From Candidatus Accumulibacter sp. ACC003 (GTDB taxonomy: Bacteria; Pseudomonadota; Gammaproteobacteria; Burkholderiales; Rhodocyclaceae), in NCBI RefSeq assembly GCF_907163085.1, contig NZ_CAJQTX010000008.1, positions 22,855 through 86,854 on the forward strand: 64,000 bases of DNA, written 5' to 3'. Positions 1 through 64,000 of this stretch are shown in pieces. The position numbers were made by a program, and so were the translations under genes. The notes beneath the pieces are model-generated. The model searched no databases. It was not told the DNA's origin and saw only the letters and a list, made by a program, of their open reading frames with translations. The first letter of the stretch is position 1. Every line of letters begins with the position of its first letter.

Positions 1-140
1 CTCTGGCGCAGGCTAACTCGCGCCTTGAGGTGCTCCAGCGTAGGGCAGAGCCCCGGCATCAGGTCGGCAAGAATTCCAATCGCGGAATTTGGGACCGAAG
101 CTTAACGTGCGTTATTTTCCGTTTTCTGAGAGGATCCCAA
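1..140. other. Left-edge stretch without an assignable gene
   Basis: These bases lie downstream of the interrupted flavoprotein gene, which ends at 141 on the minus strand. A short minus-strand reading frame starts with ATG at 59 and runs off the window edge after about 19 codons, so another minus-strand gene may begin here. It is too short to identify and has no clear ribosome binding site. Confidence 0.25.
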
Positions 141-918
141 CTAGGCGCGCGCGACCAACCTTGTCCGAACGAGCCGGTACCTATCGCTGTCAGAGCGCAA
201 GTCCTCCGGCTTGGTGTTGCGAACTGCCATAGCCGCAAGTGAGCCGGTCCGGTAGAGTTCGGAACACCGTGCCAAGTGATCCGCATATGCCGAACGAATT
301 CTTCCCTCATAGTGTTCTGCCACCTTCTCCAGAGGCTCCCCGCCTGTGACTGCGACAAGGCATGCGGCCAACAGCACGGCCCCGCGTAGGGCATGCCCGG
401 TTCCATCCCCACCCATCGGATCGAAGGACACAGCAGCGTCACCCACGGCCCACACTCCTTGACGTTGCATCGGTGTCGTCAGAGCTGGGGACGCGTCGAA
501 GCGCAGCCAGCAAGACTTGCGAGCACCGAGCCGTTGACCGATCTCTGGTGGCAGTTCCACGGCCCCTGCAGGGACTCGCTGAAGCACGGCGGTCGCGTGA
601 CTCACAGGCTGAAGAAAAAACCAGGCACCTCGATGCATGGACCAGATTGCACTAGTGTTTAATTGCATAGATTAACGATAGTATTCCGCAGCTGCGCGCC
701 CTTGACCTCTCGCTTTCGCCAGGCGAATGGGGCGGCGTTCTGGTTGTAAGCCGCGGTGAAGCTGTGAATGGCGGCAACGAGTTGATCCAGGCTCGAGAAG
801 CTGGCGTTTCTCAGGGTCTTGCGCTGGAAGATGCCGAACCAAAGTAAGCGTCCAGCCCGACCATCTATAAGTTATCCCTGCTCTCGTTCAAGCTGACGAC
901 TTTCGACGAGAGGAAGAC

Positions 919-1239
919 ATGGACAAGAACGCGGAGCGGGAAGCGTACTGGCGCGCGCATGTGGGTGCCTGGCGGGCGAGCGGCGAGAGCCAGAAGGCGT
1001 ATTGCCACCGTCAAGGGCTGAAGGAGCACTCGCTCAGCTACTGGCACCTTCGCCTGGCAAGAGGCGAAAGCGCGCCTGGAGCCGAGACGCCATTGACGCT
1101 GATTCCGGCGGTGAAGATCGGCAATAGCCCGAGCGCACAGCCGAGCCTGTCGCTCGACACGCCCACCGGCTGGCGCCTGGAATTTGCGGCGCTGCCTCCG
1201 GCCACGTGGTTGGCCGCGCTCTGCGCTGAACATTCATGA
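919..1239 (+). CDS. tnpA: IS66 accessory protein TnpA
   Basis: A 106-residue protein matching the small first gene of IS66 elements. It has the typical N-terminal pattern in which WRAHVGAWRASGESQKAYCHRQGL forms a putative helix-turn-helix, followed by SLSYWHLRLAR. The family role is an accessory or DNA-binding function needed for transposition together with TnpB. An AGAGGAAG ribosome binding site precedes the ATG. The 3' end overlaps tnpB by 4 bp (ATGA), so the two are translationally coupled. Confidence 0.85.
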   Translation: MDKNAEREAYWRAHVGAWRASGESQKAYCHRQGLKEHSLSYWHLRLARGESAPGAETPLTLIPAVKIGNSPSAQPSLSLDTPTGWRLEFAALPPATWLAALCAEHS

Positions 1240-1589
1240 TCGCCCCGCTCAGCCGCCCGTTGGCCGGCGTCTGGCTGGCGATCGAACCGGTGGACATGCG
1301 CCTGGGCATTGATGGCCTATCCGCTCGCCTGCAGAACAGCCTTGGGCGCTCCCCCTGCGACGGCAGCGCCTACGCCTTCACCAATCGCAAGCGCAGCCGC
1401 CTCAAACTACTGCTCTGGGACGGCGCCGGCGTCTGGTTATCGCAACGGCGACTGCACCGCGGGAGCTTCACCTGGCCCCAAGCCGGCGACCCCGTATGCG
1501 CCCTGACAGCGGCCCAATGGCGGTGGCTGATCGCCGGCGTGGACTGGCAGCGTCGCGACGCGCCCGCACCGGCGCACTGGCAGGTCTAA
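1236..1589 (+). CDS. tnpB: IS66 Orf2 accessory protein TnpB
   Basis: A 117-residue protein with the hallmark IS66 Orf2 sequence: VWLAIEPVDMRLGIDGLSA, the RSRLKLLLWDGAGVWL core and the LHRGSFTWP stretch. It is full length for the family, whose members are about 110-120 residues. It starts on the ATGA overlap with tnpA. Its biochemical role is unknown, but it is required for efficient transposition in characterised IS66 elements. Confidence 0.9.
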   Translation: MIAPLSRPLAGVWLAIEPVDMRLGIDGLSARLQNSLGRSPCDGSAYAFTNRKRSRLKLLLWDGAGVWLSQRRLHRGSFTWPQAGDPVCALTAAQWRWLIAGVDWQRRDAPAPAHWQV

Positions 1590-1667
1590 GCACCTGTGCT
1601 TGATAAGAAAGCTAGCAAAAGCGGCTACTTGCGCCCCTTCCGGACGATCTGTTTGGTATAATCTGTT

Positions 1668-3236
1668 ATGGATTTCGCCACCGAACTTGCCGCCTTTGAC
1701 CCCTCGCCAGAACTGCTGGCGTGGATGGAAAAGCGGGTCGGTGGCCTGGTCGAAAACGCACGTACCCGGGCCACGGAGATTCACTGGCGCGACGTCAAAA
1801 TCGAGAAGCTCACGCTCGAACTGGCGCATTTGCGCCGCATGAAATTCGGCGTCAAGAGCGAAGCGCTGATCGCCGGCAACAGAGACCTCTTCGATGAAAC
1901 GCTGGCGGCGGACCTGGCCGTCTGCGAAGCGCGCCTGGCCGAAGAACGCCAGGCGGCCGAAATGGGGCCGCATCAACCGCTTCCCGAAAAACCCAAGCGC
2001 GAACGTGCTGGCCGTCAGCCCCTGCCCGCACAGCTGCCGCGCGTCGAGCACCGGCACGAGCCCGAGACGTGCACCTGTGGTCAATGCGGTCAAGCGCTGG
2101 TACTGATCGGCGAGGACGTGACCGAGAAGCTCAATATCGTTCCGGCCGAGTTCTTCGTCGATCGCCACATCTACCCCAAGTACGCCTGCCGCCCCTGCGC
2201 GACCGTGACGGCGGCAGCGGCCGTGCCGTCGGTGATCGATGGCGGCCTGGCCGCGCCGGCCTTGCTGGCCTGGGTCATGGTCAGCAAGTACGCCGATCAC
2301 CTGCCGCTCTATCGTCTGGAGCAGCAGGCGGCTCGTTCGGGGGTATCGCTGGCGCGCTCGACCCTGGCCGACTGGGTCGGGCGCATCGGCTACGCGCTTG
2401 AACCGCTCGGCGATCGCCTCGCCGACTTGCTGCGTCAAGGAACGATGCTGCATGCGGACGAAACGCCGGTACAGCAACTCGACCCGGGCAAGGGAAAAAC
2501 CAAACGTGCGTATCTCTGGGCCTACCGCAGCAATGACCTGAGCACCGATCCGCCGATCGTCGTCTTCGACTACCAGACGGGCCGGGCCGGGGCGCATGCG
2601 GTGAACTTCCTGAACGGCTGGCGAGGGGTCTTGATGGTCGATGATTTCGCCGGTTACAAAGTGCTGTTTCGCGGCGGCACGATCGAACTCGCCTGCATGG
2701 TGCATGCGCGACGAAAGTTCTTCGACCTGCACAAGGCGAATGGCAACCCGATCGCCGCGGAGGCGGTGCGTCGGATCGGCGAGTTGTATGCGATCGAAGC
2801 GCAGGCCAAGGAGAAAACGGCGGCGGAACGGGCCGAGCTACGCCAGGCTTACAGCAAGCCGCGGCTTGATGCTCTGCACCTGTGGCTCTCGCACACCCGC
2901 CGCTCGGTCGCCGACGGCGGCGCCCTTGCCAAGGCCATCGACTACAGCTTGAGGCGCTGGTCGGCCTTCGCCCGCTATGCCGAGAATGGCTTCTACCCGA
3001 TCGACAACAACCCCGTCGAAAATGCCATCCGCCCGATTTGCCTGGGGAAAAAGAATTGGCTGTTCGCCGGTTCCGAGGCCGCCGGCCAACGCGCCGCAGT
3101 GATTCAGTCCTTGCTCGCCACCGCCCGACTGAATGGTATCGAGCCTATGGCCTGGCTCACCGACACGCTCGAGAAACTCCCCACCTGGCCCAATAGCCGC
3201 ATCGACGAGTTGTTACCCATCAAACAACCCGCCTGA
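1668..3236 (+). CDS. tnpC: IS66 DDE transposase TnpC
   Basis: A 522-residue IS66 transposase. In order it shows an N-terminal coiled region with the KIEKLTLELAHLRRMKFG leucine repeat, a zinc-finger block (CTCGQCGQAL, CRPC) and the catalytic core. Catalytic candidates are the Asp in MLHADETPVQQL, the Asp in VLMVDDFAGYK and the Glu in DNNPVENAIRP. A TATAAT hexamer lies at 1657-1662, only 5 bp before the ATG, so a transcript from it would be almost leaderless; no good -35 box pairs with it. The gene ends 36 bp inside the right terminus and looks functional. Confidence 0.93.
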   Translation: MDFATELAAFDPSPELLAWMEKRVGGLVENARTRATEIHWRDVKIEKLTLELAHLRRMKFGVKSEALIAGNRDLFDETLAADLAVCEARLAEERQAAEMGPHQPLPEKPKRERAGRQPLPAQLPRVEHRHEPETCTCGQCGQALVLIGEDVTEKLNIVPAEFFVDRHIYPKYACRPCATVTAAAAVPSVIDGGLAAPALLAWVMVSKYADHLPLYRLEQQAARSGVSLARSTLADWVGRIGYALEPLGDRLADLLRQGTMLHADETPVQQLDPGKGKTKRAYLWAYRSNDLSTDPPIVVFDYQTGRAGAHAVNFLNGWRGVLMVDDFAGYKVLFRGGTIELACMVHARRKFFDLHKANGNPIAAEAVRRIGELYAIEAQAKEKTAAERAELRQAYSKPRLDALHLWLSHTRRSVADGGALAKAIDYSLRRWSAFARYAENGFYPIDNNPVENAIRPICLGKKNWLFAGSEAAGQRAAVIQSLLATARLNGIEPMAWLTDTLEKLPTWPNSRIDELLPIKQPA

Positions 3237-4698
3237 TCTGCACAAGGGAAGGTGGGTGCGCTGCACGCTTACGAACCAAATCTCCACTTGGTTTAGCCAA
3301 CTGGCGCTGGTGGGCGTGAAGTGAAAGGTGACGTTGGGGTGAGCGGCGAGCCACTCGTCGTTTTTCTTGTGCGTGTTGAGGTTGTCCAAGATGACGTGGA
3401 TCTCACGGTCGACGGGTTCATCAGCGATGGTCTCCTCCATGAAGGCCTGGAAATCAGCGCGCTTCTTGGTTAGGGTAGTCTTGCCTCGAATGACGCCGGT
3501 GGCCACTTCGAGGGCGGCGAACAGGTTGACCGTGCCATGGCGTTTGTAGGTGCTTTTCAGTCCCTGAACCACCTTTCCGCTACTGGTTTGGACATAGCCG
3601 CGCCGACGCTCCAGAGCCTGGATCGAGGGTTTCTCGTCGACGCTCAGGACCAGCGCGTTTTCAGGTGGGTTAAGGTACAACCCGATGACATCCGCTGCTT
3701 TGGCGGCGAACTCTGGGTCCGTGCTCACGCACCAGGAGCGATGCCGCTGCAGCTGGATGCCCTCCCGACGCAACACGCGCCACACGGCATCGTCCGATAC
3801 TTCCAGCGCCTTCGCCAGCGAACCACCATCCCAACTTGCCATACCTTCCGGCGGTGTCCGTTCGAGTTGCGCCAGAATGCGGTCACGCAGATCCTGCCCG
3901 TACTTCGCCGGCTTGCCCGGCCGCGCAGCATCACGCAAGCCCGACAAACCATGCTCGGCAAAGCGCCGACGCCACAGCCCCACCGTGTTCGCACGTACGC
4001 CAACTGCGCGGGCAACCTCGTCGTTTCGCAGACCCTCCAAACAACCCAGCACGATTCTCGCTCGCTCGGCCAAGCGAACCTCGCCACTGCGACTCCGTGA
4101 CATACGCTCCAATTCCTCCTTCACCTCCGCTGTGCAAGACAGCGCCACCGCCACACGTCCCACCACATCTACTCCACCACGAAGCAATGGAGAAGCATGA
4201 TAGTTACTACCGGTTAACAATGCAATTAGACACTAGCATTGTGTTCACTCAACTCGAAATATGCTTGGTCAGCCCAGCGATCATCTGCGCGGATGCGCTG
4301 TACCTCTGGTTGTTGGCGCAGTACTCGGGCTCCACGCCCCGTGGCGTCGATCGTTTTGCTGGAGTCGAGTGGTTGGTCGCCAACGCCCAACTCTTTCAGG
4401 CGCGCCACCATACGTGTTGCCAATACGGCAAGGTCGACGACAGGCGTGCGAACCTGTTGAATGCCATGTCGATGGCCATCATGGTGCACTTCGCGTTCTG
4501 CGACCCTCCACGCATCAACGAGAATGTTCGGCCCCCACAGGTCAGCAAGGAGGCGCTCAGCCGCCGGCGAGAGTCCGATAATGGGTGCGCTGTGTGTGGG
4601 CTGGCGTACCTGAGCCACCCGCCACCCAGCTGTTGCCAAGAGTAACGCGACAGTGCATCCGGCCACACCGCCACCGTGGACCGTAGTAGCTTTCATTA

Positions 4699-6513
4699 CT
4701 ATGTCCCAGGCCTGCGCAGCCGAACGACGCGGCTCTCCGCATCGTTGTCGACCGTCAGGCGGTAAACATATATCCCCCCGGGGAGACCTTCGCCGCCGTC
4801 GTTGTCGCCGTCCCACTCCAAATGCCTGAACCCGGAAGCGGGGCTCTCGTCGTCGACCAATGTGCGCACCAAGCGTCCAAACTGATTCCAGACGTGCAGC
4901 GCAGCATGGCGAGCCCCCTTGGGAATGGTCAATTCGATTCCGATAGGGCCATCGAAGGATGCCGGCTGAGTCGTCGTCAGCATCTTTGCGCAGGGGATGC
5001 CGGGGGGGCTGGATTTCGGAAGTGCGCCCACCGTCAGCTTATATACGGTGCGACCGCTTGCATAGCCAGTGTGCACAGGGTCGCCGAAAAAGCGAAAGCG
5101 GTTGATGAAGGCGCCAACCTCGTTGGCATTCGCCCAACTTTCGCCCGCATCGGTAGTGGCACTGGTGAAGCCGCCGGTGAATGTGTCGTCGCCCCAGCCA
5201 CCTACCCAGCCCCGGTTTTCATCAATGAATCCGACGCCTTCGAGATTTGCGTTGGTCTGGGGGTCGTTTATAGCCAGCCGTACCCACGTCTGCCCCCCGT
5301 CAACACTCTTGGCGATGGCTCCGGCGTTGACGTTTTCGAGCGAGACGTAACCGACATCGTCGTTGACCCAATGGATCTTCCAGCCCCACTCTCCTCGAGG
5401 ATACTCATCCACCGTGGCGGCGAGGCGGTCGCGCCAAGTCGTGCCTCCATCATCGGTGTAGAGGATCACCGGCTGGACATCAGATCGGGAGGGCTCGCCC
5501 TTTCCGGATCGATCGAGCCCCCCGACTACCATACCCCGCTCGGCATTGAAGAAGTAGATATCCACGAGCAGGGTTGCGTTGGCCGACATGTCGAAGACCT
5601 GCCAAGTAGCTCCACCATCGGTCGTCTTCATCACCCGTGCTGGGTCATCCGGCTCGTTTGTACCGGAGGCCCACACGGTGTTCTCGTCGACGATGGATAG
5701 CCCACAAATCTTGACCGGTGCGTCTGAGGGGAGGTTGTTGACCGCCCGCCAGCTCTGGCCACCATCTTCAGTGTCGAACAGCACCTGCTCGGCAGAGATG
5801 GTTCCTGCCCACCCCCGTCGGGATGTGGCGAATGCCACCGAGCGAAGATAGATGGGGCGTCCATTCACCAGCGGCGTCTGGAACTGGCGGTTCCAGGAGT
5901 CACCGCCATCTGTTGTATGCAGGATATGCCCGTTGCTGTTCACCGCCCATCCAGTGTCCTTGTCCAGAAACCAGATATCGTCGTAGCGGGAACTCGCGTC
6001 CGGAGCGCCCGTCGGTGTCCAGTGGAAAGGCATGGGCTGCGGCTCCCCCACGGGACATCCCGCGTCGAGCCATTTGCGGAAGCACGTGATCTGCTTCGGC
6101 GCCCATGGCTGGCCGGGCGGCATGGACCCGCTCTTCACGGATCGGTAGATCACTTCGCCCTGCTCTTTTACCTGCTCGTAGCGACCGAGGTTTAGACCAC
6201 GCATCGTTAGCATGCAGCTAATATCCCGTGCAGTGAACATCCCGCGAATGGTTCCGTGCCAAGTTACCTGCTCGGGGCAGTCGAAGGGGCGACCGTGGAC
6301 AGAGGCTGCCCATTGGATGAATGCCTGCACGCGCGCCGAGGTCCAGCTGCCCTCCGGGTTTCGGTAGGCTGCGGGTGCGTCCTCGTCACCCAAGAGGTAG
6401 TTTGGCGGCATCGTGACCGAGCCGCCTGCACCCGTCACTCGCTCCAGGATTTGCACGACATTCTCGCGAATGGCGTCTTCGGACGCGATCCACGTGCCCA
6501 TGCGGAATACATC
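4699..6513 (-). pseudogene. Asp-box (YCF48/BNR-like) protein with FlgD-Ig C-terminus, 5' end removed by IS630
   Basis: About 605 codons remain and stay open up to the IS630 end at 6516, so the real start is missing; the first internal ATG is at 6501. The N-terminal part has two small Cys/Pro-containing segments ending in MPP, including YRSVKSGSMPPGQPW and FRKWLDAGCPVG. The centre has at least six Asp-box motifs (TTDGGDSW, DTEDGGQSW, TTDGGATW, DDGGTTW, SVDGGQTW, TTDAGESW), which suggest a beta-propeller. The C-terminus (LVRTLVDDESPASGFRHLEW ... GGIYVYRL) matches FlgD-type Ig modules used for surface attachment or sorting. The next gene, a flavoprotein, starts 2 bp downstream. Function unknown; probably extracytoplasmic. 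Confidence 0.7.
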
Positions 6514-6515
6514 TA

Positions 6516-7149
6516 GTGTCTAATTGCATTATTAACCGGTAGTAACTATCATGCTTCTCCATTGCTTCGTGGTGGAGGAGATGTGGTGGGACGTGTGGCG
6601 GTGGCGCTGTCTTGCACAGCGGAGGTGAAGGAGGAATTGGAGCGTATGTCACGGAGTCGCAGTGGCGAGGTTCGCTTGGCCGAGCGAGCGAGAATCGTGC
6701 TGGGTTGTTTGGAGGGTCTGCGAAACGACGAGGTTGCCCGCGCAGTTGGCGTACGTGCGAACACGGTGGGGCTGTGGCGTCGGCGCTTTGCCGAGCATGG
6801 TTTGTCGGGCTTGCGTGATGCTGCGCGGCCGGGCAAGCCGGCGAAGTACGGGCAGGATCTGCGTGACCGCATTCTGGCGCAACTCGAACGGACACCGCCG
6901 GAAGGTATGGCAAGTTGGGATGGTGGTTCGCTGGCGAAGGCGCTGGAAGTATCGGACGATGCCGTGTGGCGCGTGTTGCGTCGGGAGGGCATCCAGCTGC
7001 AGCGGCATCGCTCCTGGTGCGTGAGCACGGACCCAGAGTTCGCCGCCAAAGCAGCGGATGTCATCGGGTTGTACCTTAACCCACCTGAAAACGCGCTGGT
7101 CCTGAGCGTCGACGAGAAACCCTCGATCCAGGCTCTGGAGCGTCGGCGC
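6516..7149 (+). mobile_element. IS630-family element, copy 2, truncated
   Basis: It starts GTGTCTAATTGCATTATTAAC next to TA (6514-6515) and is essentially identical to the matching end of copy 1, but in the opposite orientation. The match ends at about 7149, inside the transposase gene (SIQALERRR), where unrelated sequence begins. Only the left end and about 60% of the transposase remain. Near identity with copy 1 points to a recent duplication. Confidence 0.88.
6562..7149 (+). pseudogene. IS630 transposase, C-terminally truncated
   Basis: The translation is identical to the 3213-4220 transposase from VVGRVAVALSC through SVDEKPSIQALERRR. After 7149 it continues for about 33 unrelated codons (VLRPAVIQTPWPKLF...) to a stop at 7249-7251. 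The second catalytic Asp and the Glu are lost, so it cannot be an active transposase. Confidence 0.85.
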
Positions 7150-7538
7150 GTGTTACGTCCGGCCGTAATCCAGACTCCTTGGCCCAAGCTTTTCGAGGTT
7201 GAAACGATGGCCGAGTCCCTCGCTGCAAGCGGAAGAGAGATCCCGCCTTGACGCTCTCAGGAATTGACCCACTTTTGCTCACGAAACCGGACCCGCCTAG
7301 TCGTCATGGCTGTGCGCACGAAAATGCCGCGCACACAGTCATTCCCGAGCGTACTCGCCTCTACACGGCGTCAAGGGTACGCTGCGCCGGGCTGCAAAAA
7401 CCGCAGCCCGCCCTTGACCCCGCTCCGAGGCGAAAACCTGGGTGTTGGCGCGCGCCAACGGTGGGTCAATTTCCGTGAGCGAAAAAGGGTCAGTTTTCGT
7501 GAGCGTTGAGATCCCGGCGGCAGCGTGGGATGAAGGCC
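7150..7538. repeat. Gene-free junction with inverted and direct GGGTCA...CGTGAGC repeats
   Basis: No gene is supported here. The motif GGGTCA(A/G)TTT(C/T)CGTGAGC occurs twice in tandem at about 7464-7503 and once inverted at about 7265-7283 (GACCCACTTTTGCTCACG). Between them are a hairpin (GGGCTGC, 7-nt loop, GCAGCCC, about 7391-7411) and a 16-bp palindrome (GTTGGCGCGCGCCAAC, about 7443-7458). Repeated end motifs of this kind are typical transposase binding sites, so this is probably the left end of the ATPase/DDE transposon. Confidence 0.5.
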
Positions 7539-7739
7539 CTACCGAGGCGGCAGCGGTGGCGTCCGCCAAGGGGCTTCGGGATCGTACAGATTAATCTGCC
7601 GCTGGTGATAGCGGCGTAGCTGCACGAAGTAGGGGCTTTCGCATGCGGCGGCGAGCTGATTAAGGAATTCACTGAGCGCTGCCGCGCTTTCATCGGAGAG
7701 CCCATCGGGGAACAGCGGGAGAGCCGGATGGCGCTTCAT
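7539..7739 (-). CDS. Small protein of the ATPase/DDE transposon
   Basis: A 66-residue acidic protein (MKRHPALPLFPDGLSDESAA...). The start overlaps the stop of the ATPase gene by 4 bp (ATGA), so translation is probably coupled. It has no recognisable catalytic motif. Position at the promoter-distal end of the transposition operon suggests an accessory role in target choice or regulation, but that is inference. Confidence 0.6.
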   Translation of the reverse strand: MKRHPALPLFPDGLSDESAAALSEFLNQLAAACESPYFVQLRRYHQRQINLYDPEAPWRTPPLPPR

Positions 7740-8530
7740 CGCAATTCCTCGATCGCCAACTGCAACAGATCGTCCGGCAAATGATTCAGGCCACGCGGCA
7801 CCGCCAGGCGCATCGCCGTGCGCAGAATTCGCCCGGCATGCCGCGGCAAGCCCTTGCTCGCCTGGCGCAAGATCTCCAGGCCTGAATCGCTGAGCAGCGT
7901 ACTGGTACAACCGGCACTCTTCAGGCTGTGCTGGATCAGCTGCGCGAAGCGCTCGCGTTCGAGCACCGGCTTGAGCTGCACGCGCACCTGAATCCGCCCC
8001 GCCAGCGCCGCGTACGGCGCCCGCTCCAGCGTTTGCGCCAGTGTCGGATGGCCGATCAACCAGACCGCCATCACATCGCGCGTATCGAAGGCGAAGTTGA
8101 GGAAGGCCGGCAAATCCCGAAAGAACTCCGGCGGCAGATTCTGCGCCTCATCGATGATCCACACCGGCATCAGCTGACGGCTATCGACCAACTGCAGAAT
8201 CCGCTCCTTCAGATCGCGCCACAGCTGCGCCCGCCGATACCCCGGCTCGACACCCAGCGCCCGTGCCAGACCGCGATAGATATCCAGCCGACCAAAGTCG
8301 GTCTCCGCCTGATAGATCACCTGATAACGATGCGGATTCAGGCCACGGGTCAATTGGCGCAAGGCCGCCGTCTTGCCCACCCCGGGTTCGCCGGTGATCA
8401 GGCCGACCCCGGGCGAGTGCAACAACCAGGCAAAGCGCTCGGCCAACTGTCCCAGCGTACCGTCATCCCACAGCTCGGCCGCTTGCTTGCCCAGCGGCGG
8501 ATGCCGCAAACCAAAGTGTTGAAGGTCCAC
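7736..8530 (-). CDS. AAA ATPase, ExeA/TnsC-like transposition protein
   Basis: 264 residues with GTG start. The Walker A motif is GEPGVGKTAALRQL (about residues 45-52) and Walker B is VWIIDEAQNLPP (about 125-130); a sensor-like GHPTLAQTLER follows. ExeA/GspA-type AAA proteins of this form accompany DDE transposases and, like TnsC, MuB or IstB, are thought to activate the transposase and choose the target. It lies directly downstream of the transposase gene (1-bp spacing) and upstream of the 66-residue gene. It appears intact although its partner transposase is broken. Confidence 0.85.
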   Translation of the reverse strand: MDLQHFGLRHPPLGKQAAELWDDGTLGQLAERFAWLLHSPGVGLITGEPGVGKTAALRQLTRGLNPHRYQVIYQAETDFGRLDIYRGLARALGVEPGYRRAQLWRDLKERILQLVDSRQLMPVWIIDEAQNLPPEFFRDLPAFLNFAFDTRDVMAVWLIGHPTLAQTLERAPYAALAGRIQVRVQLKPVLERERFAQLIQHSLKSAGCTSTLLSDSGLEILRQASKGLPRHAGRILRTAMRLAVPRGLNHLPDDLLQLAIEELR

Positions 8531-9165
8531 CTCACTCTCCTTCGGGGTCGTAGTACTGCTGATAGATCTGCTCGATCAGATTCGGGCCGCTCGTCCCTTT
8601 CTGGGGTTGGCTAGCGTCCGCCGGGTCAGGCGAGCGTCGTTGGCGCGTGGCATTGGCCAGCGCATCGAGTGGCGTCGCCGCACCGATCGATTCCCCTTGC
8701 TCGTCCTCGACGCCGATCACCGTCTCGGTATGCGGATCGACCACCAGAGACACCGTTTTACCCGACAGTTCAAAGGGCACCTCGAAGCGTTGTCCCTGAT
8801 ACGATACCGTGCCATCTTTGCGAACCAGTCGCGTGACGCGATGCTGGAACAGGGCATCGAGGCTTGCCGCCAACGGCCCCAACGGACGAATCCTGGACAG
8901 GTCCTGCTGGTAACGCGCCAACTGTGCGCGGCGGCGTGAATTTCGGTGGAAATGGGCGGTTTGAAATTCGTGCCTGTAAAGTGGCCGAGAGAGCGACGAT
9001 TGGCGGCTCAATCGGGTCGTTCGAGCTATAGATCGTGGTCGTGATGAGGAGATGTTTCGCCCTGGTGGATCTGGCCGCCGGGTTCGAAACGCAACGGGCT
9101 AACGGACGCGTGCAATCGCCCGTCGACAGAAATCTGCGACGGGCGGTAGCCAGACTGGCGGCGAA

Positions 9166-9423
9166 CTACCGCTTGTTACGCGGTAACGCGAAGTACTGAT
9201 CGAAGACCTCGTCGCTCATCGCCCGCGTGGTGATCCGATCGGCGTCGAGGATGAGCTTTTCCAGGAAGGCCCGTCTCGTCACGCTGGCGTGGCGAGCCAA
9301 GCGAGCCAGAGCGAGGGCCGTCGCGGTCGAGACCCATACCTGCAAACGGCGTTCGCCGTTTTCGCCGGCGCAGGGTCGCTTGGCACGATAGGCTCGCTGC
9401 CTTTCTGCGGAAGTCGTCGCCAT
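9166..9423 (-). CDS. Small ribbon-helix-helix-like protein carried by IS21
   Basis: 85 residues beginning MATTSAERQRAYRAKRP. It resembles small IS- or plasmid-borne DNA-binding proteins: a basic N-terminus, a beta-strand-like LQVWVSTATALALARLA segment and a helix ending in FLEKLILDADR. This layout is compatible with a ribbon-helix-helix fold, but I cannot prove it. It lies downstream of istB on the same strand, inside the IS21 ends, so it is probably an IS21 passenger that regulates transposition. An alternative upstream start would add 14 residues. Confidence 0.5.
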   Translation of the reverse strand: MATTSAERQRAYRAKRPCAGENGERRLQVWVSTATALALARLARHASVTRRAFLEKLILDADRITTRAMSDEVFDQYFALPRNKR

Positions 9424-9510
9424 GAGCGCTCGTCCGTTACCGCGTAACGCCGACCGGATTGGCACCGGCGAACGACAGGTGCGCGCAGATCGGCCGGCAA
9501 ATGGTGCCAG

Positions 9511-10281
9511 TCATGGCTCGATCTGGTCCTTCATGCGATAGCTCTTGCCCTCGATGATGACGGTTTCGGCATGGTGGAGCAGGCGGTCGAGGAGCGCTGA
9601 GGTCAGCGTGCTGTCGTGGTTGAAGATTTCCGACCAATGTTTGTAGGCGAGATTGGTCGTGATGACCAAGGCGCCGCGCTCATAGCGTTCGCTGATCACC
9701 TGGAAGAGCAGATCGGCGCCATGCTTGTCGATGGGCAGATAGCCGAGCTCGTCGACGACCAGCAGTCGCGGCTGCAGATACTTGCGCAGCTCGCGCTTGA
9801 GGCCACCCTGCGCCTGCGCGGCAGAAAGCGAGTTGATGATCTCGACCGCCGTGGTAAACAGCACCGGGTAGCCGTGCAGACAGGCGGTGTGGGCCAGCGC
9901 GATACTGAGATGGCTCTTGCCCAGGCCGACATTGGCCATGAAGATCACATTGCCCTTGTCCTCGATGAAACGCAGGCGAAAGAGATTCTGGATCTGCGGC
10001 CGGTTGATCTTCGTCGGCCAACTCCACTGGAACTGATCGAGCGTCTTGAGCACCGGCAATCGAGCCAGCCCGACGCGTCGCTGGATGCTGCGATCTTCAC
10101 GGGCATGCGCCTCCCCTTCGATCAGGCGCGCCAGATACTCGACGTGCGACCACTGCTCGGCGCCCGCTTGCTGCGCCAGGGATTCAAAGTGCTCGCCCAG
10201 ATGCGACAGTTTCAGGCTCGCCAGTTGGACGCGTAAGGCCTCGCTTGCCGCGGTGCCGGAAGCTTCAGTGCGCATGGCCAT
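9511..10281 (-). CDS. istB: IS21 ATPase IstB
   Basis: About 256 residues. Family features are the N-terminal SLKLSHLGEHFESLAQQAG segment, the degenerate Walker A ANVGLGKSHLSIALAH and Walker B LLVVDELGYLP, followed by GALVITTNLAYKHWSEIF. IstB remodels target DNA and recruits the IstA transposase. Two Met codons (10281 or 10275) are possible starts, and both overlap the 3' end of istA, as usual in IS21. Note the Walker A reads GLGKS after ANV instead of the more common GPPGTGKT; this is normal for many IstB proteins. Confidence 0.93.
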   Translation of the reverse strand: MAMRTEASGTAASEALRVQLASLKLSHLGEHFESLAQQAGAEQWSHVEYLARLIEGEAHAREDRSIQRRVGLARLPVLKTLDQFQWSWPTKINRPQIQNLFRLRFIEDKGNVIFMANVGLGKSHLSIALAHTACLHGYPVLFTTAVEIINSLSAAQAQGGLKRELRKYLQPRLLVVDELGYLPIDKHGADLLFQVISERYERGALVITTNLAYKHWSEIFNHDSTLTSALLDRLLHHAETVIIEGKSYRMKDQIEP

Positions 10282-11909
10282 GCCCCTCATAAAGGGAGAG
10301 ATCGGGTGCGGCGATCTCGATTTCCAGGAGGTCCTGGCGGCGGGTGAGATGGAGCGCACCGGCCGCCGGGATTTCGCGGGCCCGCATCTCCAGGATGTTG
10401 GCGACGTACTCACTACTGTAGGCGGCAAAGGCAATGCCATCCTGGATCGCCCGGTCGACGGCGTCGGCGCCATAGATCTCGCTCAAGGCGACGATCTTGC
10501 GCAGGTGATGGCGCGAGTTCACGCGGCGTTGCTCGATGCCCTCCAGATAGGCCGATGCGTGCCGCGAGAGACTCAGGAACTGCACCAGCAAGCGCTGCTC
10601 ACGGGCATTTCGCCGCTGCGCGAGCAGCTCCTTCGGATGCTCGGGGTCCTCGATATCCTGGCGGCGATCGTAGCTGCGGACATGGCGGGCGACGAGCTTG
10701 TTCTGGTGGTAAATGCACACCCGGTCCGGGTACGCCTTCAGCGTCACCCGCTGACTCGCCAACTCGGCGGGGACCGAATAGTGGTTGCCTTCGAGCGCCA
10801 CACGGAACTGCTTGGAAGCGCGCTGACTCTGGATGCGAGCGATGTCGTAGGGCATCGGATTGAGTGACTGCAGCTTCGCTTGCTCGTCCTTGAACAGGTC
10901 GACGGGTCGCTGGTGCGTTTCCCCATGGATGCGAACATTGGCGATGCTCGCCAGCCACAGCTCGGCGGCCGGGTTCACCGCGCTGAAGTCGAGAAGCTCC
11001 AGACCGTTCAGGAAATTCTTTTTGACATAACCCACACCGTTTTCGACGCGTCCTTTTTCGTGGCCTTGCCCGACGTTACACGCCGAGATCTCGAACCCCC
11101 AATGACGAGCGAAATCGACGTAGCGCGGATTGAACAGCGGCGCCTCACCGACGACGCGGGCGAGCACCGCCGATTTCAAATTCAGATTTCCTGATCTCGG
11201 AGGAAACCGGGTTGGCACTTCAGACAAGAGTGAAGGTCATTCTTGCCCCGGTTTCCGGATGCGGAAAATCTTGCAGGGTGAGTTCCTCGAGGAGCGCGGC
11301 GATAGCGCGATCATGAGCTGGGCTGGCCATCCGGTGAATTTTGATGGTCAGGGTGTTGGCTAGCGCGTTCGGTTCGATGTCAGCGGAAGAAACGAACAAT
11401 TCGCGAATGAGCGCACGTGCGTCGTCCTCCTTCTTCAAGTGGCGGCGCAATAGCGCCACCATGGCGGTCTCGGCCCGGTAGGCGACCATTTTCACGGTAT
11501 CGCAGAGCATCTTGTTCAGCGGCGGCAGTTGGGTCGGTCGCTCGGTCTCGGGCAGACTGTCGATCGTCACCTTTCGGGGGCTTGCCTTGCGCGCCGCGCA
11601 AAGTCGCTTGAGCTCCTCCTGAACGGCCTGCAGTGCTTCGACAGACTCGGCGTTTTTCTGGATTTCGCCGCCGTCGTTCAAGGCCGTCCTGGCGATTGCG
11701 GCCTGCAGTTTTCTTTCGCTCTGGCGGGTTTGCCTGACGGCCTTGTCGAGTTCCCGCCAGCGGGGGTTGACGACCTGGTGAGTGCCGGGAAGAGAGTGTA
11801 AGTATTCGGTGAACCCGTAGCCCCCGCTTTTTTGGTCGGCGTGGTTCAGTCAGCGATTGGCGGGTAGACCGGAAATCTGGACTGGACACAGCAGCGGAAA
11901 TCCGGCACC

Positions 11910-13610
11910 ATGCGGCGCATGGACACGGGTGCGGACATCATTGGCGGAGGATCGGCGGCAAGTCACCGCCAAGTGGCGCCGTTCGCCGAGGTGTTGGTGA
12001 CGCTAACCAAGGAGCAGGAAATCAAGCTCCGTTGGGAGGCCAGCTTCTGGCGGAGCCAACATCGACAAGCGCTGGTTCGGTTGGCGCAATCGGAGGCAGC
12101 TCATCGGGTGGAAATGGCGCAAGCGGCGGCGCGCGAGGCGGCCTTGCGCAGCGAACTGGAGCAGGCCAAGGGCAAGATCCGCGATCTGCAAAAACGCCTG
12201 TTTGGTCGCAAGTCAGAACGCTCTTCGGGAGCCGAGAAGAACCCGGCGGCGGACCAAAAATCGTCGCGAGCTCGAGGTCAGCAACCGGGAGCAGCGGGTC
12301 ACGGGCGGAACCCGGAAAGTCACTTGCCGACGCAGATCGAGGTCATCGACATCGACTGCCCGCATTGCCCGGACTGTGGTCTGGGCTACGTCGACTTTCC
12401 CGGCACGGAAGACAGTGAAGTCCTCGAGATCGAGGTCAAGGCCTACCGCCGGAAGATCTGCCGGCGGCGCTACCGGCGGACCTGTCAGTGTTCGGGCGCG
12501 CGGGGTATTCTGACCGCGCCACCGCCGGCACGATTGATCCCGCGTGGAAAGTACGGCGTGTCGATCTGGGTGCACCTGCTGCTGTCGAAGTTCTTGTACG
12601 GCCAGCCGACGCATCGGCTTCTGCGAGACTTGTCCGACCACGGACTGACGCTCTCGGCAGGAACGGTGGCCGGCGGACTGCGTGCCTTGGCACCGCTGTT
12701 CGAGCCGCTTGAAGAAGCACTGCTTGGCCAACTACGCAGCGAGAAACAGTGGCACGCAGACGAGACCCGCTGGCGGGTCTTTGCCGAGACCGAAGGGAAG
12801 GTCGGACATCGCTGGTATTTCTGGGTGTTCCACGGCCCATCGGTCATCCACTTCGTGCTCGACCCGAGCCGCTCGGCGGCGGTGCCGATCCGGGAGCTCT
12901 CCGGTAGCGCCGGAGGAGTCATCATCTGTGATCGCTATTCGGCCTACAAGAAGCTCGCGCGAGTCCTTGACCACTTCATTCTGGCTTTCTGCTGGGCACA
13001 TCAGCGGCGTGATTTCCTGGAACTGGCCAACGCCCATCCGGAGCTCGCGGACTGGGCACTGGCCTGGGTCGAGCAGATCGCTCAGCTCTACCACTTGAAT
13101 GGACGGCGCCTGGAAGTCCGTAGCGACCCAGTACAGTGGGCCGAACGCGACCGCGCCTTGCGGCAGGCGATCACGCAAATGGCCAGTCAACGGGAAAGCG
13201 AACTGGCGAACCCGGCGCTCAAAATGCCGGCGAGCAAGGTGCTGCGAAGCATGCGCAAACATTGGTCCGGCCTGACCGTCTTTGTCGACCGCCCCGAGGT
13301 GGCGATGGACAATAATGCCGCCGAGCGCGCACAGCGCACGCCGGTGGTCGCACGCAAGAACTTCTATGGGTCGGGCAGTCTCTGGTCCGGCGCACTCGCC
13401 GCGACGATGTTCAGCTTGCTGCTGACGCTGCGCTTGTGGGGAATCAACCCGCGCACCTGGCTGACGGCGTATCTGGAGGCCTGCGCCGCCAACGGCAACC
13501 TGCCGCCGACGGACTTGAGTGCCTTTCTGCCCTGGGCGATGGCGACCGATCGACTGGCTCAGATGCGTGGCATCCCGGTCGATCAGAGCCGTCCCATCGA
13601 TAGCTCGTGA
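11910..13610 (+). CDS. IS66-type DDE transposase (copy A)
   Basis: Up to 566 residues. An N-terminal coiled-coil (ALRSELEQAKGKIRDLQKRLFGR) is followed by a zinc-finger block (CPHCPDCGLGY), then the catalytic core with Asp in WHADETRWRVF, Asp in VIICDRYSAYKK and Glu in MDNNAAERAQRTP. This matches TnpC of IS66, but the standard tnpA and tnpB partners are absent. The start is uncertain: the annotated ATG gives an N-terminal extension of about 30 residues, and an internal GTG/TTG before LTKEQEIKLRWE may be the true start. The stop overlaps the next gene in GTGA. Confidence 0.88.
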   Translation: MRRMDTGADIIGGGSAASHRQVAPFAEVLVTLTKEQEIKLRWEASFWRSQHRQALVRLAQSEAAHRVEMAQAAAREAALRSELEQAKGKIRDLQKRLFGRKSERSSGAEKNPAADQKSSRARGQQPGAAGHGRNPESHLPTQIEVIDIDCPHCPDCGLGYVDFPGTEDSEVLEIEVKAYRRKICRRRYRRTCQCSGARGILTAPPPARLIPRGKYGVSIWVHLLLSKFLYGQPTHRLLRDLSDHGLTLSAGTVAGGLRALAPLFEPLEEALLGQLRSEKQWHADETRWRVFAETEGKVGHRWYFWVFHGPSVIHFVLDPSRSAAVPIRELSGSAGGVIICDRYSAYKKLARVLDHFILAFCWAHQRRDFLELANAHPELADWALAWVEQIAQLYHLNGRRLEVRSDPVQWAERDRALRQAITQMASQRESELANPALKMPASKVLRSMRKHWSGLTVFVDRPEVAMDNNAAERAQRTPVVARKNFYGSGSLWSGALAATMFSLLLTLRLWGINPRTWLTAYLEACAANGNLPPTDLSAFLPWAMATDRLAQMRGIPVDQSRPIDSS

Positions 13611-14464
13611 AGCCTTATTGCGGGCGTCACTTTACCGACGACGAACTGCAGGCCCTCTGCCGCCTGATCGAAGCCCATCCTGGCAGCAGCCGCGCGCAAC
13701 TGTCGCGCCAGGTGTGTGAGCTCTTCGACTGGCGTAAGCCCAATGGCGAGCTGAAGGATATGACCTGCCGGGTGGCCATGCTGCGTATGCAGGCCGACGG
13801 CCTGCTCACCCTGCCGGCGGCACGACGGGCCGCTCCTCGCCAACCCGAGTATCTGCCTACTCACGCCACCGATCCACAACCGTTGCTCACTCAGCCGGTG
13901 CATGAACTGCCGCCGCTGCGTCTGCATCAGGTCGTCGGTTCGGCGAACTCGCGTCTGTGGAACGAGTACATCGCCCGCTACCACTATCTCGGCCACACGC
14001 CCATGGCGGGCAGTCAGAGCCGCTACTTCGTCTTCGCCGGCGAGACCCTGGTCGCCTTGCTCAGCTTCGGCGCCAGCGCCTGGAAACTCGCCGCGCGCGA
14101 GCAATTCATCGGTTGGCACGATGAGCAGCGACAAAGGAACCTGCAACTGGTGGTGAACAATGCCCGCTTTCTGATCCTGCCCTGGATCCAGTGCAAGGGC
14201 CTGGCCTCCAAGATCCTCTCGCTTATGCAGCGGCAACTGCCCAAGGACTGGCTGGCGCGCTACGGCTACCGCCCCGTACTGCTCGAAACCTTCGTCGAGA
14301 CGCCCCGCCATCGCGGCACCTGCTACCAGGCCGCCAACTGGATCAAGGTCGGTCAAACCGCCGGGCGAGGCAAGAAATGCCCCACCAGCAAGTCCATCCT
14401 CCCGATCAAGGACATCTGGCTCTACCCCCTTCACAGAGCCTTCCGATCAGTCCTCTGCCGCTAA
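13607..14464 (+). CDS. DUF4338 / DruA-like protein carried by IS66-type element (copy A)
   Basis: 285 residues from a GTG start that overlaps the transposase stop (GTGA), so its translation is coupled to the transposase. The N-terminal part is a small helical domain ([31 protein letters not shown]). The C-terminal part has the DUF4338 signature: [65 protein letters not shown] and [19 protein letters not shown]4338 is the family of DruA from the Druantia anti-phage system. No other Druantia gene (DruB-E or the large helicase) is nearby, so here it is more likely an IS accessory factor; its activity is unknown. Confidence 0.85.
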   Translation: MKPYCGRHFTDDELQALCRLIEAHPGSSRAQLSRQVCELFDWRKPNGELKDMTCRVAMLRMQADGLLTLPAARRAAPRQPEYLPTHATDPQPLLTQPVHELPPLRLHQVVGSANSRLWNEYIARYHYLGHTPMAGSQSRYFVFAGETLVALLSFGASAWKLAAREQFIGWHDEQRQRNLQLVVNNARFLILPWIQCKGLASKILSLMQRQLPKDWLARYGYRPVLLETFVETPRHRGTCYQAANWIKVGQTAGRGKKCPTSKSILPIKDIWLYPLHRAFRSVLCR

Positions 14465-16838
14465 CCCGCCTCGGCAATGGCGCTGGCGCGCTACGGGTTG
14501 GCCGAATACTTACAAGAGAGTCGTCTCCGTACTCGATAAGTCCATCAATATCATAGTGTTCCATCATGTACGCGAAGTAGTTTTCCTGGCACCAACGGGC
14601 GAACATCCGCCCAGCGATGGTGGTGTTTCCGAGTTGCCGGGCGGTCGTGATCACGGCTGTTTGATGTCCCGTCTGGGTCAGCCGACGAACTTCGCTCACG
14701 GCCAGGCTGCTATCGCCTGTGCCGAGTCGGGTTTCGCGCATGGCGAGTTTCATCCCGGTGCTGCCGCCTGCCGGCAGATGGACTTCCTGTTCCTGAAACA
14801 CCTCTTCGGACCAGAGGTCCTTGACGTTCTTGCGGTAGGTCAGTGCGCCGATGCGCTGTTTCCAGAGTCTGCCGAGGAGACTCTGGGTGGCCCCTTCCCG
14901 ATCGAAGACCATGACAAACCGGTGCAGGGTCGGGTCGGCGTCCAGTTCGGCCGGCGTCGGCTGTCCCGGGACAATCTCCAGCAGTTGGGGGACGATGTCC
15001 TTGAGCAGGGTCTCGGCGAGTCCGTCATTGAGCGGCTGCGAAACCACAAAGAACGGGCGACCCAGGGCATCGTTAACCCAGTAGTCGGTGGTGCCCCGCA
15101 GGCACAGGCGTTCGCGCGAGACGTAGCGCTTCGACAGCCTGGCCTGCTCGCCGTGATACACCCGAACATGACCATCGACATACAGGTAACCCGCTTCTTC
15201 TGGCTCACTTTCCATCCAGAGCTTCGCGAGATCCCGCATCCAGGCTGCCGGGTCACCCGTCTTGGCCAGCAGATGGACCTTTTCCCGCAGGGTGCGGACT
15301 TCCGGTACCCGGTCCAGGCCGATGACTTTGCCGAGTTCTCCGGGCGAGGTTTGTCGCAGATGTTCCGGCCGCTTGATTCGCCCCAGGGCCATGAAGCCGA
15401 GGACGAGAAGGATGTGCAAGGCGCTGTAGAATCCCCGGGGCAGCTTGAGATGGCGATCCAGGCCGGTCAGTAGCCCGTTCGCGCACAAGGCCGGCAAGCC
15501 GGCCAACAGCCCCCCCATCGCCACATCGTGGCTCGCTTCGAAGCGCGTCGTCGCACCGGTCGCCAATCCCAGCGCCGTTTGGATCCGCTCGTCGGCGCGC
15601 GTGCAGGCGGTGCCCATCCCCGCGGCGGCTTCCGCATCCGCCCGGCTGCGCTCACTCTTGGTGCTCGCCGCTTCCAACTCCCCTGCCTCTTGCGGCAAGG
15701 CGGCCAACTGCGGCACGCCCTGGCGCCGGATCGCCTTGCGCAGCGTCGACTCCTGGACGCCCACCTGCCGTGCCACTTCGGCAGGACGCTTTCCCTCGCT
15801 CAACAGCCGCGCGCATTCGGCACTCTTGTCCGGCGTCATGATCCGCGGCCGGCTCGCCGCCGCCGGTCGAAAGAAAGACGATGGCCCGGCTTTGCGGCTT
15901 TGTCCCACCCAGTTCATCAGCGTGCGGTGCGGGATGCACAGCGGTGGCCTTTCCAGTTCGACCGCCTTGACGTGCCCGTTCTCCATCAGGCTGGTCAGAG
16001 CGAACCTGCGGCCAGCGTCGTCTCCTACGGGGTGCGAGAAGTAATTGTCTCCCCCAACAAAGTAGATCGCTTGGCCATCCTTCTCCAGAATCGCCAACCC
16101 TTCTCCCACTTTCTGCGCACCATCCGGAAACCCTGGAAGCCACGATTGCCTCAACGTCTGCTCCTCCTTGCACTCCTAGCGAAGCTTGGTTTATGCCATA
16201 AGAAAATCATGGCCGTCAAAATAAAGTGCCACGTGCAATTCCGGAATTCTACCTACATTCCCGGCCGGGATCAGGAAATCTGAAATTGTCGATCATCAAG
16301 CGGGCTGGGCAACCCCGGAACGCCGTGAAGGCGTGCTCATGGGCGGCGAGGAAATGCTCCATGGTTTGCGAGACGGTGAACTCGACGTACATCAGGCGGC
16401 TGTAGCACAGCACCATGACGAAGAAGGACAGTCGCCGACGCGTCGAGCCGACCGCGATGCTGCCGTATTCGCCCCAGTCAACCTGGGCGCATTCCCCGGG
16501 GGCAAAGGAGAGCTTGAGAAAGGCGGGCCGACGCACCGGCCGGACCTTGCGTACATACGTCTTGACGATCGTGTAGCCGCCCGTAAAACCTTCCTCGCGC
16601 AGGCGCTGGAAGATCTGCTGCGCGCTGTACGGGTGGCTTTCCAGCAGGCGAACGATGCGCGCCTTGAAGGGGTCGAGGCGACTGCTGCGTGGTGGCGACT
16701 GGCGGGCATGAAACTGCGCGACGCCGACCCACTTCGCCACCGTGTCCGCATCCAGAGCGAGGGCGCGGGCGGTCTGCGCGATGGTCAGCTGCTGCCGATC
16801 GTGGTGATCCTTGATCTTGCAGTAGGTTTCGTAGTCGA

Positions 16839-17231
16839 TCATGGCGTCCGTCCCAGAGCAGCGCGCAGCTGACCGATTCGGATGTCAATCTCGTCCGCTG
16901 CCAGTTCGTCCGCTTCGATGCGCCGGGCAGCATCTAGCGCCAGTACCTGGTAGAGCGGGCGTTGATAGGCGATCAGGCCGACGTGGACGAGGTCGCCACG
17001 TGCCTGGCTGAGCCGGGCAAGGCCGATCGACAGGCGCCGGCCGAGTACGGCATCCGAGTAGTAGCTGCGCCCCTGGGCGTCGGCGACGGTGACCAGAAAC
17101 AGATAGAGTGCCGCCGCTGGGGGATCACAGCGATCGAGGTAAGGTTGCCGCACCAGGCGGTGGTCGACCCAGCTGAACTGGGCCGGGATCGTTCGCATCC
17201 GTTCCGGACAGAGCACCCGTTTGATGGTCAT
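16839..17231 (-). CDS. IS21-associated accessory protein upstream of istA
   Basis: 130 residues starting MTIKRVLCPERMRTIPAQF, with SWVDHRLVRQPYLDRCDP and ALYLFLVTVADAQGRSYY following. The middle looks like a winged-helix/replication-initiator type fold (AVLGRRLSIGLARLSQARGDL... GLIAYQRPLYQVL), which is a guess. The stop overlaps the istA start by 4 bp, so it is coupled to istA. Similar proteins are, as far as I remember, repeatedly found upstream of istA in betaproteobacterial IS21 elements. Probably regulates or assists transposition. Confidence 0.6.
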   Translation of the reverse strand: MTIKRVLCPERMRTIPAQFSWVDHRLVRQPYLDRCDPPAAALYLFLVTVADAQGRSYYSDAVLGRRLSIGLARLSQARGDLVHVGLIAYQRPLYQVLALDAARRIEADELAADEIDIRIGQLRAALGRTP

Positions 17232-17721
17232 CGCCGATCCTCCCCGCCAAGATGTCATGCCCCAGTTGTAGCAGCTGGCGGGTGCTCCTGGCGATGTCAT
17301 CCTGTAACGCACTGCCCGTGAATTGTGCGATAAAGCCAATCAAAACAGCGGGTTGGTCGCGCCAGACATCTTGTAACGCCGTTTCTGCCTTATTCTGGAA
17401 ATCTTCAGCGATTTCAAGCGCTTGGACCGGGCAGACCTCTTGTAACGCAAGCGTTGGGGGCGACTCCGCAGCGCTTGCCTTGGGTGGTCGTCGCCAGTAG
17501 CCCGGGTGCTCAGCCCGCCAAGCCTGCACCCGCGCGACATTCTCTGGTCCGCGGAAGTAGTCCTGGTTCTCCGGTTTGGCGAGCCAGGCGCGACGACTCG
17601 CCGCCCGGCTTGCCTTCCGACAGTCCACTTTGGCGCAGTACTTCTGGCGGCCCGCGTTGCGCGCATCCGCCTGGAAGATCTCTCCGCAAAACAAACAGTT
17701 GTGCCGTCCCTGGTGCGCCAT
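17125..17721 (-). CDS. IS21-associated zinc-ribbon protein
   Basis: 198 residues from ATG at 17721 (MAHQGRHNCLFCGEIFQAD). Two Cys pairs (CLFC and CAKVDC) form a likely zinc-binding site, followed by a basic region (RKASRAASRRAWLAKPENQ) and the YFRGPENVARVQAWRAEHPG segment. The C-terminal half is helical (LIGFIAQFTGSALQDDIA). The 3' end overlaps the next gene (start 17231) by about 107 bp, so its last 35 codons may be read-through. It lies inside the IS21 ends and is probably an IS-borne DNA-binding accessory. Confidence 0.6.
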   Translation of the reverse strand: MAHQGRHNCLFCGEIFQADARNAGRQKYCAKVDCRKASRAASRRAWLAKPENQDYFRGPENVARVQAWRAEHPGYWRRPPKASAAESPPTLALQEVCPVQALEIAEDFQNKAETALQDVWRDQPAVLIGFIAQFTGSALQDDIARSTRQLLQLGHDILAGRIGDDHQTGALSGTDANDPGPVQLGRPPPGAATLPRSL

Positions 17722-18960
17722 GGCTCGCCCTCCTTGCGCCGCATAATGCAACGCCATGGCATGCTACGAGGCCCCACGCGCACGCTGACGGAAAGGAGGA
17801 AAAGCGAAGAACGAAAAAGAGCGAAGAGCGAGGAAGAAGAGCCAGCAAACCCTTCAGAGGAAAGCCGTCGAAGAAGATCGACGAAGAAAATACACGACTT
17901 TCAAACCGCCAGAATTAACGGACTTTCAGAACGCCGCTGACACCAACGGCGTCATGCCGGCGAGACCGGCGTGCGGGCTGCGGTGATAGACCTGTTCAAG
18001 CCACGCCCAGAGGCGGGCATTGAGATCGTCCAGGCTGGCGATATGGCGCTCATCGAGTTCGCTGAGAAACTGATCGCGGCAGCGGCGGTGCCAGCGCTCC
18101 AACTTCCCTTTGCCCTCGGGCGCGTACGGCCGGCAGTGAATCAGATGGATGCCCAGCCGGGCGCAGATCCCTTGCAGCGTCTCGGCGCGGTAGGCGGCGC
18201 CGTTATCGACCACCAGCTTGAGCGGAATGCCGCGCTTGAGCACCGCCTGCTTGAGCACGCCTTCGATATCCAGGGCGGTTTCTCCGGGGCAGAAGGCGCT
18301 GTGCGTGAGCAGCCGGGAGGCGTCGTCGAAGAGCGATACGAGATAGCTCTTGGCGAGTTTGCCGTCGATCGGCACGCGTGGGCCGTGCATCACGTCGCCG
18401 TACCAGATCGCCCCCGCTGTCGCGGCGACGAAGCTGCGTTTCTCCTCGGGCAGGCTGGCCGAGCCGGTGATCCGTGACAGGCCGTGCTGCTGCAGCAGAC
18501 GGTGAATGGTCGACCGGGCCAGGCGGCCACGGGCGACGGTGCCGGTGGCTTCGAGCAATTGTCGAATCTGGCACAGCGAGCGCCGCGGGTTGTCGCGCTT
18601 GGCGGCGAGAATGGCCGCCTGGGTGGCGGCCGGGAGCTTCGATTGGCCGCGGTCGGCGCGCGGCTTGGGCGTCAGGCCATCAAGCTGGTGGAGGCGCCAG
18701 GCGTAGTACCACGCCTGAATCGTCTTCTCGCTCAGATAGCGCCGACGGCTGCCGGGGATGGCGTACTCGCGGCTGGCCAGCTCCCGGAGGAGCTGTTGCA
18801 GTTCGCCACGTTCCAGCCGCTCGCGGCTGATCAGGGGACCGAGAACGGACAGGCGAAACAGGGCTTTCGGATCAATCGGGTTCATAACCACTCCTGGTGA
18901 TAAATCGGAGCGGTGATCAAACCAGAACGGCCGTTCTAATGACAGGAGCAAACTGTGTGG

Positions 18961-18982
18961 GGTCCCCGCCCGGGCGGGGACC
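18961..18982. other. Perfect 22-bp GC palindrome between transposon genes
   Basis: GGTCCCCGCCC is followed immediately by its reverse complement GGGCGGGGACC. It lies between the DUF6431-like gene (ends 19015) and the transposase start (18885). In RNA it would form a strong hairpin without a T-run, so it could attenuate or process the polycistronic transcript. Confidence 0.5.
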
Positions 18983-19014
18983 TCACCGTCTGCCGCTCGT
19001 TCGGAATCAGTTCA

Positions 19015-19548
19015 TCACGGGACGCTGATCTGCCGATCAAGCCAGGTCATGGCCTGTGCCAGGCCGATCGATTCGAACACCCGGCGCCAGAAAGCGCTGC
19101 CGTCGACCGTCCGCCCGAGGTCGGCAAAGCGAGCACGCAGGTGAAACTCGAACAGCAGGCGGCGCTCCTGGAGCCAGGCCCACCAGCGACCGGCGGTGCG
19201 CCGCTCGGGCGCCGCGCCGGGTGCGCCGGGGCGATCGGGCGCGCCGCTCAGCCGCTGTGCCAGGACCGCTTGCTGCACTGACCAGTCATACCAGCGGCGC
19301 GGCGCGATGCACGCCGGCAGACGCGAACACGTCCGCCGACATCCAGAGCAACAGTAGCGGCAGATCGGCACCGGATTGAGTGAATCCTGCCCGGCTCGCC
19401 GGTCGGCCTTGCGCTCGTAGTGCCCGTGCTGCCAGAGAATCTTCAGGCCGCAATGCGGGCAGCACGGCGGTCGATACGCTTCGGGGGTTTGCTTGATGGC
19501 CTCAAGATGCTGCTCGATCGTCTCGATGCCGGCTACAATTCGCTGCAT
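19015..19548 (-). CDS. Zinc-finger (DUF6431-like) transposon protein
   Basis: 177 residues. The N-terminal half has two zinc-binding clusters (CCPHCGLKILWQHGHYERKA and ICRYCCSGCRRTCSRLP), the layout of DUF6431-like transposon proteins that bind DNA ends. The C-terminal half is helical and Arg-rich (RFADLGRTVDGSAFWRRVFE). It is the first gene of the minus-strand DDE/ATPase transposon operon. The DUF6431 assignment comes from memory of the Cys pattern and context. Function inferred: end or target recognition. Confidence 0.55.
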   Translation of the reverse strand: MQRIVAGIETIEQHLEAIKQTPEAYRPPCCPHCGLKILWQHGHYERKADRRAGQDSLNPVPICRYCCSGCRRTCSRLPACIAPRRWYDWSVQQAVLAQRLSGAPDRPGAPGAAPERRTAGRWWAWLQERRLLFEFHLRARFADLGRTVDGSAFWRRVFESIGLAQAMTWLDRQISVP

Positions 19549-19695
19549 GGGCTGGGCGCTTTGCTGTGTGGTTTGTCTTGATAACTTCCCACGATAGCAG
19601 AGTTGTCCCGGCCCTTCTTTCGTTCACTTCGTCCCAACATCCTTCAGGCAGGCCGCCTTCTTTCGCTCTGACCGTTCTCGGGATGAAGCGCGCCG

Positions 19696-20142
19696 TCAGA
19701 CCCGGGAGAGCGGCGGACGTAGCACTTTGCTCGCCTCGTCGACCGCGTGCTGCGCTTCCGGAGGCATGTAGTTCTCGTCGTGCTTGGCCAACACCTCGTT
19801 GGCCATGAAGTGGCCGTTGGCGTCGATCTGGCCGTGGGCGACGACGCCCTTTCCTTCGCGGAACATGTCGGGGAGGATGCCCGTGTAAGCCGTCTGGATA
19901 TCCTTGGCGGTGTCGGTGACGACCAAGTTCACCGTCAGGTTGTCGCGCTTGACCGAGCCTTCCTTGACCAGCCCGCCGATGCGGAAAGCACGGTCCCTGG
20001 GTGCCTCACCGGCGGCGACCTGGGTCGGCGTAAAGAAGAAGACGAGGTTGCTGTTCATGGCATTGAGGACCAGCGCGGTGGCGACGGCGAGGGTCGCCAG
20101 TCCGCCACCGATCAAGGCCAGCCGCTTCTGTCGGGGCGTCAT
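19696..20142 (-). CDS. ccmE: Cytochrome c maturation haem chaperone CcmE
   Basis: 148 residues. An N-terminal membrane anchor ([20 protein letters not shown]) precedes a periplasmic beta-barrel, and the haem-binding motif is [11 protein letters not shown] with the covalent-haem His. CcmE receives haem from CcmC and passes it to CcmF/H during cytochrome c assembly. Its ATG overlaps the htpX stop (ATGA). The usual next genes (ccmF, ccmG, ccmH) are absent: the minus-strand sequence enters transposon DNA about 150 bp downstream, so the operon may be severed here. Confidence 0.93.
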
Positions 20143-21023
20143 GCAGGCCCGGCATTGTTGCGCAGCGCGGCGATACGTTCGGCCAGCGGCGGGTGGGTCA
20201 TGAACAGGCGCTTGATGCCGCTGCCACCGCCACCGCTGATACCGAAGGCCGCCAGTTTTTCCGGCAGGGGCGCGGGATGCTGCGAGTTCAGGCGCTCCAG
20301 CGCGGCGATCATCTGCGGCCGCCCGGCGAGAGCGGCGCCGCCCTGGTCGGCGCGGAATTCGCGTTGGCGTGAGAACCACATGACGATGATCGAAGCGAGG
20401 ACGCCGAGCACCAGTTCGGCGACGATCATGGTGACGTAGAAAGCCGGCCCCTGGCCGCGCTCGGTCTTGAAAACGACGCGATCGACGAGATGGCCGATGA
20501 CGCGCGACAGGAACATGACGAAGGTGTTCACCACGCCCTGGATCAGCGCCAGCGTCACCATGTCGCCGTTGGCGATGTGGGCGATTTCGTGACCGATGAC
20601 GGCTTCGGCCTCGCTTTTCGACATCTGCTGCAAGAGGCCGCTGGAAACCGCCACCAGCGAACTGTTCTTGCTCATGCCGGTGGCGAAGGCGTTGACCTCG
20701 GGCGTGTCGAAAATGCCGACCTCGGGCATCTTGATGCCGGCTTTGGCCGAGTAGCTGCGTACCGTTTCCAGCAGCCAGAACTCGGTGCTGTTCGCCGGCG
20801 TCTCGATCACCTGCACGCCCATCGCCTTCTTCGCCGACCACTTGGAGATGGCGAGCGAGATGAAGGAACCGCCAACACCCATGACCGCGGCAAAGATCAT
20901 CAGCGACGTGAGATTCAGCCCGTTGGCGTTCAGGTAGGGCTCGACACCCAGCACGCGCATGCTGACGGAGAGCACCAACACGATGGCCATGTTGGTGGCG
21001 AGGAAGAGCACGACGCGTTTCAT
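20139..21023 (-). CDS. htpX: Membrane metalloprotease HtpX
   Basis: 294 residues, normal length. Two N-terminal membrane segments ([19 protein letters not shown] and [20 protein letters not shown]) are followed by the zinc site [11 protein letters not shown] (HEXXH) and a second membrane pair. The third ligand is in the [13 protein letters not shown] segment. HtpX is an M48B protease that degrades misfolded inner-membrane proteins. Start ATG at 21023 overlaps the channel gene stop. Neighbouring membrane genes on the same strand are closely spaced, so it is probably one operon. Confidence 0.95.
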
Positions 21024-21925
21024 GGATTGTCCTTGGCGGTGAGGTTTGGCGACGGCGTTTGGCGAAAGCCGGACGGCGCCGTTGCGCCGACCGCGAGCAT
21101 CGGTTTCAGGGCGCGGATTTCGTCGCGCAGGCTGCGCATCTCGGCGTGCAGGTCGGCCTCGATGTGCTCGCGGGCCGCTTGCACGGCCAGGTTCGTGTCG
21201 TGCTGCTCGGCCTCGGTGTAGCTTTGCATGGCGTTGACGATGATGGCGATGAACAGGTTGAGCATGGTGAAGGTCGCCACCAGGATGAAGGGGATGAAGA
21301 AAGTCCAGGCGTAGGGGAAGTTCTCCATCACCGGGCGGGCGATGCCCATCGACCAGCTCTCCAGGGTCATGATCTGGAACAGCGTAAAGAGCGAGCGGGC
21401 GAGGTCGCCGAACCATTCCGGGTGGGCCGCGGCGAACAGCTTGGTGGCAATCACCGCGAAGACGTAATAGATGATCAGCAGCACCAGGGCGATCGAGCCG
21501 AGGCCCGGAATCGCCGCCAGCAAGGCGCTGACCACGCGTCGCATCGACGGCACCATGGTCAGCAGACGCAGCACGCGCAACACCCGTAGCGCCCGCAGCA
21601 CGGCCAGCGGCCCGCTCGCCGGGAGCAACGCGATGGCGACCACGGCGAGATCGAAGACGCTCCATGGGTCGCGCCAGAAGGCCGCGCGGTGAGCGTAAAG
21701 GCGCAAGGCGATTTCGCCGACGAATACCGCCAGAATGGCCCGGTCGAACACGGCGATCAGCCCGCCGGTCGCCGCCATCGCACTGGCCGAGGTTTCCAGG
21801 CCGAGCAAGGCGGCATTGAGCACGATCAGCGCGATGATGAAGTTCTGCACGCGCGGCTGCTCGAGCCAGGCGCGTAGCCGCTGGCGGGCATCGCTTGGCA
21901 GGTGGTCATCGATGTTGGTATTCAT
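21020..21925 (-). CDS. NaChBac/NavAb-type voltage-gated sodium channel
   Basis: 301 residues with six membrane segments. The S4 voltage sensor shows Arg at every third position ([20 protein letters not shown]). The pore has the selectivity filter TLESWSM, the same signature as the structurally studied NavAb channel. The cytoplasmic C-terminus ([21 protein letters not shown]...) is predicted to form the coiled-coil tetramerisation region. Channels of this type form homotetramers that conduct Na+. It overlaps htpX by 4 bp, so expression is coupled to htpX and ccmE. Confidence 0.93.
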
Positions 21926-21932
21926 GACCGTT

Positions 21933-22508
21933 TCAGTGGTACACCAGAAAGCCCAGCGCCAGCAGCGCCACCGTCGCCCAACCCAGGCGGTCGATATAGC
22001 GGTGCAGGGCCGCTTCCATGCGCGCGCCGCCCCTGGCCATCAGCGCTGCGACCAGGAAGAAACGCGCGCCGCGGCCGATCAGCGAAGCGATCGTGAACGG
22101 CAACAGGGCCATCGACAGGGCGCCGGCGGCGATGGTGAACAGCTTGTAGGGAATCGGTGAGAAGCCAGCGATGAACACCGCCCAGAAGCCCCAGCGCTCG
22201 AACCAGTCGACCGCTGTCTGATAGGCCGGCCAATAGCGGCTGCCCTGCAACCAGTGCAGGACAGCGTCGATGGCGAAGTAGCCGATGCCATAGCCGAGGA
22301 GCCCGCCGGCCACCGAGGCCAGCGTGGTCAGCAGGGCGAGACGCCACGCGCGCCGCGGCTGCGCCAGGCACATCGGCGCCAGCATCACGTCCGGCGGGAT
22401 CGGGAAGAACGACGACTCGGCAAAACTCATGCCGCCCAGGTACCAGGGCGCGTGCGGATGCCGGGACCAGACCATGGCCCGGCGATAGAGCGATGAAAAC
22501 AGTCTCAT
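21933..22508 (-). CDS. YqaA/DedA-like inner-membrane protein
   Basis: 191 residues with four to five hydrophobic segments. It has the YqaA/SNARE-associated core: SFAESSFFPIPPDVMLAPMC near the N-terminus and FIAGFSPIPYKLFTIAAGAL. Related DedA-family proteins are proposed lipid scramblases or transporters. The start overlaps the stop of the preceding small gene (22505). It is in the same minus-strand run as the sodium channel. Confidence 0.85.
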   Translation of the reverse strand: MRLFSSLYRRAMVWSRHPHAPWYLGGMSFAESSFFPIPPDVMLAPMCLAQPRRAWRLALLTTLASVAGGLLGYGIGYFAIDAVLHWLQGSRYWPAYQTAVDWFERWGFWAVFIAGFSPIPYKLFTIAAGALSMALLPFTIASLIGRGARFFLVAALMARGGARMEAALHRYIDRLGWATVALLALGFLVYH

Positions 22509-22852
22509 TGGCGGACATCGTGCGGGTCAAAAGCACGGCAGGGTCCAAGGATGGTCGCCATGACCACGCCGTCCTGCACGGCGCGCCGGCTGCCCAGCAG
22601 CGAGCTCCGGGAATAACGCCGTCGCCCCGGCGCGACGGCCGGCGCATCGCTGCGGCCAGGAGCGTCGTCGGCGATGCCGGCAAGCGCCGCCGCCGCCGCG
22701 CTGTCCGTCAGCTCCTCGGGGATTTCGGAAAACTGCTCGTCGCCAGCGGGCTCTTCCGGCGCCTGCGGTCCGAAGCGCTTGGTCAGGTACTGAAACGCCA
22801 GAATGACCAGAAACACCAGGACATAGAGCAGTTCCTCAGGGATGCTTTGCAT
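22505..22852 (-). CDS. Small single-pass membrane protein next to floA
   Basis: 115 residues. One N-terminal membrane helix ([16 protein letters not shown]) is followed by an acidic, disordered-looking stretch ([18 protein letters not shown]) and a basic C-terminus. It overlaps the floA 3' end by 17 bp and yqaA by 4 bp, so it is tightly coupled. No known domain. The position next to a flotillin gene suggests a membrane-microdomain partner, standing where NfeD-type proteins often occur, but it does not look like NfeD. Confidence 0.65.
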
Positions 22853-23843
22853 GCACTTGCTCCTGGTTTCGCTGCGTGGCCAGCGGCGCGTTATCGGCGC
22901 CAGCGATCTCTTCGCGCATGCTCGTATCGGCTTGCAGGTTTTTCATGCGGAAATAATCCATGATGCCCAGGTTGCCCTGGCGGAAAGCCTCGGCCATGGC
23001 GCGCGGCACCTCGGCCTCGGATTCGACGACGCGCGCGCGCATCTCCTGCTCGAGCGCGACGGCGATGGCGCGGCGCTCCTCGGCCTTGGCCTGGGCGATC
23101 TGCTTGTCGGCATTGGCCTGGTCGATCTGCAACTTGGCGCCGATGTTCTCGCCAACCGTCACGTCGGAGACGTCGATGGATAGAATCTCGTACGCCGTAC
23201 CCGCGTCCAGGCCCTTGGAGAGGACGTGCTTGGAGATGTGATCCGGACTCTCCAGCACGCTCTTGTGGCTCGCTGAAGAACCGATGGTGCTGACCATCCC
23301 TTCGCCGACGCGCGCGATGATCGTCTCCTCGCCGGCGCCGCCGACCAGGCGGTTGATGTTGGTGCGCACGGTGACCAGGCAAACGGCAATCAACTGGATG
23401 CCGTCCTTGGCCACGGCGGCGATTTTCGGCGTCTGGATCACCTTCGGCAGCACCGACATCTGTACCGCTTCGAGCACATTGCGTCCGGCCAGATCGATGG
23501 CTGCCGCTTGCTTGAAGGGCAGGGGAATGTTCGCCTTGTCCGCTGAAATCATGGCGTTGACCACCCGCACGACATTGCCGCCGGCCAGGAAGTGGGCCTC
23601 CAGATCGTTGATGGAAATATCCAGGCCGGCCTTCACCGCGCTGATTCTTGCCGTCACCACCGTTGCCGGCGGCACCCGGCGCAGGCGCATGGCGATCAGT
23701 GTGAAGAGGCCGACGTAGGCCCCGGATGCCCACGCGGAAATCCACAGCGGGATGGGCACCAGATAAAGCACCAGGGCCAGCCCCGCCATCACCACCATGA
23801 GAATGCCCAGTTCGCCGGTCATGCCATTCAGGATTTCGATCAT
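22836..23843 (-). CDS. floA: Flotillin-like protein FloA
   Basis: 335 residues, family length. The N-terminal membrane hairpin ([20 protein letters not shown]) is followed by the FloA core with [20 protein letters not shown] and [12 protein letters not shown], and a C-terminal Ala/Glu-rich coiled coil ([20 protein letters not shown]). FloA organises functional membrane microdomains. No NfeD partner gene is present on either side, which is unusual. Confidence 0.92.
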
Positions 23844-23971
23844 TTTGGTGTCCTTTGTTGCCGATGTGCGGTATTCGCCGCACGACGATCGCCGCAGAAG
23901 CCGCGGCTACTCATTGCTGTTGGCGAACCCCAACAGCGGCAGTGCAGGGGCAGGAAGGTCGATCGCATGGC

Positions 23972-24955
23972 TCATGCGGCTTCGCCTGTTGCGACCGTTT
24001 TGGCTTTCGACAGGGCCAGGCTGGCGACGACCGAAATCACGATGATGCTGCCGACGATGCCGAGTGACCACTGGATCGGCATGTGGAACCACGGCGCCGC
24101 CAGCATCTTGCCGCCGATGAACAGCAGCACCAGGGCCAGTCCATACTTGAGCAGGTGGAAGCGATCGGCGACGCCGGCGAGCAGGAAATACAGCGCGCGC
24201 AGGCCCATGATGGCGAAGATGTTCGAGGTGAAGACGATGAATGGATCGGTGGTGACGGCGAATATCGCCGGGATGCTGTCTACGGCGAAGACCACGTCGC
24301 TGGCCTCGATCAGGATCAGTACGAGAAACATCGGCGTCGCCCAGACGATGCCGTTCTGGCGGACGAAGAAGGATTCGCCCTGGAAGCTCGGCGTGATGCG
24401 CAGATGCCCGCGCAGCCAGCGGAGCAGCGGGTTCTTCTCCAGGTCCGGCTGGTGGTCGGCAAAAATCAGCATCTTGATGCCGGTGATCACCAGGAAAGCT
24501 CCGAAGACATACAAGGCCCAGGCGAACTCCGATACCAGCCAGACGCCGGCCAGGATCATGCCGGCGCGCATGACAATGGCGCCGAGCACGCCATAGAGCA
24601 GCACGCGGCGTTGCAGCTCCGGCGGCACCGCGAAGTAGCCGAAGATCATCAGGAAGACGAACATGTTGTCCACCGACAGCGATTGTTCGATCAGGTAGCC
24701 GGCGATGAATTCGAGGGTCTTGCGTTGGGCCACCTCGGCGCCCTGCGTGCCGTTCAGATACCACCAGAGCAGGCCGGCAAAGAGCAGTGCCAGGCAGACC
24801 CAGGCAATCACCCAGGCCAGCGACTCCTTGACCGTCACCCGGTGCGCCTTGCGGCCACCGAAGACGAACAGGTCCAGCGCCAGCATGCCGAGCACGAAGG
24901 CAATGAAGCCGGCCCACATCGGGCCGGTGGCGAAACTGTCGATGTTGGTGCTCAT
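23972..24955 (-). CDS. TerC/Alx-family membrane transporter
   Basis: 327 residues with about nine membrane segments. Family motifs are LDLFVFGGRKAHRV near the N-terminus, YLIEQSLSVDNMFVFLMIF, and EASDVVFAVDSIPAIFAV with the conserved acidic residues in the membrane. TerC/Alx proteins are linked to manganese export or metal homeostasis and tellurite resistance. It overlaps the upstream TerB-like gene by 4 bp (ATGA), so no yybP-ykoY leader fits here. Confidence 0.9.
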   Translation of the reverse strand: MSTNIDSFATGPMWAGFIAFVLGMLALDLFVFGGRKAHRVTVKESLAWVIAWVCLALLFAGLLWWYLNGTQGAEVAQRKTLEFIAGYLIEQSLSVDNMFVFLMIFGYFAVPPELQRRVLLYGVLGAIVMRAGMILAGVWLVSEFAWALYVFGAFLVITGIKMLIFADHQPDLEKNPLLRWLRGHLRITPSFQGESFFVRQNGIVWATPMFLVLILIEASDVVFAVDSIPAIFAVTTDPFIVFTSNIFAIMGLRALYFLLAGVADRFHLLKYGLALVLLFIGGKMLAAPWFHMPIQWSLGIVGSIIVISVVASLALSKAKTVATGEAA

Positions 24956-25965
24956 GCCGGATGCTCGGTGCTAGCGCGCAGCAGCGCCATGATCTGGCCG
25001 GCGTCCAGGGTCGAGGCCTGCTGCTGGATTTGCGGCAGGTATTGCGCCTGCAGCTGTTTGGCGGGGCCGAGCAGGTTCTGGAAAGCGTCGCGCAGCATCG
25101 CCGTGTGCATCGTCCGGCCGCCGGCGTAATAGCGCTTGGCGACCATCCCGAGCGCGTAAGTGGTGGCAAAGGAAAAGGCCATGCCGACGGCGGCGCCGCC
25201 GACCTTGCCGGAGGTCTTTCCCGCCGTCTTGCCGAAGGTCTTGCCGGCGGCCTTGCCGAGCAGCCCGCCGAGCAGCTTGCGGCCGAATTGTTCAAGGTAT
25301 TGCGAAGTCAGGCCGACCCCGGCGGCGGCAATGAATTCCTTGATGTGACCCTGATCTAGTTCGACCCCGTGGGCGCGGCCGATGCCATAAACCATGCGTA
25401 TTTGCAGCGGGATGATGGCCATCGATGCCCAGGACTGCGGCAGCAGTTCCAGCGCACCGTTCAACAGAGCGTGCTTGAGAATCGATTGGTCGAGCTCGGC
25501 TTCGGCGACTTTCGGCTGTGCCGCCAGCGTGCTTGGCGGCGTGTTGGCGACTGCGATGCCGCTGTTCACCGGTGCGCCAGCCTCGCTCTGGTCGACGATG
25601 TCGTCGACCTCCCCCTCGATCAACGCCGCCTGAGCGCTGTCGAGCCCGAGGAGGGGCTGCAGCGTTGCCAGGAAGCGCCGCTCGGCATCGGCCAGGCGTC
25701 CGTCGGCCTCGCAGACGCACACCGCCATTTCATAGGCGAGCTGACGCTGGCCGGGATCGGTCAGCGCTGCTGCAGCGCTGGCCAGTGGCAGGCGCTTGAG
25801 CAGCACGTCCTGATATAGCCTGGCGAGGTCGGGCGCGCCGGACTGCTCGGCGAGGGCGTCGGCGATGCGGCGCACTTCCTGGCGTTCGTGGTCGTTCTTG
25901 ACGCCGTCGGCGAAGGCGGCGTACAGCGCAATCGCCAGAACTGCTTTTTGTTCGTCGTGATTCAT
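24952..25965 (-). CDS. TerB-like protein with YcjF/DUF697-like C-terminal region
   Basis: About 337 residues starting MNHDEQKAVLAIALYAAFAD at 25965. The N-terminal half is a helical TerB-type domain (DGVKNDHERQEVRRIADAL ... EADGRLADAERRFL) with acidic metal-binding candidates. The C-terminal half has SMAIIPLQIRMVYGIGRAHG and a Gly/Lys-rich repeat (GKAAGKTFGKTAGKTSGKVG) resembling the YcjF/DUF697 hydrophobic hairpin. It is coupled to terC by overlap, consistent with a TerB-TerC metal/stress module. A longer reading frame continues upstream but has no good start. Confidence 0.78.
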   Translation of the reverse strand: MNHDEQKAVLAIALYAAFADGVKNDHERQEVRRIADALAEQSGAPDLARLYQDVLLKRLPLASAAAALTDPGQRQLAYEMAVCVCEADGRLADAERRFLATLQPLLGLDSAQAALIEGEVDDIVDQSEAGAPVNSGIAVANTPPSTLAAQPKVAEAELDQSILKHALLNGALELLPQSWASMAIIPLQIRMVYGIGRAHGVELDQGHIKEFIAAAGVGLTSQYLEQFGRKLLGGLLGKAAGKTFGKTAGKTSGKVGGAAVGMAFSFATTYALGMVAKRYYAGGRTMHTAMLRDAFQNLLGPAKQLQAQYLPQIQQQASTLDAGQIMALLRASTEHPA

Positions 25966-26071
25966 GCTTTTGTATTTCCAGTAGAGGCCTGGATTATGGC
26001 TATGGACAATATTCGAAACAATCATATATAAACACGCGTTACGATCGAAAAATACGAACATTGGAGGCGCC
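25966..26071. promoter_or_regulatory. Divergent promoter region between terB-like gene and nhaR-like gene
   Basis: This 106-bp AT-rich spacer holds the promoters of two divergent transcription units. It contains ATATTCGAAACAATCATAT and, about 20 bp on, CGATCGAAAAATACGAAC, compatible with T-N11-A LysR sites, and a GGAG ribosome binding site before the regulator. A LysR protein often controls its divergent neighbour, so NhaR-like control of the terB-terC genes is likely but unproven. Confidence 0.5.
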
Positions 26072-26983
26072 ATGATCAACTACAAACACTTGCATTACTT
26101 CGTCAGTGTGGCCCGCTCGGGCGGCGTCATCCGCGCCGCGGAGCGCCTGCATCTGACGCCGCAGACGCTCTCCGGGCAAATCTCGCAGTTCGAAGAACGG
26201 CTGGGCGTGGCGCTGTTCCAGCGCGTCGGGCGGCGGCTGGAACTAACCGAAACGGGCAAACTGGCGCTCTCCTACGCCGAGGAAATCTTCCAGACCGGCG
26301 CCGAGCTGGAAGACATGCTGAAGAATGGCGCCGAGGAGCGCTTCATCACCTTCCGCATCGGCATCGCCGACGTGGTGCCGAAATTCATCGCCCATCGCCT
26401 GCTGACGCCGGTCTTGGGGCTGCCCACGCCAGTGCGTCTGATCTGTCAGGAGGACCGCCTGGAGCGTCTGCTGGCGGAACTGGCGATCCACCGTCTCGAC
26501 ATGGTGCTGGCCGATCGCCCGATGCCGCCGGGAACGGAGATCAAGGGCTACAGCCATCCTCTCGGTGAGTCGGCGCTGGCGTTCATGGCGGCGCCGGCCT
26601 TGGCGGCGCGGCTGACGGGCGGCTTCCCGGACTGCCTGGACGGCGCGCCGCTACTGCTGCCCGGGCGCGATAGCGCTCTGCACGGCGCCCTGCCGCGCTG
26701 GCTGGAACGAACCGGGAAGCGTGTGCGTATCGTCGGCGAATTCGACGACAGCGCCTTGATGAAGGCTTTCGGCGAAGCCGGCGCCGGCGTCTTCCCGACG
26801 CCAGCGGCCAGCGTGGCGGACGTGACGGCGCACTACAAGGTCGTCAAGCTCGGCGAAACGGAGGAGATTCGCGAGCGATTTTTCCTCATTTCAGCCGAGC
26901 GGCGGCTGACCCACCCCGCTGCGCGGGCGGTCAGCGAGAACGCTCGGGCCGGGGTGTTTGCTACGCTGCCCGAGGCCGGTTGA
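26072..26983 (+). CDS. LysR-family regulator, NhaR-like
   Basis: 303 residues. The N-terminal helix-turn-helix (MINYKHLHYFVSVARSGGVI, RAAERLHLTPQTLSGQI) is typical of LysR and closest in pattern to NhaR. The effector domain carries ITFRIGIADVVPKFIAHRLL. In E. coli NhaR activates the nhaA antiporter gene in response to sodium, so a sodium- or pH-linked role would fit the nearby sodium channel and TerC/Alx-like gene. No nhaA is present in this window. Confidence 0.85.
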   Translation: MINYKHLHYFVSVARSGGVIRAAERLHLTPQTLSGQISQFEERLGVALFQRVGRRLELTETGKLALSYAEEIFQTGAELEDMLKNGAEERFITFRIGIADVVPKFIAHRLLTPVLGLPTPVRLICQEDRLERLLAELAIHRLDMVLADRPMPPGTEIKGYSHPLGESALAFMAAPALAARLTGGFPDCLDGAPLLLPGRDSALHGALPRWLERTGKRVRIVGEFDDSALMKAFGEAGAGVFPTPAASVADVTAHYKVVKLGETEEIRERFFLISAERRLTHPAARAVSENARAGVFATLPEAG

Positions 26984-27144
26984 AGAGAGAGTGCGTCGCG
27001 GGATTAATGTGAAAGTTGCGTACGCGACTTACCATTCCAACAGCGTACGCCCCATCCCCGGAGTGGATGGCGGGAAGGGCTCGAGTGGCAGTGAGCACGA
27101 AGCGCGAAAGCGCAGGTCAATGGCGAACCGCCTCGGTCGTGCGA

Positions 27145-29200
27145 CTACGACGACGATTCCCCGTCGTCGAGACCGGTAAGCTTCCTAACCCTGCGCCGAA
27201 TCTCTCGCTGATCGCCGCCAAGCCCTGCCGGATCGCTCTCGGCAAGCCACAGCAGATGCTCATGGAGCACTCCGCTGGCGGCCTCGGCGTCCTCGGCCTG
27301 GAGGAGCGCGGCGAACAGATTCCACGCGGAGATCGACGTCTTCGGGTGCTCCTCGCCCAGCACCCGCCGGCGCATCGCCAGCGTCTGTTCATGGAGCTTC
27401 CGCGCCCCGGCCAGATCGCCCTGCGCCTTCAGCGCTTCGGCGAGGTTGTTCATCGAGGGGAGGGTAGTAGCCGGGTGCTCGTCGCCTAAAGCTTCGCGGC
27501 TCAACGCGAGGGCCCGCTCGATTAGGTTCGTGGCCTGCGAATACAGGGCGGGACCGTATTGAAGATAGGTCGCAATCCGATCCCACAGGCGTCTCAGGCG
27601 GGCGGGATCCAGCGGAGAGTGCCCGTGGAGCGGCGCCAGATGCACAGCGTGCGGCCAAAGTGCGGCACAGCGCGGCCAGGCGGCAGGAAGTGCAGCGTGC
27701 TCGGGCAGTGCGGCATGCAGCACGACCAGGAGCGTCTCTGCATCGCGCGCGGCATCGGTCAGCATCGCCCGCACCACCTGCTGAGTCAGTCGGTGCAGGG
27801 TAAGCGTGCTCGCAGTCGCCATTGCCGGCGTCGAGCGCCTCGATCTCGATCCGCTCGGCCAGCCCGTAGCGGCGCAATTCGGCGACGGTGCTTTGCCAGG
27901 CTAGAGGGTTGGCGGCGGCTGTGTTGAGTGCGTCCGGCAGTTGGTCGGCCGCTGCAAGCAGGAAGCGTTCAGGCAGGGGCTCTGGCGCGGCGAACGAGGC
28001 CAGGCGAAGCAGTTGTTGCGCCGCCGGTGTGAGTCTGGCGAAGGCCAGCGACAGGGTAGCCGCGACGCTGCGCTCGTAGCCGGTGCTGGCGCGGCCGGCG
28101 TCCAGCACCAGCGCGCCGGTAGCTACGCCGGCCTGCAGCCGACGGTATTCGGCGATCGCCAGGCCGGTTTCTTCCAGATAGCTGGCGGCCTGTTCGAGCG
28201 CCAGCGGCAAACCGTCGAGGTCGGCGCTGAGCGCGCGCAGGTCATCGCGGCGCCGACCAGCAAACCTCGCTTCAAGAAAGTCGGCGCCCTGTTCTTCGCT
28301 CCAGGTCGCCAGCCCCAGCGGCTCGGCCAAGCCACCCCAGGCCGGATTGCGCGAGCTCAGCAACACGTGGTGGCGATCGCCGTCGGGAAGCAGGGGTCGC
28401 AACAGCTCGGATCCTCGGCGTTGTCATAGACCAGAAGCCAGGCGGCCGGCTGGCCTGCGAGCCAGCGCTTCAGCGCGGTGCTGGCGGCTTCGCCCTCGCG
28501 CTGGGGCGCAGCCACCGCTGCGCAGCAGGCCGCAGCGTCAGCCTCCAGCAGGTCCGCGCTCTCGGCACGAAACCACCACACGCCGGCATAGCGGTCACGA
28601 AAGTCGTGGCTGTATTTCAAGGCCAGCTGCGTCTTGCCCAGCCCGCCCATGCCATAGATCGCGGCGCGCGCGACCAGCGCCACCCGCTGCCCGCCAGCCA
28701 GTGTTTCACGGAGCTGGCCGAGCTGAGCGTGCGGGTCCTGAAAGTGGGGACTGAGCACCTGATCGATCAGGCGGAACGGCTGCTCGACGCCGGCCGGCAA
28801 GCGGAAGCGCGGCGGCGGCACGCCGGGAAGCGTCTTCAGCTTGTCGAGCAGGCGCATGAACTGAAGCTGCCAGTCCGCATCCTTGCCGATGAATCGATGG
28901 ACCTCGATTTCGGCCAGCGCTTGCAGCGATTCCGGCAGCAAGGCGAAGTTCGGCAGCGTTTCTCGGCCGAGTAGCAGCGGGATCAGCGCCAGTTCGCCAG
29001 CCGCGGCGCGGGCCAGGCCGATTTCCACTTCGAGCCGTACCCAGTCTTTCACGCCACCCAATTTGGCCCGCTCGGCCAGGATATTTTCCCAATCCGGCCC
29101 GATCACCACGAGCAGTACCCTGGCGCCGGCCAGCCCTTCAAGCCAACAGGCCGGGGGCAGGCGAGTACCGGTAGTGACACGCTTGACGAGGCCTTGGCGA
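27145..29200 (-). pseudogene. TIR / NB-ARC / TPR STAND protein, frameshifted and 5'-truncated
   Basis: Three adjacent frames give one protein. The 5' frame (down to about 28405) has the last half of a TIR domain (LEGLAGARVLLVVIGPDWEN) and an NB-ARC P-loop (YGMGGLGKTQLALKYSHDF) with WLLVYDNAEDP. A one-base shift near 28405 leads to HHVLLSSRNPAWGGLAEPLG and DGLPLALEQAASYLEE. A second shift near 27830 leads to the TPR part (ALSREALGDEHPATTLPSMN). The first half of the TIR domain is missing. Full-length relatives act as immune or signalling ATPases. The shifts could be genuine decay or assembly errors. Confidence 0.75.
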
Positions 29201-29396
29201 TCGACCTTGCGATGCTGAACGTCAAGGTCGGCACCAAGGTCATTGCGGGGCAGGCAGCCGCTTCGTATCATGAGCCATTCGGCGACGTGCTCTACCGCAA
29301 CTGCAGCACCGACGCGGAGTTGGCAATTCAACCAACTGCGCTTACATCGCTTGCCGGCAGCGCTTCCCTTCAAGAGTTTCAGGATATGACTCGACC

Positions 29397-32249
29397 ATGA
29401 CGACAACGACCAACGCCCTTGATGCGCTGCTGTATATCCGGGATGGCAGCACCACTGCCCGCTGGAATTTTCCCGATGCCGTCGGTGGCCCGCTTGCCTC
29501 GCCAGCGGGGATTGGCCATTCGGTCAGCCTGACCTACAGCTTTCTGACGGCGACTCCTGCCTATTTTCTCGAATCCACTCTTGTGGCGTTTGACAGCACC
29601 CAGAAACAGGCCACACGTGATGTCCTGGCCTTGATCGCAGAGGTGGTAGGCGTCAAGTTCGTGGAAGTCTCAGGGGTCGGGCAGATGACATTTGCCATGT
29701 CGTCACAGGCCGCTGGGCAAGGGGGCTACGCCTATTCGCCGAGTTATTCCTACAGCTATTCAGGCGCTACGATCACGTCCGTGACCGAGCAAGGCGTCGC
29801 CGGCGATGTCTGGCTTAACCGAAATGCAGGCTGGAAAGCCGAGGATTGGCAGCCCGGCCACAATGGCCATCTAACGCTGATCCATGAGATTGGTCATGCC
29901 TTGGGATTAAAGCATTCCTTTGCATCAACGCAGAGCGGCTACACGCTGGTGTCGTCTCTGGAAGACGAGAGTCATACGGTGATGTCCTATGCAAGAGCCC
30001 CGCATTCGCGCTTGATCAGCGTCTCCGGTACCGCAATGAATTACTCCTGGCAGGAAAGCTTCCTTCGGCCAAGTACCTTGATGCCCCTGGATATCACGGC
30101 ACTGCAATATCTTTACGGTGCCAATACCGCGACCAGATCTGGTAATGATGTCTATCAGTGGTCACCCAACGCCGAGTTGTTGGCAACGATATGGGATTCT
30201 GGTGGCGTCGATACCATTGATTGCTCCAATCAAACGCTGACCTGCGTCATCGACTTGCGAGCAGGCAATTACAGTTCGATCGCCTATCGTCAGACCGATG
30301 CCGAGCTTCGCCTGGGCCTCGATTTGCCCTCCTGGTTTACCCAGCCGCTGCCGTCAGATATCTACGACGGCAGCAATAATCTGGCCATCGCGCCCGGCGT
30401 TGTCATCGAGAAGGCCTTCGGCGGCATGGGCAACGACCGGATAACCGGTAATGATGCCAACAACACGCTGAATGGCGGCGGTGGAAATGACAGCATCTTT
30501 GGGGGCTTGGGCAGTGACAGCATCGACGGCGGCTCCGGCAATGACACTATCGATGGCGGCTCCGGTATCGACAGCATGGTCGGCGGCGACGGCAACGACA
30601 TCTACTACGTCCGCGACGTCGGCGACATCGTCATCGAGACCAACGCCAGCGCCAGCATCGGCGGCACCGACACCGTCTACAGTTACCTCGCCAGCTACAC
30701 CCTTGGCACCAACGTCGAGAATGGCCGCATCCTGGCGACGGGCGCCGCCAACCTCACCGGCAACAGTCTTAACAACGTCCTCTACGCCGGTGCCGGCAAC
30801 AACGCTCTCGACGGCAGCAGCGGCACCGACACCGCCTCGTACGTTTATGCCACCGCCGCAGTGAAGGTCAGCCTCGCGGTCGCCACCGCCCAGGCGACCG
30901 GTGGCTCGGGATCGGACACGCTGGTCGCGATCGAGAACCTGACCGGTTCGACATACGCCGACACGCTGACCGGCAACGCCGGTGCCAACGTCCTCGACGG
31001 CGGTGCCGGCATCGACACCATGCTCGGTGGCGACGGCAACGACATCTACTACGTCCGCGACGTCGGCGACATCGTCATCGAGACCAACGCCAGCGCCAGC
31101 ATCGGCGGCACCGACACTGTCTACAGTTACCTCGCCAGCTACACCCTCGGCGCCAACGTCGAGAATGGCCGCATCCTGGCGACGGGCGCCGCCAACCTCA
31201 CCGGCAACAGTCTTAACAACGTCCTCTACGCCGGTGCCGGTAACAACGTTCTCGACGGCAGTAGCGGTACCGACACCGCCTCGTACGCTTATGCCACCGC
31301 CGCAGTGAAGGTCAGCCTCGCGGTCGCCACTGCGCAGGCGACCGGCGGCTCGGGCTCGGACACGCTGGTGGCGATCGAGAACCTGACCGGTTCGACATAC
31401 GCCGATACGCTGACCGGCAACGCCGGTGCCAACGTCCTCGACGGTGGCGCAGGCATCGACACCATGCTCGGCGGCGACGGTTCCGATATCTACTACGTCC
31501 GCGACGTCGGCGACATCGTCATCGAGACCAACGCCAGCGCCAGCTCCGGCGGCAGCGACACCGTCTATAGTTACCTCGCCAGCTACACCCTCGGCGCCAA
31601 CGTCGAGAATGGGCGCGTTGTCGCGACGGGAACCGCCAACCTCACCGGCAATACCCTCGCCAACGTCCTCTACGCGGGTGCCGGCAACAACGTTCTCGAC
31701 GGCAGCAGCGGCACCGACACCGCCTCGTACAAATACGCCACGGCCGGGGTGACGGTCAGCCTCGCGGTCGCCGGCGCGCAGGCGACCGGCGGCTCGGCTT
31801 CCGACACGCTGACCTTGATCGAGAACCTGACTGGTTCGAAATACAACGACACCCTGACCGGCGACGCTGGTGCCAACGTGATCAATGGTGGAGCTGGCAA
31901 CGACACCCTGAGCGGCGGCCTGGGTTGCGACATCATCCGCTTCGACTCGGTACTCGACGCGCTGACCAACAGCGACACGATCGTCGACTTCAACGTCCTC
32001 GACGATACGATACAACTCGAGAACGCCATTTTCACGTCGCTGACGACTCTCGGCATCCTCGCCGCCGATTTCTTCCGCTCGGGAGCAGGAGTCAGCAGCG
32101 CGGCCGATGCCAACGACTTCGTGTTGTACGACAGCACCTCCGGAGCCCTCCGCTATGATCCTGACGGTAGCGGCGTTGCCGCCGCTGTACAATTCGCCAC
32201 GCTGAGCAGCGGCCTGGCGCTGAGCAATGCGGACTTCCTGGTGACTTGA
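29397..32249 (+). CDS. RTX metalloprotease, serralysin-like (M10)
   Basis: 950 residues without a classical signal peptide. The zinc site is LTLIHEIGHALGLKH (HEXXHXXGXXH) with the Met-turn SHTVMSYARAP, as in serralysins. From about residue 340 there are Gly/Asp-rich RTX-type repeats (GGGGNDSIFGGLGSDSIDGG), then three 148-residue repeats, then a C-terminal region with YDPDGSG. Such proteins are secreted by type I systems using a C-terminal signal; no T1SS genes are in the window. No strong ribosome binding site is visible at the ATG, so the start is tentative. Confidence 0.9.
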   Translation: MTTTTNALDALLYIRDGSTTARWNFPDAVGGPLASPAGIGHSVSLTYSFLTATPAYFLESTLVAFDSTQKQATRDVLALIAEVVGVKFVEVSGVGQMTFAMSSQAAGQGGYAYSPSYSYSYSGATITSVTEQGVAGDVWLNRNAGWKAEDWQPGHNGHLTLIHEIGHALGLKHSFASTQSGYTLVSSLEDESHTVMSYARAPHSRLISVSGTAMNYSWQESFLRPSTLMPLDITALQYLYGANTATRSGNDVYQWSPNAELLATIWDSGGVDTIDCSNQTLTCVIDLRAGNYSSIAYRQTDAELRLGLDLPSWFTQPLPSDIYDGSNNLAIAPGVVIEKAFGGMGNDRITGNDANNTLNGGGGNDSIFGGLGSDSIDGGSGNDTIDGGSGIDSMVGGDGNDIYYVRDVGDIVIETNASASIGGTDTVYSYLASYTLGTNVENGRILATGAANLTGNSLNNVLYAGAGNNALDGSSGTDTASYVYATAAVKVSLAVATAQATGGSGSDTLVAIENLTGSTYADTLTGNAGANVLDGGAGIDTMLGGDGNDIYYVRDVGDIVIETNASASIGGTDTVYSYLASYTLGANVENGRILATGAANLTGNSLNNVLYAGAGNNVLDGSSGTDTASYAYATAAVKVSLAVATAQATGGSGSDTLVAIENLTGSTYADTLTGNAGANVLDGGAGIDTMLGGDGSDIYYVRDVGDIVIETNASASSGGSDTVYSYLASYTLGANVENGRVVATGTANLTGNTLANVLYAGAGNNVLDGSSGTDTASYKYATAGVTVSLAVAGAQATGGSASDTLTLIENLTGSKYNDTLTGDAGANVINGGAGNDTLSGGLGCDIIRFDSVLDALTNSDTIVDFNVLDDTIQLENAIFTSLTTLGILAADFFRSGAGVSSAADANDFVLYDSTSGALRYDPDGSGVAAAVQFATLSSGLALSNADFLVT
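30576..31907 (+). repeat. Three tandem 444-bp repeats inside the RTX protease gene
   Basis: Units start at 30576, 31020 and 31464, each 444 bp (148 codons). Each begins MVGGDGNDIYYVRDV or a close variant and contains NGRILATGAANLTGN and SSGTDTASYVYATA. Units 1 and 2 are nearly identical; unit 3 has diverged more. The repeats are in frame, so copy number changes the length of the secreted protein without breaking it. Confidence 0.93.
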
Positions 32250-32753
32250 GCCGGCCCAAAGCGCCTGGTGACCGAGCGGGGGGGCGCAAATCGGAGCAAA
32301 GCGGCGGAGCAAACCGCAAACCGGGACAGACGACTGTTTCTGACGTTTGCCAATGATATTGAGAACGGATCATCAAGCCGCTTGCTCAGGCAAAGTTTCC
32401 CGAGAACTTGTGAGCAATGCCTCGGGCCATGATCGCCGGGTCCGCTGCGTTGCTCGCGCCAGGCACTGACCGTTATCTGGCCTCAATGCCAGCACCCGCC
32501 GGTACCCGGAGCCAGCGCGGCGGCGGCTTGATTGCAAGCGCTGGTCAGAACCGCCTCGTGATCTTCGGCGCGCCGCGCCGGGTAGCCTCAGAGCCGAGAC
32601 CCGGCCGTCGCAGCGTCGGGGTCGCGGCCACCGTCGGCCTTTCGGGGCGCTGGCTCGGCGCAGGGCTTCGGCGGCGCGCAAAGTTCGCTATAATCCGCCG
32701 CGAACCGTTCTCATCTTCGCTCGCCACCATCAGGCTCCGGGGGAGTCTCTCCG
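32250..32753. promoter_or_regulatory. Non-coding gap with moaA promoter
   Basis: No supported gene is present in this 504-bp gap. A perfect TATAAT lies at 32689-32694, in GTTCGCTATAATCC, about 60 bp before the moaA start, with only a weak -35 (near 32665-32671). The leader would be about 50 nt. I could not fit a molybdenum-cofactor riboswitch to this leader. Confidence 0.5.
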
Positions 32754-33833
32754 ATGCGCAATGAATCACTGACGCCAGCGCCTGTTTCAGACGCTCTGCT
32801 CGGCTTCACCCCACCGACTTCGCCAGCGACTTCGCGGCACGCCGACAGGACGCTGGTCGACAAGTATGGGCGGCACGTCACCTACATCCGGCTGTCGATC
32901 ACCGACCGCTGCGACTTCCGCTGCAATTACTGCATGGCCGAGGAGATGACTTTTCTGCCACGTGCGCAGGTGTTGACACTCGAGGAATGCCTGCGCGTTG
33001 CCCGTACCTTCGTCGATCTTGGCGTGACCAAGGTGCGCGTCACCGGCGGCGAACCACTCGTTCGACAGAACGTCGTCTGGCTGCTCGAACAGATCGCCGG
33101 CCTGCCTGGCCTGAAAGAGCTGGTGATCACCACCAATGGCTCGCAGCTCGATCGCTTTGCGCCGGCCCTGCGTGCCGCCGGCGTCAAGCGCATCAACGTC
33201 AGCCTCGATACGCTGCGCGCCGATCGCTTCCGGGCGATCACCCGCGTTGGCGACCTGAGCAAGGTTCTGCGCGGCCTGGACGCGGCGCGGGCGGCGGGTT
33301 TCCAGCGCGTCAAACTGAACACGGTGATGATGCGCGGCAGCAACGACGACGAACTCGTCGACCTCGTTCAATTTGCCGTCGACCGCGACATCGATATTTC
33401 CTTTATTGAAGAGATGCCGCTCGGTGAAATCGGCCACGGGCGCCAATCAACCTACCTCGGCAGCGAGGAGGCGCTGGCCAGCCTCGAGCAGCGCTTTGTC
33501 CTGCTGCCATCCACCGAAAGCAGCGGTGGGCCGGCGCGTTACTGGCGGATCCCCGGCACGGCGACGCGCGTCGGCTTCATCTCGCCGCACAGCCACAACT
33601 TCTGCGAGTCGTGCAACCGGGTACGGATCACCGCCCGCGGCGACCTCTATCCTTGCCTGGGTAACAACGACGCCGTGCCCCTGCTGCCGTTGCTGCGTGC
33701 GCATCCGACCGACGACGCGCCGCTGCGGGCGGCGATCGTCCATGGCATGGGCATCAAGGCCAAGGGCCACGATTTCAGCCGCCAGATGGACGCCCCGCAG
33801 GTCGTCCGCTTCATGTCGATGACCGGCGGCTGA
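32754..33833 (+). CDS. moaA: GTP 3',8-cyclase MoaA
   Basis: 359 residues. It is a radical SAM enzyme with cluster motif CDFRCNYCM (CX3CX2C) and second cluster motif CESCNRVRITARGDLYPC. SAM-binding GVTKVRVTGGEPLV and the C-terminal double Gly (SMTGG) are present. It makes cyclic pyranopterin precursor with MoaC, the first step of molybdenum cofactor synthesis. The N-terminus has about 30 extra residues before RTLVDKYGRHVTYIRLS, so an internal start is possible. moeA follows 113 bp downstream. Confidence 0.96.
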   Translation: MRNESLTPAPVSDALLGFTPPTSPATSRHADRTLVDKYGRHVTYIRLSITDRCDFRCNYCMAEEMTFLPRAQVLTLEECLRVARTFVDLGVTKVRVTGGEPLVRQNVVWLLEQIAGLPGLKELVITTNGSQLDRFAPALRAAGVKRINVSLDTLRADRFRAITRVGDLSKVLRGLDAARAAGFQRVKLNTVMMRGSNDDELVDLVQFAVDRDIDISFIEEMPLGEIGHGRQSTYLGSEEALASLEQRFVLLPSTESSGGPARYWRIPGTATRVGFISPHSHNFCESCNRVRITARGDLYPCLGNNDAVPLLPLLRAHPTDDAPLRAAIVHGMGIKAKGHDFSRQMDAPQVVRFMSMTGG

Positions 33834-33946
33834 TTGGCCGCCGCGGCGCCAGCCGATCGGCTCCGCCTGCCGCCCGCGAGCAGCTGGTCCAGTACCAGCC
33901 GGGCTCCGTCAACAGACCGATCAACCCACCAACAAGGTGACTCGCC

Positions 33947-35218
33947 ATGAGCCTTACCTCCCGCTTCAGTTGCCTCAGTGACCACGACCCCAACACCCTT
34001 TCGGTCGATCAGGCGCGTGCCTTCATCCGCAGCCAACTGACGCCGCTGGCGATGCACGAGCGTCTGGCGCTGCGCAGCGCGCTGGGCCGCGTCCTGGCCC
34101 GCGACGTGATCGCGCCGTTCAACGTCCCGGCGCACGATAACTCGGCGATGGACGGCTACGCGCTGCGCCACGCCGAACTCTCGAGCAGCGCTGAAACGCA
34201 TTTGCGAATCGTTGGCACGGCGCTCGCCGGCAAGGTGTTTACCGGCACCGTCGGCGCCGGTGAGTGCGTGCGCATCATGACCGGCGCGCTACTGCCGGCG
34301 GGCTCCGACACGGTCGTCATCCAGGAGAGCGTCGAGACAGACGGTGAGGACATCGTCGTTCCGGTGGGGCAGCGAGCGGGCCAGAACATTCGGCTCGCTG
34401 GTGAAGATCTGGCCGCCGGCCAGCCGGCGCTCGCCGCCGGGCGGCTGATCCGCCCGGCCGAACTGGGGCTGCTGGCTTCGCTGGGCTGTGCCGAAGTCAG
34501 CGTCTACCGTCGGCTACGCGTCGCCTTCTTTTCGACCGGTGACGAATTGTGCTCGATCGGCACGCCCCTGGTCGATGGCCAGGTCTACGACAGCAATCGC
34601 TACACGATCTTTGGCATGCTCAGCCGTCTCGGCTGCGAAGTCCTTGACATGGGCGTCGTCGGCGACGATCCGGTGACGCTCGAAGCGGCGTTTCGCGACG
34701 CCGCGGCGGCCGCCGACGTGGTGATCACCAGCGGCGGCGTATCGGTCGGCGAGGCCGATTTCGTGAAGCGACTGATGGCGCAGCTCGGCGAAGTTCTGTT
34801 CTGGAAAATTGCCATGAAGCCCGGTCGCCCGATGGCCTTCGGTCGCCTCGATGGTGGCCCGCAGTCGGCCTGGCTTTTCGGCCTGCCGGGCAATCCGGTG
34901 GCGGTGATGGCGACTTTCTACGAGTTCGTTCGCGACGCGCTGTACGTCCTGATGGGTGCCGACCCCGTTCCTGTCGTGCCGCTGCTGCCGGCACGTTGTG
35001 CCGCGGCCATCAGGAAGGCGCCGGGGCGTACTGAATTCCAGCGTGGCGTTCTCGGTGTGGTAGATGGGCAGTGGAGCGTTCGTCCGGCCGGCGCCCAGGG
35101 TTCGGGCATCCTGCGTTCGATGTCCGACGCCAACTGTTTCATCGTCCTCGAACACGATCGCGGCCCGGTCGCCGTTGGCGATCAGGTCCAGGTGCAGCTG
35201 TTTGAGGGACTGGCCTGA
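33947..35218 (+). CDS. moeA: Molybdopterin molybdenumtransferase MoeA
   Basis: 423 residues. Family motifs are PAHDNSAMDGYALRHAE near residue 66, RIMTGALLPAGSDTVVIQES, the MPT-binding SGGVSVGEADFVKRLMAQLG and GLPGNPVAVMATFYEFVRDA. It inserts molybdate into adenylylated molybdopterin. An AAGGTGA ribosome binding site lies just before the ATG. It is probably co-transcribed with moaA; moaC, moaD, moaE and mog are not in the window. Confidence 0.96.
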   Translation: MSLTSRFSCLSDHDPNTLSVDQARAFIRSQLTPLAMHERLALRSALGRVLARDVIAPFNVPAHDNSAMDGYALRHAELSSSAETHLRIVGTALAGKVFTGTVGAGECVRIMTGALLPAGSDTVVIQESVETDGEDIVVPVGQRAGQNIRLAGEDLAAGQPALAAGRLIRPAELGLLASLGCAEVSVYRRLRVAFFSTGDELCSIGTPLVDGQVYDSNRYTIFGMLSRLGCEVLDMGVVGDDPVTLEAAFRDAAAAADVVITSGGVSVGEADFVKRLMAQLGEVLFWKIAMKPGRPMAFGRLDGGPQSAWLFGLPGNPVAVMATFYEFVRDALYVLMGADPVPVVPLLPARCAAAIRKAPGRTEFQRGVLGVVDGQWSVRPAGAQGSGILRSMSDANCFIVLEHDRGPVAVGDQVQVQLFEGLA

Positions 35219-35266
35219 GGCGGCAAGCGCCAGCTCGTGCCGTCGGCGAGTGCCCTGAGTGCGCCG

Positions 35267-36379
35267 CTACACGTTCAGCCGGTCGGCGTAACCCGTCATT
35301 TCCAGGTAGCCGCGGCCGCGCACGCTGCCTTCGACGTGCACCAGGCCTTCCCAATAGACGATCGTCGCCGGTTGGTGGGTCGATAGCTCCTGGTCGTCGA
35401 GCACCGGGCGCGTGCGTAGCGTCAGCTCGCCGACGCGGATCTCGATCTCGACCGGGTAGCGGCCGCCGCTGCGCGGCGACGACCAGTCCCGCCGCGGCGT
35501 GAAGCTGACCTGGTCGGTCGCGAACTGCCGCAAGCGGCCGCCGGCGTCGCGCCAGGCGGCGTGCGCGAAAAGCGTTTGGCGCTGCGCGTCGCGCATGCGG
35601 AAAGCCATCAGCGCGCCGCCGTCGTCGAGGTTGATGCCGACCCAGTCCCAGCCGACGGCGCCCGCACCGAGAATCGCCGTCGACCATTCGTGATCGAACC
35701 AGGCGCGACCGCTGGCGTTCTGCCGCTTGCCGTCGAGTACCAGCACGCCATCGACGCGCAGCTGCGGCCAGCTGACGTAATAGCTCGCCAGTTCCGGCGC
35801 GTCTCCCTTGCGCGAATAGCCGCCGTCGCCCTGTAGCAGCGGCGCTTGTGAAGGCGTCAGCGTGAAGTCGTACGAAAATTGCGGGCTCTGCATCTGCAGC
35901 TTAAAGACTTCGCCGCTGCGGCGCTCTGCGCGGGCGATCCGCCAGGCGCCGATATGGACGTCGCAGTCGACTTCGGAAAAGCCGGCGCCGAGATTGGCGC
36001 GCGCGGCGCGTTCGCTGTGCCGCAGGCGGTCGCCGGGAAGCGTCAGCGCCGCGTGCGCAAAGAGGATCTGGCGCGCGGCAATCGGCGACTGCAGCGCTTC
36101 GGCGACGCCGGGTCGGCTGCGGAAGAAGGTCAGCTGAAAACCGCTGTCGGCGATCGGCGAGTCGAGCGCGCCGGTGACGTACCACCATTCGGTGCGGAAA
36201 TCGGCGTGCGCGCCGTGGTCGCGCGGGAAGGCGAGGGCGACGCCGCGGCGCACCGGCGGATAGACGATCAGCGCGCTGTTGGCGGCGTCGGCAGCTGCCG
36301 ATTCGGGCATCACCGTCGCCGCGGCGCGCGCCAGCGCTGGCAGCACGAAGGGCGTGGCGAGGAAGTGGCGGCGGCGCAT
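35267..36379 (-). CDS. AttH/CrtC-like lipocalin, Tat-type leader
   Basis: 370 residues. The N-terminus MRRRHFLATPFVLPALARAA looks like a twin-arginine leader. The lipocalin-like family signature DFRTEWWYVTGAL follows, then FDHEWSTAILGAGAVGWDWV and GRGYLEMTGYADRL at the C-terminus. AttH-type proteins travel with an ABC transporter (the AttEFGH type) and probably bind a lipid or hydrophobic compound in the periplasm. It follows the FtsX-like permease by 20 bp on the same strand and is part of that operon. Confidence 0.85.
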   Translation of the reverse strand: MRRRHFLATPFVLPALARAAATVMPESAAADAANSALIVYPPVRRGVALAFPRDHGAHADFRTEWWYVTGALDSPIADSGFQLTFFRSRPGVAEALQSPIAARQILFAHAALTLPGDRLRHSERAARANLGAGFSEVDCDVHIGAWRIARAERRSGEVFKLQMQSPQFSYDFTLTPSQAPLLQGDGGYSRKGDAPELASYYVSWPQLRVDGVLVLDGKRQNASGRAWFDHEWSTAILGAGAVGWDWVGINLDDGGALMAFRMRDAQRQTLFAHAAWRDAGGRLRQFATDQVSFTPRRDWSSPRSGGRYPVEIEIRVGELTLRTRPVLDDQELSTHQPATIVYWEGLVHVEGSVRGRGYLEMTGYADRLNV

Positions 36380-36399
36380 GGTGATCGTTCGCGGGGCGG

Positions 36400-38928
36400 C
36401 TACTGGGCGCTGGCCAGGACTTGCGCCACCGGCAGTCGGGTGGCCTGGCGCGCCGCGTAGCGACTGGCGAGAACCGCCGCCACCAGGGTCATCGCCGCGC
36501 CGGCGATGACCGTCGGCCAGGGGATGTCCAGTGGCATTCGCCAGTGGAAAGCTTGCGGATTGACGACGTAGGTGAGGATCGCACCGATCGCGACGCCGCA
36601 AGCGAGGCCCAGCAGCAGGCCGATGCTGGCGATCAGTGCGCCTTCGAGCATCACCGCGCGGCTCAGCATCTGCCGGTCGAAGCCAAGCGCGCCGAGGGTC
36701 GCCAACTCGCGGGCGCGCAGCCAGACGCTGGCCGCCAGCGTCACCGCCAGGCCGAACAGCCCGATCAGCATGGCGGCGGCTTCAAGTGCGTAAGTCACGG
36801 CGAAGCTCTTGTCGAAGATCGATAGGCTCAAACGCCGGATCTCGGCGCTGTCGACGAGTTCGAGTCCGTATTTGCCGGTGTAGGGCGCCAGCCAGGCGCT
36901 GGCGGCTGCCTCTCTTCCCGGGAGAGGCCACAAGGCGAGGTCGGTCGGCTGGAAATCGCCGCCGAGGCGCAGGTAATCGTCGCGGCTGATGACCACCGCG
37001 CCGAACTGCCTGGCGTAGTCGCGCCAGACGCCGCCGACGAAGACCTCGACCTGACGTCCGAGCAAGGGCAGGCGCAGCCTTTGCCCGGCGATAAAGCCGT
37101 AGATTTCGTGCAGCGGTTCGCTGATCCAGACCACCGGCAGGTCGGCTGGCGGCGCGATCAGCGGGCCGGTGAAGGGTAGCCGCGCCGCTGGTCTGTCGCG
37201 ATCGAGTTCGCGTATCAGCAGCGTCACCTTGGGCCGCTGCGGGTCGATCGTCAGCGACGCGCTGGCCAGCCCCTCGACGCTGGCGAACGGTGCGTCGGGT
37301 TGGCTGAGCGCGTCGAGCAAGTCTTGCGGTAGCGGCGTCGCCTTGCTGCGCAGGTACAGTGGCGCTGGCAGGACGTGCTCCAGCCAGTGGTCGACGGCGA
37401 CGCGAAAGCTCGAGACCATGATCACCATGCTGGCGGTCAGCGCGAAGCTGACGATCAGTCCGCTGGCCGCGACCTGCGCCATCAACGGCGCCTGCGCGAC
37501 GTTCTGCAACGCGATCCGTTGCGTCGCCGGCAGCGGCAAGCCGCTGAACCAACTGAAAAGAACTTGCGTCAGCAGGGGTGCGCTGGTGATGCCGACGCCG
37601 AGGGTCAGGGCAATCGACGCATAAGCGGCGAGCGGCAATTCGAACAGCGCCGGCAGTTGCGCCAGCGCCAACGCCGCCACCGCCAGCAGCAGCGGCAGCA
37701 ACAGTTTGCTGCGTGCGGCGTCGCCGGCCGCGGCACGCTGCGCAAAGCCGGTTTTCAGCGCCTGCGCCAGCGGCTGCCTGCCATTCAGGAAGGCCGGGTA
37801 GGCGGCGCCGGCGACGCTCGCCAGGCCGCCCAGTGCCAAAAAAATCAGCGCCGGTGCGAGTGCCGGAACGAGCAGTGGAGCGCTGGCTGCGAAGTAGCCG
37901 CCGCCGAGGTCGCCACCGAGCAGGCGAGTGAACACGACGGCCAGCGCGTAGCCGAGCGCCAGCCCGAGCAGCGAGCCGGGAACGCCGATCGCCAGCCCCT
38001 CGAACAAGACCTGCAGCAGACGCATGCGCGGCGACAGACCAAGGACGCCGAGCACGGCGAACTGCGTCGAGCGTTGCGCAACCGCCGTCAGTTGCGTGGC
38101 GAAGACCAGGAAAGCGCCGGTCAGTAAGGCCACCAGCGCCAGGACGTTGAGGTTGACGCGATAGGCGCGCGACAGATTCGAGACGCGCGCACGGTCGTCG
38201 TCGGCGGCGCGGATCAGCAGGCCCGCCGGCAGTCGCTGCGCCAGCGCCGTCCGCCAGCTTGCCGGGTCGGTGTCGGGTGCCAGGCGTACGCGACCCTCGC
38301 TGACCGCGCCGGCGGGGCCGAAGTACTCCTGCACCCAGGCGATGTCGGCGACCAGCAGCAGCTCGTCGGGGCGTGCCGCCGGCAGGTCACCGGCAATCGT
38401 CGTGCGCCACTGCTGCTCTCCGCGAACCAGGGTGAGCGCCGCGCCCGGCTGCAGTCCGAGTTTGTCGAGCAGCGCCGGTGACGCGTAGACGCCGCCGGCG
38501 AAGATGTTGGCCGCTAGCGCGCGTTGGTCGTGCCGTGGTAGCAGTTGCGGCATCACGGCCGCGGCGCTGAAGACGTCGAGACCGATCAGCGAGACCGCTG
38601 TCGGCGACTGGTCGATGCGCACGCGCGTTTCGATGACCGGTGCGACGAGCAGCACCGCCGGGTCGCTGGCCAGCGCGTTGATGCTCGCCAGCGGCACGCT
38701 GCCGGCGCTGTCGCGCGCGGCGAGCACGGCGTCGGGGTCGCCCTGGACGCTCGTCATCGCCCGCGCAAAGTCGGCCAGCGCGGCGTCGTTGATCAGATGG
38801 ATGGCGTAGCCGAGCGCGACGCCGAGCGCGATCGCCAGCATCGACAGCAGCGTCGCCGCGCGCCGCGTCCGGAACTGCGCGCCGATCAGCCACCAGGCGA
38901 GCGTTGCCAGGGCGCGTGTCGAGCTCAC
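36400..38928 (-). CDS. FtsX/MacB-like ABC transporter permease
   Basis: 842 residues with about eight to ten membrane helices in two FtsX blocks and two periplasmic stretches. Membrane segments include LLSMLAIALGVALGYAIHL near the N-terminus and AAMLIGLFGLAVTLAASVW near the end. It overlaps the ATPase gene by 4 bp. With the LolD-like ATPase and AttH-like lipocalin it fits an AttEFGH-type exporter or lipid extraction complex rather than LolCE. The substrate is unknown. Confidence 0.88.
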   Translation of the reverse strand: MSSTRALATLAWWLIGAQFRTRRAATLLSMLAIALGVALGYAIHLINDAALADFARAMTSVQGDPDAVLAARDSAGSVPLASINALASDPAVLLVAPVIETRVRIDQSPTAVSLIGLDVFSAAAVMPQLLPRHDQRALAANIFAGGVYASPALLDKLGLQPGAALTLVRGEQQWRTTIAGDLPAARPDELLLVADIAWVQEYFGPAGAVSEGRVRLAPDTDPASWRTALAQRLPAGLLIRAADDDRARVSNLSRAYRVNLNVLALVALLTGAFLVFATQLTAVAQRSTQFAVLGVLGLSPRMRLLQVLFEGLAIGVPGSLLGLALGYALAVVFTRLLGGDLGGGYFAASAPLLVPALAPALIFLALGGLASVAGAAYPAFLNGRQPLAQALKTGFAQRAAAGDAARSKLLLPLLLAVAALALAQLPALFELPLAAYASIALTLGVGITSAPLLTQVLFSWFSGLPLPATQRIALQNVAQAPLMAQVAASGLIVSFALTASMVIMVSSFRVAVDHWLEHVLPAPLYLRSKATPLPQDLLDALSQPDAPFASVEGLASASLTIDPQRPKVTLLIRELDRDRPAARLPFTGPLIAPPADLPVVWISEPLHEIYGFIAGQRLRLPLLGRQVEVFVGGVWRDYARQFGAVVISRDDYLRLGGDFQPTDLALWPLPGREAAASAWLAPYTGKYGLELVDSAEIRRLSLSIFDKSFAVTYALEAAAMLIGLFGLAVTLAASVWLRARELATLGALGFDRQMLSRAVMLEGALIASIGLLLGLACGVAIGAILTYVVNPQAFHWRMPLDIPWPTVIAGAAMTLVAAVLASRYAARQATRLPVAQVLASAQ

Positions 38929-39620
38929 GCCAGGCCATCCGGAGTCAGCGTCAGAATCCGGTCGCAGCAGCGCGCGACTTGCTGCGAGTGGGTGACCAGC
39001 AGGGCGCTGGCGCGCTGTTCGCGGACGCGTTCGAGGAGCAGCGCGAGAACCTCGTTGGCGGTGCGTGGATCGAGGTTGCCGGTCGGCTCGTCGGCGAGAA
39101 TCAGCGCCGGCTGGTGCACCAGCGCGCGCGCGATCGCCACGCGCTGCAGTTCGCCACCCGACAGTGAAGCCGGCCAGCGCGATGCGAAGCCCGCCATGCC
39201 GACGCGCTCGAGCAGCGCCTGCGTACGTGCGCCGTGCGTGCTCGCCGGCGCGCCGCAGAGCAGCAGCGGTACGGCGATGTTCTGCGCGACGGTCAGCGTC
39301 GGCAGGATATGAAAGGCCTGGAAAACGAAACCGATGTGGCGTGCGCGTAGCGCCGCGCGGGCGCTTTCGTCGAGGCGGACGATGTCGATCGCCTGCGGGC
39401 CGATGCAGATCGAGCCGCTGTCGGCGGTTTCCAGCCCGGCGATGCAGTTCAGCAGCGTGCTCTTGCCGACGCCCGATTCACCGACCAGGGCGACGATCTC
39501 GCCGGCAGCGACGGCAAAAGCGAGGCCGCTGAAGAGCGGCCGGCTGGCCAGAGCGTGCCGCTTGGCGAGGTCGGCGAGCACCAGCATCGCGCCGCCGCTG
39601 GCGGCGTCGGCCGTGCTCAT
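38925..39620 (-). CDS. LolD-like ABC transporter ATPase
   Basis: About 231 residues from ATG at 39620. Walker A is ALVGESGVGKSTLLN, the ABC signature is SLSGGELQRVAIARAL and Walker B is ALILADEPTGNLD with the switch His in LLVTHSQQ. This is the LolD/MacB subclass. Its start overlaps the HD-GYP stop (39617-39620, ATGA), so the four genes from 40939 to 35267 are likely one operon. A later Met (39587) is an alternative start. Confidence 0.93.
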   Translation of the reverse strand: MSTADAASGGAMLVLADLAKRHALASRPLFSGLAFAVAAGEIVALVGESGVGKSTLLNCIAGLETADSGSICIGPQAIDIVRLDESARAALRARHIGFVFQAFHILPTLTVAQNIAVPLLLCGAPASTHGARTQALLERVGMAGFASRWPASLSGGELQRVAIARALVHQPALILADEPTGNLDPRTANEVLALLLERVREQRASALLVTHSQQVARCCDRILTLTPDGLA

Positions 39621-40939
39621 GGTCGTGCCGGCAGGTACGACCAATTGATCTTGCGGCGCGGCAGCAGGTAGTCGAGTTCTTCGGCCGGACGCTCCTGCAG
39701 CCGCAAGGGCCGCTCGACGGTGAGCGCGCTGTCGCTCGCCAGGTCGATGATGATCGACTGGCGGCGCGGTACCTCGGGCGCGTAAATCATCACTTTCGGG
39801 CTGAGCGGCTTGCCGGCCGGCGCCGAGCCGACGACCGCGCCGACCCGGCCGTCGCTGAGCTCGACAATCGAGCCTGGCGGATAGACGCCCATCGCGCGCA
39901 CGAAGAGTTGCAGCAAGGAGCTGTCGAAGGCTTTCTGTTCGCGCGTCCACATCGTCGACAAGACCTCGGAGGGAGAACGCGCGCGGCGCTGGTCGAGCGG
40001 ATTGACGAGATTGTCGAAGCGGTTGGCAATGGCCACCATGCGTGCCGCCAGGGGTATCGCGTTGCCACTCTGGCGGTCCGGGAAGCCGCTGCCGTCGAAG
40101 CGCTCGTGATGGCGCAGGATGGCGTCGAGCATCGGTTGCGACAGGCTGCCGGCGCGCGACGCGAGGTCGAAGCCCTGGCGGCAGTGCGTCTGATAGAGCG
40201 CCTCTTCGTGGCGGTTGCGCTCCTCGCTGCGCAGGACCGCCGGACTGATCGCCAGCTTGCCGATGTCGTGCAGCAGCGCGCCGATGCCGAGCGCCCGCAG
40301 CGCCGCTTCCGGCAGCTTGGCCTGCTTGCCGAGCAGCAGCGCCAGCGTCATGACCGACAGCGAGTGCGCAGCGTGGCCGTCGTCGTGCGCTTTTTCGGCA
40401 ATCAGCACGATGGCGCTGTCGGGGTCGGCGAGCAGCGCCGCGGTCGACTCCTCGCTGACCTGGGCGACTTGCCTGATCGACTCGCGCGGGTTGCGGGTGA
40501 AGCCGCTGAGCGCCGCACCGACCGCCCGCGCGGCGCCCAGGTAATGTTGCTGCGCCTTGTCGAGCCGCCCCCTGAGTTCGCTCATCACGCGTGCGCGCTG
40601 GTGCTTCTCGGCCATGCGCGCGGCGGCCAGGGCGGCCAGCCGCTCGTTCTCGGCGGCACGCTGCGCCTCGTTTTCGGCGCCGCGTGTGTCGTCGGCGGGC
40701 GCGTTGCCCGGCGGTGCCAGCGGCACCGTACAGCGACTGGGGTCGGAGAACAGCTGCGGCAGTTGCATCGCCGCGATCTGTCGCACCTGTTCTTCATCCG
40801 CAATGACGAAGGAGTTGAACATGAACTGGTGCTCGATCCACGCCACCGGTAGCCTGACGTGCATTCCCGGACGCAGTTGCGATACGTCGATGGAGATTTC
40901 ACCTGCGTGCGGGGTGACCGCGTCGGGGGCTGGCGGCAT
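39617..40939 (-). CDS. HD-GYP domain protein, probable c-di-GMP phosphodiesterase
   Basis: About 440 residues. The N-terminal DUF3391-like region (VSQLRPGMHVRLPVAWIEH) precedes an HD-GYP domain with metal ligands in IGALLHDIGKLAISP and the HHERFDGSGFPDR motif (Phe in place of the Tyr of GYP). HD-GYP proteins hydrolyse c-di-GMP. The upstream TTG at 40963 and the ATG at 40939 are both possible starts. It overlaps the LolD-like ATPase gene, a striking link between c-di-GMP turnover and an exporter. Confidence 0.85.
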   Translation of the reverse strand: MPPAPDAVTPHAGEISIDVSQLRPGMHVRLPVAWIEHQFMFNSFVIADEEQVRQIAAMQLPQLFSDPSRCTVPLAPPGNAPADDTRGAENEAQRAAENERLAALAAARMAEKHQRARVMSELRGRLDKAQQHYLGAARAVGAALSGFTRNPRESIRQVAQVSEESTAALLADPDSAIVLIAEKAHDDGHAAHSLSVMTLALLLGKQAKLPEAALRALGIGALLHDIGKLAISPAVLRSEERNRHEEALYQTHCRQGFDLASRAGSLSQPMLDAILRHHERFDGSGFPDRQSGNAIPLAARMVAIANRFDNLVNPLDQRRARSPSEVLSTMWTREQKAFDSSLLQLFVRAMGVYPPGSIVELSDGRVGAVVGSAPAGKPLSPKVMIYAPEVPRRQSIIIDLASDSALTVERPLRLQERPAEELDYLLPRRKINWSYLPARP

Positions 40940-41094
40940 GTCCTGTTCTTTCGTGCGAAACAAGCGCGCGGGCGCGCGCGGCAGCCGCCACTATAGGGCA
41001 GTCTGGCCGGCAATCGCTAGCCGCGTCGTGCTCTACGGCGGCAAGCGCGCGGCGGCGCCTGCTCTTTCCGGCTGGCGGCCAGCGGTGCTGGCGC

Positions 41095-42324
41095 TTACTG
41101 GTTAGCGCGCAGGCTGCTCAGCAGCTTCTGCCCGGGACGACCATCGGCTTTCATCCCCAGGCGTTGCTGCTCGACCTGGATCGCCTCGCGCGATTTCGCG
41201 CCAATCATCCCGTCGACTTCGCCGATCGGGTGTCCGCGCGCCGCGAGCAGCGTCTGCAGTTCGCGGCGCTCAAGGCGCGAAAGACCCGCGTCGTCGGTTG
41301 GCCACGGCGTCACGAAGGGCGTCCCGCCCTTGATCCGGTCGGCGAGGTGCGCGATCGCCAGCGCATAGCTTTCGGCGGCGTTGTAGCCGTAGATCACGTC
41401 GAAGTTTCGGAAAACCAGAAAGGCCGAGCCTTGCGGACCAGCCGGCAGGAGCAGGCCGGCGGCGGCATCCGACGCGACGATCGGCTGGCCGTCGGCGCGG
41501 CGCACGCCGCGGCCCGTCCAGTACGAAAGCGGCCGCTTGTCGCGGCGTCCGGAAACGCTGGCGTCGAAGCCGGCCGGCAGGATCACCTCGTAGCCCCAGG
41601 GTTGGCCTTCGCGCCAGCCGCCCTTGTGCAGGAAGTTGGCGGTCGATGCCAGCGCGTCGGGGACGCTGCCCATCAGGTCGCGCTTGCCGTCGCCATCGCC
41701 GTCGACGGCCAGCCGCAGAAAGGTCGACGGCATGAACTGCGTATGGCCGAAGGCACCGGCCCACGATCCGAGCAGCTTCTCCGGCGCGATGTCGCCGGAA
41801 TCGAGGATCTTCAGCGTACTCACGAACTCGCCGCTGAAATACGATTGCCGGCGGCCGAAGCAGGACAGCGTACCGAGCGAGGTGAGCAGCGGCCGTTTGC
41901 CGAAGTTGCGCCCGTAGTTGCTTTCGACACCCCACACGGCAATGATCGTCGCCGGGTCGACCTGATAGCGCTCGCTGGCCAGCGCCAGCGTATCGGCCCA
42001 CTTGGCGCGCATCGCGATGCCGTCGGTGACGCGCTCGGCGTCCACCAGGCTGGCCAGATAGTCCCAGATCGGCGACTGGAATTCGGGCTGGTAGTCGAGG
42101 AATTCGAGCACACTCAGGTCGGGTGTCAGGCCGCTGGTCAGGCGATCGAAGGACGTCGTCGAAACGCCTTTCGCCGCCGCCACCGAGCGCAGTGTCTTCA
42201 GGCACGCAGCGAAACGCTCGTTCGGCGCCGCATCCTCGGCGGCTACGGCGCTGTTCATCAGCGGCAGAGCAAGTGGCAGAGCAAGCGAAAGGCAGAGGAG
42301 GAGGGGCGGGCAGGTGGATTTCAT
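41095..42324 (-). CDS. Lytic murein transglycosylase, MltB family
   Basis: 409 residues with an N-terminal signal peptide (LLLCLSLALPLALPLMNSAV). The catalytic region has the Glu in IIAVWGVESNYGRNFGKRPL, then SWAGAFGHTQFMPST, both MltB signatures. The C-terminus (LQTLLAARGHPIGEVDGMIG) is a PG_binding_1 peptidoglycan-binding domain. It cleaves peptidoglycan non-hydrolytically in the periplasm. No Cys-lipobox is evident. Confidence 0.92.
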   Translation of the reverse strand: MKSTCPPLLLCLSLALPLALPLMNSAVAAEDAAPNERFAACLKTLRSVAAAKGVSTTSFDRLTSGLTPDLSVLEFLDYQPEFQSPIWDYLASLVDAERVTDGIAMRAKWADTLALASERYQVDPATIIAVWGVESNYGRNFGKRPLLTSLGTLSCFGRRQSYFSGEFVSTLKILDSGDIAPEKLLGSWAGAFGHTQFMPSTFLRLAVDGDGDGKRDLMGSVPDALASTANFLHKGGWREGQPWGYEVILPAGFDASVSGRRDKRPLSYWTGRGVRRADGQPIVASDAAAGLLLPAGPQGSAFLVFRNFDVIYGYNAAESYALAIAHLADRIKGGTPFVTPWPTDDAGLSRLERRELQTLLAARGHPIGEVDGMIGAKSREAIQVEQQRLGMKADGRPGQKLLSSLRANQ

Positions 42325-42488
42325 GGGTCGGCGAGTCGTCGGTGGAGGCTTGGGAAGATGCCGGGGCGCTCAGGCTCCGGCATCACGGGTTGCGCAGCCC
42401 TGGCTGGCGAGGCGGCCGTGCGGGCCACGGTGATCGCCTGCGGCCGCCGGCAGAACCATCAAAGCGGCCGGCCTGGTCGCGCGTCAGC

Positions 42489-42884
42489 TCAGGATTCGTC
42501 GCGCGTCGAGTTCCGGTTCGGCCGCTGGCTGCCTGCCGACGAAGCCGGGTCGGCCTCGTCGTTATCAGCGCTGATTACTTCGCCCTCGATCACGCGCCCA
42601 CCCGGCTGCCGCGCGTCCTGTCGCGAGCCCTGCCGGGCGGCCTGCTGCTGCATCTGCTCGGCGAGATCGCGCAGGTCCCCCGACATGTGGCGGGTCTTCC
42701 ACTTCAGGTAGGCGAAGAACAGCACGCCGACGATCAGCACGACGCCGAGCGCAACCAGCGAGAACATGAAGGCGACGACCAGAATGGCCACGCCAGCGAC
42801 GATCGTCAGCAATTTGCCGAAGACGCCGCCGGGCGGCGCCGCGAGTTGCCCTCGCCGGGAGCCGGATTGTTCGTCGTTGCTCAT
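42489..42884 (-). CDS. Small two-helix membrane protein
   Basis: 131 residues from ATG at 42884 (MSNDEQSGSRRGQLAAPPGG). Two adjacent hydrophobic segments (LLTIVAGVAILVVAFMFSLV and ALGVVLIVGVLFFAYLKWK) precede an acidic tail with EQMQQQAARQGSRQDARQPG. No domain recognised. An extended frame exists upstream without a good start signal. Confidence 0.6.
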   Translation of the reverse strand: MSNDEQSGSRRGQLAAPPGGVFGKLLTIVAGVAILVVAFMFSLVALGVVLIVGVLFFAYLKWKTRHMSGDLRDLAEQMQQQAARQGSRQDARQPGGRVIEGEVISADNDEADPASSAGSQRPNRNSTRDES

Positions 42885-43380
42885 CAGAGTCCTTGAGTCC
42901 TTGTCGTCGAAATGTGCGAAAGCTGCCAGGTCGTGCCGCGCCGGCAAAAAAAAGCGTGCGGCACTCATTGTAAGCGCTGCTCGGGGCGCGGACCATCGCC
43001 AACAAAGCGTCAGACGCCACCGCCGCTGCCGCGATGCCGAGCGTCAGACCGCTATGGCTCCACGTACAGCAGCCAAAAAAAAGGCCCGCCAGGGGGGGCT
43101 GGTCGGGCCTGTGCTGCTGTCGCCGTGACGCTCCCAACGAGGGGAGGGGGAGGAGGAGCATCGCGTCGACAGGGTGGATGCTACGGAGCAAGGCGCTCGG
43201 CGTCTGTGTCAACTGTGTTCCACTGTGTGACGGCGTGTAAGAAGTGCTCGTGAACAATTAAAGTGGCGAATAAAGTTACGCATACAACGTTATTCGTTTA
43301 TGCAAATAGCGACTATGTTTGACGAAGCCGCGACGCAGAGAGAACCGCGGTGCTGAGCTGCTCGCCGCAGCCCGGCGGCG
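42885..43380 (-). terminator. Gap with a strong minus-strand intrinsic terminator (43075-43110)
   Basis: No gene is supported in this 496-bp gap. On the minus strand AGGCCCG and CGGGCCT form the outer stem, with an inner CCAG/CTGG pair and a C-rich loop, followed by eight T. The receptor gene (stop 43381) is about 270 bp upstream. The stretch 43250-43320 is AT-rich, so a promoter there with this terminator would give a roughly 200-nt RNA; alternatively it ends the receptor mRNA. Confidence 0.8.
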
Positions 43381-45033
43381 CTAGACCTTGAAGCGCCCGA
43401 CCAGCGCGCTCAGCGTCCCCGACAGCGACTCGAGATGTCGGGCGGCGTCGTTCACCTTTTTGACGGCAACGGTATTTTCGTCGGTCATCTGGGCAATTTT
43501 CTCGACGTTCTGGGCAATCAGTTCGCTGCTGGCGCTTTGTTCGTGCAAGGCCGACGAGATCTCGGACACCGCGCCCTGGACGCTTTGGCTGCTGGCTTCG
43601 ATATCGGTCATTGAAACGCCCGCCTGCGCTGCCATGCGTACGCCCTCGCCAAGCTGCACACCGCCTTCGCTCATGCCTTGCATGGCGCTCTCGGCGCCGT
43701 TCTGGATGGCTTCGATCATGCCCGCCACTTCCTGCGTCGCGACGGTCGTGCGTTCGGCCAGTTTCCTGACCTCATCGGCGACGACAGCGAAGCCACGGCC
43801 CTGGTCGCCGGCGCGTGCGGCTTCGATCGCTGCGTTCAGGGCCAGCAAATTGGTCTGGTCGGCGATTTCCTTGATGACCTTGACGATGACCGAGATCTTT
43901 GTCGACTGCTCTCTGAGGTTGACGATCAACTCGCTGGAACGTTTGAACGAGTCGGCAATCTTGTTGATCTCGGCGACCGCGCCTTTGACTACCCCTTCGC
44001 CTTCGCGCGACAGGGTTCCAGCGGCGACCGCCATCTTGCGCGCATCGTCGGCACTCGACGACACCTGGCGGATGCTGGCGGTCATCTCCTCGACGGCCGC
44101 CGCCATCGAACCGGCGGCGTCGCTTTGCTGATTGGAGCCCAGCGCTACTTGATGGGAGGCGGCGCTCATCTTCGTGGCATCGTCAGCCAGGCGGCCAGCG
44201 GCATCGCGGATCTGGCCGATGACGTCGTGCAGCGAGGCCTGCATGTGCTTGAGGGCGTTCAGCAGGCTGGACTGGTCGTCACTCCTGGTGGTAATCGCTT
44301 CGGAGAGGTCGCCGGAGGCTATCCGGCGGGTGACCGCCGCCGCGTGCGCCGGGTCGCCGCCGAGCACGCGCATGATGCCGCGCTGGATGACGATCGACAG
44401 GGTGATGACAACCGCCAGACCGAGCAGAGTGAGCGCGGTGAATAGCGTGCTCGCGCGTTGGTAGCTGGTTTCGGCCCGCTGAGTCTCGATCGTGATGCGC
44501 TCCTGGCTATGCTGCTCCATTTGCATCGCGGCCTTTTCCATGCCGGCGCCGGTCGCGCGGTCCATGCCGGCTACCAACTCGTCGACGTGGTGACCGCTCA
44601 GGGGGTCGGCCTTGTCGAAGGATTTGAGCGCTGCCCGGTACTTGTCGCCCATCTCCTTGTGGTGACCCTGCAGCTGTTGCAACTCAGCGACGGCGATGCC
44701 TTGCTCCTTCATCACCACGATGGCCTCCGCCAGGAAGTCCTGGACCTTCTTTTCCTGCTCGGCAAACTGGCCAACATACTTGTCGAACTTGGCCGCATCG
44801 TTGCCGCGAAGGAGGATGTTCTTCCATTCCTGGACCTGGACCTTGAAGTGCACGTGCGCGCCTTCGATGGCCACCAGGATTTTGTTCTCGGTCTTGGCGG
44901 CGTTGAGGTCGGCGGAAATTTCCTCCGCCAGCTTGCGCATCTGGTAGATCCCCGTGCCACCGAGCGCCGCGAACAGTGCGGAAGTGACAATCGCCAGCAG
45001 AAGCAGCTTCGCATGCGTCGTGAGCTTGTTCAT
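43381..45033 (-). CDS. Methyl-accepting chemotaxis protein
   Basis: 550 residues. An N-terminal membrane helix ([20 protein letters not shown]), a helical periplasmic four-helix-type sensor ([19 protein letters not shown]), a second membrane helix ([20 protein letters not shown]), a HAMP-like stretch and the MCP signalling domain with the hairpin tip [20 protein letters not shown]. The region after HAMP has the Q/E-rich methylation helices. It is a classical transmembrane receptor; the ligand is unknown. The IS66/DruA copy B is inserted 208 bp upstream. Confidence 0.93.
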
Positions 45034-45353
45034 CGAATGGTCATCCTCGCCTTTTTGGTTTTTCAGATTTCTCGCGGTCGACAGGACATCGCACGCCCGT
45101 TTCGCGAAGCGCGTGACGCCGCTTGAAGAAACCGCTCTCGTTGCGCACTACGATTTGCCGATTGCGGATTCTATACGAGCGGGCTCGCTCGCTGTACACC
45201 TGTTAACTCAACAAGTTGGACGAAGGCGCTACGCTACGCGGGTAAGTATTCGGTGAACCCGTAGCCCCCGCTTTTTTGGTCGGCGTGGTTCAGTCAGCGA
45301 TTGGCGGGTAGACCGGAAATCTGGACTGGACACAGCAGCGGAAATCCGGCACC

Positions 45354-47054
45354 ATGCGGCGCATGGACACGGGTGCGGACATCATTGGCGGAGGATCGGC
45401 GGCAAGTCACCGCCAAGTGGCGCCGTTCGCCGAGGTGTTGGTGACGTTGACCAAGGAGCAGGAAATCAAGCTCCGCTGGGAGGCCAGCTTCTGGCGGAGC
45501 CAACATCGACAAGCGCTGGTTCGGTTGGCGCAATCGGAGGCCGCTCATCGGGTGGAAATGGCGCAAGCGGCGGCGCGCGAGGCGGCCTTGCGCAGCGAAC
45601 TGGAGCAGGCCAAGGGCAAGATCCGCGATCTGCAAAAACGCCTGTTTGGTCGCAAGTCAGAACGCTCTTCGGGAGCCGAGAAGAACCCGGCGGCGGACCA
45701 AAAATCGTCGCGAGCTCGAGGTCAGCAACCGGGAGCAGCGGGTCACGGGCGGAACCCGGAAAGTCACTTGCCGACGCAGATCGAGGTCATCGACATCGAC
45801 TGCCCGCATTGCCCGGACTGTGGTCTGGGCTACGTCGACTTTCCCGGCACGGAAGACAGTGAAGTCCTCGAGATCGAGGTCAAGGCCTACCGCCGGAAGA
45901 TCTGCCGGCGGCGCTACCGGCGGACCTGTCAGTGTTCGGGCGCGCGGGGTATTCTGACCGCGCCACCGCCGGCACGATTGATCCCGCGTGGAAAGTACGG
46001 CGTGTCGATCTGGGTGCACCTGCTGCTGTCGAAGTTCTTGTACGGCCAGCCGACGCATCGGCTTCTGCGAGACTTGTCCGACCACGGACTGACGCTCTCG
46101 GCAGGAACGGTGGCCGGCGGACTGCGTGCCTTGGCACCGCTGTTCGAGCCGCTTGAAGAAGCACTGCTTGGCCAACTACGCAGCGAGAAACAGTGGCACG
46201 CAGACGAGACCCGCTGGCGGGTCTTTGCCGAGACCGAAGGGAAGGTCGGACATCGCTGGTATTTCTGGGTGTTCCACGGCCCATCGGTCATCCACTTCGT
46301 GCTCGACCCGAGCCGCTCGGCGGCGGTGCCGATCCGGGAGCTCTCCGGTAGCGCCGGAGGAGTCATCATCTGTGATCGCTATTCGGCCTACAAGAAGCTC
46401 GCGCGAGTTCTTGACCACTTCATTCTGGCTTTCTGCTGGGCACATCAGCGGCGTGATTTCCTGGAACTGGCCAACGCCCATCCGGAGCTCGCGGACTGGG
46501 CACTGGCCTGGGTCGAGCAGATCGCTCAGCTCTACCACTTGAATGGACGGCGCCTGGAAGTCCGTAGCGACCCAGTACAGTGGGCCGAACGCGACCGCGC
46601 CTTGCGGCAGGCGATCACGCAAATGGCCAGTCAACGGGAAAGCGAACTGGCGAACCCGGCGCTCAAAATGCCGGCGAGCAAGGTGCTGCGAAGCATGCGC
46701 AAACATTGGTCCGGCCTGACCGTCTTTGTCGACCGCCCCGAGGTGGCGATGGACAATAATGCCGCCGAGCGCGCACAGCGCACGCCGGTGGTCGCACGCA
46801 AGAACTTCTATGGGTCGGGCAGTCTCTGGTCCGGCGCACTCGCCGCGACGATGTTCAGCTTGCTGCTGACGCTGCGCTTGTGGGGAATCAACCCGCGCAC
46901 CTGGCTGACGGCGTATCTGGAGGCCTGCGCCGCCAACGGCAACCTGCCGCCGACGGACTTGAGTGCCTTTCTGCCCTGGGCGATGGCGACCGATCGACTG
47001 GCTCAGATGCGTGGCATCCCGGTCGATCAGAGCCGTCCCATCGATAGCTCGTGA
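45354..47054 (+). CDS. IS66-type DDE transposase (copy B)
   Basis: 566 residues, identical in translation to the copy A transposase, with differences seen only at silent positions (for example GTTGACC for GCTAACC near the start). The zinc-finger block and the DDE residues (WHADETRW, VIICDRYSAY, MDNNAAERA) are intact. The stop overlaps the DruA-like gene as in copy A. Confidence 0.9.
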   Translation: MRRMDTGADIIGGGSAASHRQVAPFAEVLVTLTKEQEIKLRWEASFWRSQHRQALVRLAQSEAAHRVEMAQAAAREAALRSELEQAKGKIRDLQKRLFGRKSERSSGAEKNPAADQKSSRARGQQPGAAGHGRNPESHLPTQIEVIDIDCPHCPDCGLGYVDFPGTEDSEVLEIEVKAYRRKICRRRYRRTCQCSGARGILTAPPPARLIPRGKYGVSIWVHLLLSKFLYGQPTHRLLRDLSDHGLTLSAGTVAGGLRALAPLFEPLEEALLGQLRSEKQWHADETRWRVFAETEGKVGHRWYFWVFHGPSVIHFVLDPSRSAAVPIRELSGSAGGVIICDRYSAYKKLARVLDHFILAFCWAHQRRDFLELANAHPELADWALAWVEQIAQLYHLNGRRLEVRSDPVQWAERDRALRQAITQMASQRESELANPALKMPASKVLRSMRKHWSGLTVFVDRPEVAMDNNAAERAQRTPVVARKNFYGSGSLWSGALAATMFSLLLTLRLWGINPRTWLTAYLEACAANGNLPPTDLSAFLPWAMATDRLAQMRGIPVDQSRPIDSS

Positions 47055-47908
47055 AGCCTTATTGCGGGCGTCACTTTACCGACGACGAACTGCAGGCCCT
47101 CTGCCGCCTGATCGAAGCCCATCCTGGCAGCAGCCGCGCGCAACTGTCGCGCCAGGTGTGTGAGCTCTTCGACTGGCGTAAGCCCAATGGCGAGCTGAAG
47201 GATATGACCTGCCGGGTGGCCATGCTGCGTATGCAGGCCGACGGCCTGCTCACCCTGCCGGCGGCACGACGGGCCGCTCCTCGCCAACCCGAGTATCTGC
47301 CTACTCACGCCACCGATCCACAACCGTTGCTCACCCAGCCGGTGCATGAACTGCCGCCGCTGCGTCTGCATCAGGTCGTCGGTTCGGCGAACTCGCGTCT
47401 GTGGAACGAGTACATCGCCCGCTACCACTATCTCGGCCACACGCCCATGGCGGGCAGTCAGAGCCGCTACTTCGTCTTCGCCGGCGAGACCCTGGTCGCC
47501 TTGCTCAGCTTCGGCGCCAGCGCCTGGAAACTCGCCGCGCGCGAGCAATTCATCGGTTGGCACGATGAGCAGCGACAAAGGAACCTGCAACTGGTGGTGA
47601 ACAATGCCCGCTTTCTGATCCTGCCCTGGATCCAGTGCAAGGGCCTGGCCTCCAAGATCCTCTCGCTTATGCAGCGGCAATTGCCCAAGGACTGGCTGGC
47701 GCGCTACGGCTACCGCCCCGTACTACTCGAAACCTTCGTCGAGACGCCCCGCCATCGCGGCACCTGCTACCAGGCCGCCAACTGGATCAAGGTCGGCCAA
47801 ACCGCCGGCCGAGGCAAGAAGTGCCCCACCCGCAAGTCGATCCTCCCGATCAAGGATATCTGGCTCTATCCCCTTCACCGATCCTTCCGATCAGTCCTCT
47901 GCCGCTAA
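47051..47908 (+). CDS. DUF4338 / DruA-like protein (copy B)
   Basis: 285 residues with GTG start in the GTGA overlap. It differs from copy A only near the C-terminus: CPTRKSIL instead of CPTSKSIL and LHRSFRS instead of LHRAFRS. The conserved [19 protein letters not shown] and [16 protein letters not shown] motifs are unchanged. Purifying conservation of this gene between copies argues that it matters for the element, although the copies may simply be too young to have diverged. Confidence 0.87.
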
Positions 47909-48089
47909 CCCGCCTCGGCAATGGCGCTGGCGCGCTACGGGTTGGCCGAATACTTACCTACGCGGAGGAAAGCGCGGTTGCCGCAAGATGGCGGGCTTGT
48001 CCGCTGTCGCCGCGACGATTCTCGACACAAACGGCGAGCGGCAGCAAAGTCATCGGAAGCTCAAGGGCTGGCAGCCGAAGACGAGCGCG

Positions 48090-48402
48090 CTCGCGCTGGC
48101 TCGACTTCCACGCGCAGGTCCATCTCTTCGCTCCCCAGGGCGGCGTTGATGCGGCGAAGCGGGTCCGCCAGAACGCCGCGCCGCGGCAGCTGCCGGCGCG
48201 CGTGCTGCAGGTCGCCGACACGCCGCGCAGCAAGAGCGGTAAGATCGGCGAACTCGCGCGCTGCTACGTGGTCCATGGCAGGGCGGTGAAAAAGGCCGAG
48301 GCTCTAGCCAATCCGGCCGCGCTGGAGTCTTTTCGGAATCGTCATGAACTGCGGAACTGGGCGCGCCAGCCCCGTCCGCTCCTTGGCGCCCGCGACGGCT
48401 GA
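48090..48402 (+). pseudogene. Acetoacetyl-CoA synthetase C-terminal remnant
   Basis: A frame of about 90 codons ending at 48402 reads [20 protein letters not shown], then a segment KIGELA...[22 protein letters not shown]...RNWA. This matches the C-terminal adenylate-forming domain of acetoacetyl-CoA synthetase, including the invariant RSKSGK region with its catalytic Lys. The expected upstream 500 or more residues are missing, and the 5' side runs into unrelated sequence and the IS copy B. It is a remnant, presumably from a deletion. Confidence 0.65.
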
Positions 48403-48422
48403 TGAACGAACGCGCCGCTGTT

Positions 48423-48444
48423 ATCGCCCGATCTATCGGGCGAT
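48423..48444 (+). terminator. Hairpin after the acetoacetyl-CoA synthetase remnant
   Basis: ATCGCCCGAT, a 2-nt spacer and ATCGGGCGAT form a perfect 10-bp inverted repeat, followed by TCTTC. The T-tract is short, so termination may be weak. It lies 20 bp after the stop at 48402. Confidence 0.55.
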
Positions 48445-48565
48445 TCTTCGCTAGTATGGCGAGCTCCCGACACGCGTGGCCGCCATTCCGTTCGCTTCCG
48501 CAAGGTCGGTGCAGCAAACCTTCTCCAAGTCACTGAAGTCGGCGGCTCAACGAGGCAGGACAGCA

Positions 48566-50788
48566 ATGAAAAAGATACTGTTGTGGATAGTGTTCTTGAC
48601 GGTTGTCGGCGCGCAGGCCGCCTCGTCCGACCTGGCGACGCTAGCGGCTCCGCCCTTGCAGCCGCTGCCGGAACAGTCAAAAGCGGCACGCCTGTCGGCG
48701 GAGCTGCTGACGCGATACCACTACAGGGCAGTCCCTCTGGATGACGCCCTGTCGGAAAAAATCGCCGAGCGCTACCTGAAATTGCTCGACAGCGAGAAGC
48801 TCTTCTTTGTCCAGGGCGACATCGATCAACTCAAAGTGGCGCGCACCAAGTTTGATGACGCAATCTATGCCGAAAACCTTGGCCTTCCCTTTGCCGTCTT
48901 CAATCTCTATACGCGACGCGTCTTCGAGCGTTTCACTTACGCCCGCAGTTTGCTTGCCGGCGGCTTCGATTTTAGCGAGAAGGAACGCTATGACTATGGT
49001 CGAGAAAAAGCGGCCTGGGCGAAGTCCGGAAAAGAGATCAATGAGCTCTGGCGTGCGCGCGTCAAGAACGACTGGTTGCGACTCAAACTGGCCGGCCGCG
49101 ACGACAAGAGCATTGTCGAGACGCTCGACAAGCGCTATGAAAATTCCCTGCAGCGAGTTGGCCGGACCAAGAGCGAAGACGCTTTCCAACTGTTCATGAA
49201 TGCCTACGCGACGGCCATTGAACCTCATACCGACTATATGGGGCCCAGGGCCGCCGAGGAGTTTGAGATTGCGATGCGGCTTTCGCTGGTAGGGATCGGT
49301 GCCGTGCTGACCCAAAAGGACGACTATACGGTGATTCGCGAGCTTGTTCCGGGTGGCCCGGCGCAACTCTCCGAGCAATTGAAGCCCGGCGATCGCATCG
49401 TCGGTGTCGCGCAGGGCAAGAAAGGAGCCATGACCGACATCGTCGGCTGGCGCATGGACGACGCCGTGGCGCTGATTCGCGGCGAGTCCGACAGCGTCGT
49501 GGTGCTCGACATACTTCCCGTCGATGGCGGCCCCGATGGCAAGCACAAGGTGGTTTCCATCACCCGGAAGAAGATAACGCTGGAACAGCAAGCGGCCAAA
49601 AAGTCGGTGATCTCGGTGGCTGATGGAAAGACGACTCAGCGCATCGGGGTGATATCGCTGCCGACCTTCTATGCCGATTTTGAGGCGCGCGGAAGAGGCG
49701 CCGCGGACTACAAGAGCGCGACTCGCGATGTCGCTCGCCTGCTGGATGAATTGAAGGCCGACAAGGTCGACGGCGTCCTGGTGGATCTGCGCAACAATGG
49801 CGGTGGCTCGTTGGCCGAGGCGGTCGAGCTGTCGGGTCTGTTTATTGGCGCCGGGCCAGTGGTACAACAGCGCGATGCCAAAGGTGGCGTCACCGTGGCC
49901 AGGGCCGCCGATGCCGTCCTTGCCTGGAACGGACCCTTGGCTGTTCTGATAAACCGGCGTTCGGCGTCGGCATCCGAGATCTTTGCCGCGGCAATTCAAG
50001 ACTATGGCCGTGGCCTGGTGATTGGTGAGCGAAGTTTCGGTAAAGGCACCGTGCAAACGATGGTCAATCTCAATCGCTTCGTCAAAGACAAGACTCCGGA
50101 GCTCGGCGAATTGAAAATGACCATTGCCCAGTTCTTCCGGGTCACTGGCGGCACCACGCAACTCCGGGGCGTCGAGCCGGACATCAGCTTGCCGTCGTTT
50201 GCGGACGAGGACAACTCCGGGGAATCAAGCCTTGAGAACGCGCTCCCCTGGGTAAAAATCCCGGCTACGGATTATGCCCGACAAGGCAATCCGAAAGCGC
50301 TGGTGCCGGCCTTGAAAATGCGCCATGAGGCGCGTGTCAAATTCATGCAGGACTATCAGTTTCTGAAGGAGGATGTGGCCGAACTGGGTCGCCTTCGCAA
50401 GAGGAATTCAATCTCCTTGAACGAGGCGGAAAGGCGCCAGGAGCGTGACACGCAAGAGGCCAGGATCGCCTTGCGAGAGAAATTGCGAGGCGACGGCAAG
50501 AGTGCCGGCTCCGACGCTCGCGGCGAGGCCGGCAATGCGGGCAACAGATCGTCATCCCGGGACGATGGCCTGCAGGCGGATGAACGCGATCTCGGCAATG
50601 AACTGGCGGCGGAGAAAGCGCGCAAGAACGCCAAGGATATTCTGCTGGAGGAGGCCGCCCGGATCCTTGGTGATGAGGTGGGATTGCTGCCGCGCGAAAA
50701 CAGGGTGGCGGCACGCCACAAGGCGGATTCCTCGATAATTCCCGGTCAGAATCGCCAGTCCGAACGCGCGCCAGCGACCATTCGGTGA
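48566..50788 (+). CDS. prc: Tail-specific periplasmic protease Prc/Tsp (S41A)
   Basis: 740 residues with a signal peptide (ILLWIVFLTVVGAQA). A PDZ domain includes VGIGAVLTQKDDYTVIRELV and the S41 catalytic part has the Ser in RRSASASEIFAAAIQDYGRG and the Lys in GERSFGKGTVQTM, the Ser-Lys dyad. The long C-terminal region (VAELGRLRKRNSISLNEAER) matches the DUF3340-type tail of Prc. It degrades periplasmic proteins by the C-terminus and matures cell-wall enzymes. ATG at 48566 is preferred over the longer frame because it begins the signal peptide. Confidence 0.95.
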   Translation: MKKILLWIVFLTVVGAQAASSDLATLAAPPLQPLPEQSKAARLSAELLTRYHYRAVPLDDALSEKIAERYLKLLDSEKLFFVQGDIDQLKVARTKFDDAIYAENLGLPFAVFNLYTRRVFERFTYARSLLAGGFDFSEKERYDYGREKAAWAKSGKEINELWRARVKNDWLRLKLAGRDDKSIVETLDKRYENSLQRVGRTKSEDAFQLFMNAYATAIEPHTDYMGPRAAEEFEIAMRLSLVGIGAVLTQKDDYTVIRELVPGGPAQLSEQLKPGDRIVGVAQGKKGAMTDIVGWRMDDAVALIRGESDSVVVLDILPVDGGPDGKHKVVSITRKKITLEQQAAKKSVISVADGKTTQRIGVISLPTFYADFEARGRGAADYKSATRDVARLLDELKADKVDGVLVDLRNNGGGSLAEAVELSGLFIGAGPVVQQRDAKGGVTVARAADAVLAWNGPLAVLINRRSASASEIFAAAIQDYGRGLVIGERSFGKGTVQTMVNLNRFVKDKTPELGELKMTIAQFFRVTGGTTQLRGVEPDISLPSFADEDNSGESSLENALPWVKIPATDYARQGNPKALVPALKMRHEARVKFMQDYQFLKEDVAELGRLRKRNSISLNEAERRQERDTQEARIALREKLRGDGKSAGSDARGEAGNAGNRSSSRDDGLQADERDLGNELAAEKARKNAKDILLEEAARILGDEVGLLPRENRVAARHKADSSIIPGQNRQSERAPATIR

Positions 50789-50849
50789 AACCGTCCAAGC
50801 GGCGCGTGAACTGGCGTTGCTAGCGGCCGCCAGCGGTTTTCAGCCGCGC

Positions 50850-50869
50850 AAAATGGCATCGCCATTTTT
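50850..50869 (+). terminator. Intrinsic terminator after prc
   Basis: AAAATGGC, loop ATC, GCCATTTTT gives an 8-bp stem running into a T-tract, about 60 bp after the prc stop. This is a standard intrinsic terminator layout. Confidence 0.8.
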
Positions 50870-51021
50870 AAGCCGCCGTCAAACGCTGGAGAAGAAAAAA
50901 CGCGGTGATTGTTTGCCGACCGGCCTTTCGTTGAGGCGCCTGGAATAGAACAAAGCAATTTCAGCTTCGCTCTTAAACAGTGCTAAACAGGAACCTGGGC
51001 TCGCCGCCTCACGTTCATGGC

Positions 51022-51528
51022 TCAGAATCGCAAGCTCGAAGCTCTGAGCCTTGATTTCGCAGCTCTGAGCTTTGACTTCGAAGCTCTGAGCCTTGACTTC
51101 GAAGCTCTGAGCCTTGAAGTCGAAGCTCTGAGCCTTGACTTCGAAGCTCTGAGCCTTGAAGTCGAAGCTCCGAGCCTTGACTTCGAAGCTCTGAGCCTTG
51201 ATTTCGAAGCTCCGAGCTTTGACTTCGAAGCTCCGAGCCTTGAAGTCGAAGCTCTGAGCCTTGACTTCGAAGCTCTGCTTGATTTCGAAGCTCCGAGCTT
51301 TGACTTCGCAGCTCCGAGCCTTGACTTCGAAGCTCGGAGCCTTGACTTCGAAGCTCTGAGCCTTGACGTCGCAGCTCCGAGCTTTGACTTCGCAGCTCCG
51401 AGCTTTGACTTCGCAGCTCTGAGCCTTGACTTCGCAGCTCCGAACTTCAGCGGGATGATCCCGGCTTGGCCTTCACCTGCCGGCGTGCCTGTGGACGCGC
51501 TCACGCCGTTCAGCAAAGTATTCGGCAT
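51022..51528 (-). CDS. Low-complexity Lys/Arg-rich heptad-repeat protein
   Basis: 168 residues. A non-repeated N-terminus (MPNTLLNGVSASTGTPAGEG) precedes 19 seven-residue units of the type SKSRLRA or AKSKLGA, ending SLRF. The start has AGGGG seven bases upstream and lies 43 bp after the diguanylate cyclase stop on the same strand, so it may be co-transcribed. The opposite strand is also open but has no ribosome binding site. One unit is 18 bp and keeps the frame. The basic, Ser-rich sequence suggests a disordered nucleic-acid-binding or surface protein; function unknown. Confidence 0.45.
   Translation of the reverse strand: MPNTLLNGVSASTGTPAGEGQAGIIPLKFGAAKSRLRAAKSKLGAAKSKLGAATSRLRASKSRLRASKSRLGAAKSKLGASKSSRASKSRLRASTSRLGASKSKLGASKSRLRASKSRLGASTSRLRASKSRLRASTSRLRASKSRLRASKSKLRAAKSRLRASSLRF
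51038..51433. repeat. 21-bp minisatellite, 19 units
   Basis: The unit is close to GAAGCTCTGAGCCTTGACTTC, with variants (CTC/CCG, CTT/TTT, GAC/GAA). There are 18 units of 21 bp and one of 18 bp, 396 bp in all. Most units carry TTCGAAG at the joint, a short palindrome. There are no spacers, so it is not a CRISPR array. Confidence 0.9.
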
Positions 51529-51571
51529 TGGCTGCCCCTGGCGGGCGCGACGAGGTCCCGGCCAACAAATC

Positions 51572-53365
51572 TCAGCTCGGCGATACGCTCTGATTCAGAC
51601 CGAGCACCTGGTTGCGGCCGCCCTTCTTGGCGAGATAGAGCTGCTTGTCGGCAAGCGCTACGATGCCGTCCGAGTCCGAGCGCTTGTCGAGAGAGACCGT
51701 GACGACGCCAAAACTGGCCGTCACCCGCTGCGAGGTGGCTGAGGCGCTGTGCCGTATATCCAGCAGTTCGATGGCCAGCCTGATCGTGTCGGCCAGGCGC
51801 ATGGCTCCCTCGTGCGGGATATCGGGAAGGATGACCGCGAATTCCTCGCCGCCGTATCTTGCCGCCAGGTCCGACGATCGCTGGGCGACGTCCTTGAGGA
51901 CCTCGCCGACAGCGCGCAGGCAATTATCTCCCATGACGTGGCCATAGGTGTCGTTGTAGTTCTTGAAGTGGTCCACGTCGAGCATGATGAGCGACAGCAG
52001 CTTGCCCGCGCGCGCGACACGCTTGATTTCCAGCGCCAGCCGGTCGTCGAACAGCCGGCGGTTGGCAAGACCGGTCAGGAAATCCTTGCGGGCCAGGCCG
52101 GCGAGTTCCTGATTCATGGTTTCGACGTCCCTGGCGGTGGTTTCCACCAGCCGGTGCAGCACGCGCATGCTTTTGAATTGCCGGGACGCCGCGTTCACCG
52201 CTTCTGGCTGGTCGTCGATAATCTCATCGCGCTTGCGGTGGCCCTTGCCTTCCGCGAGACAGAGGACGGTCAAGGTCTGACTCAGCAAGCGGGGCTTCTC
52301 GTAGGGGCGGCCGAAAAATTCGCCGTAGGAGAAAAAGCCCGTCGAAGGGGCCACACTGTTGACGGGAGCGAGTTCGACGAGTACATCGGCGCCCAGGATC
52401 CATTTGCGCGATACGCAGGAGTAGACGAAGGCCGTCTCGGCCGGCTGCGCGCTCAATTCCTCGCAGAGTCTTTGCGCGCCAAGGCCGACGAGCCCGGCGT
52501 GGCAGTGGCCGAAGCGGAGTTGTTCGCCGGCGGTGAAATTCTGGATGTAGTCGACGGAGCCATCGGCGTTGACTCCCGTGGCGTGGATGGCCATCAGAAC
52601 CCCGTCGCGCTCGATCATCAGGGAAAATTCCGCCGCCGATAGTGGCAGGCCGTCCGCTACTTCCTGGCCCAAGTAGTAACTGTAGATATCGTAGGGCGTC
52701 TGGCCGTCGATTGCGAAGACCCTGGGTCCTTCAGCGCGGGTGATGGTCAGCGTCTTGCCGATGGGCACCCAACTGAGCGTGTAGGCGTTATTGGCAATCA
52801 AGTCCGCACCGGCGATCGAAACGGCGGCCACGCCCTGGTCGGTGATTCCCTGGTCGGTAAAAACCAGAGTCCGGGTGCCCCTACCGTTATCGGCCGCCTG
52901 TCCGCCGGCGATGGTGGCCTCGGGTAGTTGTTGGCGAAGTGCTTCGAGCAGCGGTTGCGCCAAAACGGTTCGTTTGTCCTTGATGCCGCAGCTGAAGGCA
53001 ACCACGACCCTGGTGTCGGGCTGCTTGAGATTGATTCCCAACAGGCGTCCGGCCTCGGGCAGATCGTCGTTCTGCGTGGCCAGCGACGAGCGCACCGTGG
53101 AATGTTCAAAACAGCTGATATTGAGAACAACAGAATGGTCGAGTGAGCGCCCTTCGAAAACCTCTCCCGCGGTTGTCGTACCGAGAATGGCGGCGCCCGG
53201 GAAGCGGGGTTTTAGTTCGTCCAGCAATCGCTCGATCCGGTCATCGTCCAGAACGCCAGAAAACACCTGGATGAGCATCTTGCCGGGAGCGTGCGCGAGA
53301 ATTTCTTGTGGGAGTCCGGCTAGATCATTCTCGTTCCGATACAAGATGCTGAGACTCCGAATCAC
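51572..53365 (-). CDS. FIST sensor-diguanylate cyclase
   Basis: About 597 residues from GTG at 53365, which has AAGGAAA just upstream; a TTG at 53401 is an alternative. The N-terminal FIST-N part contains GAAILGTTTAGEVFEG and FSCGIKDKRTVLAQPL. FIST-C contains ERDGVLMAIHATGVNADGSV. The GGDEF domain has RKDFLTGLANRRLFDDRLAL and the active-site YGGEEFAVILP, so it should make c-di-GMP. An inhibitory RxxD site (RSSD) lies five residues before the motif. FIST domains are thought to bind amino acids or similar small ligands. It is soluble. Confidence 0.93.
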   Translation of the reverse strand: MIRSLSILYRNENDLAGLPQEILAHAPGKMLIQVFSGVLDDDRIERLLDELKPRFPGAAILGTTTAGEVFEGRSLDHSVVLNISCFEHSTVRSSLATQNDDLPEAGRLLGINLKQPDTRVVVAFSCGIKDKRTVLAQPLLEALRQQLPEATIAGGQAADNGRGTRTLVFTDQGITDQGVAAVSIAGADLIANNAYTLSWVPIGKTLTITRAEGPRVFAIDGQTPYDIYSYYLGQEVADGLPLSAAEFSLMIERDGVLMAIHATGVNADGSVDYIQNFTAGEQLRFGHCHAGLVGLGAQRLCEELSAQPAETAFVYSCVSRKWILGADVLVELAPVNSVAPSTGFFSYGEFFGRPYEKPRLLSQTLTVLCLAEGKGHRKRDEIIDDQPEAVNAASRQFKSMRVLHRLVETTARDVETMNQELAGLARKDFLTGLANRRLFDDRLALEIKRVARAGKLLSLIMLDVDHFKNYNDTYGHVMGDNCLRAVGEVLKDVAQRSSDLAARYGGEEFAVILPDIPHEGAMRLADTIRLAIELLDIRHSASATSQRVTASFGVVTVSLDKRSDSDGIVALADKQLYLAKKGGRNQVLGLNQSVSPS

Positions 53366-53668
53366 GACGCTTTCCTTCTGGAAATGCAGGACCACCGCCA
53401 ATCCTGAATCCCGAGTATACGGCAGGCGGCATCTCGATTGAGCGAAACGGCGTGCTCGCGCAGGGCAATTACATGAATCCTGTACAAATGGAGCGGGGTC
53501 GGCAAAAGGCGAGGAGAACGGAGCGGCGGCGGTGCTTCAGCGGTGGCAGCAGTTCGTCGAGGTGCCGCCATCCCTGCTTCGGCAAAGCGTTGAGCACCTT
53601 ATTTTGAGCAAGCCGGGCGACTTCTTCCGCTAGCTCGCACCCGCCTTCATCTGATTTGTTTTGATTGA

Positions 53669-54403
53669 CTAGCAGAGCGCGAATGGCTTGGCCGCGTCGG
53701 TGAATAGATTGTTCAGCAGCTGCTGTTCCCGGCGCTCGATCGACGCCAGGAAGTCGGTCGCGGAACCCATTGCGCGAAAGGCATTGAAGCCGCGTTCGAG
53801 AAATTCGTGCAGATCGCCCATGCCGGCGAGCTGCGCCGGCCGGCGCATCAGCTTGAGCAGGCCGCTCAGCACCGGCTTTCGTGCGAGCTTGTCGAGTGCT
53901 TGTCCGGTCTCGCCGATCAGCACGATCTGGCGTTGCCGCTCGGCCCGGTAGCCGACGGCGCGGTAGGCCGCGGCGTAGGCGTCTTCGTCGAGGAATTCGA
54001 TCTCGCCGGCGCGGCGCAGTTCGGCGACCATCGCCGCGTCGAGCTGCTCGGTCAGCGCGTCGAGCTCGACGGCCAGCGCGACGGTGCGCAGCGCCGACGC
54101 CGGCAGCATCTTGATCAGCAAGGGCAGGATGCGCTCGACTTCTTCGTCGCGGCTGCTAAAGTCCTTGGGCCCGTAGAGATCCGAAATGAAGAACTGCGCG
54201 GCGCGACCGAAGCGCGGGCTGGCGAGCAGGTCGGCGTGCGTTCGCGTCAGTCTGGTCGCCTGCCATTCGCGGAGCAGCAGCCGCTGGCGCGCCGCCGGCG
54301 GGTCGAAATTGACTCGCGCCCGCAGGCACCTGGCGGCTTGCAGGTGCCGACGCAGTGCTTTGACGTGCTGCTGTTTTTCGATCGAGCTGGTCGTATCGTC
54401 CAT
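53669..54403 (-). CDS. FFLEELY-motif family protein, function unknown
   Basis: 244 residues. The family motif is present in a variant form (AAQFFISDLYGPKDFSSRDE), followed by helical segments (EVERILPLLIKMLPASALRT and LRTVALAVELDALTEQLDA). No catalytic motif is seen. ATG at 54403 is preferred over longer frames because the conserved part starts soon after it. The function of the family is unknown, and it is probably cytoplasmic. Confidence 0.8.
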   Translation of the reverse strand: MDDTTSSIEKQQHVKALRRHLQAARCLRARVNFDPPAARQRLLLREWQATRLTRTHADLLASPRFGRAAQFFISDLYGPKDFSSRDEEVERILPLLIKMLPASALRTVALAVELDALTEQLDAAMVAELRRAGEIEFLDEDAYAAAYRAVGYRAERQRQIVLIGETGQALDKLARKPVLSGLLKLMRRPAQLAGMGDLHEFLERGFNAFRAMGSATDFLASIERREQQLLNNLFTDAAKPFALC

Positions 54404-54558
54404 GGCAATGAGTTTTCCCCGAATCTGTCGGGGATTATGCCTCGCGCGCTGGACTTCGTTTAGAGGGCTTCGCCTAACGGCAAGCGGGCGCGCGGCATAC
54501 ACTGCCCTGGACAAAACACTCCGCGAAAGATCACTCGTGACTCAGGAAGGAGAAAAAG

Positions 54559-55977
54559 ATGCTTCATCCCGACTCGCTGGCCGAGCGCTTTGCCCGCCAG
54601 CAGCACGCCGTGCGGTGCGATCCGAATCCGCACGCGGCGCTCCGCGAGCGCCGCCTGGTGGCGCTTGATCGCTTGCTGCGCGACAACGCGCCGGCGATCG
54701 TCGACGCGGTCAGCCGTGACTTCGGCCATCGCTCACCGGCCGAAACGCGCTTGCTGGAGCTTTTTCCCAGTTACGAAGCGATCCGCCACGCGCGCCGACA
54801 CCTGCGCCGCTGGATGCGTCCGCAAGCGCGCTCGGTGTCGCTGTGGTTCCAGCCCGGGCGCGCCGAAGTGCGCTACCAGCCGCTCGGTGCGGTGGGCATC
54901 ATCGTCCCCTGGAACTACCCGATCTTTCTCGCCATCGCGCCGCTCGCCGCAGCGCTTGCCGCCGGTAATCGCGCGTTGCTCAAGATGTCCGAGATGTCGC
55001 CGCATAGCGCGGCGCTGCTCGCCGAGCTGGTCGGCAAGCACTTCGCCGAGGACGAGGTGTCGGTCGTCGAGGGCGACGCCAGCGTCGCGCAGGCGTTCGC
55101 CAGGCTGCCCTTCGATCACCTGCTCTTTACCGGCTCGACGCCAGTCGGCCAGCACGTGATGCGCGCCGCCGCCGACAACCTGACGCCGGTGACGCTCGAA
55201 CTCGGCGGCAAGTCGCCGGCGATCATCGGCCCCGGGCTGGCGTCAACGGCGCATTTCGCGCGTGCCGTCGAGCGCATCGTCATCGGCAAGTGCCTGAACG
55301 CCGGCCAGACGTGCATCGCGCCGGATTACGTCCTGCTGCCGGCCGGTCAGGAACAGGCCTTCATCGCCCGCGCTCGCCGCGTCGTCGGCAAGTGCTATCC
55401 GGGCATCGCCAACAGCGACGACTACTCGACGATCGTCGATCAGCGTCATTTCAGACGGCTCTGCGCCTACGTGGACGAAGCCCGGGCGAGTGGCGCCAGG
55501 ATCGTCGACCTGGCGCCCGGCGCGGTCGCCGATCCGCTGACCCGCCGGCTGCCGCCACTGGCGCTGCTCGAGCTTGGCGACGACCTGCGCGTCATGCAGG
55601 AGGAGATCTTTGGGCCGCTGTTGCCGATCCGGACCTACCAGCATCTCGACGAGGCGATTGCCTTCGTCAATAGCCGGCCACGGCCGCTGGCGCTGTACTA
55701 CTTCGATAGCGATCGCGGCAACATCGACCGCGTACTCAACGAAACGGTTTCCGGTGGCGTGACGATCAACGACACCATCCTGCACATCGCGCAGGACGAT
55801 CTGCCCTTCGGCGGCGTCGGCGCCAGCGGCATGGGTTGCTATCACGGTTTCGAAGGCTTCCAGACCTTCTCGGCAAGGAAGGCGGTCTTCCGGCAATCAC
55901 GCTGGTCGGGAATCGGCCTCTTCAAGCCGCCTTACGGCGCGCTGTTCGAGCGGCTGACGCGGATCATCATGCGATGA
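54559..55977 (+). CDS. Coniferyl-aldehyde-dehydrogenase-like NAD(P)+ aldehyde dehydrogenase
   Basis: 472 residues. It has the fold motifs VPWNYPIFLAIAPLAAALAA, LLFTGSTPVGQHVM, the catalytic Glu in VTLELGGKSPAII and the catalytic Cys in KCLNAGQTCIAPDYV. The shape matches coniferyl aldehyde dehydrogenases (CalB-like). A GGAG ribosome binding site precedes ATG 54559. The stop overlaps the next gene (ATGA), starting a tight three-gene run with a Tat protein and a GMC oxidoreductase. The true aldehyde is unknown; a fatty or aromatic aldehyde produced by the downstream oxidoreductase is plausible. Confidence 0.9.
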   Translation: MLHPDSLAERFARQQHAVRCDPNPHAALRERRLVALDRLLRDNAPAIVDAVSRDFGHRSPAETRLLELFPSYEAIRHARRHLRRWMRPQARSVSLWFQPGRAEVRYQPLGAVGIIVPWNYPIFLAIAPLAAALAAGNRALLKMSEMSPHSAALLAELVGKHFAEDEVSVVEGDASVAQAFARLPFDHLLFTGSTPVGQHVMRAAADNLTPVTLELGGKSPAIIGPGLASTAHFARAVERIVIGKCLNAGQTCIAPDYVLLPAGQEQAFIARARRVVGKCYPGIANSDDYSTIVDQRHFRRLCAYVDEARASGARIVDLAPGAVADPLTRRLPPLALLELGDDLRVMQEEIFGPLLPIRTYQHLDEAIAFVNSRPRPLALYYFDSDRGNIDRVLNETVSGGVTINDTILHIAQDDLPFGGVGASGMGCYHGFEGFQTFSARKAVFRQSRWSGIGLFKPPYGALFERLTRIIMR

Positions 55978-56477
55978 TCGTCAGCCGTCGGCGCTTCATC
56001 CAGACTGGCCTGGCCGGCAGCGTGTTGCTGTCGTGCGCGGGTTGGCTGAACGCCGCCGGGCCGCGCGCGCTGAGCGCTGGCGAGCGCGAGATGCTCGCCG
56101 CGGTGGTCAACGCGATGCTCGATGGGGTGCTGCCGAAGGACCATCCGGAACGGCTGCGGCTCGTCGCGCTGACCGTAGACGGCGTCGCGACGGCGGTCTC
56201 GGGGCTCTCTGCAGCGACGCAGAAAGAGCTCGGCGAGTTGTTCGGGCTATTGCTGATGGCGCCGGCAAGGCTGCTGCTGGCTGGTGTCAGCAAGCCGTGG
56301 CGCGAAGCCAGCGTCGGCGAAGTCAGCGAGTTTCTCGAGTCCTGGCGAGCGAGTCGGCTGCGCCTGCTGCAGAGCGCCTACGGCGCGTTGCATGATCTGA
56401 GCTTCGGCGCCTGGTACGGGCGTCCCGACAGCTGGCCGGCGATTGCCTATCCGGGCCCACCACGGGGGTATTTCTGA
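55974..56477 (+). CDS. Tat-exported small protein, gluconate-2-dehydrogenase-subunit-3-like
   Basis: 167 residues. A twin-arginine-type leader (MIVSRRRFIQTGLAGSVLLS) is followed by a helical domain with LLMAPARLLLAGVSKPWREA and a C-terminal GRPDSWPAIAYPGPPRGYF. Short partner subunits of this type accompany GMC dehydrogenases. It overlaps the aldehyde dehydrogenase stop and the next GMC gene start (TGATG), so all three are translated together. It probably helps export or mature the GMC partner. Confidence 0.8.
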   Translation: MIVSRRRFIQTGLAGSVLLSCAGWLNAAGPRALSAGEREMLAAVVNAMLDGVLPKDHPERLRLVALTVDGVATAVSGLSAATQKELGELFGLLLMAPARLLLAGVSKPWREASVGEVSEFLESWRASRLRLLQSAYGALHDLSFGAWYGRPDSWPAIAYPGPPRGYF

Positions 56478-58087
56478 TGGACGATCCGATTCGTCTCGGG
56501 CTGGCGGCCGGCTGGAAGCATATCGACGCGTCGACGCTGGACAAGAGCCAGGTGATAGACACCGACGTGCTGATCGTTGGCACCGGCGCCGGTGGCGGGG
56601 TGAGCGCCGACCTGCTCAGCGCCGCCGGTTTGCGCGTCGTGCTCGTCGAAGAGGGGCCGTTGCGCTCGTCGACCGACTTCAAGATGCGCGAGAGCGATGC
56701 CTACCCCGAGCTGTACCAGGAGTCGGCGGCGCGCAAGACCGCCGACAAGGCGATCAATATCCTGCAGGGACGCTGCGTCGGTGGCTCGACGACGGTGAAC
56801 TGGACCAGCAGCTTCCGCACGCCAGCGGAAGTCTTCGACTTCTGGCAAAGCCATTACGGCTTGCACGAACTCAGCGCCAGTTCGATGAGTTCGTGGTTTG
56901 CAGTAATGGAACAGAAGCTCTGGGTGCGCCCCTGGGAGACGCCGCCGAACGCCAACAACAAGGTCCTGGCGCTCGGCGGCGAAAAACTCGGCTTCTCGAT
57001 TGGCGCCATCAAGCGCAACGTCAAGGGCTGCTGGAACCTTGGCTACTGCGGCATGGGTTGCCCGACCAACGCCAAGCAGTCGATGCTGCTGACGACGATT
57101 CCGGCAGCGCTCGAGCGTGGCGCCACCCTGTACACGCGCTTGCGCGCCGAGCGCCTGCACTTCGCCGGCAGCCGCGTCTCGGCGCTCGACTGCAGCGCGC
57201 TGCAGGCCGACGGCATTCATCCCTCGGGGCGGCAGTTGCAGATCCGCGCCAGCCACTTCGTTATCGCCGCTGGCGCCATCGGCAGCCCGGCGCTGCTGCT
57301 GCGGAGCAGCGTCCCTGACCCTTACCGCCTGCTCGGCAAGCGCACCTTCCTGCACCCGGTGGTGATTTCGTCGGCGCTGATGCCCGAGCGCGTCGACGCC
57401 TACGCTGGCGCACCGCAATCGATCTATAGCGATCACTTCCTGCACCAGGCGGCGATCGACGGACCGCTGGGTTTCAAACTCGAAACGCCGCCACTGCATC
57501 CGGTGCTCTACTCGACGACGCTGCAGGGTTACGGCGAGGCGCACGCGCGCCTGATGCGCGAATTCACCCGCGCTAACGTGATTCTGGCGCTGCTGCGCGA
57601 TGGCTTCAATCCCGAGAGCCGCGGCGGTCAGGTGCGGCTCGGCAGCGATCGCCTGCCGGTGCTCGACTATCCGCTCGGTGAGGTGATCTGGGAAGCGGCG
57701 CGGCGGGCGCTGCTGGCGATGGCCGAAATCCAGTTCGCCGCCGGCGCGCGCTGGGTCAACCCGGTGCACGAGAGCGCGCCGGGCTATACGACCTGGGACG
57801 CGGCCCGCCAGGGGATCGCCGCCTTGCCGCTCAAGCCATTGCTGTGCCGACTGGTCAGCGCGCACGTGATGGGCGGTTGCGGCATGGCCGACGCGCCGCA
57901 TCGTGGCGTCGTCGATCACCGTGGCCGGCATTTCTGGCTCGATAATATGTCGGTGCTCGACGGTTCGCTTTTCCCGACCAGCCTGGGCGTCAATCCGCAG
58001 CTGTCGATTTACGGCCTGATCGCCCGCAATGCCAGTCTGCTGGCCGCCGAACTGACTGGCAAGCCATTATTGCCCGCCACCCCCTGA
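56477..58087 (+). CDS. GMC-family FAD oxidoreductase (alcohol dehydrogenase type)
   Basis: 536 residues. The FAD-binding fold starts with TDVLIVGTGAGGGVSADLLS, then GRCVGGSTTVNWTSSFRTPA. The middle has the CGMGCPTNAKQSMLLTT Cys-rich segment typical of the choline/long-chain-alcohol dehydrogenase branch, and the C-terminus has HVMGGCGMADAPHRGVVDHR and SVLDGSLFPTSLGVNPQL with the catalytic His/Asn region. With the Tat subunit it should be a periplasmic or membrane-associated dehydrogenase. The substrate is unknown. Confidence 0.93.
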   Translation: MDDPIRLGLAAGWKHIDASTLDKSQVIDTDVLIVGTGAGGGVSADLLSAAGLRVVLVEEGPLRSSTDFKMRESDAYPELYQESAARKTADKAINILQGRCVGGSTTVNWTSSFRTPAEVFDFWQSHYGLHELSASSMSSWFAVMEQKLWVRPWETPPNANNKVLALGGEKLGFSIGAIKRNVKGCWNLGYCGMGCPTNAKQSMLLTTIPAALERGATLYTRLRAERLHFAGSRVSALDCSALQADGIHPSGRQLQIRASHFVIAAGAIGSPALLLRSSVPDPYRLLGKRTFLHPVVISSALMPERVDAYAGAPQSIYSDHFLHQAAIDGPLGFKLETPPLHPVLYSTTLQGYGEAHARLMREFTRANVILALLRDGFNPESRGGQVRLGSDRLPVLDYPLGEVIWEAARRALLAMAEIQFAAGARWVNPVHESAPGYTTWDAARQGIAALPLKPLLCRLVSAHVMGGCGMADAPHRGVVDHRGRHFWLDNMSVLDGSLFPTSLGVNPQLSIYGLIARNASLLAAELTGKPLLPATP

Positions 58088-58109
58088 ACGAATCGAGACC
58101 AGACCGCCC

Positions 58110-59093
58110 ATGCTCGCCTTTGCGCTCCGCCTTTCCCTGCTCCTGGAAATCATTTTCTACGCCGCCCTGACCATGAACTTCGCCGATGCGTCGCTGGCAC
58201 CGGCGGTCTTCCTGGCGCTGCTGGCGATGCTCGGCGTGCGTGCCGGGGTGATCGCCGTCACCTACGGCTACGCCTGGGCGTATCGCGATCGTTCGCCGAA
58301 TGCTGCACGGCGTCTTTCACCGCGCCAGGCGATCATGATGGTCCTTGGCGAGTACGCGGCGATGTTGTTCACCTTCATGGTCCTTTCGCCTTTCGAAGCC
58401 TGGTGGATGGGCGACGATCGCCTGCCGTCGCCGGCCGGCGGCAAACGGCGCCAGGGGGAGGGCAGCGACGCGCCAGAGCAGCGGCCGCCGATCCTGCTGG
58501 TGCATGGCTACGGTTGTTCGCGCGCCGCCTGGTGGTGGTTACGGGCGCGGCTGGAAGCCGCCGGCTGGAGCGTCGCGACGATCAGCCTCGAGCCGATCTA
58601 CACCAGCATCGACAACTACGTCGAGCCACTGGCGCGGCGGATCGACGCGGTGCTGGCGACGACCGGCGCCGAGCGACTGATCCTGGTCGGCCACAGCATG
58701 GGCGGGCTGGTGGCACGCGCCTATCTGCAGCGCTATGGCGAGAAGCGGCTAGCGCGGCTGTTGACGCTAGCCACACCGCACCAGGGGAGCGAACTGGCGC
58801 GCCTGGGAATCGGCGAGAACGGCCGTCAGATGCGGCCGCACAGCCGCTGGCTGCAGGCGCTCGCCAAGCCCGGCCCGGCGCTGCCGACGCTGGCCATCTA
58901 CAGCCCGCAGGACAACTTCGTGATGCCGCCGTCGCTGCTCGAATTGCCGGGCGCGAGGAGCGAGACGATTGACGGCGTCGGGCATCTGGCGATGCTCTAC
59001 TCGCCACGCGTCGTGCAGGTGCTGCTGGCGGCGCTCGATGAGCGCGGCGTCGCCGGGGCTGGCGGCGAAGCGACGCCCGCGGCCGAAGGCTAA
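58110..59093 (+). CDS. Membrane-anchored alpha/beta hydrolase (triacylglycerol lipase type)
   Basis: 327 residues. N-terminal membrane segments (LLLEIIFYAALTMNFADASL, VFLALLAMLGVRAGVIAVTY) precede a hydrolase domain with the oxyanion region ILLVHGYGCSRAAWWW and the nucleophile elbow ILVGHSMGGLVARAYL. Later motifs are LLTLATPHQGSELARLG and VGHLAML with candidate catalytic His. It starts 22 bp after the GMC gene and is likely in the same operon. Esterase or lipase activity on acyl esters is inferred. Confidence 0.88.
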   Translation: MLAFALRLSLLLEIIFYAALTMNFADASLAPAVFLALLAMLGVRAGVIAVTYGYAWAYRDRSPNAARRLSPRQAIMMVLGEYAAMLFTFMVLSPFEAWWMGDDRLPSPAGGKRRQGEGSDAPEQRPPILLVHGYGCSRAAWWWLRARLEAAGWSVATISLEPIYTSIDNYVEPLARRIDAVLATTGAERLILVGHSMGGLVARAYLQRYGEKRLARLLTLATPHQGSELARLGIGENGRQMRPHSRWLQALAKPGPALPTLAIYSPQDNFVMPPSLLELPGARSETIDGVGHLAMLYSPRVVQVLLAALDERGVAGAGGEATPAAEG

Positions 59094-59665
59094 CTGAGGT
59101 GCAAGAAGCCGGCCAGGAAGTCGAAGAAGAGGCAATACAGCGCGATCGGCAATGGTAGCCCGAGTAGCGTGCCGAGCATGTATTGGCGAAAGCGAACGCC
59201 CGACAAGGCCAGCGCGTAGTTGAGCGCCGGCACCGTCTGAAAAACGACGCGCAGGAAAAAGATGCTGCGGATCGGATGCGCGTCGAGCTGCGCCAGCAAG
59301 CGAACCGCGAAGCGGCCGGGCAACTGCCGCAAGGCGTCGCCGCCGAGCAGGCGGATGCTCAGGAAAGTCAGCGCACAAGACGTACTCGCGGCGACGTAGG
59401 TCAGCGCGCCGCCCGACAGCCGGCCGAGCGCCAGCACCGCCGCCGCGAGGAAGATCCAGCCGGGGATCTGGATCAGGTTGCCGAGCGAGAACAGCAGCAC
59501 GAAGATCAGCGCGCCGCTGAGCTGGTTATGCGCGAAGCGCTCGCGCAGGAAAGCCAGGCTGAAATGCTCACGCAGCCCGGACAGCTCGAAGACCGCAAAC
59601 AGCACGCCGAGAAACAGCGCCACCGCCAACAGCCGCGCGTACGGAAAGCTAGTGAGCTTCAACAT
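59090..59665 (-). CDS. TVP38/TMEM64 (DedA-like) membrane protein
   Basis: 191 residues from ATG at 59665. Five or six hydrophobic segments include YARLLAVALFLGVLFAVFEL and the SNARE-associated core GNLIQIPGWIFLAAAVLALG, plus ALNYALALSGVRFRQYMLGT. Members are proposed lipid transporters or scramblases. It overlaps the 3' end of the lipase gene convergently by 4 bp. A longer frame starts upstream but lacks sequence conserved in the family. Confidence 0.82.
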   Translation of the reverse strand: MLKLTSFPYARLLAVALFLGVLFAVFELSGLREHFSLAFLRERFAHNQLSGALIFVLLFSLGNLIQIPGWIFLAAAVLALGRLSGGALTYVAASTSCALTFLSIRLLGGDALRQLPGRFAVRLLAQLDAHPIRSIFFLRVVFQTVPALNYALALSGVRFRQYMLGTLLGLPLPIALYCLFFDFLAGFLHLS

Positions 59666-59793
59666 GCAGCGGACGGGCAAGCGCTTTTCATCGTCGGGAA
59701 GAGGCCTGGAATGATCGGTTTCATGCTCGTTTTTTCGGTGCCAGTGTAAGCCTTTGCCGGGTCCTGACGACGATATCAGTGCCATTTCCACGA

Positions 59794-60137
59794 ACCCGAT
59801 ACCGCGCAGGAGTCAGCCCATGTACGCTCGTCTGTTTTTGCCCGTTCGCGCCGAGCTGCCGTACGCCGGCCGGCGCGCCGCCGCGCGACGATCGCCGCTG
59901 CTGCTGCCGCCGCTCCGCCGCTGGCCTTGCTGCCGACGCGTCGGCAAACACGCGCATGCTAACGCGCCCTACCGGCGTGCCGTCGAAATGATCGTCGCGG
60001 CGTTCGCGATCGTCGTCGCGTCGCTCGCCGGCGCACCCTGCTTGCCGATGCCTGGGCGCGCCGACGCCGTGCGCCGTGCTCACGGCGGCGTCGCCAGGCG
60101 CTGCGGCCGATCCATAACTTCCAAACCGAAAGAATGA
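59794..60137 (+). other. Stretch with no clear gene, upstream of the symporter remnant
   Basis: An open frame runs through here on the plus strand (MYARLFLPVRAELPYAGRRA...). It is Arg-rich and shows no recognisable domain or proper membrane pattern. Codon use looks random in all three frames, and the following gene is a pseudogene, so this is probably decayed coding sequence. Confidence 0.35.
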
Positions 60138-61563
60138 CGATGAACGCGAGCACCGCCAGCAACGACCTCAGCCAGTTCCAGGGACTGTTTTTCTGGGGCT
60201 TCCTGCTGTCTTCGGCGCCCTGATGTACCTGATCTCGCCGCGTACGCGCGACGACGCGGGTTTCTTCCGCGGCCACGACGAACAGGGCCGGCCGCCGTCG
60301 GAGTGGGCCTGATGATGAGCGTTTTTCATCAGCTGGATCTTCGCCAAGTCGGTGACCAACGCCGCCAACCTCGGCGCGACCTACGGCATCGTCGGCGGCC
60401 TGGCCTACGCCACCTACTGGCTGTCGATCCCGGTCGCCGGGCTGGTGATCTACCGCTTGCGGACGCGCGAAGGCGCCAGCGGCCTGGTCCCCTTCCTGAT
60501 CGGCAAGTACGGACGCGGCGCCGCGCTGGCGTTCTCGGCGGCGATTCTCGTCCGCCTGTTCAACGAAGTGTGGAGCAACACCGCCGTCGTCGGCGGCTAT
60601 TACGGCGACGCCGGGTCGGCGGCTTTCATCGGCGCGGCGCTGCTGTTCACCGCCGTGGTGCTGTTCTACAGCCTCAAGGGTGGCTTGCGCAGTTCGATCT
60701 TCACCGACGTCGTCCAGGCCGTCGTCTTTGTCGTTTTCCTCGGCGTCGTCGTCGCGCTGGTGTTGCCGGCGCATGCGCCGGCGCAGCTGCTGAGCCAGGG
60801 CAGCTTCACGCTGGCTGGCGGCGTCGACCTGCTGCTGGTGGCGCTGCTGCAAGTGCTCTCGTATCCTTTCCACGACCCGGTGCTGACCGATCGTGGCTTC
60901 ATCTCGAACGAAAAAAACATGTTGCGTGCGTTCGTCGTCGCCGGTGTCCTCGGCTTCGTCGCCATCGTCGCCTTCAGCCTGGTTGGCGTCCATGCCCGTC
61001 TCGAAGCGATCAGCGCCGGCAGCAACGTCCCCGCCGAGGTCGCGCGTGGACTCGGCTTCGCCGGCTTCCTGGCGATGATCGCAGTGATGATCTCGTCGGC
61101 GGCATCGACGCTCGACTCGACCTTCTCGTCGCTGTCGAAGTCGGTTGCCTACGAGCTGCCGCTGCTCGCCGGCCGCGCGCCCCTGCCGCGCGCGATGCGC
61201 GTCGGCGCGCTGGCGATGATCGTCTTTGCGCTGCTCGGCAACCTGCCGATGCTCGCCGGCACCGACATCCTCAAGGCGACGACGATCAGCGGCACGATGG
61301 TCATCGGCCTGGCGCCGATCTTCCTCTTCTCGCAGCTGGTCGGCTATTCACCGCTGTCCTTCCATCTCGCGTTCTGGACCGGCATGCTGCTCGGCGTCCT
61401 GCAGGCGATCAGCCTGATCCCCGCCAGCTGGGCGATCGGCGACGGCAAGTACGCGATCCTGCTCGGCACCAATCTCTACGGCCTGCTGCTCTGCTCGGCA
61501 GCGTTCCTGCTGCCGCTGTTGCTGCCCCGCCACCGCCTGCGCGGCTGCGCCAACCCGGCTTGA
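60138..61563 (+). pseudogene. Sodium:solute symporter (SSS family), frameshifted near the 5' end
   Basis: The main frame (from about 60352) has ten or more membrane helices with NAANLGATYGIVGGLAYATY, FNEVWSNTAVVGGYYGDAG and SSAASTLDSTFSSLSKSVAY, the sodium-site region of SSS transporters. The first 70 codons (MNASTASNDLSQFQGLFFWG, then LMYLISPRTRDDAGFFRGHD) are in other frames. At least three small indels are needed: near 60215 (two extra C), 60309 (one missing base) and 60325 (extra T). The substrate is unknown. Sequencing error is possible, but three events close together favour decay. Confidence 0.78.
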
Positions 61564-61591
61564 CGCTGGCCGGCGCGCTCGCGGCGCGGGT

Positions 61592-62422
61592 CTAATAGCG
61601 CGCGTCCTTCGGCTTTCCGCCCTGGCGCCAATCGTCTTCCTTGCCGGCAAGGTCGGGGCGCGGCTGTGTGGTGAAGAAGGCGGCGACGTCGAAGGCCTCC
61701 TGATCGCTGAGTGTGCCACCCTGGCCCAAGGGCATGTTGGCTTTGACGAAAGCGGCGGCGGTATTCAAGCGCGCCATGCCGGCGCCGATGTTGAACGACC
61801 GCGGGCCCCACAGCGCCGGGAACAGGTAGCTGCCGTCCGGGTTATTGATGCCGCCGCCTTCGGCGCCGTGGCACGACGCGCATTTCTCGGCGTAGATCGT
61901 CTTGCCCTTGGCCTTGTCCGGCGTCGCCGGCGCGGTTATTTTCCTGAAGCCGCGCCCGTCGACGTCCATGCCGGTCGGCACGCCTTGCGACAGCCACCAC
62001 ACGTACGACAGGACGCCGAGCATCTCGGGGCTATCGTTCGGCAAAGCCTGGCCGTTCATCGAACGTTGGAAGCAGTCGTTGATTCGCGTCTGCAGCGCGT
62101 TGACGCTGGCGCTGCGCGAGCGGTATTCGGGAAAGACGCCCCACAGGCCGACAAAAGGCGCTGCCCAGGCGACCGTGCCACCCGTGAGATGGCACGACGA
62201 GCAATTGAGCCCGTTGCCGACGTAGGCCTTGGCGTAGGTCTGCGTTTGCGTAACGACCTTGCGTCCGAGCGCGATCGCCTCGCCCATCGCTCCGGCAGGA
62301 ATGCTCGTCTCGTCGGGTACCTTGAACGGCCAGGCCTTCGTTGGGTCGGCCGCAGCGGCTAGAGGAATCGGGCCAGTGGCGATCAATAGCGATGCCGCGA
62401 TCAATGCTGCTCGTCTGTTCAT
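61592..62422 (-). CDS. Dihaem c-type cytochrome, TsdA-like (thiosulfate dehydrogenase family)
   Basis: 276 residues with a signal peptide (RRAALIAASLLIATGPIPLA). Haem site 1 is YVGNGLNCSSCHLTGG and haem site 2 is IYAEKCASCHGAEGGG. The TsdA-like features are the GNGLNCSSCHL motif, AWAAPFVGLWGVFPEYR, and RINDCFQRSMNG, whose Cys is a candidate axial ligand for haem 1 as in TsdA (39 residues after the CXXCH His). TsdA oxidises thiosulfate to tetrathionate or the reverse. No sox genes are present, so the physiological direction is open. Confidence 0.8.
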   Translation of the reverse strand: MNRRAALIAASLLIATGPIPLAAAADPTKAWPFKVPDETSIPAGAMGEAIALGRKVVTQTQTYAKAYVGNGLNCSSCHLTGGTVAWAAPFVGLWGVFPEYRSRSASVNALQTRINDCFQRSMNGQALPNDSPEMLGVLSYVWWLSQGVPTGMDVDGRGFRKITAPATPDKAKGKTIYAEKCASCHGAEGGGINNPDGSYLFPALWGPRSFNIGAGMARLNTAAAFVKANMPLGQGGTLSDQEAFDVAAFFTTQPRPDLAGKEDDWRQGGKPKDARY

Positions 62423-62690
62423 TCGTGCGTCCTCCAGTGTTTGAAGAAGCGGTGCGCCGACGGCGCTGGCGGTCCGCGCTTGCGGCGGCAAACCGCGTGG
62501 TCCGGGACTTCGCTTCGTCGATGATAAGCGAGAATCGATGATCGACCGATTTGGCGCCAAGCGTACCTGCTGATCTGGCTGGAAGTGTAGGCCGTGCCAG
62601 GCACCATCGTGACGGCGACGAACGCGCCAGAATTAACTCCGCTCGATCGCTCACTTCGGCGCAAGCTTGGTCAGCTCGATCTACGGCCGG

Positions 62691-63035
62691 CTACTCGCCA
62701 GCAAGCGCCCAGCGGACGACGGCAAAGGCCATGCCGGCAAGGTACAGCGTGCCAAAAATGAGCTTGTTGTGCCGGGCCAGCCACTGCGGCAGGTAGATGT
62801 CGAAGTTGTCGCGCCGGTCGTCGGTGTAGCGCGCGGCGATTGCCGTCAGCGGACAGCGAAAGCCGTTCGCCGCCAGGACGAGCACCTCGCCAGCGACAGC
62901 CGCCGCACTCCAGGCGGCAAGCGCGTGCTTGCCCTGAATTGACGCCAGCGGAATGGTGACGATCAGGCCGGCAAAAAACGCCCAGACGAGCGTATGCGTC
63001 AGCTTGACGACGAGCAGAGCGTTCGCCGGCTGCAA
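62691..63035 (-). CDS. Small multi-pass membrane protein, start codon uncertain
   Basis: About 114 residues with three to four membrane helices (KLTHTLVWAFFAGLIVTIPL, AAWSAAAVAGEVLVLAANGF, LIFGTLYLAGMAFAVVRWAL) and a conserved loop (RCPLTAIAARYTDDRRDNFD). No ATG is present at the expected place before NALLVVKLTHTL: the codon is GCG. A TTG at 63035 is the best available start, so the gene may be silenced by loss of its start codon. Function unknown. Confidence 0.5.
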   Translation of the reverse strand: MQPANALLVVKLTHTLVWAFFAGLIVTIPLASIQGKHALAAWSAAAVAGEVLVLAANGFRCPLTAIAARYTDDRRDNFDIYLPQWLARHNKLIFGTLYLAGMAFAVVRWALAGE

Positions 63036-63339
63036 AGCGCTCAGCCGATCCGCGGCTGGGCGCAGCGGCGATGCGGGCGACCGCCACGCGCTGCGGTGAT
63101 CGTCGACCGCAACGGCGAGGAGATCGAAAAGGCCAAGCCGGTGATCTGCATTCTGCGCGGCGTCTCTGGCGTCTATCAGCGGCTGGGGAACAGGCCGCGG
63201 CCGACGCGATTGCCGATCGAAAAGCCGAAGCCACGAGCGGCGTAGCCGTTCGACCAGTGCGCGAGGGAATTCGCGAAGGAGGGATTGCGCTTCTGTCCGC
63301 GCCAGGAGCAAGCGGTATGCAGCGCCGCTATCCACTGAA
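63036..63339. other. Intergenic stretch
   Basis: No supported gene. It separates a possible start-less membrane protein from the PEP-CTERM gene end. Short open frames on both strands here have no recognisable features. Confidence 0.4.
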
Positions 63340-64000
63340 TTACCGGTATCGTCGGTCTGCAGCGCTTGCTGGTCTTGTGGCAATGACCGTCAACGTTTGT
63401 TCGCGGCGGCCGAAAAAACCGAGGCTGGCGAGAGCAAGGACGAGCAGTAGCAGCGTGCCCGGCTCGGGTACGGCGGCTATGCCGGGTGCGGGCAGCTTGC
63501 CGCCGCCAGGGCCATACCCGGGCGGGTCATAACGCTCGCTCAGCGAGCCGAGCGTGTAAGCACCTCCCGAGCTGGCGCCGACAGCGATCAGGTTGTATAC
63601 CCGGATCGAGTCCTGATCTGAAAATGTGAAGCCGGACGCCAGGCTTGAAAAATTCAGCAGTCCGAAGTAGTCCATGCGCGCAAACAAGTCGCCGGTGAGG
63701 TTGCCGTCGATGAACTTGCCGCTGGCGTCGAAAACGAATTGCAGCGCGGAACCCAGGGCGATATCGGGCAGGCCGTCCGTGGGAAAGCTGTCCGGACCGA
63801 CGGTGACCGCTGCGGCGGCGGCCTGCAACAGGTCCGCGCTGCGAATGGGCCCCAGCAGCGACGAATCCCGAGTCACGTCGTAGAAGAAGCCGGTGAGCTG
63901 CAAGGATTGGATATTGCCGGCGGTGACCGACCAGGTTGGCGCACCATCGAAGCGCAGCCCCGGGTCCACTCCCCACCCGGATTGTCTGGCAAGGACGACC
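63340..64000 (-). CDS. PEP-CTERM sorting-domain protein, 5' end beyond the window
   Basis: At least 219 residues. The frame stays open to the right edge, so the N-terminus is missing. The C-terminus has the PEP-CTERM signal VPEPGTLLLLVLALASLGFF followed by basic residues, the exosortase recognition tail used by Gram-negative biofilm and floc formers. The visible domain is a soluble beta-rich region (PTWSVTAGNIQSLQLTGFFY). The function of this domain is unknown. Confidence 0.85.
   Translation of the reverse strand, partial: VVLARQSGWGVDPGLRFDGAPTWSVTAGNIQSLQLTGFFYDVTRDSSLLGPIRSADLLQAAAAAVTVGPDSFPTDGLPDIALGSALQFVFDASGKFIDGNLTGDLFARMDYFGLLNFSSLASGFTFSDQDSIRVYNLIAVGASSGGAYTLGSLSERYDPPGYGPGGGKLPAPGIAAVPEPGTLLLLVLALASLGFFGRREQTLTVIATRPASAADRRYR

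Follow-up and report, generated by a model that had tools for sequence, protein, structure and literature searches.

The second gene of an IS66-type transposon, present twice in the window (the whole stretch of 64,000 nucleotides that was analysed), encodes what its modelled fold and aligned residues indicate to be a Mom-like enzyme. IS66-type transposition with accessory genes is poorly understood. We put at about one half the probability that this DruA-like (DUF4338) protein is linked to transposition and, within the complex of transposase and DNA, modifies the DNA. From its fusions to transposases, its conserved residues and its co-diversification with the transposase, we infer that the protein is active, takes DNA as its substrate, acts in the transposition complex and helps transposition. 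The two copies of the transposon, and a standard IS66 element used for comparison, have the following features.

11790..11797, no strand: target duplication to the left of copy A, AAGAGAGT, backed by the empty site
11798..11821, + strand: inverted repeat at the left end of copy A, 24 bp, differing from the right repeat at 2 positions
11910..13610, + strand: IS66 transposase (TnpC) of copy A, 566 aa; NF033517 302 bits (cut-off 180), PF03050 201 bits (cut-off 23.1)
13607..14464, + strand: DruA/DUF4338 gene of copy A, for a putative Mom-like GNAT of 285 aa; PF14236 140.7 bits (gathering cut-off 27); fold and profile matches to Mom
13607..13816, + strand: N-terminal three-helix region of the copy A DruA-like protein, residues 1-70, possibly winged-helix/HTH
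13904..14461, + strand: predicted GNAT/Mom-like core of the copy A protein, residues 100-285
14207..14209, + strand: copy A codon of Ser201, the counterpart of Mom S124 in the alignment (Ala in 8bv8)
14490..14513, - strand: right inverted repeat of copy A
14514..14521, no strand: target duplication to the right of copy A, AAGAGAGT
45242..47957, + strand: copy B, flanked by CTACGCGG, both reading frames open (L066)
45354..47054, + strand: IS66 transposase of copy B, placed by offset from copy A
47051..47908, + strand: DruA/DUF4338 gene of copy B, placed by offset from copy A
844..3272, + strand: comparison element, a standard IS66 without DruA, with an ORF in the tnpA position (919-1239), tnpB (1236-1589) and tnpC (1668-3236)

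Copies A (11798-14513) and B are each 2716 bp long, differ at 17 positions and have in common the 24-bp inverted repeats with 2 mismatches, both ends of the element start with GTAAGTATTCGG, and the perfect 8-bp flanks are AAGAGAGT on either side of copy A and CTACGCGG on either side of copy B. Each copy has one IS66 DDE transposase gene and one DUF4338 gene whose GTG start overlaps the TGA of the transposase. All of this bears out an earlier sequence-only reading of the window, as does the comparison element, in which we found TnpB (PF05717), an IS66 transposase, the ORF at the tnpA position, a GTAAG start and 8-bp flanks of GAACCAAA. The tnpA and tnpB genes of three-gene IS66 elements were not found in copy A or B, which hold just two long genes. 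The flanks of copy A, joined over 600 bp with one duplication retained, matched L055, L054, L048 and L038 (L054 and L038 overlap and are a single genome place) at 99.0-99.2% identity over 600/600 positions. Because this alignment is gapless over its full length, the boundaries of copy A are exact. Copy A sits inside another transposase gene (PF21804), and the empty-site matches are uninterrupted copies of that gene.

The same reading spoke of two recent copies. This was an under-count, and a two-copy element is rejected: the genome has 39 matches to the element, of which 28 cover its full length, with identities of 92-100%. Both frames are open in 28/28 full-length copies (transposase 566-578 aa, DruA-like protein 285 aa), a count that leaves aside the 11 partial matches. 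Identical 8-bp flanks were found at 26/28 and GTAAGTATTCGG at both ends of 28/28, as in IS66 elements with their 8-bp duplications and GTAAG-type repeats. The element is real and has been active recently. Between subfamilies, DruA shows 33-36 synonymous and 18-21 amino-acid changes (Ka/Ks 0.14-0.17), and the most distant tnpC pairs show 64-66 and 40-42 (about 0.19); two close DruA pairs gave 2 vs 3 and 4 vs 6 changes (0.49), numbers too small to weigh. Since amino-acid changes are low relative to synonymous ones between subfamilies, both genes are maintained as proteins, under purifying selection. The DUF4338 gene as an integral, selected part of the IS66-type element is thus a view that these sequence comparisons support.

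Several arrangements of the copies deserve mention. Some copies are near-identical in DruA yet more different in tnpC, and the mosaic-looking subfamilies at L077, L078 and L070 suggest recombination among copies. At L070 (C1:246277-251727), two IS66-DruA copies of different subfamilies lie 7 bp apart, one without a perfect duplication. The insertion sequence interrupted by copy A is of the Transposase_29 type (PF21804; window 11220-16154), and three further IS66-DruA copies (L003, L064 and L073) with the common duplication GTAGTTTT/AAAACTAC lie at another site in copies of this host element, which could reflect either an insertion hot spot or insertions carried along with the host.

The relation of the DruA-like gene to tnpB was addressed with a TnpC tree, from which 76 short TnpC fragments and 2 edge cases were dropped, leaving 94 rows and, after removal of near-copies, 76; this tree and the DruA tree below come from quick searches with SH-aLRT as the sole support. 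In 31/32 rows of one clade (support 99), DruA follows TnpC immediately, and this clade, to which the window's TnpC belongs, has DruA and lacks TnpB. TnpB is present and DruA absent in 28 of the 76 rows. A separate clade of 6 rows (support 100) has DruA before TnpC; as TnpB was sought within 600 bp of TnpC, loci of the order tnpB-DruA-tnpC were labelled as having DruA before and no TnpB. TnpB was found at 8 loci of this clade (near-copies included), in that order, and a further conserved ORF occupies the tnpA position in 5/5 inspected loci. The ORFs of these loci match one another at E 3e-8 or better but have no detectable relation to the TnpA of the window. In the genome itself, PF03050 has 40 matches (2 standard IS66, 32 of the DruA type and 6 others), and TnpB occurs at 2 places, both in standard IS66. 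Four of these other IS66 elements (L299-L302), 90-99% alike, have neither TnpB nor DruA; therefore, TnpB-less IS66 elements can multiply without DruA. Replacement of tnpA/tnpB by the DUF4338 gene, as the sequence-only reading had it, is rejected as a rule on account of these four elements and of the tnpB-DruA-tnpC clade, and the DruA-like gene is, judged by gene content, not simply a substitute for tnpB. The element resembles the IS66 group with a single transposase gene, which we take to be the one called ISBst12-like, in its IS66 DDE transposase, GTAAG ends, 8-bp duplication and lack of tnpB, but differs from it in having a second, overlapping and conserved gene.

The two genes have diversified together. 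In the clade with DruA after TnpC, TnpC and DruA distances are correlated across 35 loci (Mantel r 0.87, 0/5000 permutations). Searches that started from TnpC, with no selection for DruA, found DruA at 5/6 long matches of at least 49% identity outside the own genome, the exception being L321.

The structural model of the DruA-like protein (pLDDT 88.5) has 94 Foldseek matches in the PDB at E <=0.001, and those listed are mostly acetyltransferases, showing a GNAT fold. The closest solved structure is Mom of phage Mu (PDB 8bv8), which ranks above the other GNATs aligned. Profile alignment and residue counts place the active-site serine of Mom and its conserved H-Y, R and Y in the transposon DruA proteins; in the window, Ser201 aligns with S124, the residue mutated to Ala in the inactive Mom of 8bv8. 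This residue set, with the Mom serine and its neighbours, is nearly invariant and is kept with every transposase partner class counted. The strong DruA-Mom match is one between family profiles; most single Mom sequences score low, and a single GNAT control, an acetyltransferase-like ORF in L045, gave a probability of 0.2. The DruA-like protein also falls below the Pfam cut-off for Mom (PF25680, 18.2 bits vs 27.1, E 0.002). It further differs from Mom in an additional N-terminal three-helix region, with weak fold matches mostly to winged-helix or homeodomain proteins, and in adjoining or being fused to a transposase; DNA-modifying chemistry is, for DruA, a prediction. No NCBIfam family is named for the protein, and a PDB sequence search with the DruA profile returned one match, a plant defensin at E 0.66.

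The DruA domain occurs with several kinds of transposase. In the own genome, PF14236 was found at 83 places, sorted by score and frame length with representatives of the types inspected: 32 of the IS66 type, 25 of an ISAs1 type, 20 of a 2592-bp element, 4 Tn5-type fusions and 2 others. The ISAs1 type has DruA and DDE_Tnp_1_assoc in a single frame and the DDE part in an overlapping one (L039-L041, L050), so that frameshifting may be needed in these roughly 25 elements; 9-10-bp duplications flank each of four compared copies. In the 2592-bp element (L042-L044; about 20 matches), the DruA gene is followed by a DDE_Tnp_1_assoc transposase without an NCBIfam name, and no target duplication was evident in two compared copies. 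The Tn5 type has DruA, Tnp_DNA_bind and DDE domains in one frame of 741 or 760 aa; beside one such fusion, an ORF resembling a GNAT-type acetyltransferase was seen (L045, 3232-3753).

Across genomes, PF14236 was found in 20/61 relatives, 16/397 genomes of a phylum sample and 17/369 of a class sample, each count including the own genome. A DNA scan of genome contigs, of which the best 80 of at least 521 relatives were kept, included Acidobacteria, Planctomycetes, Firmicutes-type bacteria, Nitrospirae, Spirochaetes and Bacteroidales among the matches listed. A transposase partner (no more than 450 bp away and on one strand with DruA, or sharing its frame) accompanies 93/104 non-redundant DruA domains: IS66 at 50, IS66 with TnpB at 6, the Tn5 type at 15, ISAs1 at 9, the DDE_Tnp_1_assoc type at 6, IS4-like at 3 and four types once each. 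No partner was found for the other 11, some of which lie at contig ends; because the domains were collected by DruA similarity, these counts are not frequency estimates. Partners above NCBIfam cut-offs belong to IS66 (window; L179), IS4 (L046, L160, L186), ISAs1 (L223) and IS701 (L168), and those of L042, L174, L206 and L258 have no NCBIfam name. Gene order varies, with DruA after TnpC, between TnpB and TnpC, or before or after Tn5-type genes, and in one-frame fusions it forms the C end of TnpC (L187, L188, L200) or the N end of transposases of the Tn5 and ISAs1 types. For the DruA tree, 138 rows were reduced to 104 by dropping domains below 160 aa and near-copies, and 102 entered the tree. 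Partner labels are clustered on it, with at least 15 changes required once unlabelled rows are set aside; fewer are demanded by the branches with strong support (IS66 6, Tn5 3, TnpB type 3, ISAs1 1 and DDE_Tnp_1_assoc 1).

Because it is fused to transposases, the DruA-like protein probably acts where the transposase acts, and because the Mom-like residue set is kept with different partners, a single chemistry, most simply on DNA, is suggested. Together with a pattern not expected of a passenger gene, these points favour a transposition-linked, DNA-modifying enzyme. In the proposed mechanism, the second gene of the IS66-family transposon encodes a Mom-like GNAT enzyme that would serve the transposon. 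The overlapping genes would let it be made in step with the transposase, it would act at the transposase-DNA complex, as the fusions in relatives suggest, and it would most likely modify a base of the DNA, in the transposon ends or in the target, thereby helping or timing transposition. In Dam-regulated Tn5/IS10 transposition, adenine modification at the transposon ends controls transposition; that mark is made by the host, whereas here the element's own enzyme would make the putative mark. The sequence-only reading had suggested a transposition cofactor. What stands of this is an integral, selected gene that recurs beside or inside different transposases, and a transposition-related role is the best guess. 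We regard as possible, though on balance doubtful, the wider proposal that several unrelated DDE transposon lineages recruited one Mom-like enzyme that modifies bases, either encoded by an overlapping gene or built into the transposase as a domain, that within the transposition complex it marks the DNA of the transposon or of the target, and that a catalytically altered Druantia DruA may descend from it.

The chief rival, which we consider unlikely, is self-protection: as with Mom in phage Mu, the enzyme would modify DNA at large and thereby shield the element, or the replicon that carries it, from restriction, and it would have no part in the transposition reaction. The closest solved structure does come from a transposing phage, and Mom-type modification protects phage DNA according to an excerpt of PMC7824862. 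Self-protection does not need fusion to a transposase, yet such fusions occur with IS66, Tn5-type and ISAs1-type transposases. Evasion of restriction would matter most in phages and plasmids, yet there were no DruA-like matches in 50,697 phage records (E 0.01) and matches in just 2/72,556 plasmid records; insertion sequences, moreover, move mostly within the cell.

Somewhat less probable still is regulation of transposition by protein acylation, the substrate being either the transposase or a DNA-binding or replication protein of the host. The GNAT fold would allow this, and fusion to or overlap with a transposase, which puts the enzyme next to such a substrate, might favour it. However, Mom ranks above the other aligned GNATs, and retention of its serine and neighbours across partner classes fits a shared substrate such as DNA better than it fits unrelated transposases. 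The N-terminal three-helix region with its weak, mostly winged-helix or homeodomain matches would suit a non-catalytic cofactor that binds DNA or the transposase and aids synapsis or target choice, which we think improbable. A passenger, i.e., a defence or other cargo gene riding along without a role in movement, is the least probable reading despite the naming of the Pfam family after a Druantia defence protein and the fusion of a DUF4338 GNAT domain to DndF in an excerpt of PMC10853773, because co-diversification with TnpC, repeated capture by different transposases and one-frame fusion at either end are not expected of a passenger, the element holds two genes only, and the PADLOC DruA match is weak (18.2 bits over 49 residues).

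Returning to the favoured transposition-linked enzyme, its relation to Druantia needs to be made precise. The earlier equation of DUF4338 with the DruA family stands at the Pfam level: the transposon protein and Druantia DruA (type I; L249 as example) belong to PF14236, with a profile match probability of 95.7. It does not extend to the Mom-like residue set, which is not aligned in the Druantia proteins; H126, R187 and S201 of the transposon protein face A, V and G of L107 in the profile alignment. Druantia DruA is about 400-430 aa long and lies beside DruD and DruE genes (L249), unlike the 285-aa transposon protein, and neither a DruE helicase nor other Dru genes accompany tnpC and the DruA-like gene within the element. 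Druantia cargo is rejected in view of these residue and context differences and the weak PADLOC match. Both Mom and Druantia DruA give matches to the transposon-type profile, while Druantia DruA gives none to Mom, a pattern that fits descent of the defence protein from the transposon protein without showing direction. The DndF protein of the PMC10853773 excerpt has the same domain at its N terminus, fused to another DNA-acting protein, but is a counter-invader defence protein and not a transposase. DUF4338/PF14236 further occurs as a table entry in PMC6174562, and also in PMC7251935 and in one unrelated paper on lizards. In the open literature, with subscription papers, bioRxiv and ISfinder outside the scope, we found no paper pairing DruA with IS66 and no statement linking DruA to Mom or to transposons.

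The element itself is a new IS66 variant; an enzyme common to several transposon families would be the larger finding. If the reading is true, a Mom-like enzyme tied to IS66, IS4/Tn5, ISAs1 and IS701 transposases means that a DNA-modifying step is supplied by some transposons themselves, and the data suggest that some use a DNA-marking helper. The interpretation of many genes labelled DruA or DUF4338 would change as well: those in a transposon setting look like Mom-type enzymes of mobile elements and not like genes for defence, and mislabelling is possible with tools that rely on a DUF4338 score alone. In another setting, at L250, L251 and L253, full-length DruA genes adjoin NurA-like and HerA-like genes, with matches to the NurA and HerA models at L251 and L253, and at L250 there is an overlap between the DruA gene and a Tn7-type TniQ gene. 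From this gene order, a DruA-NurA-HerA system distinct from Druantia is possible.
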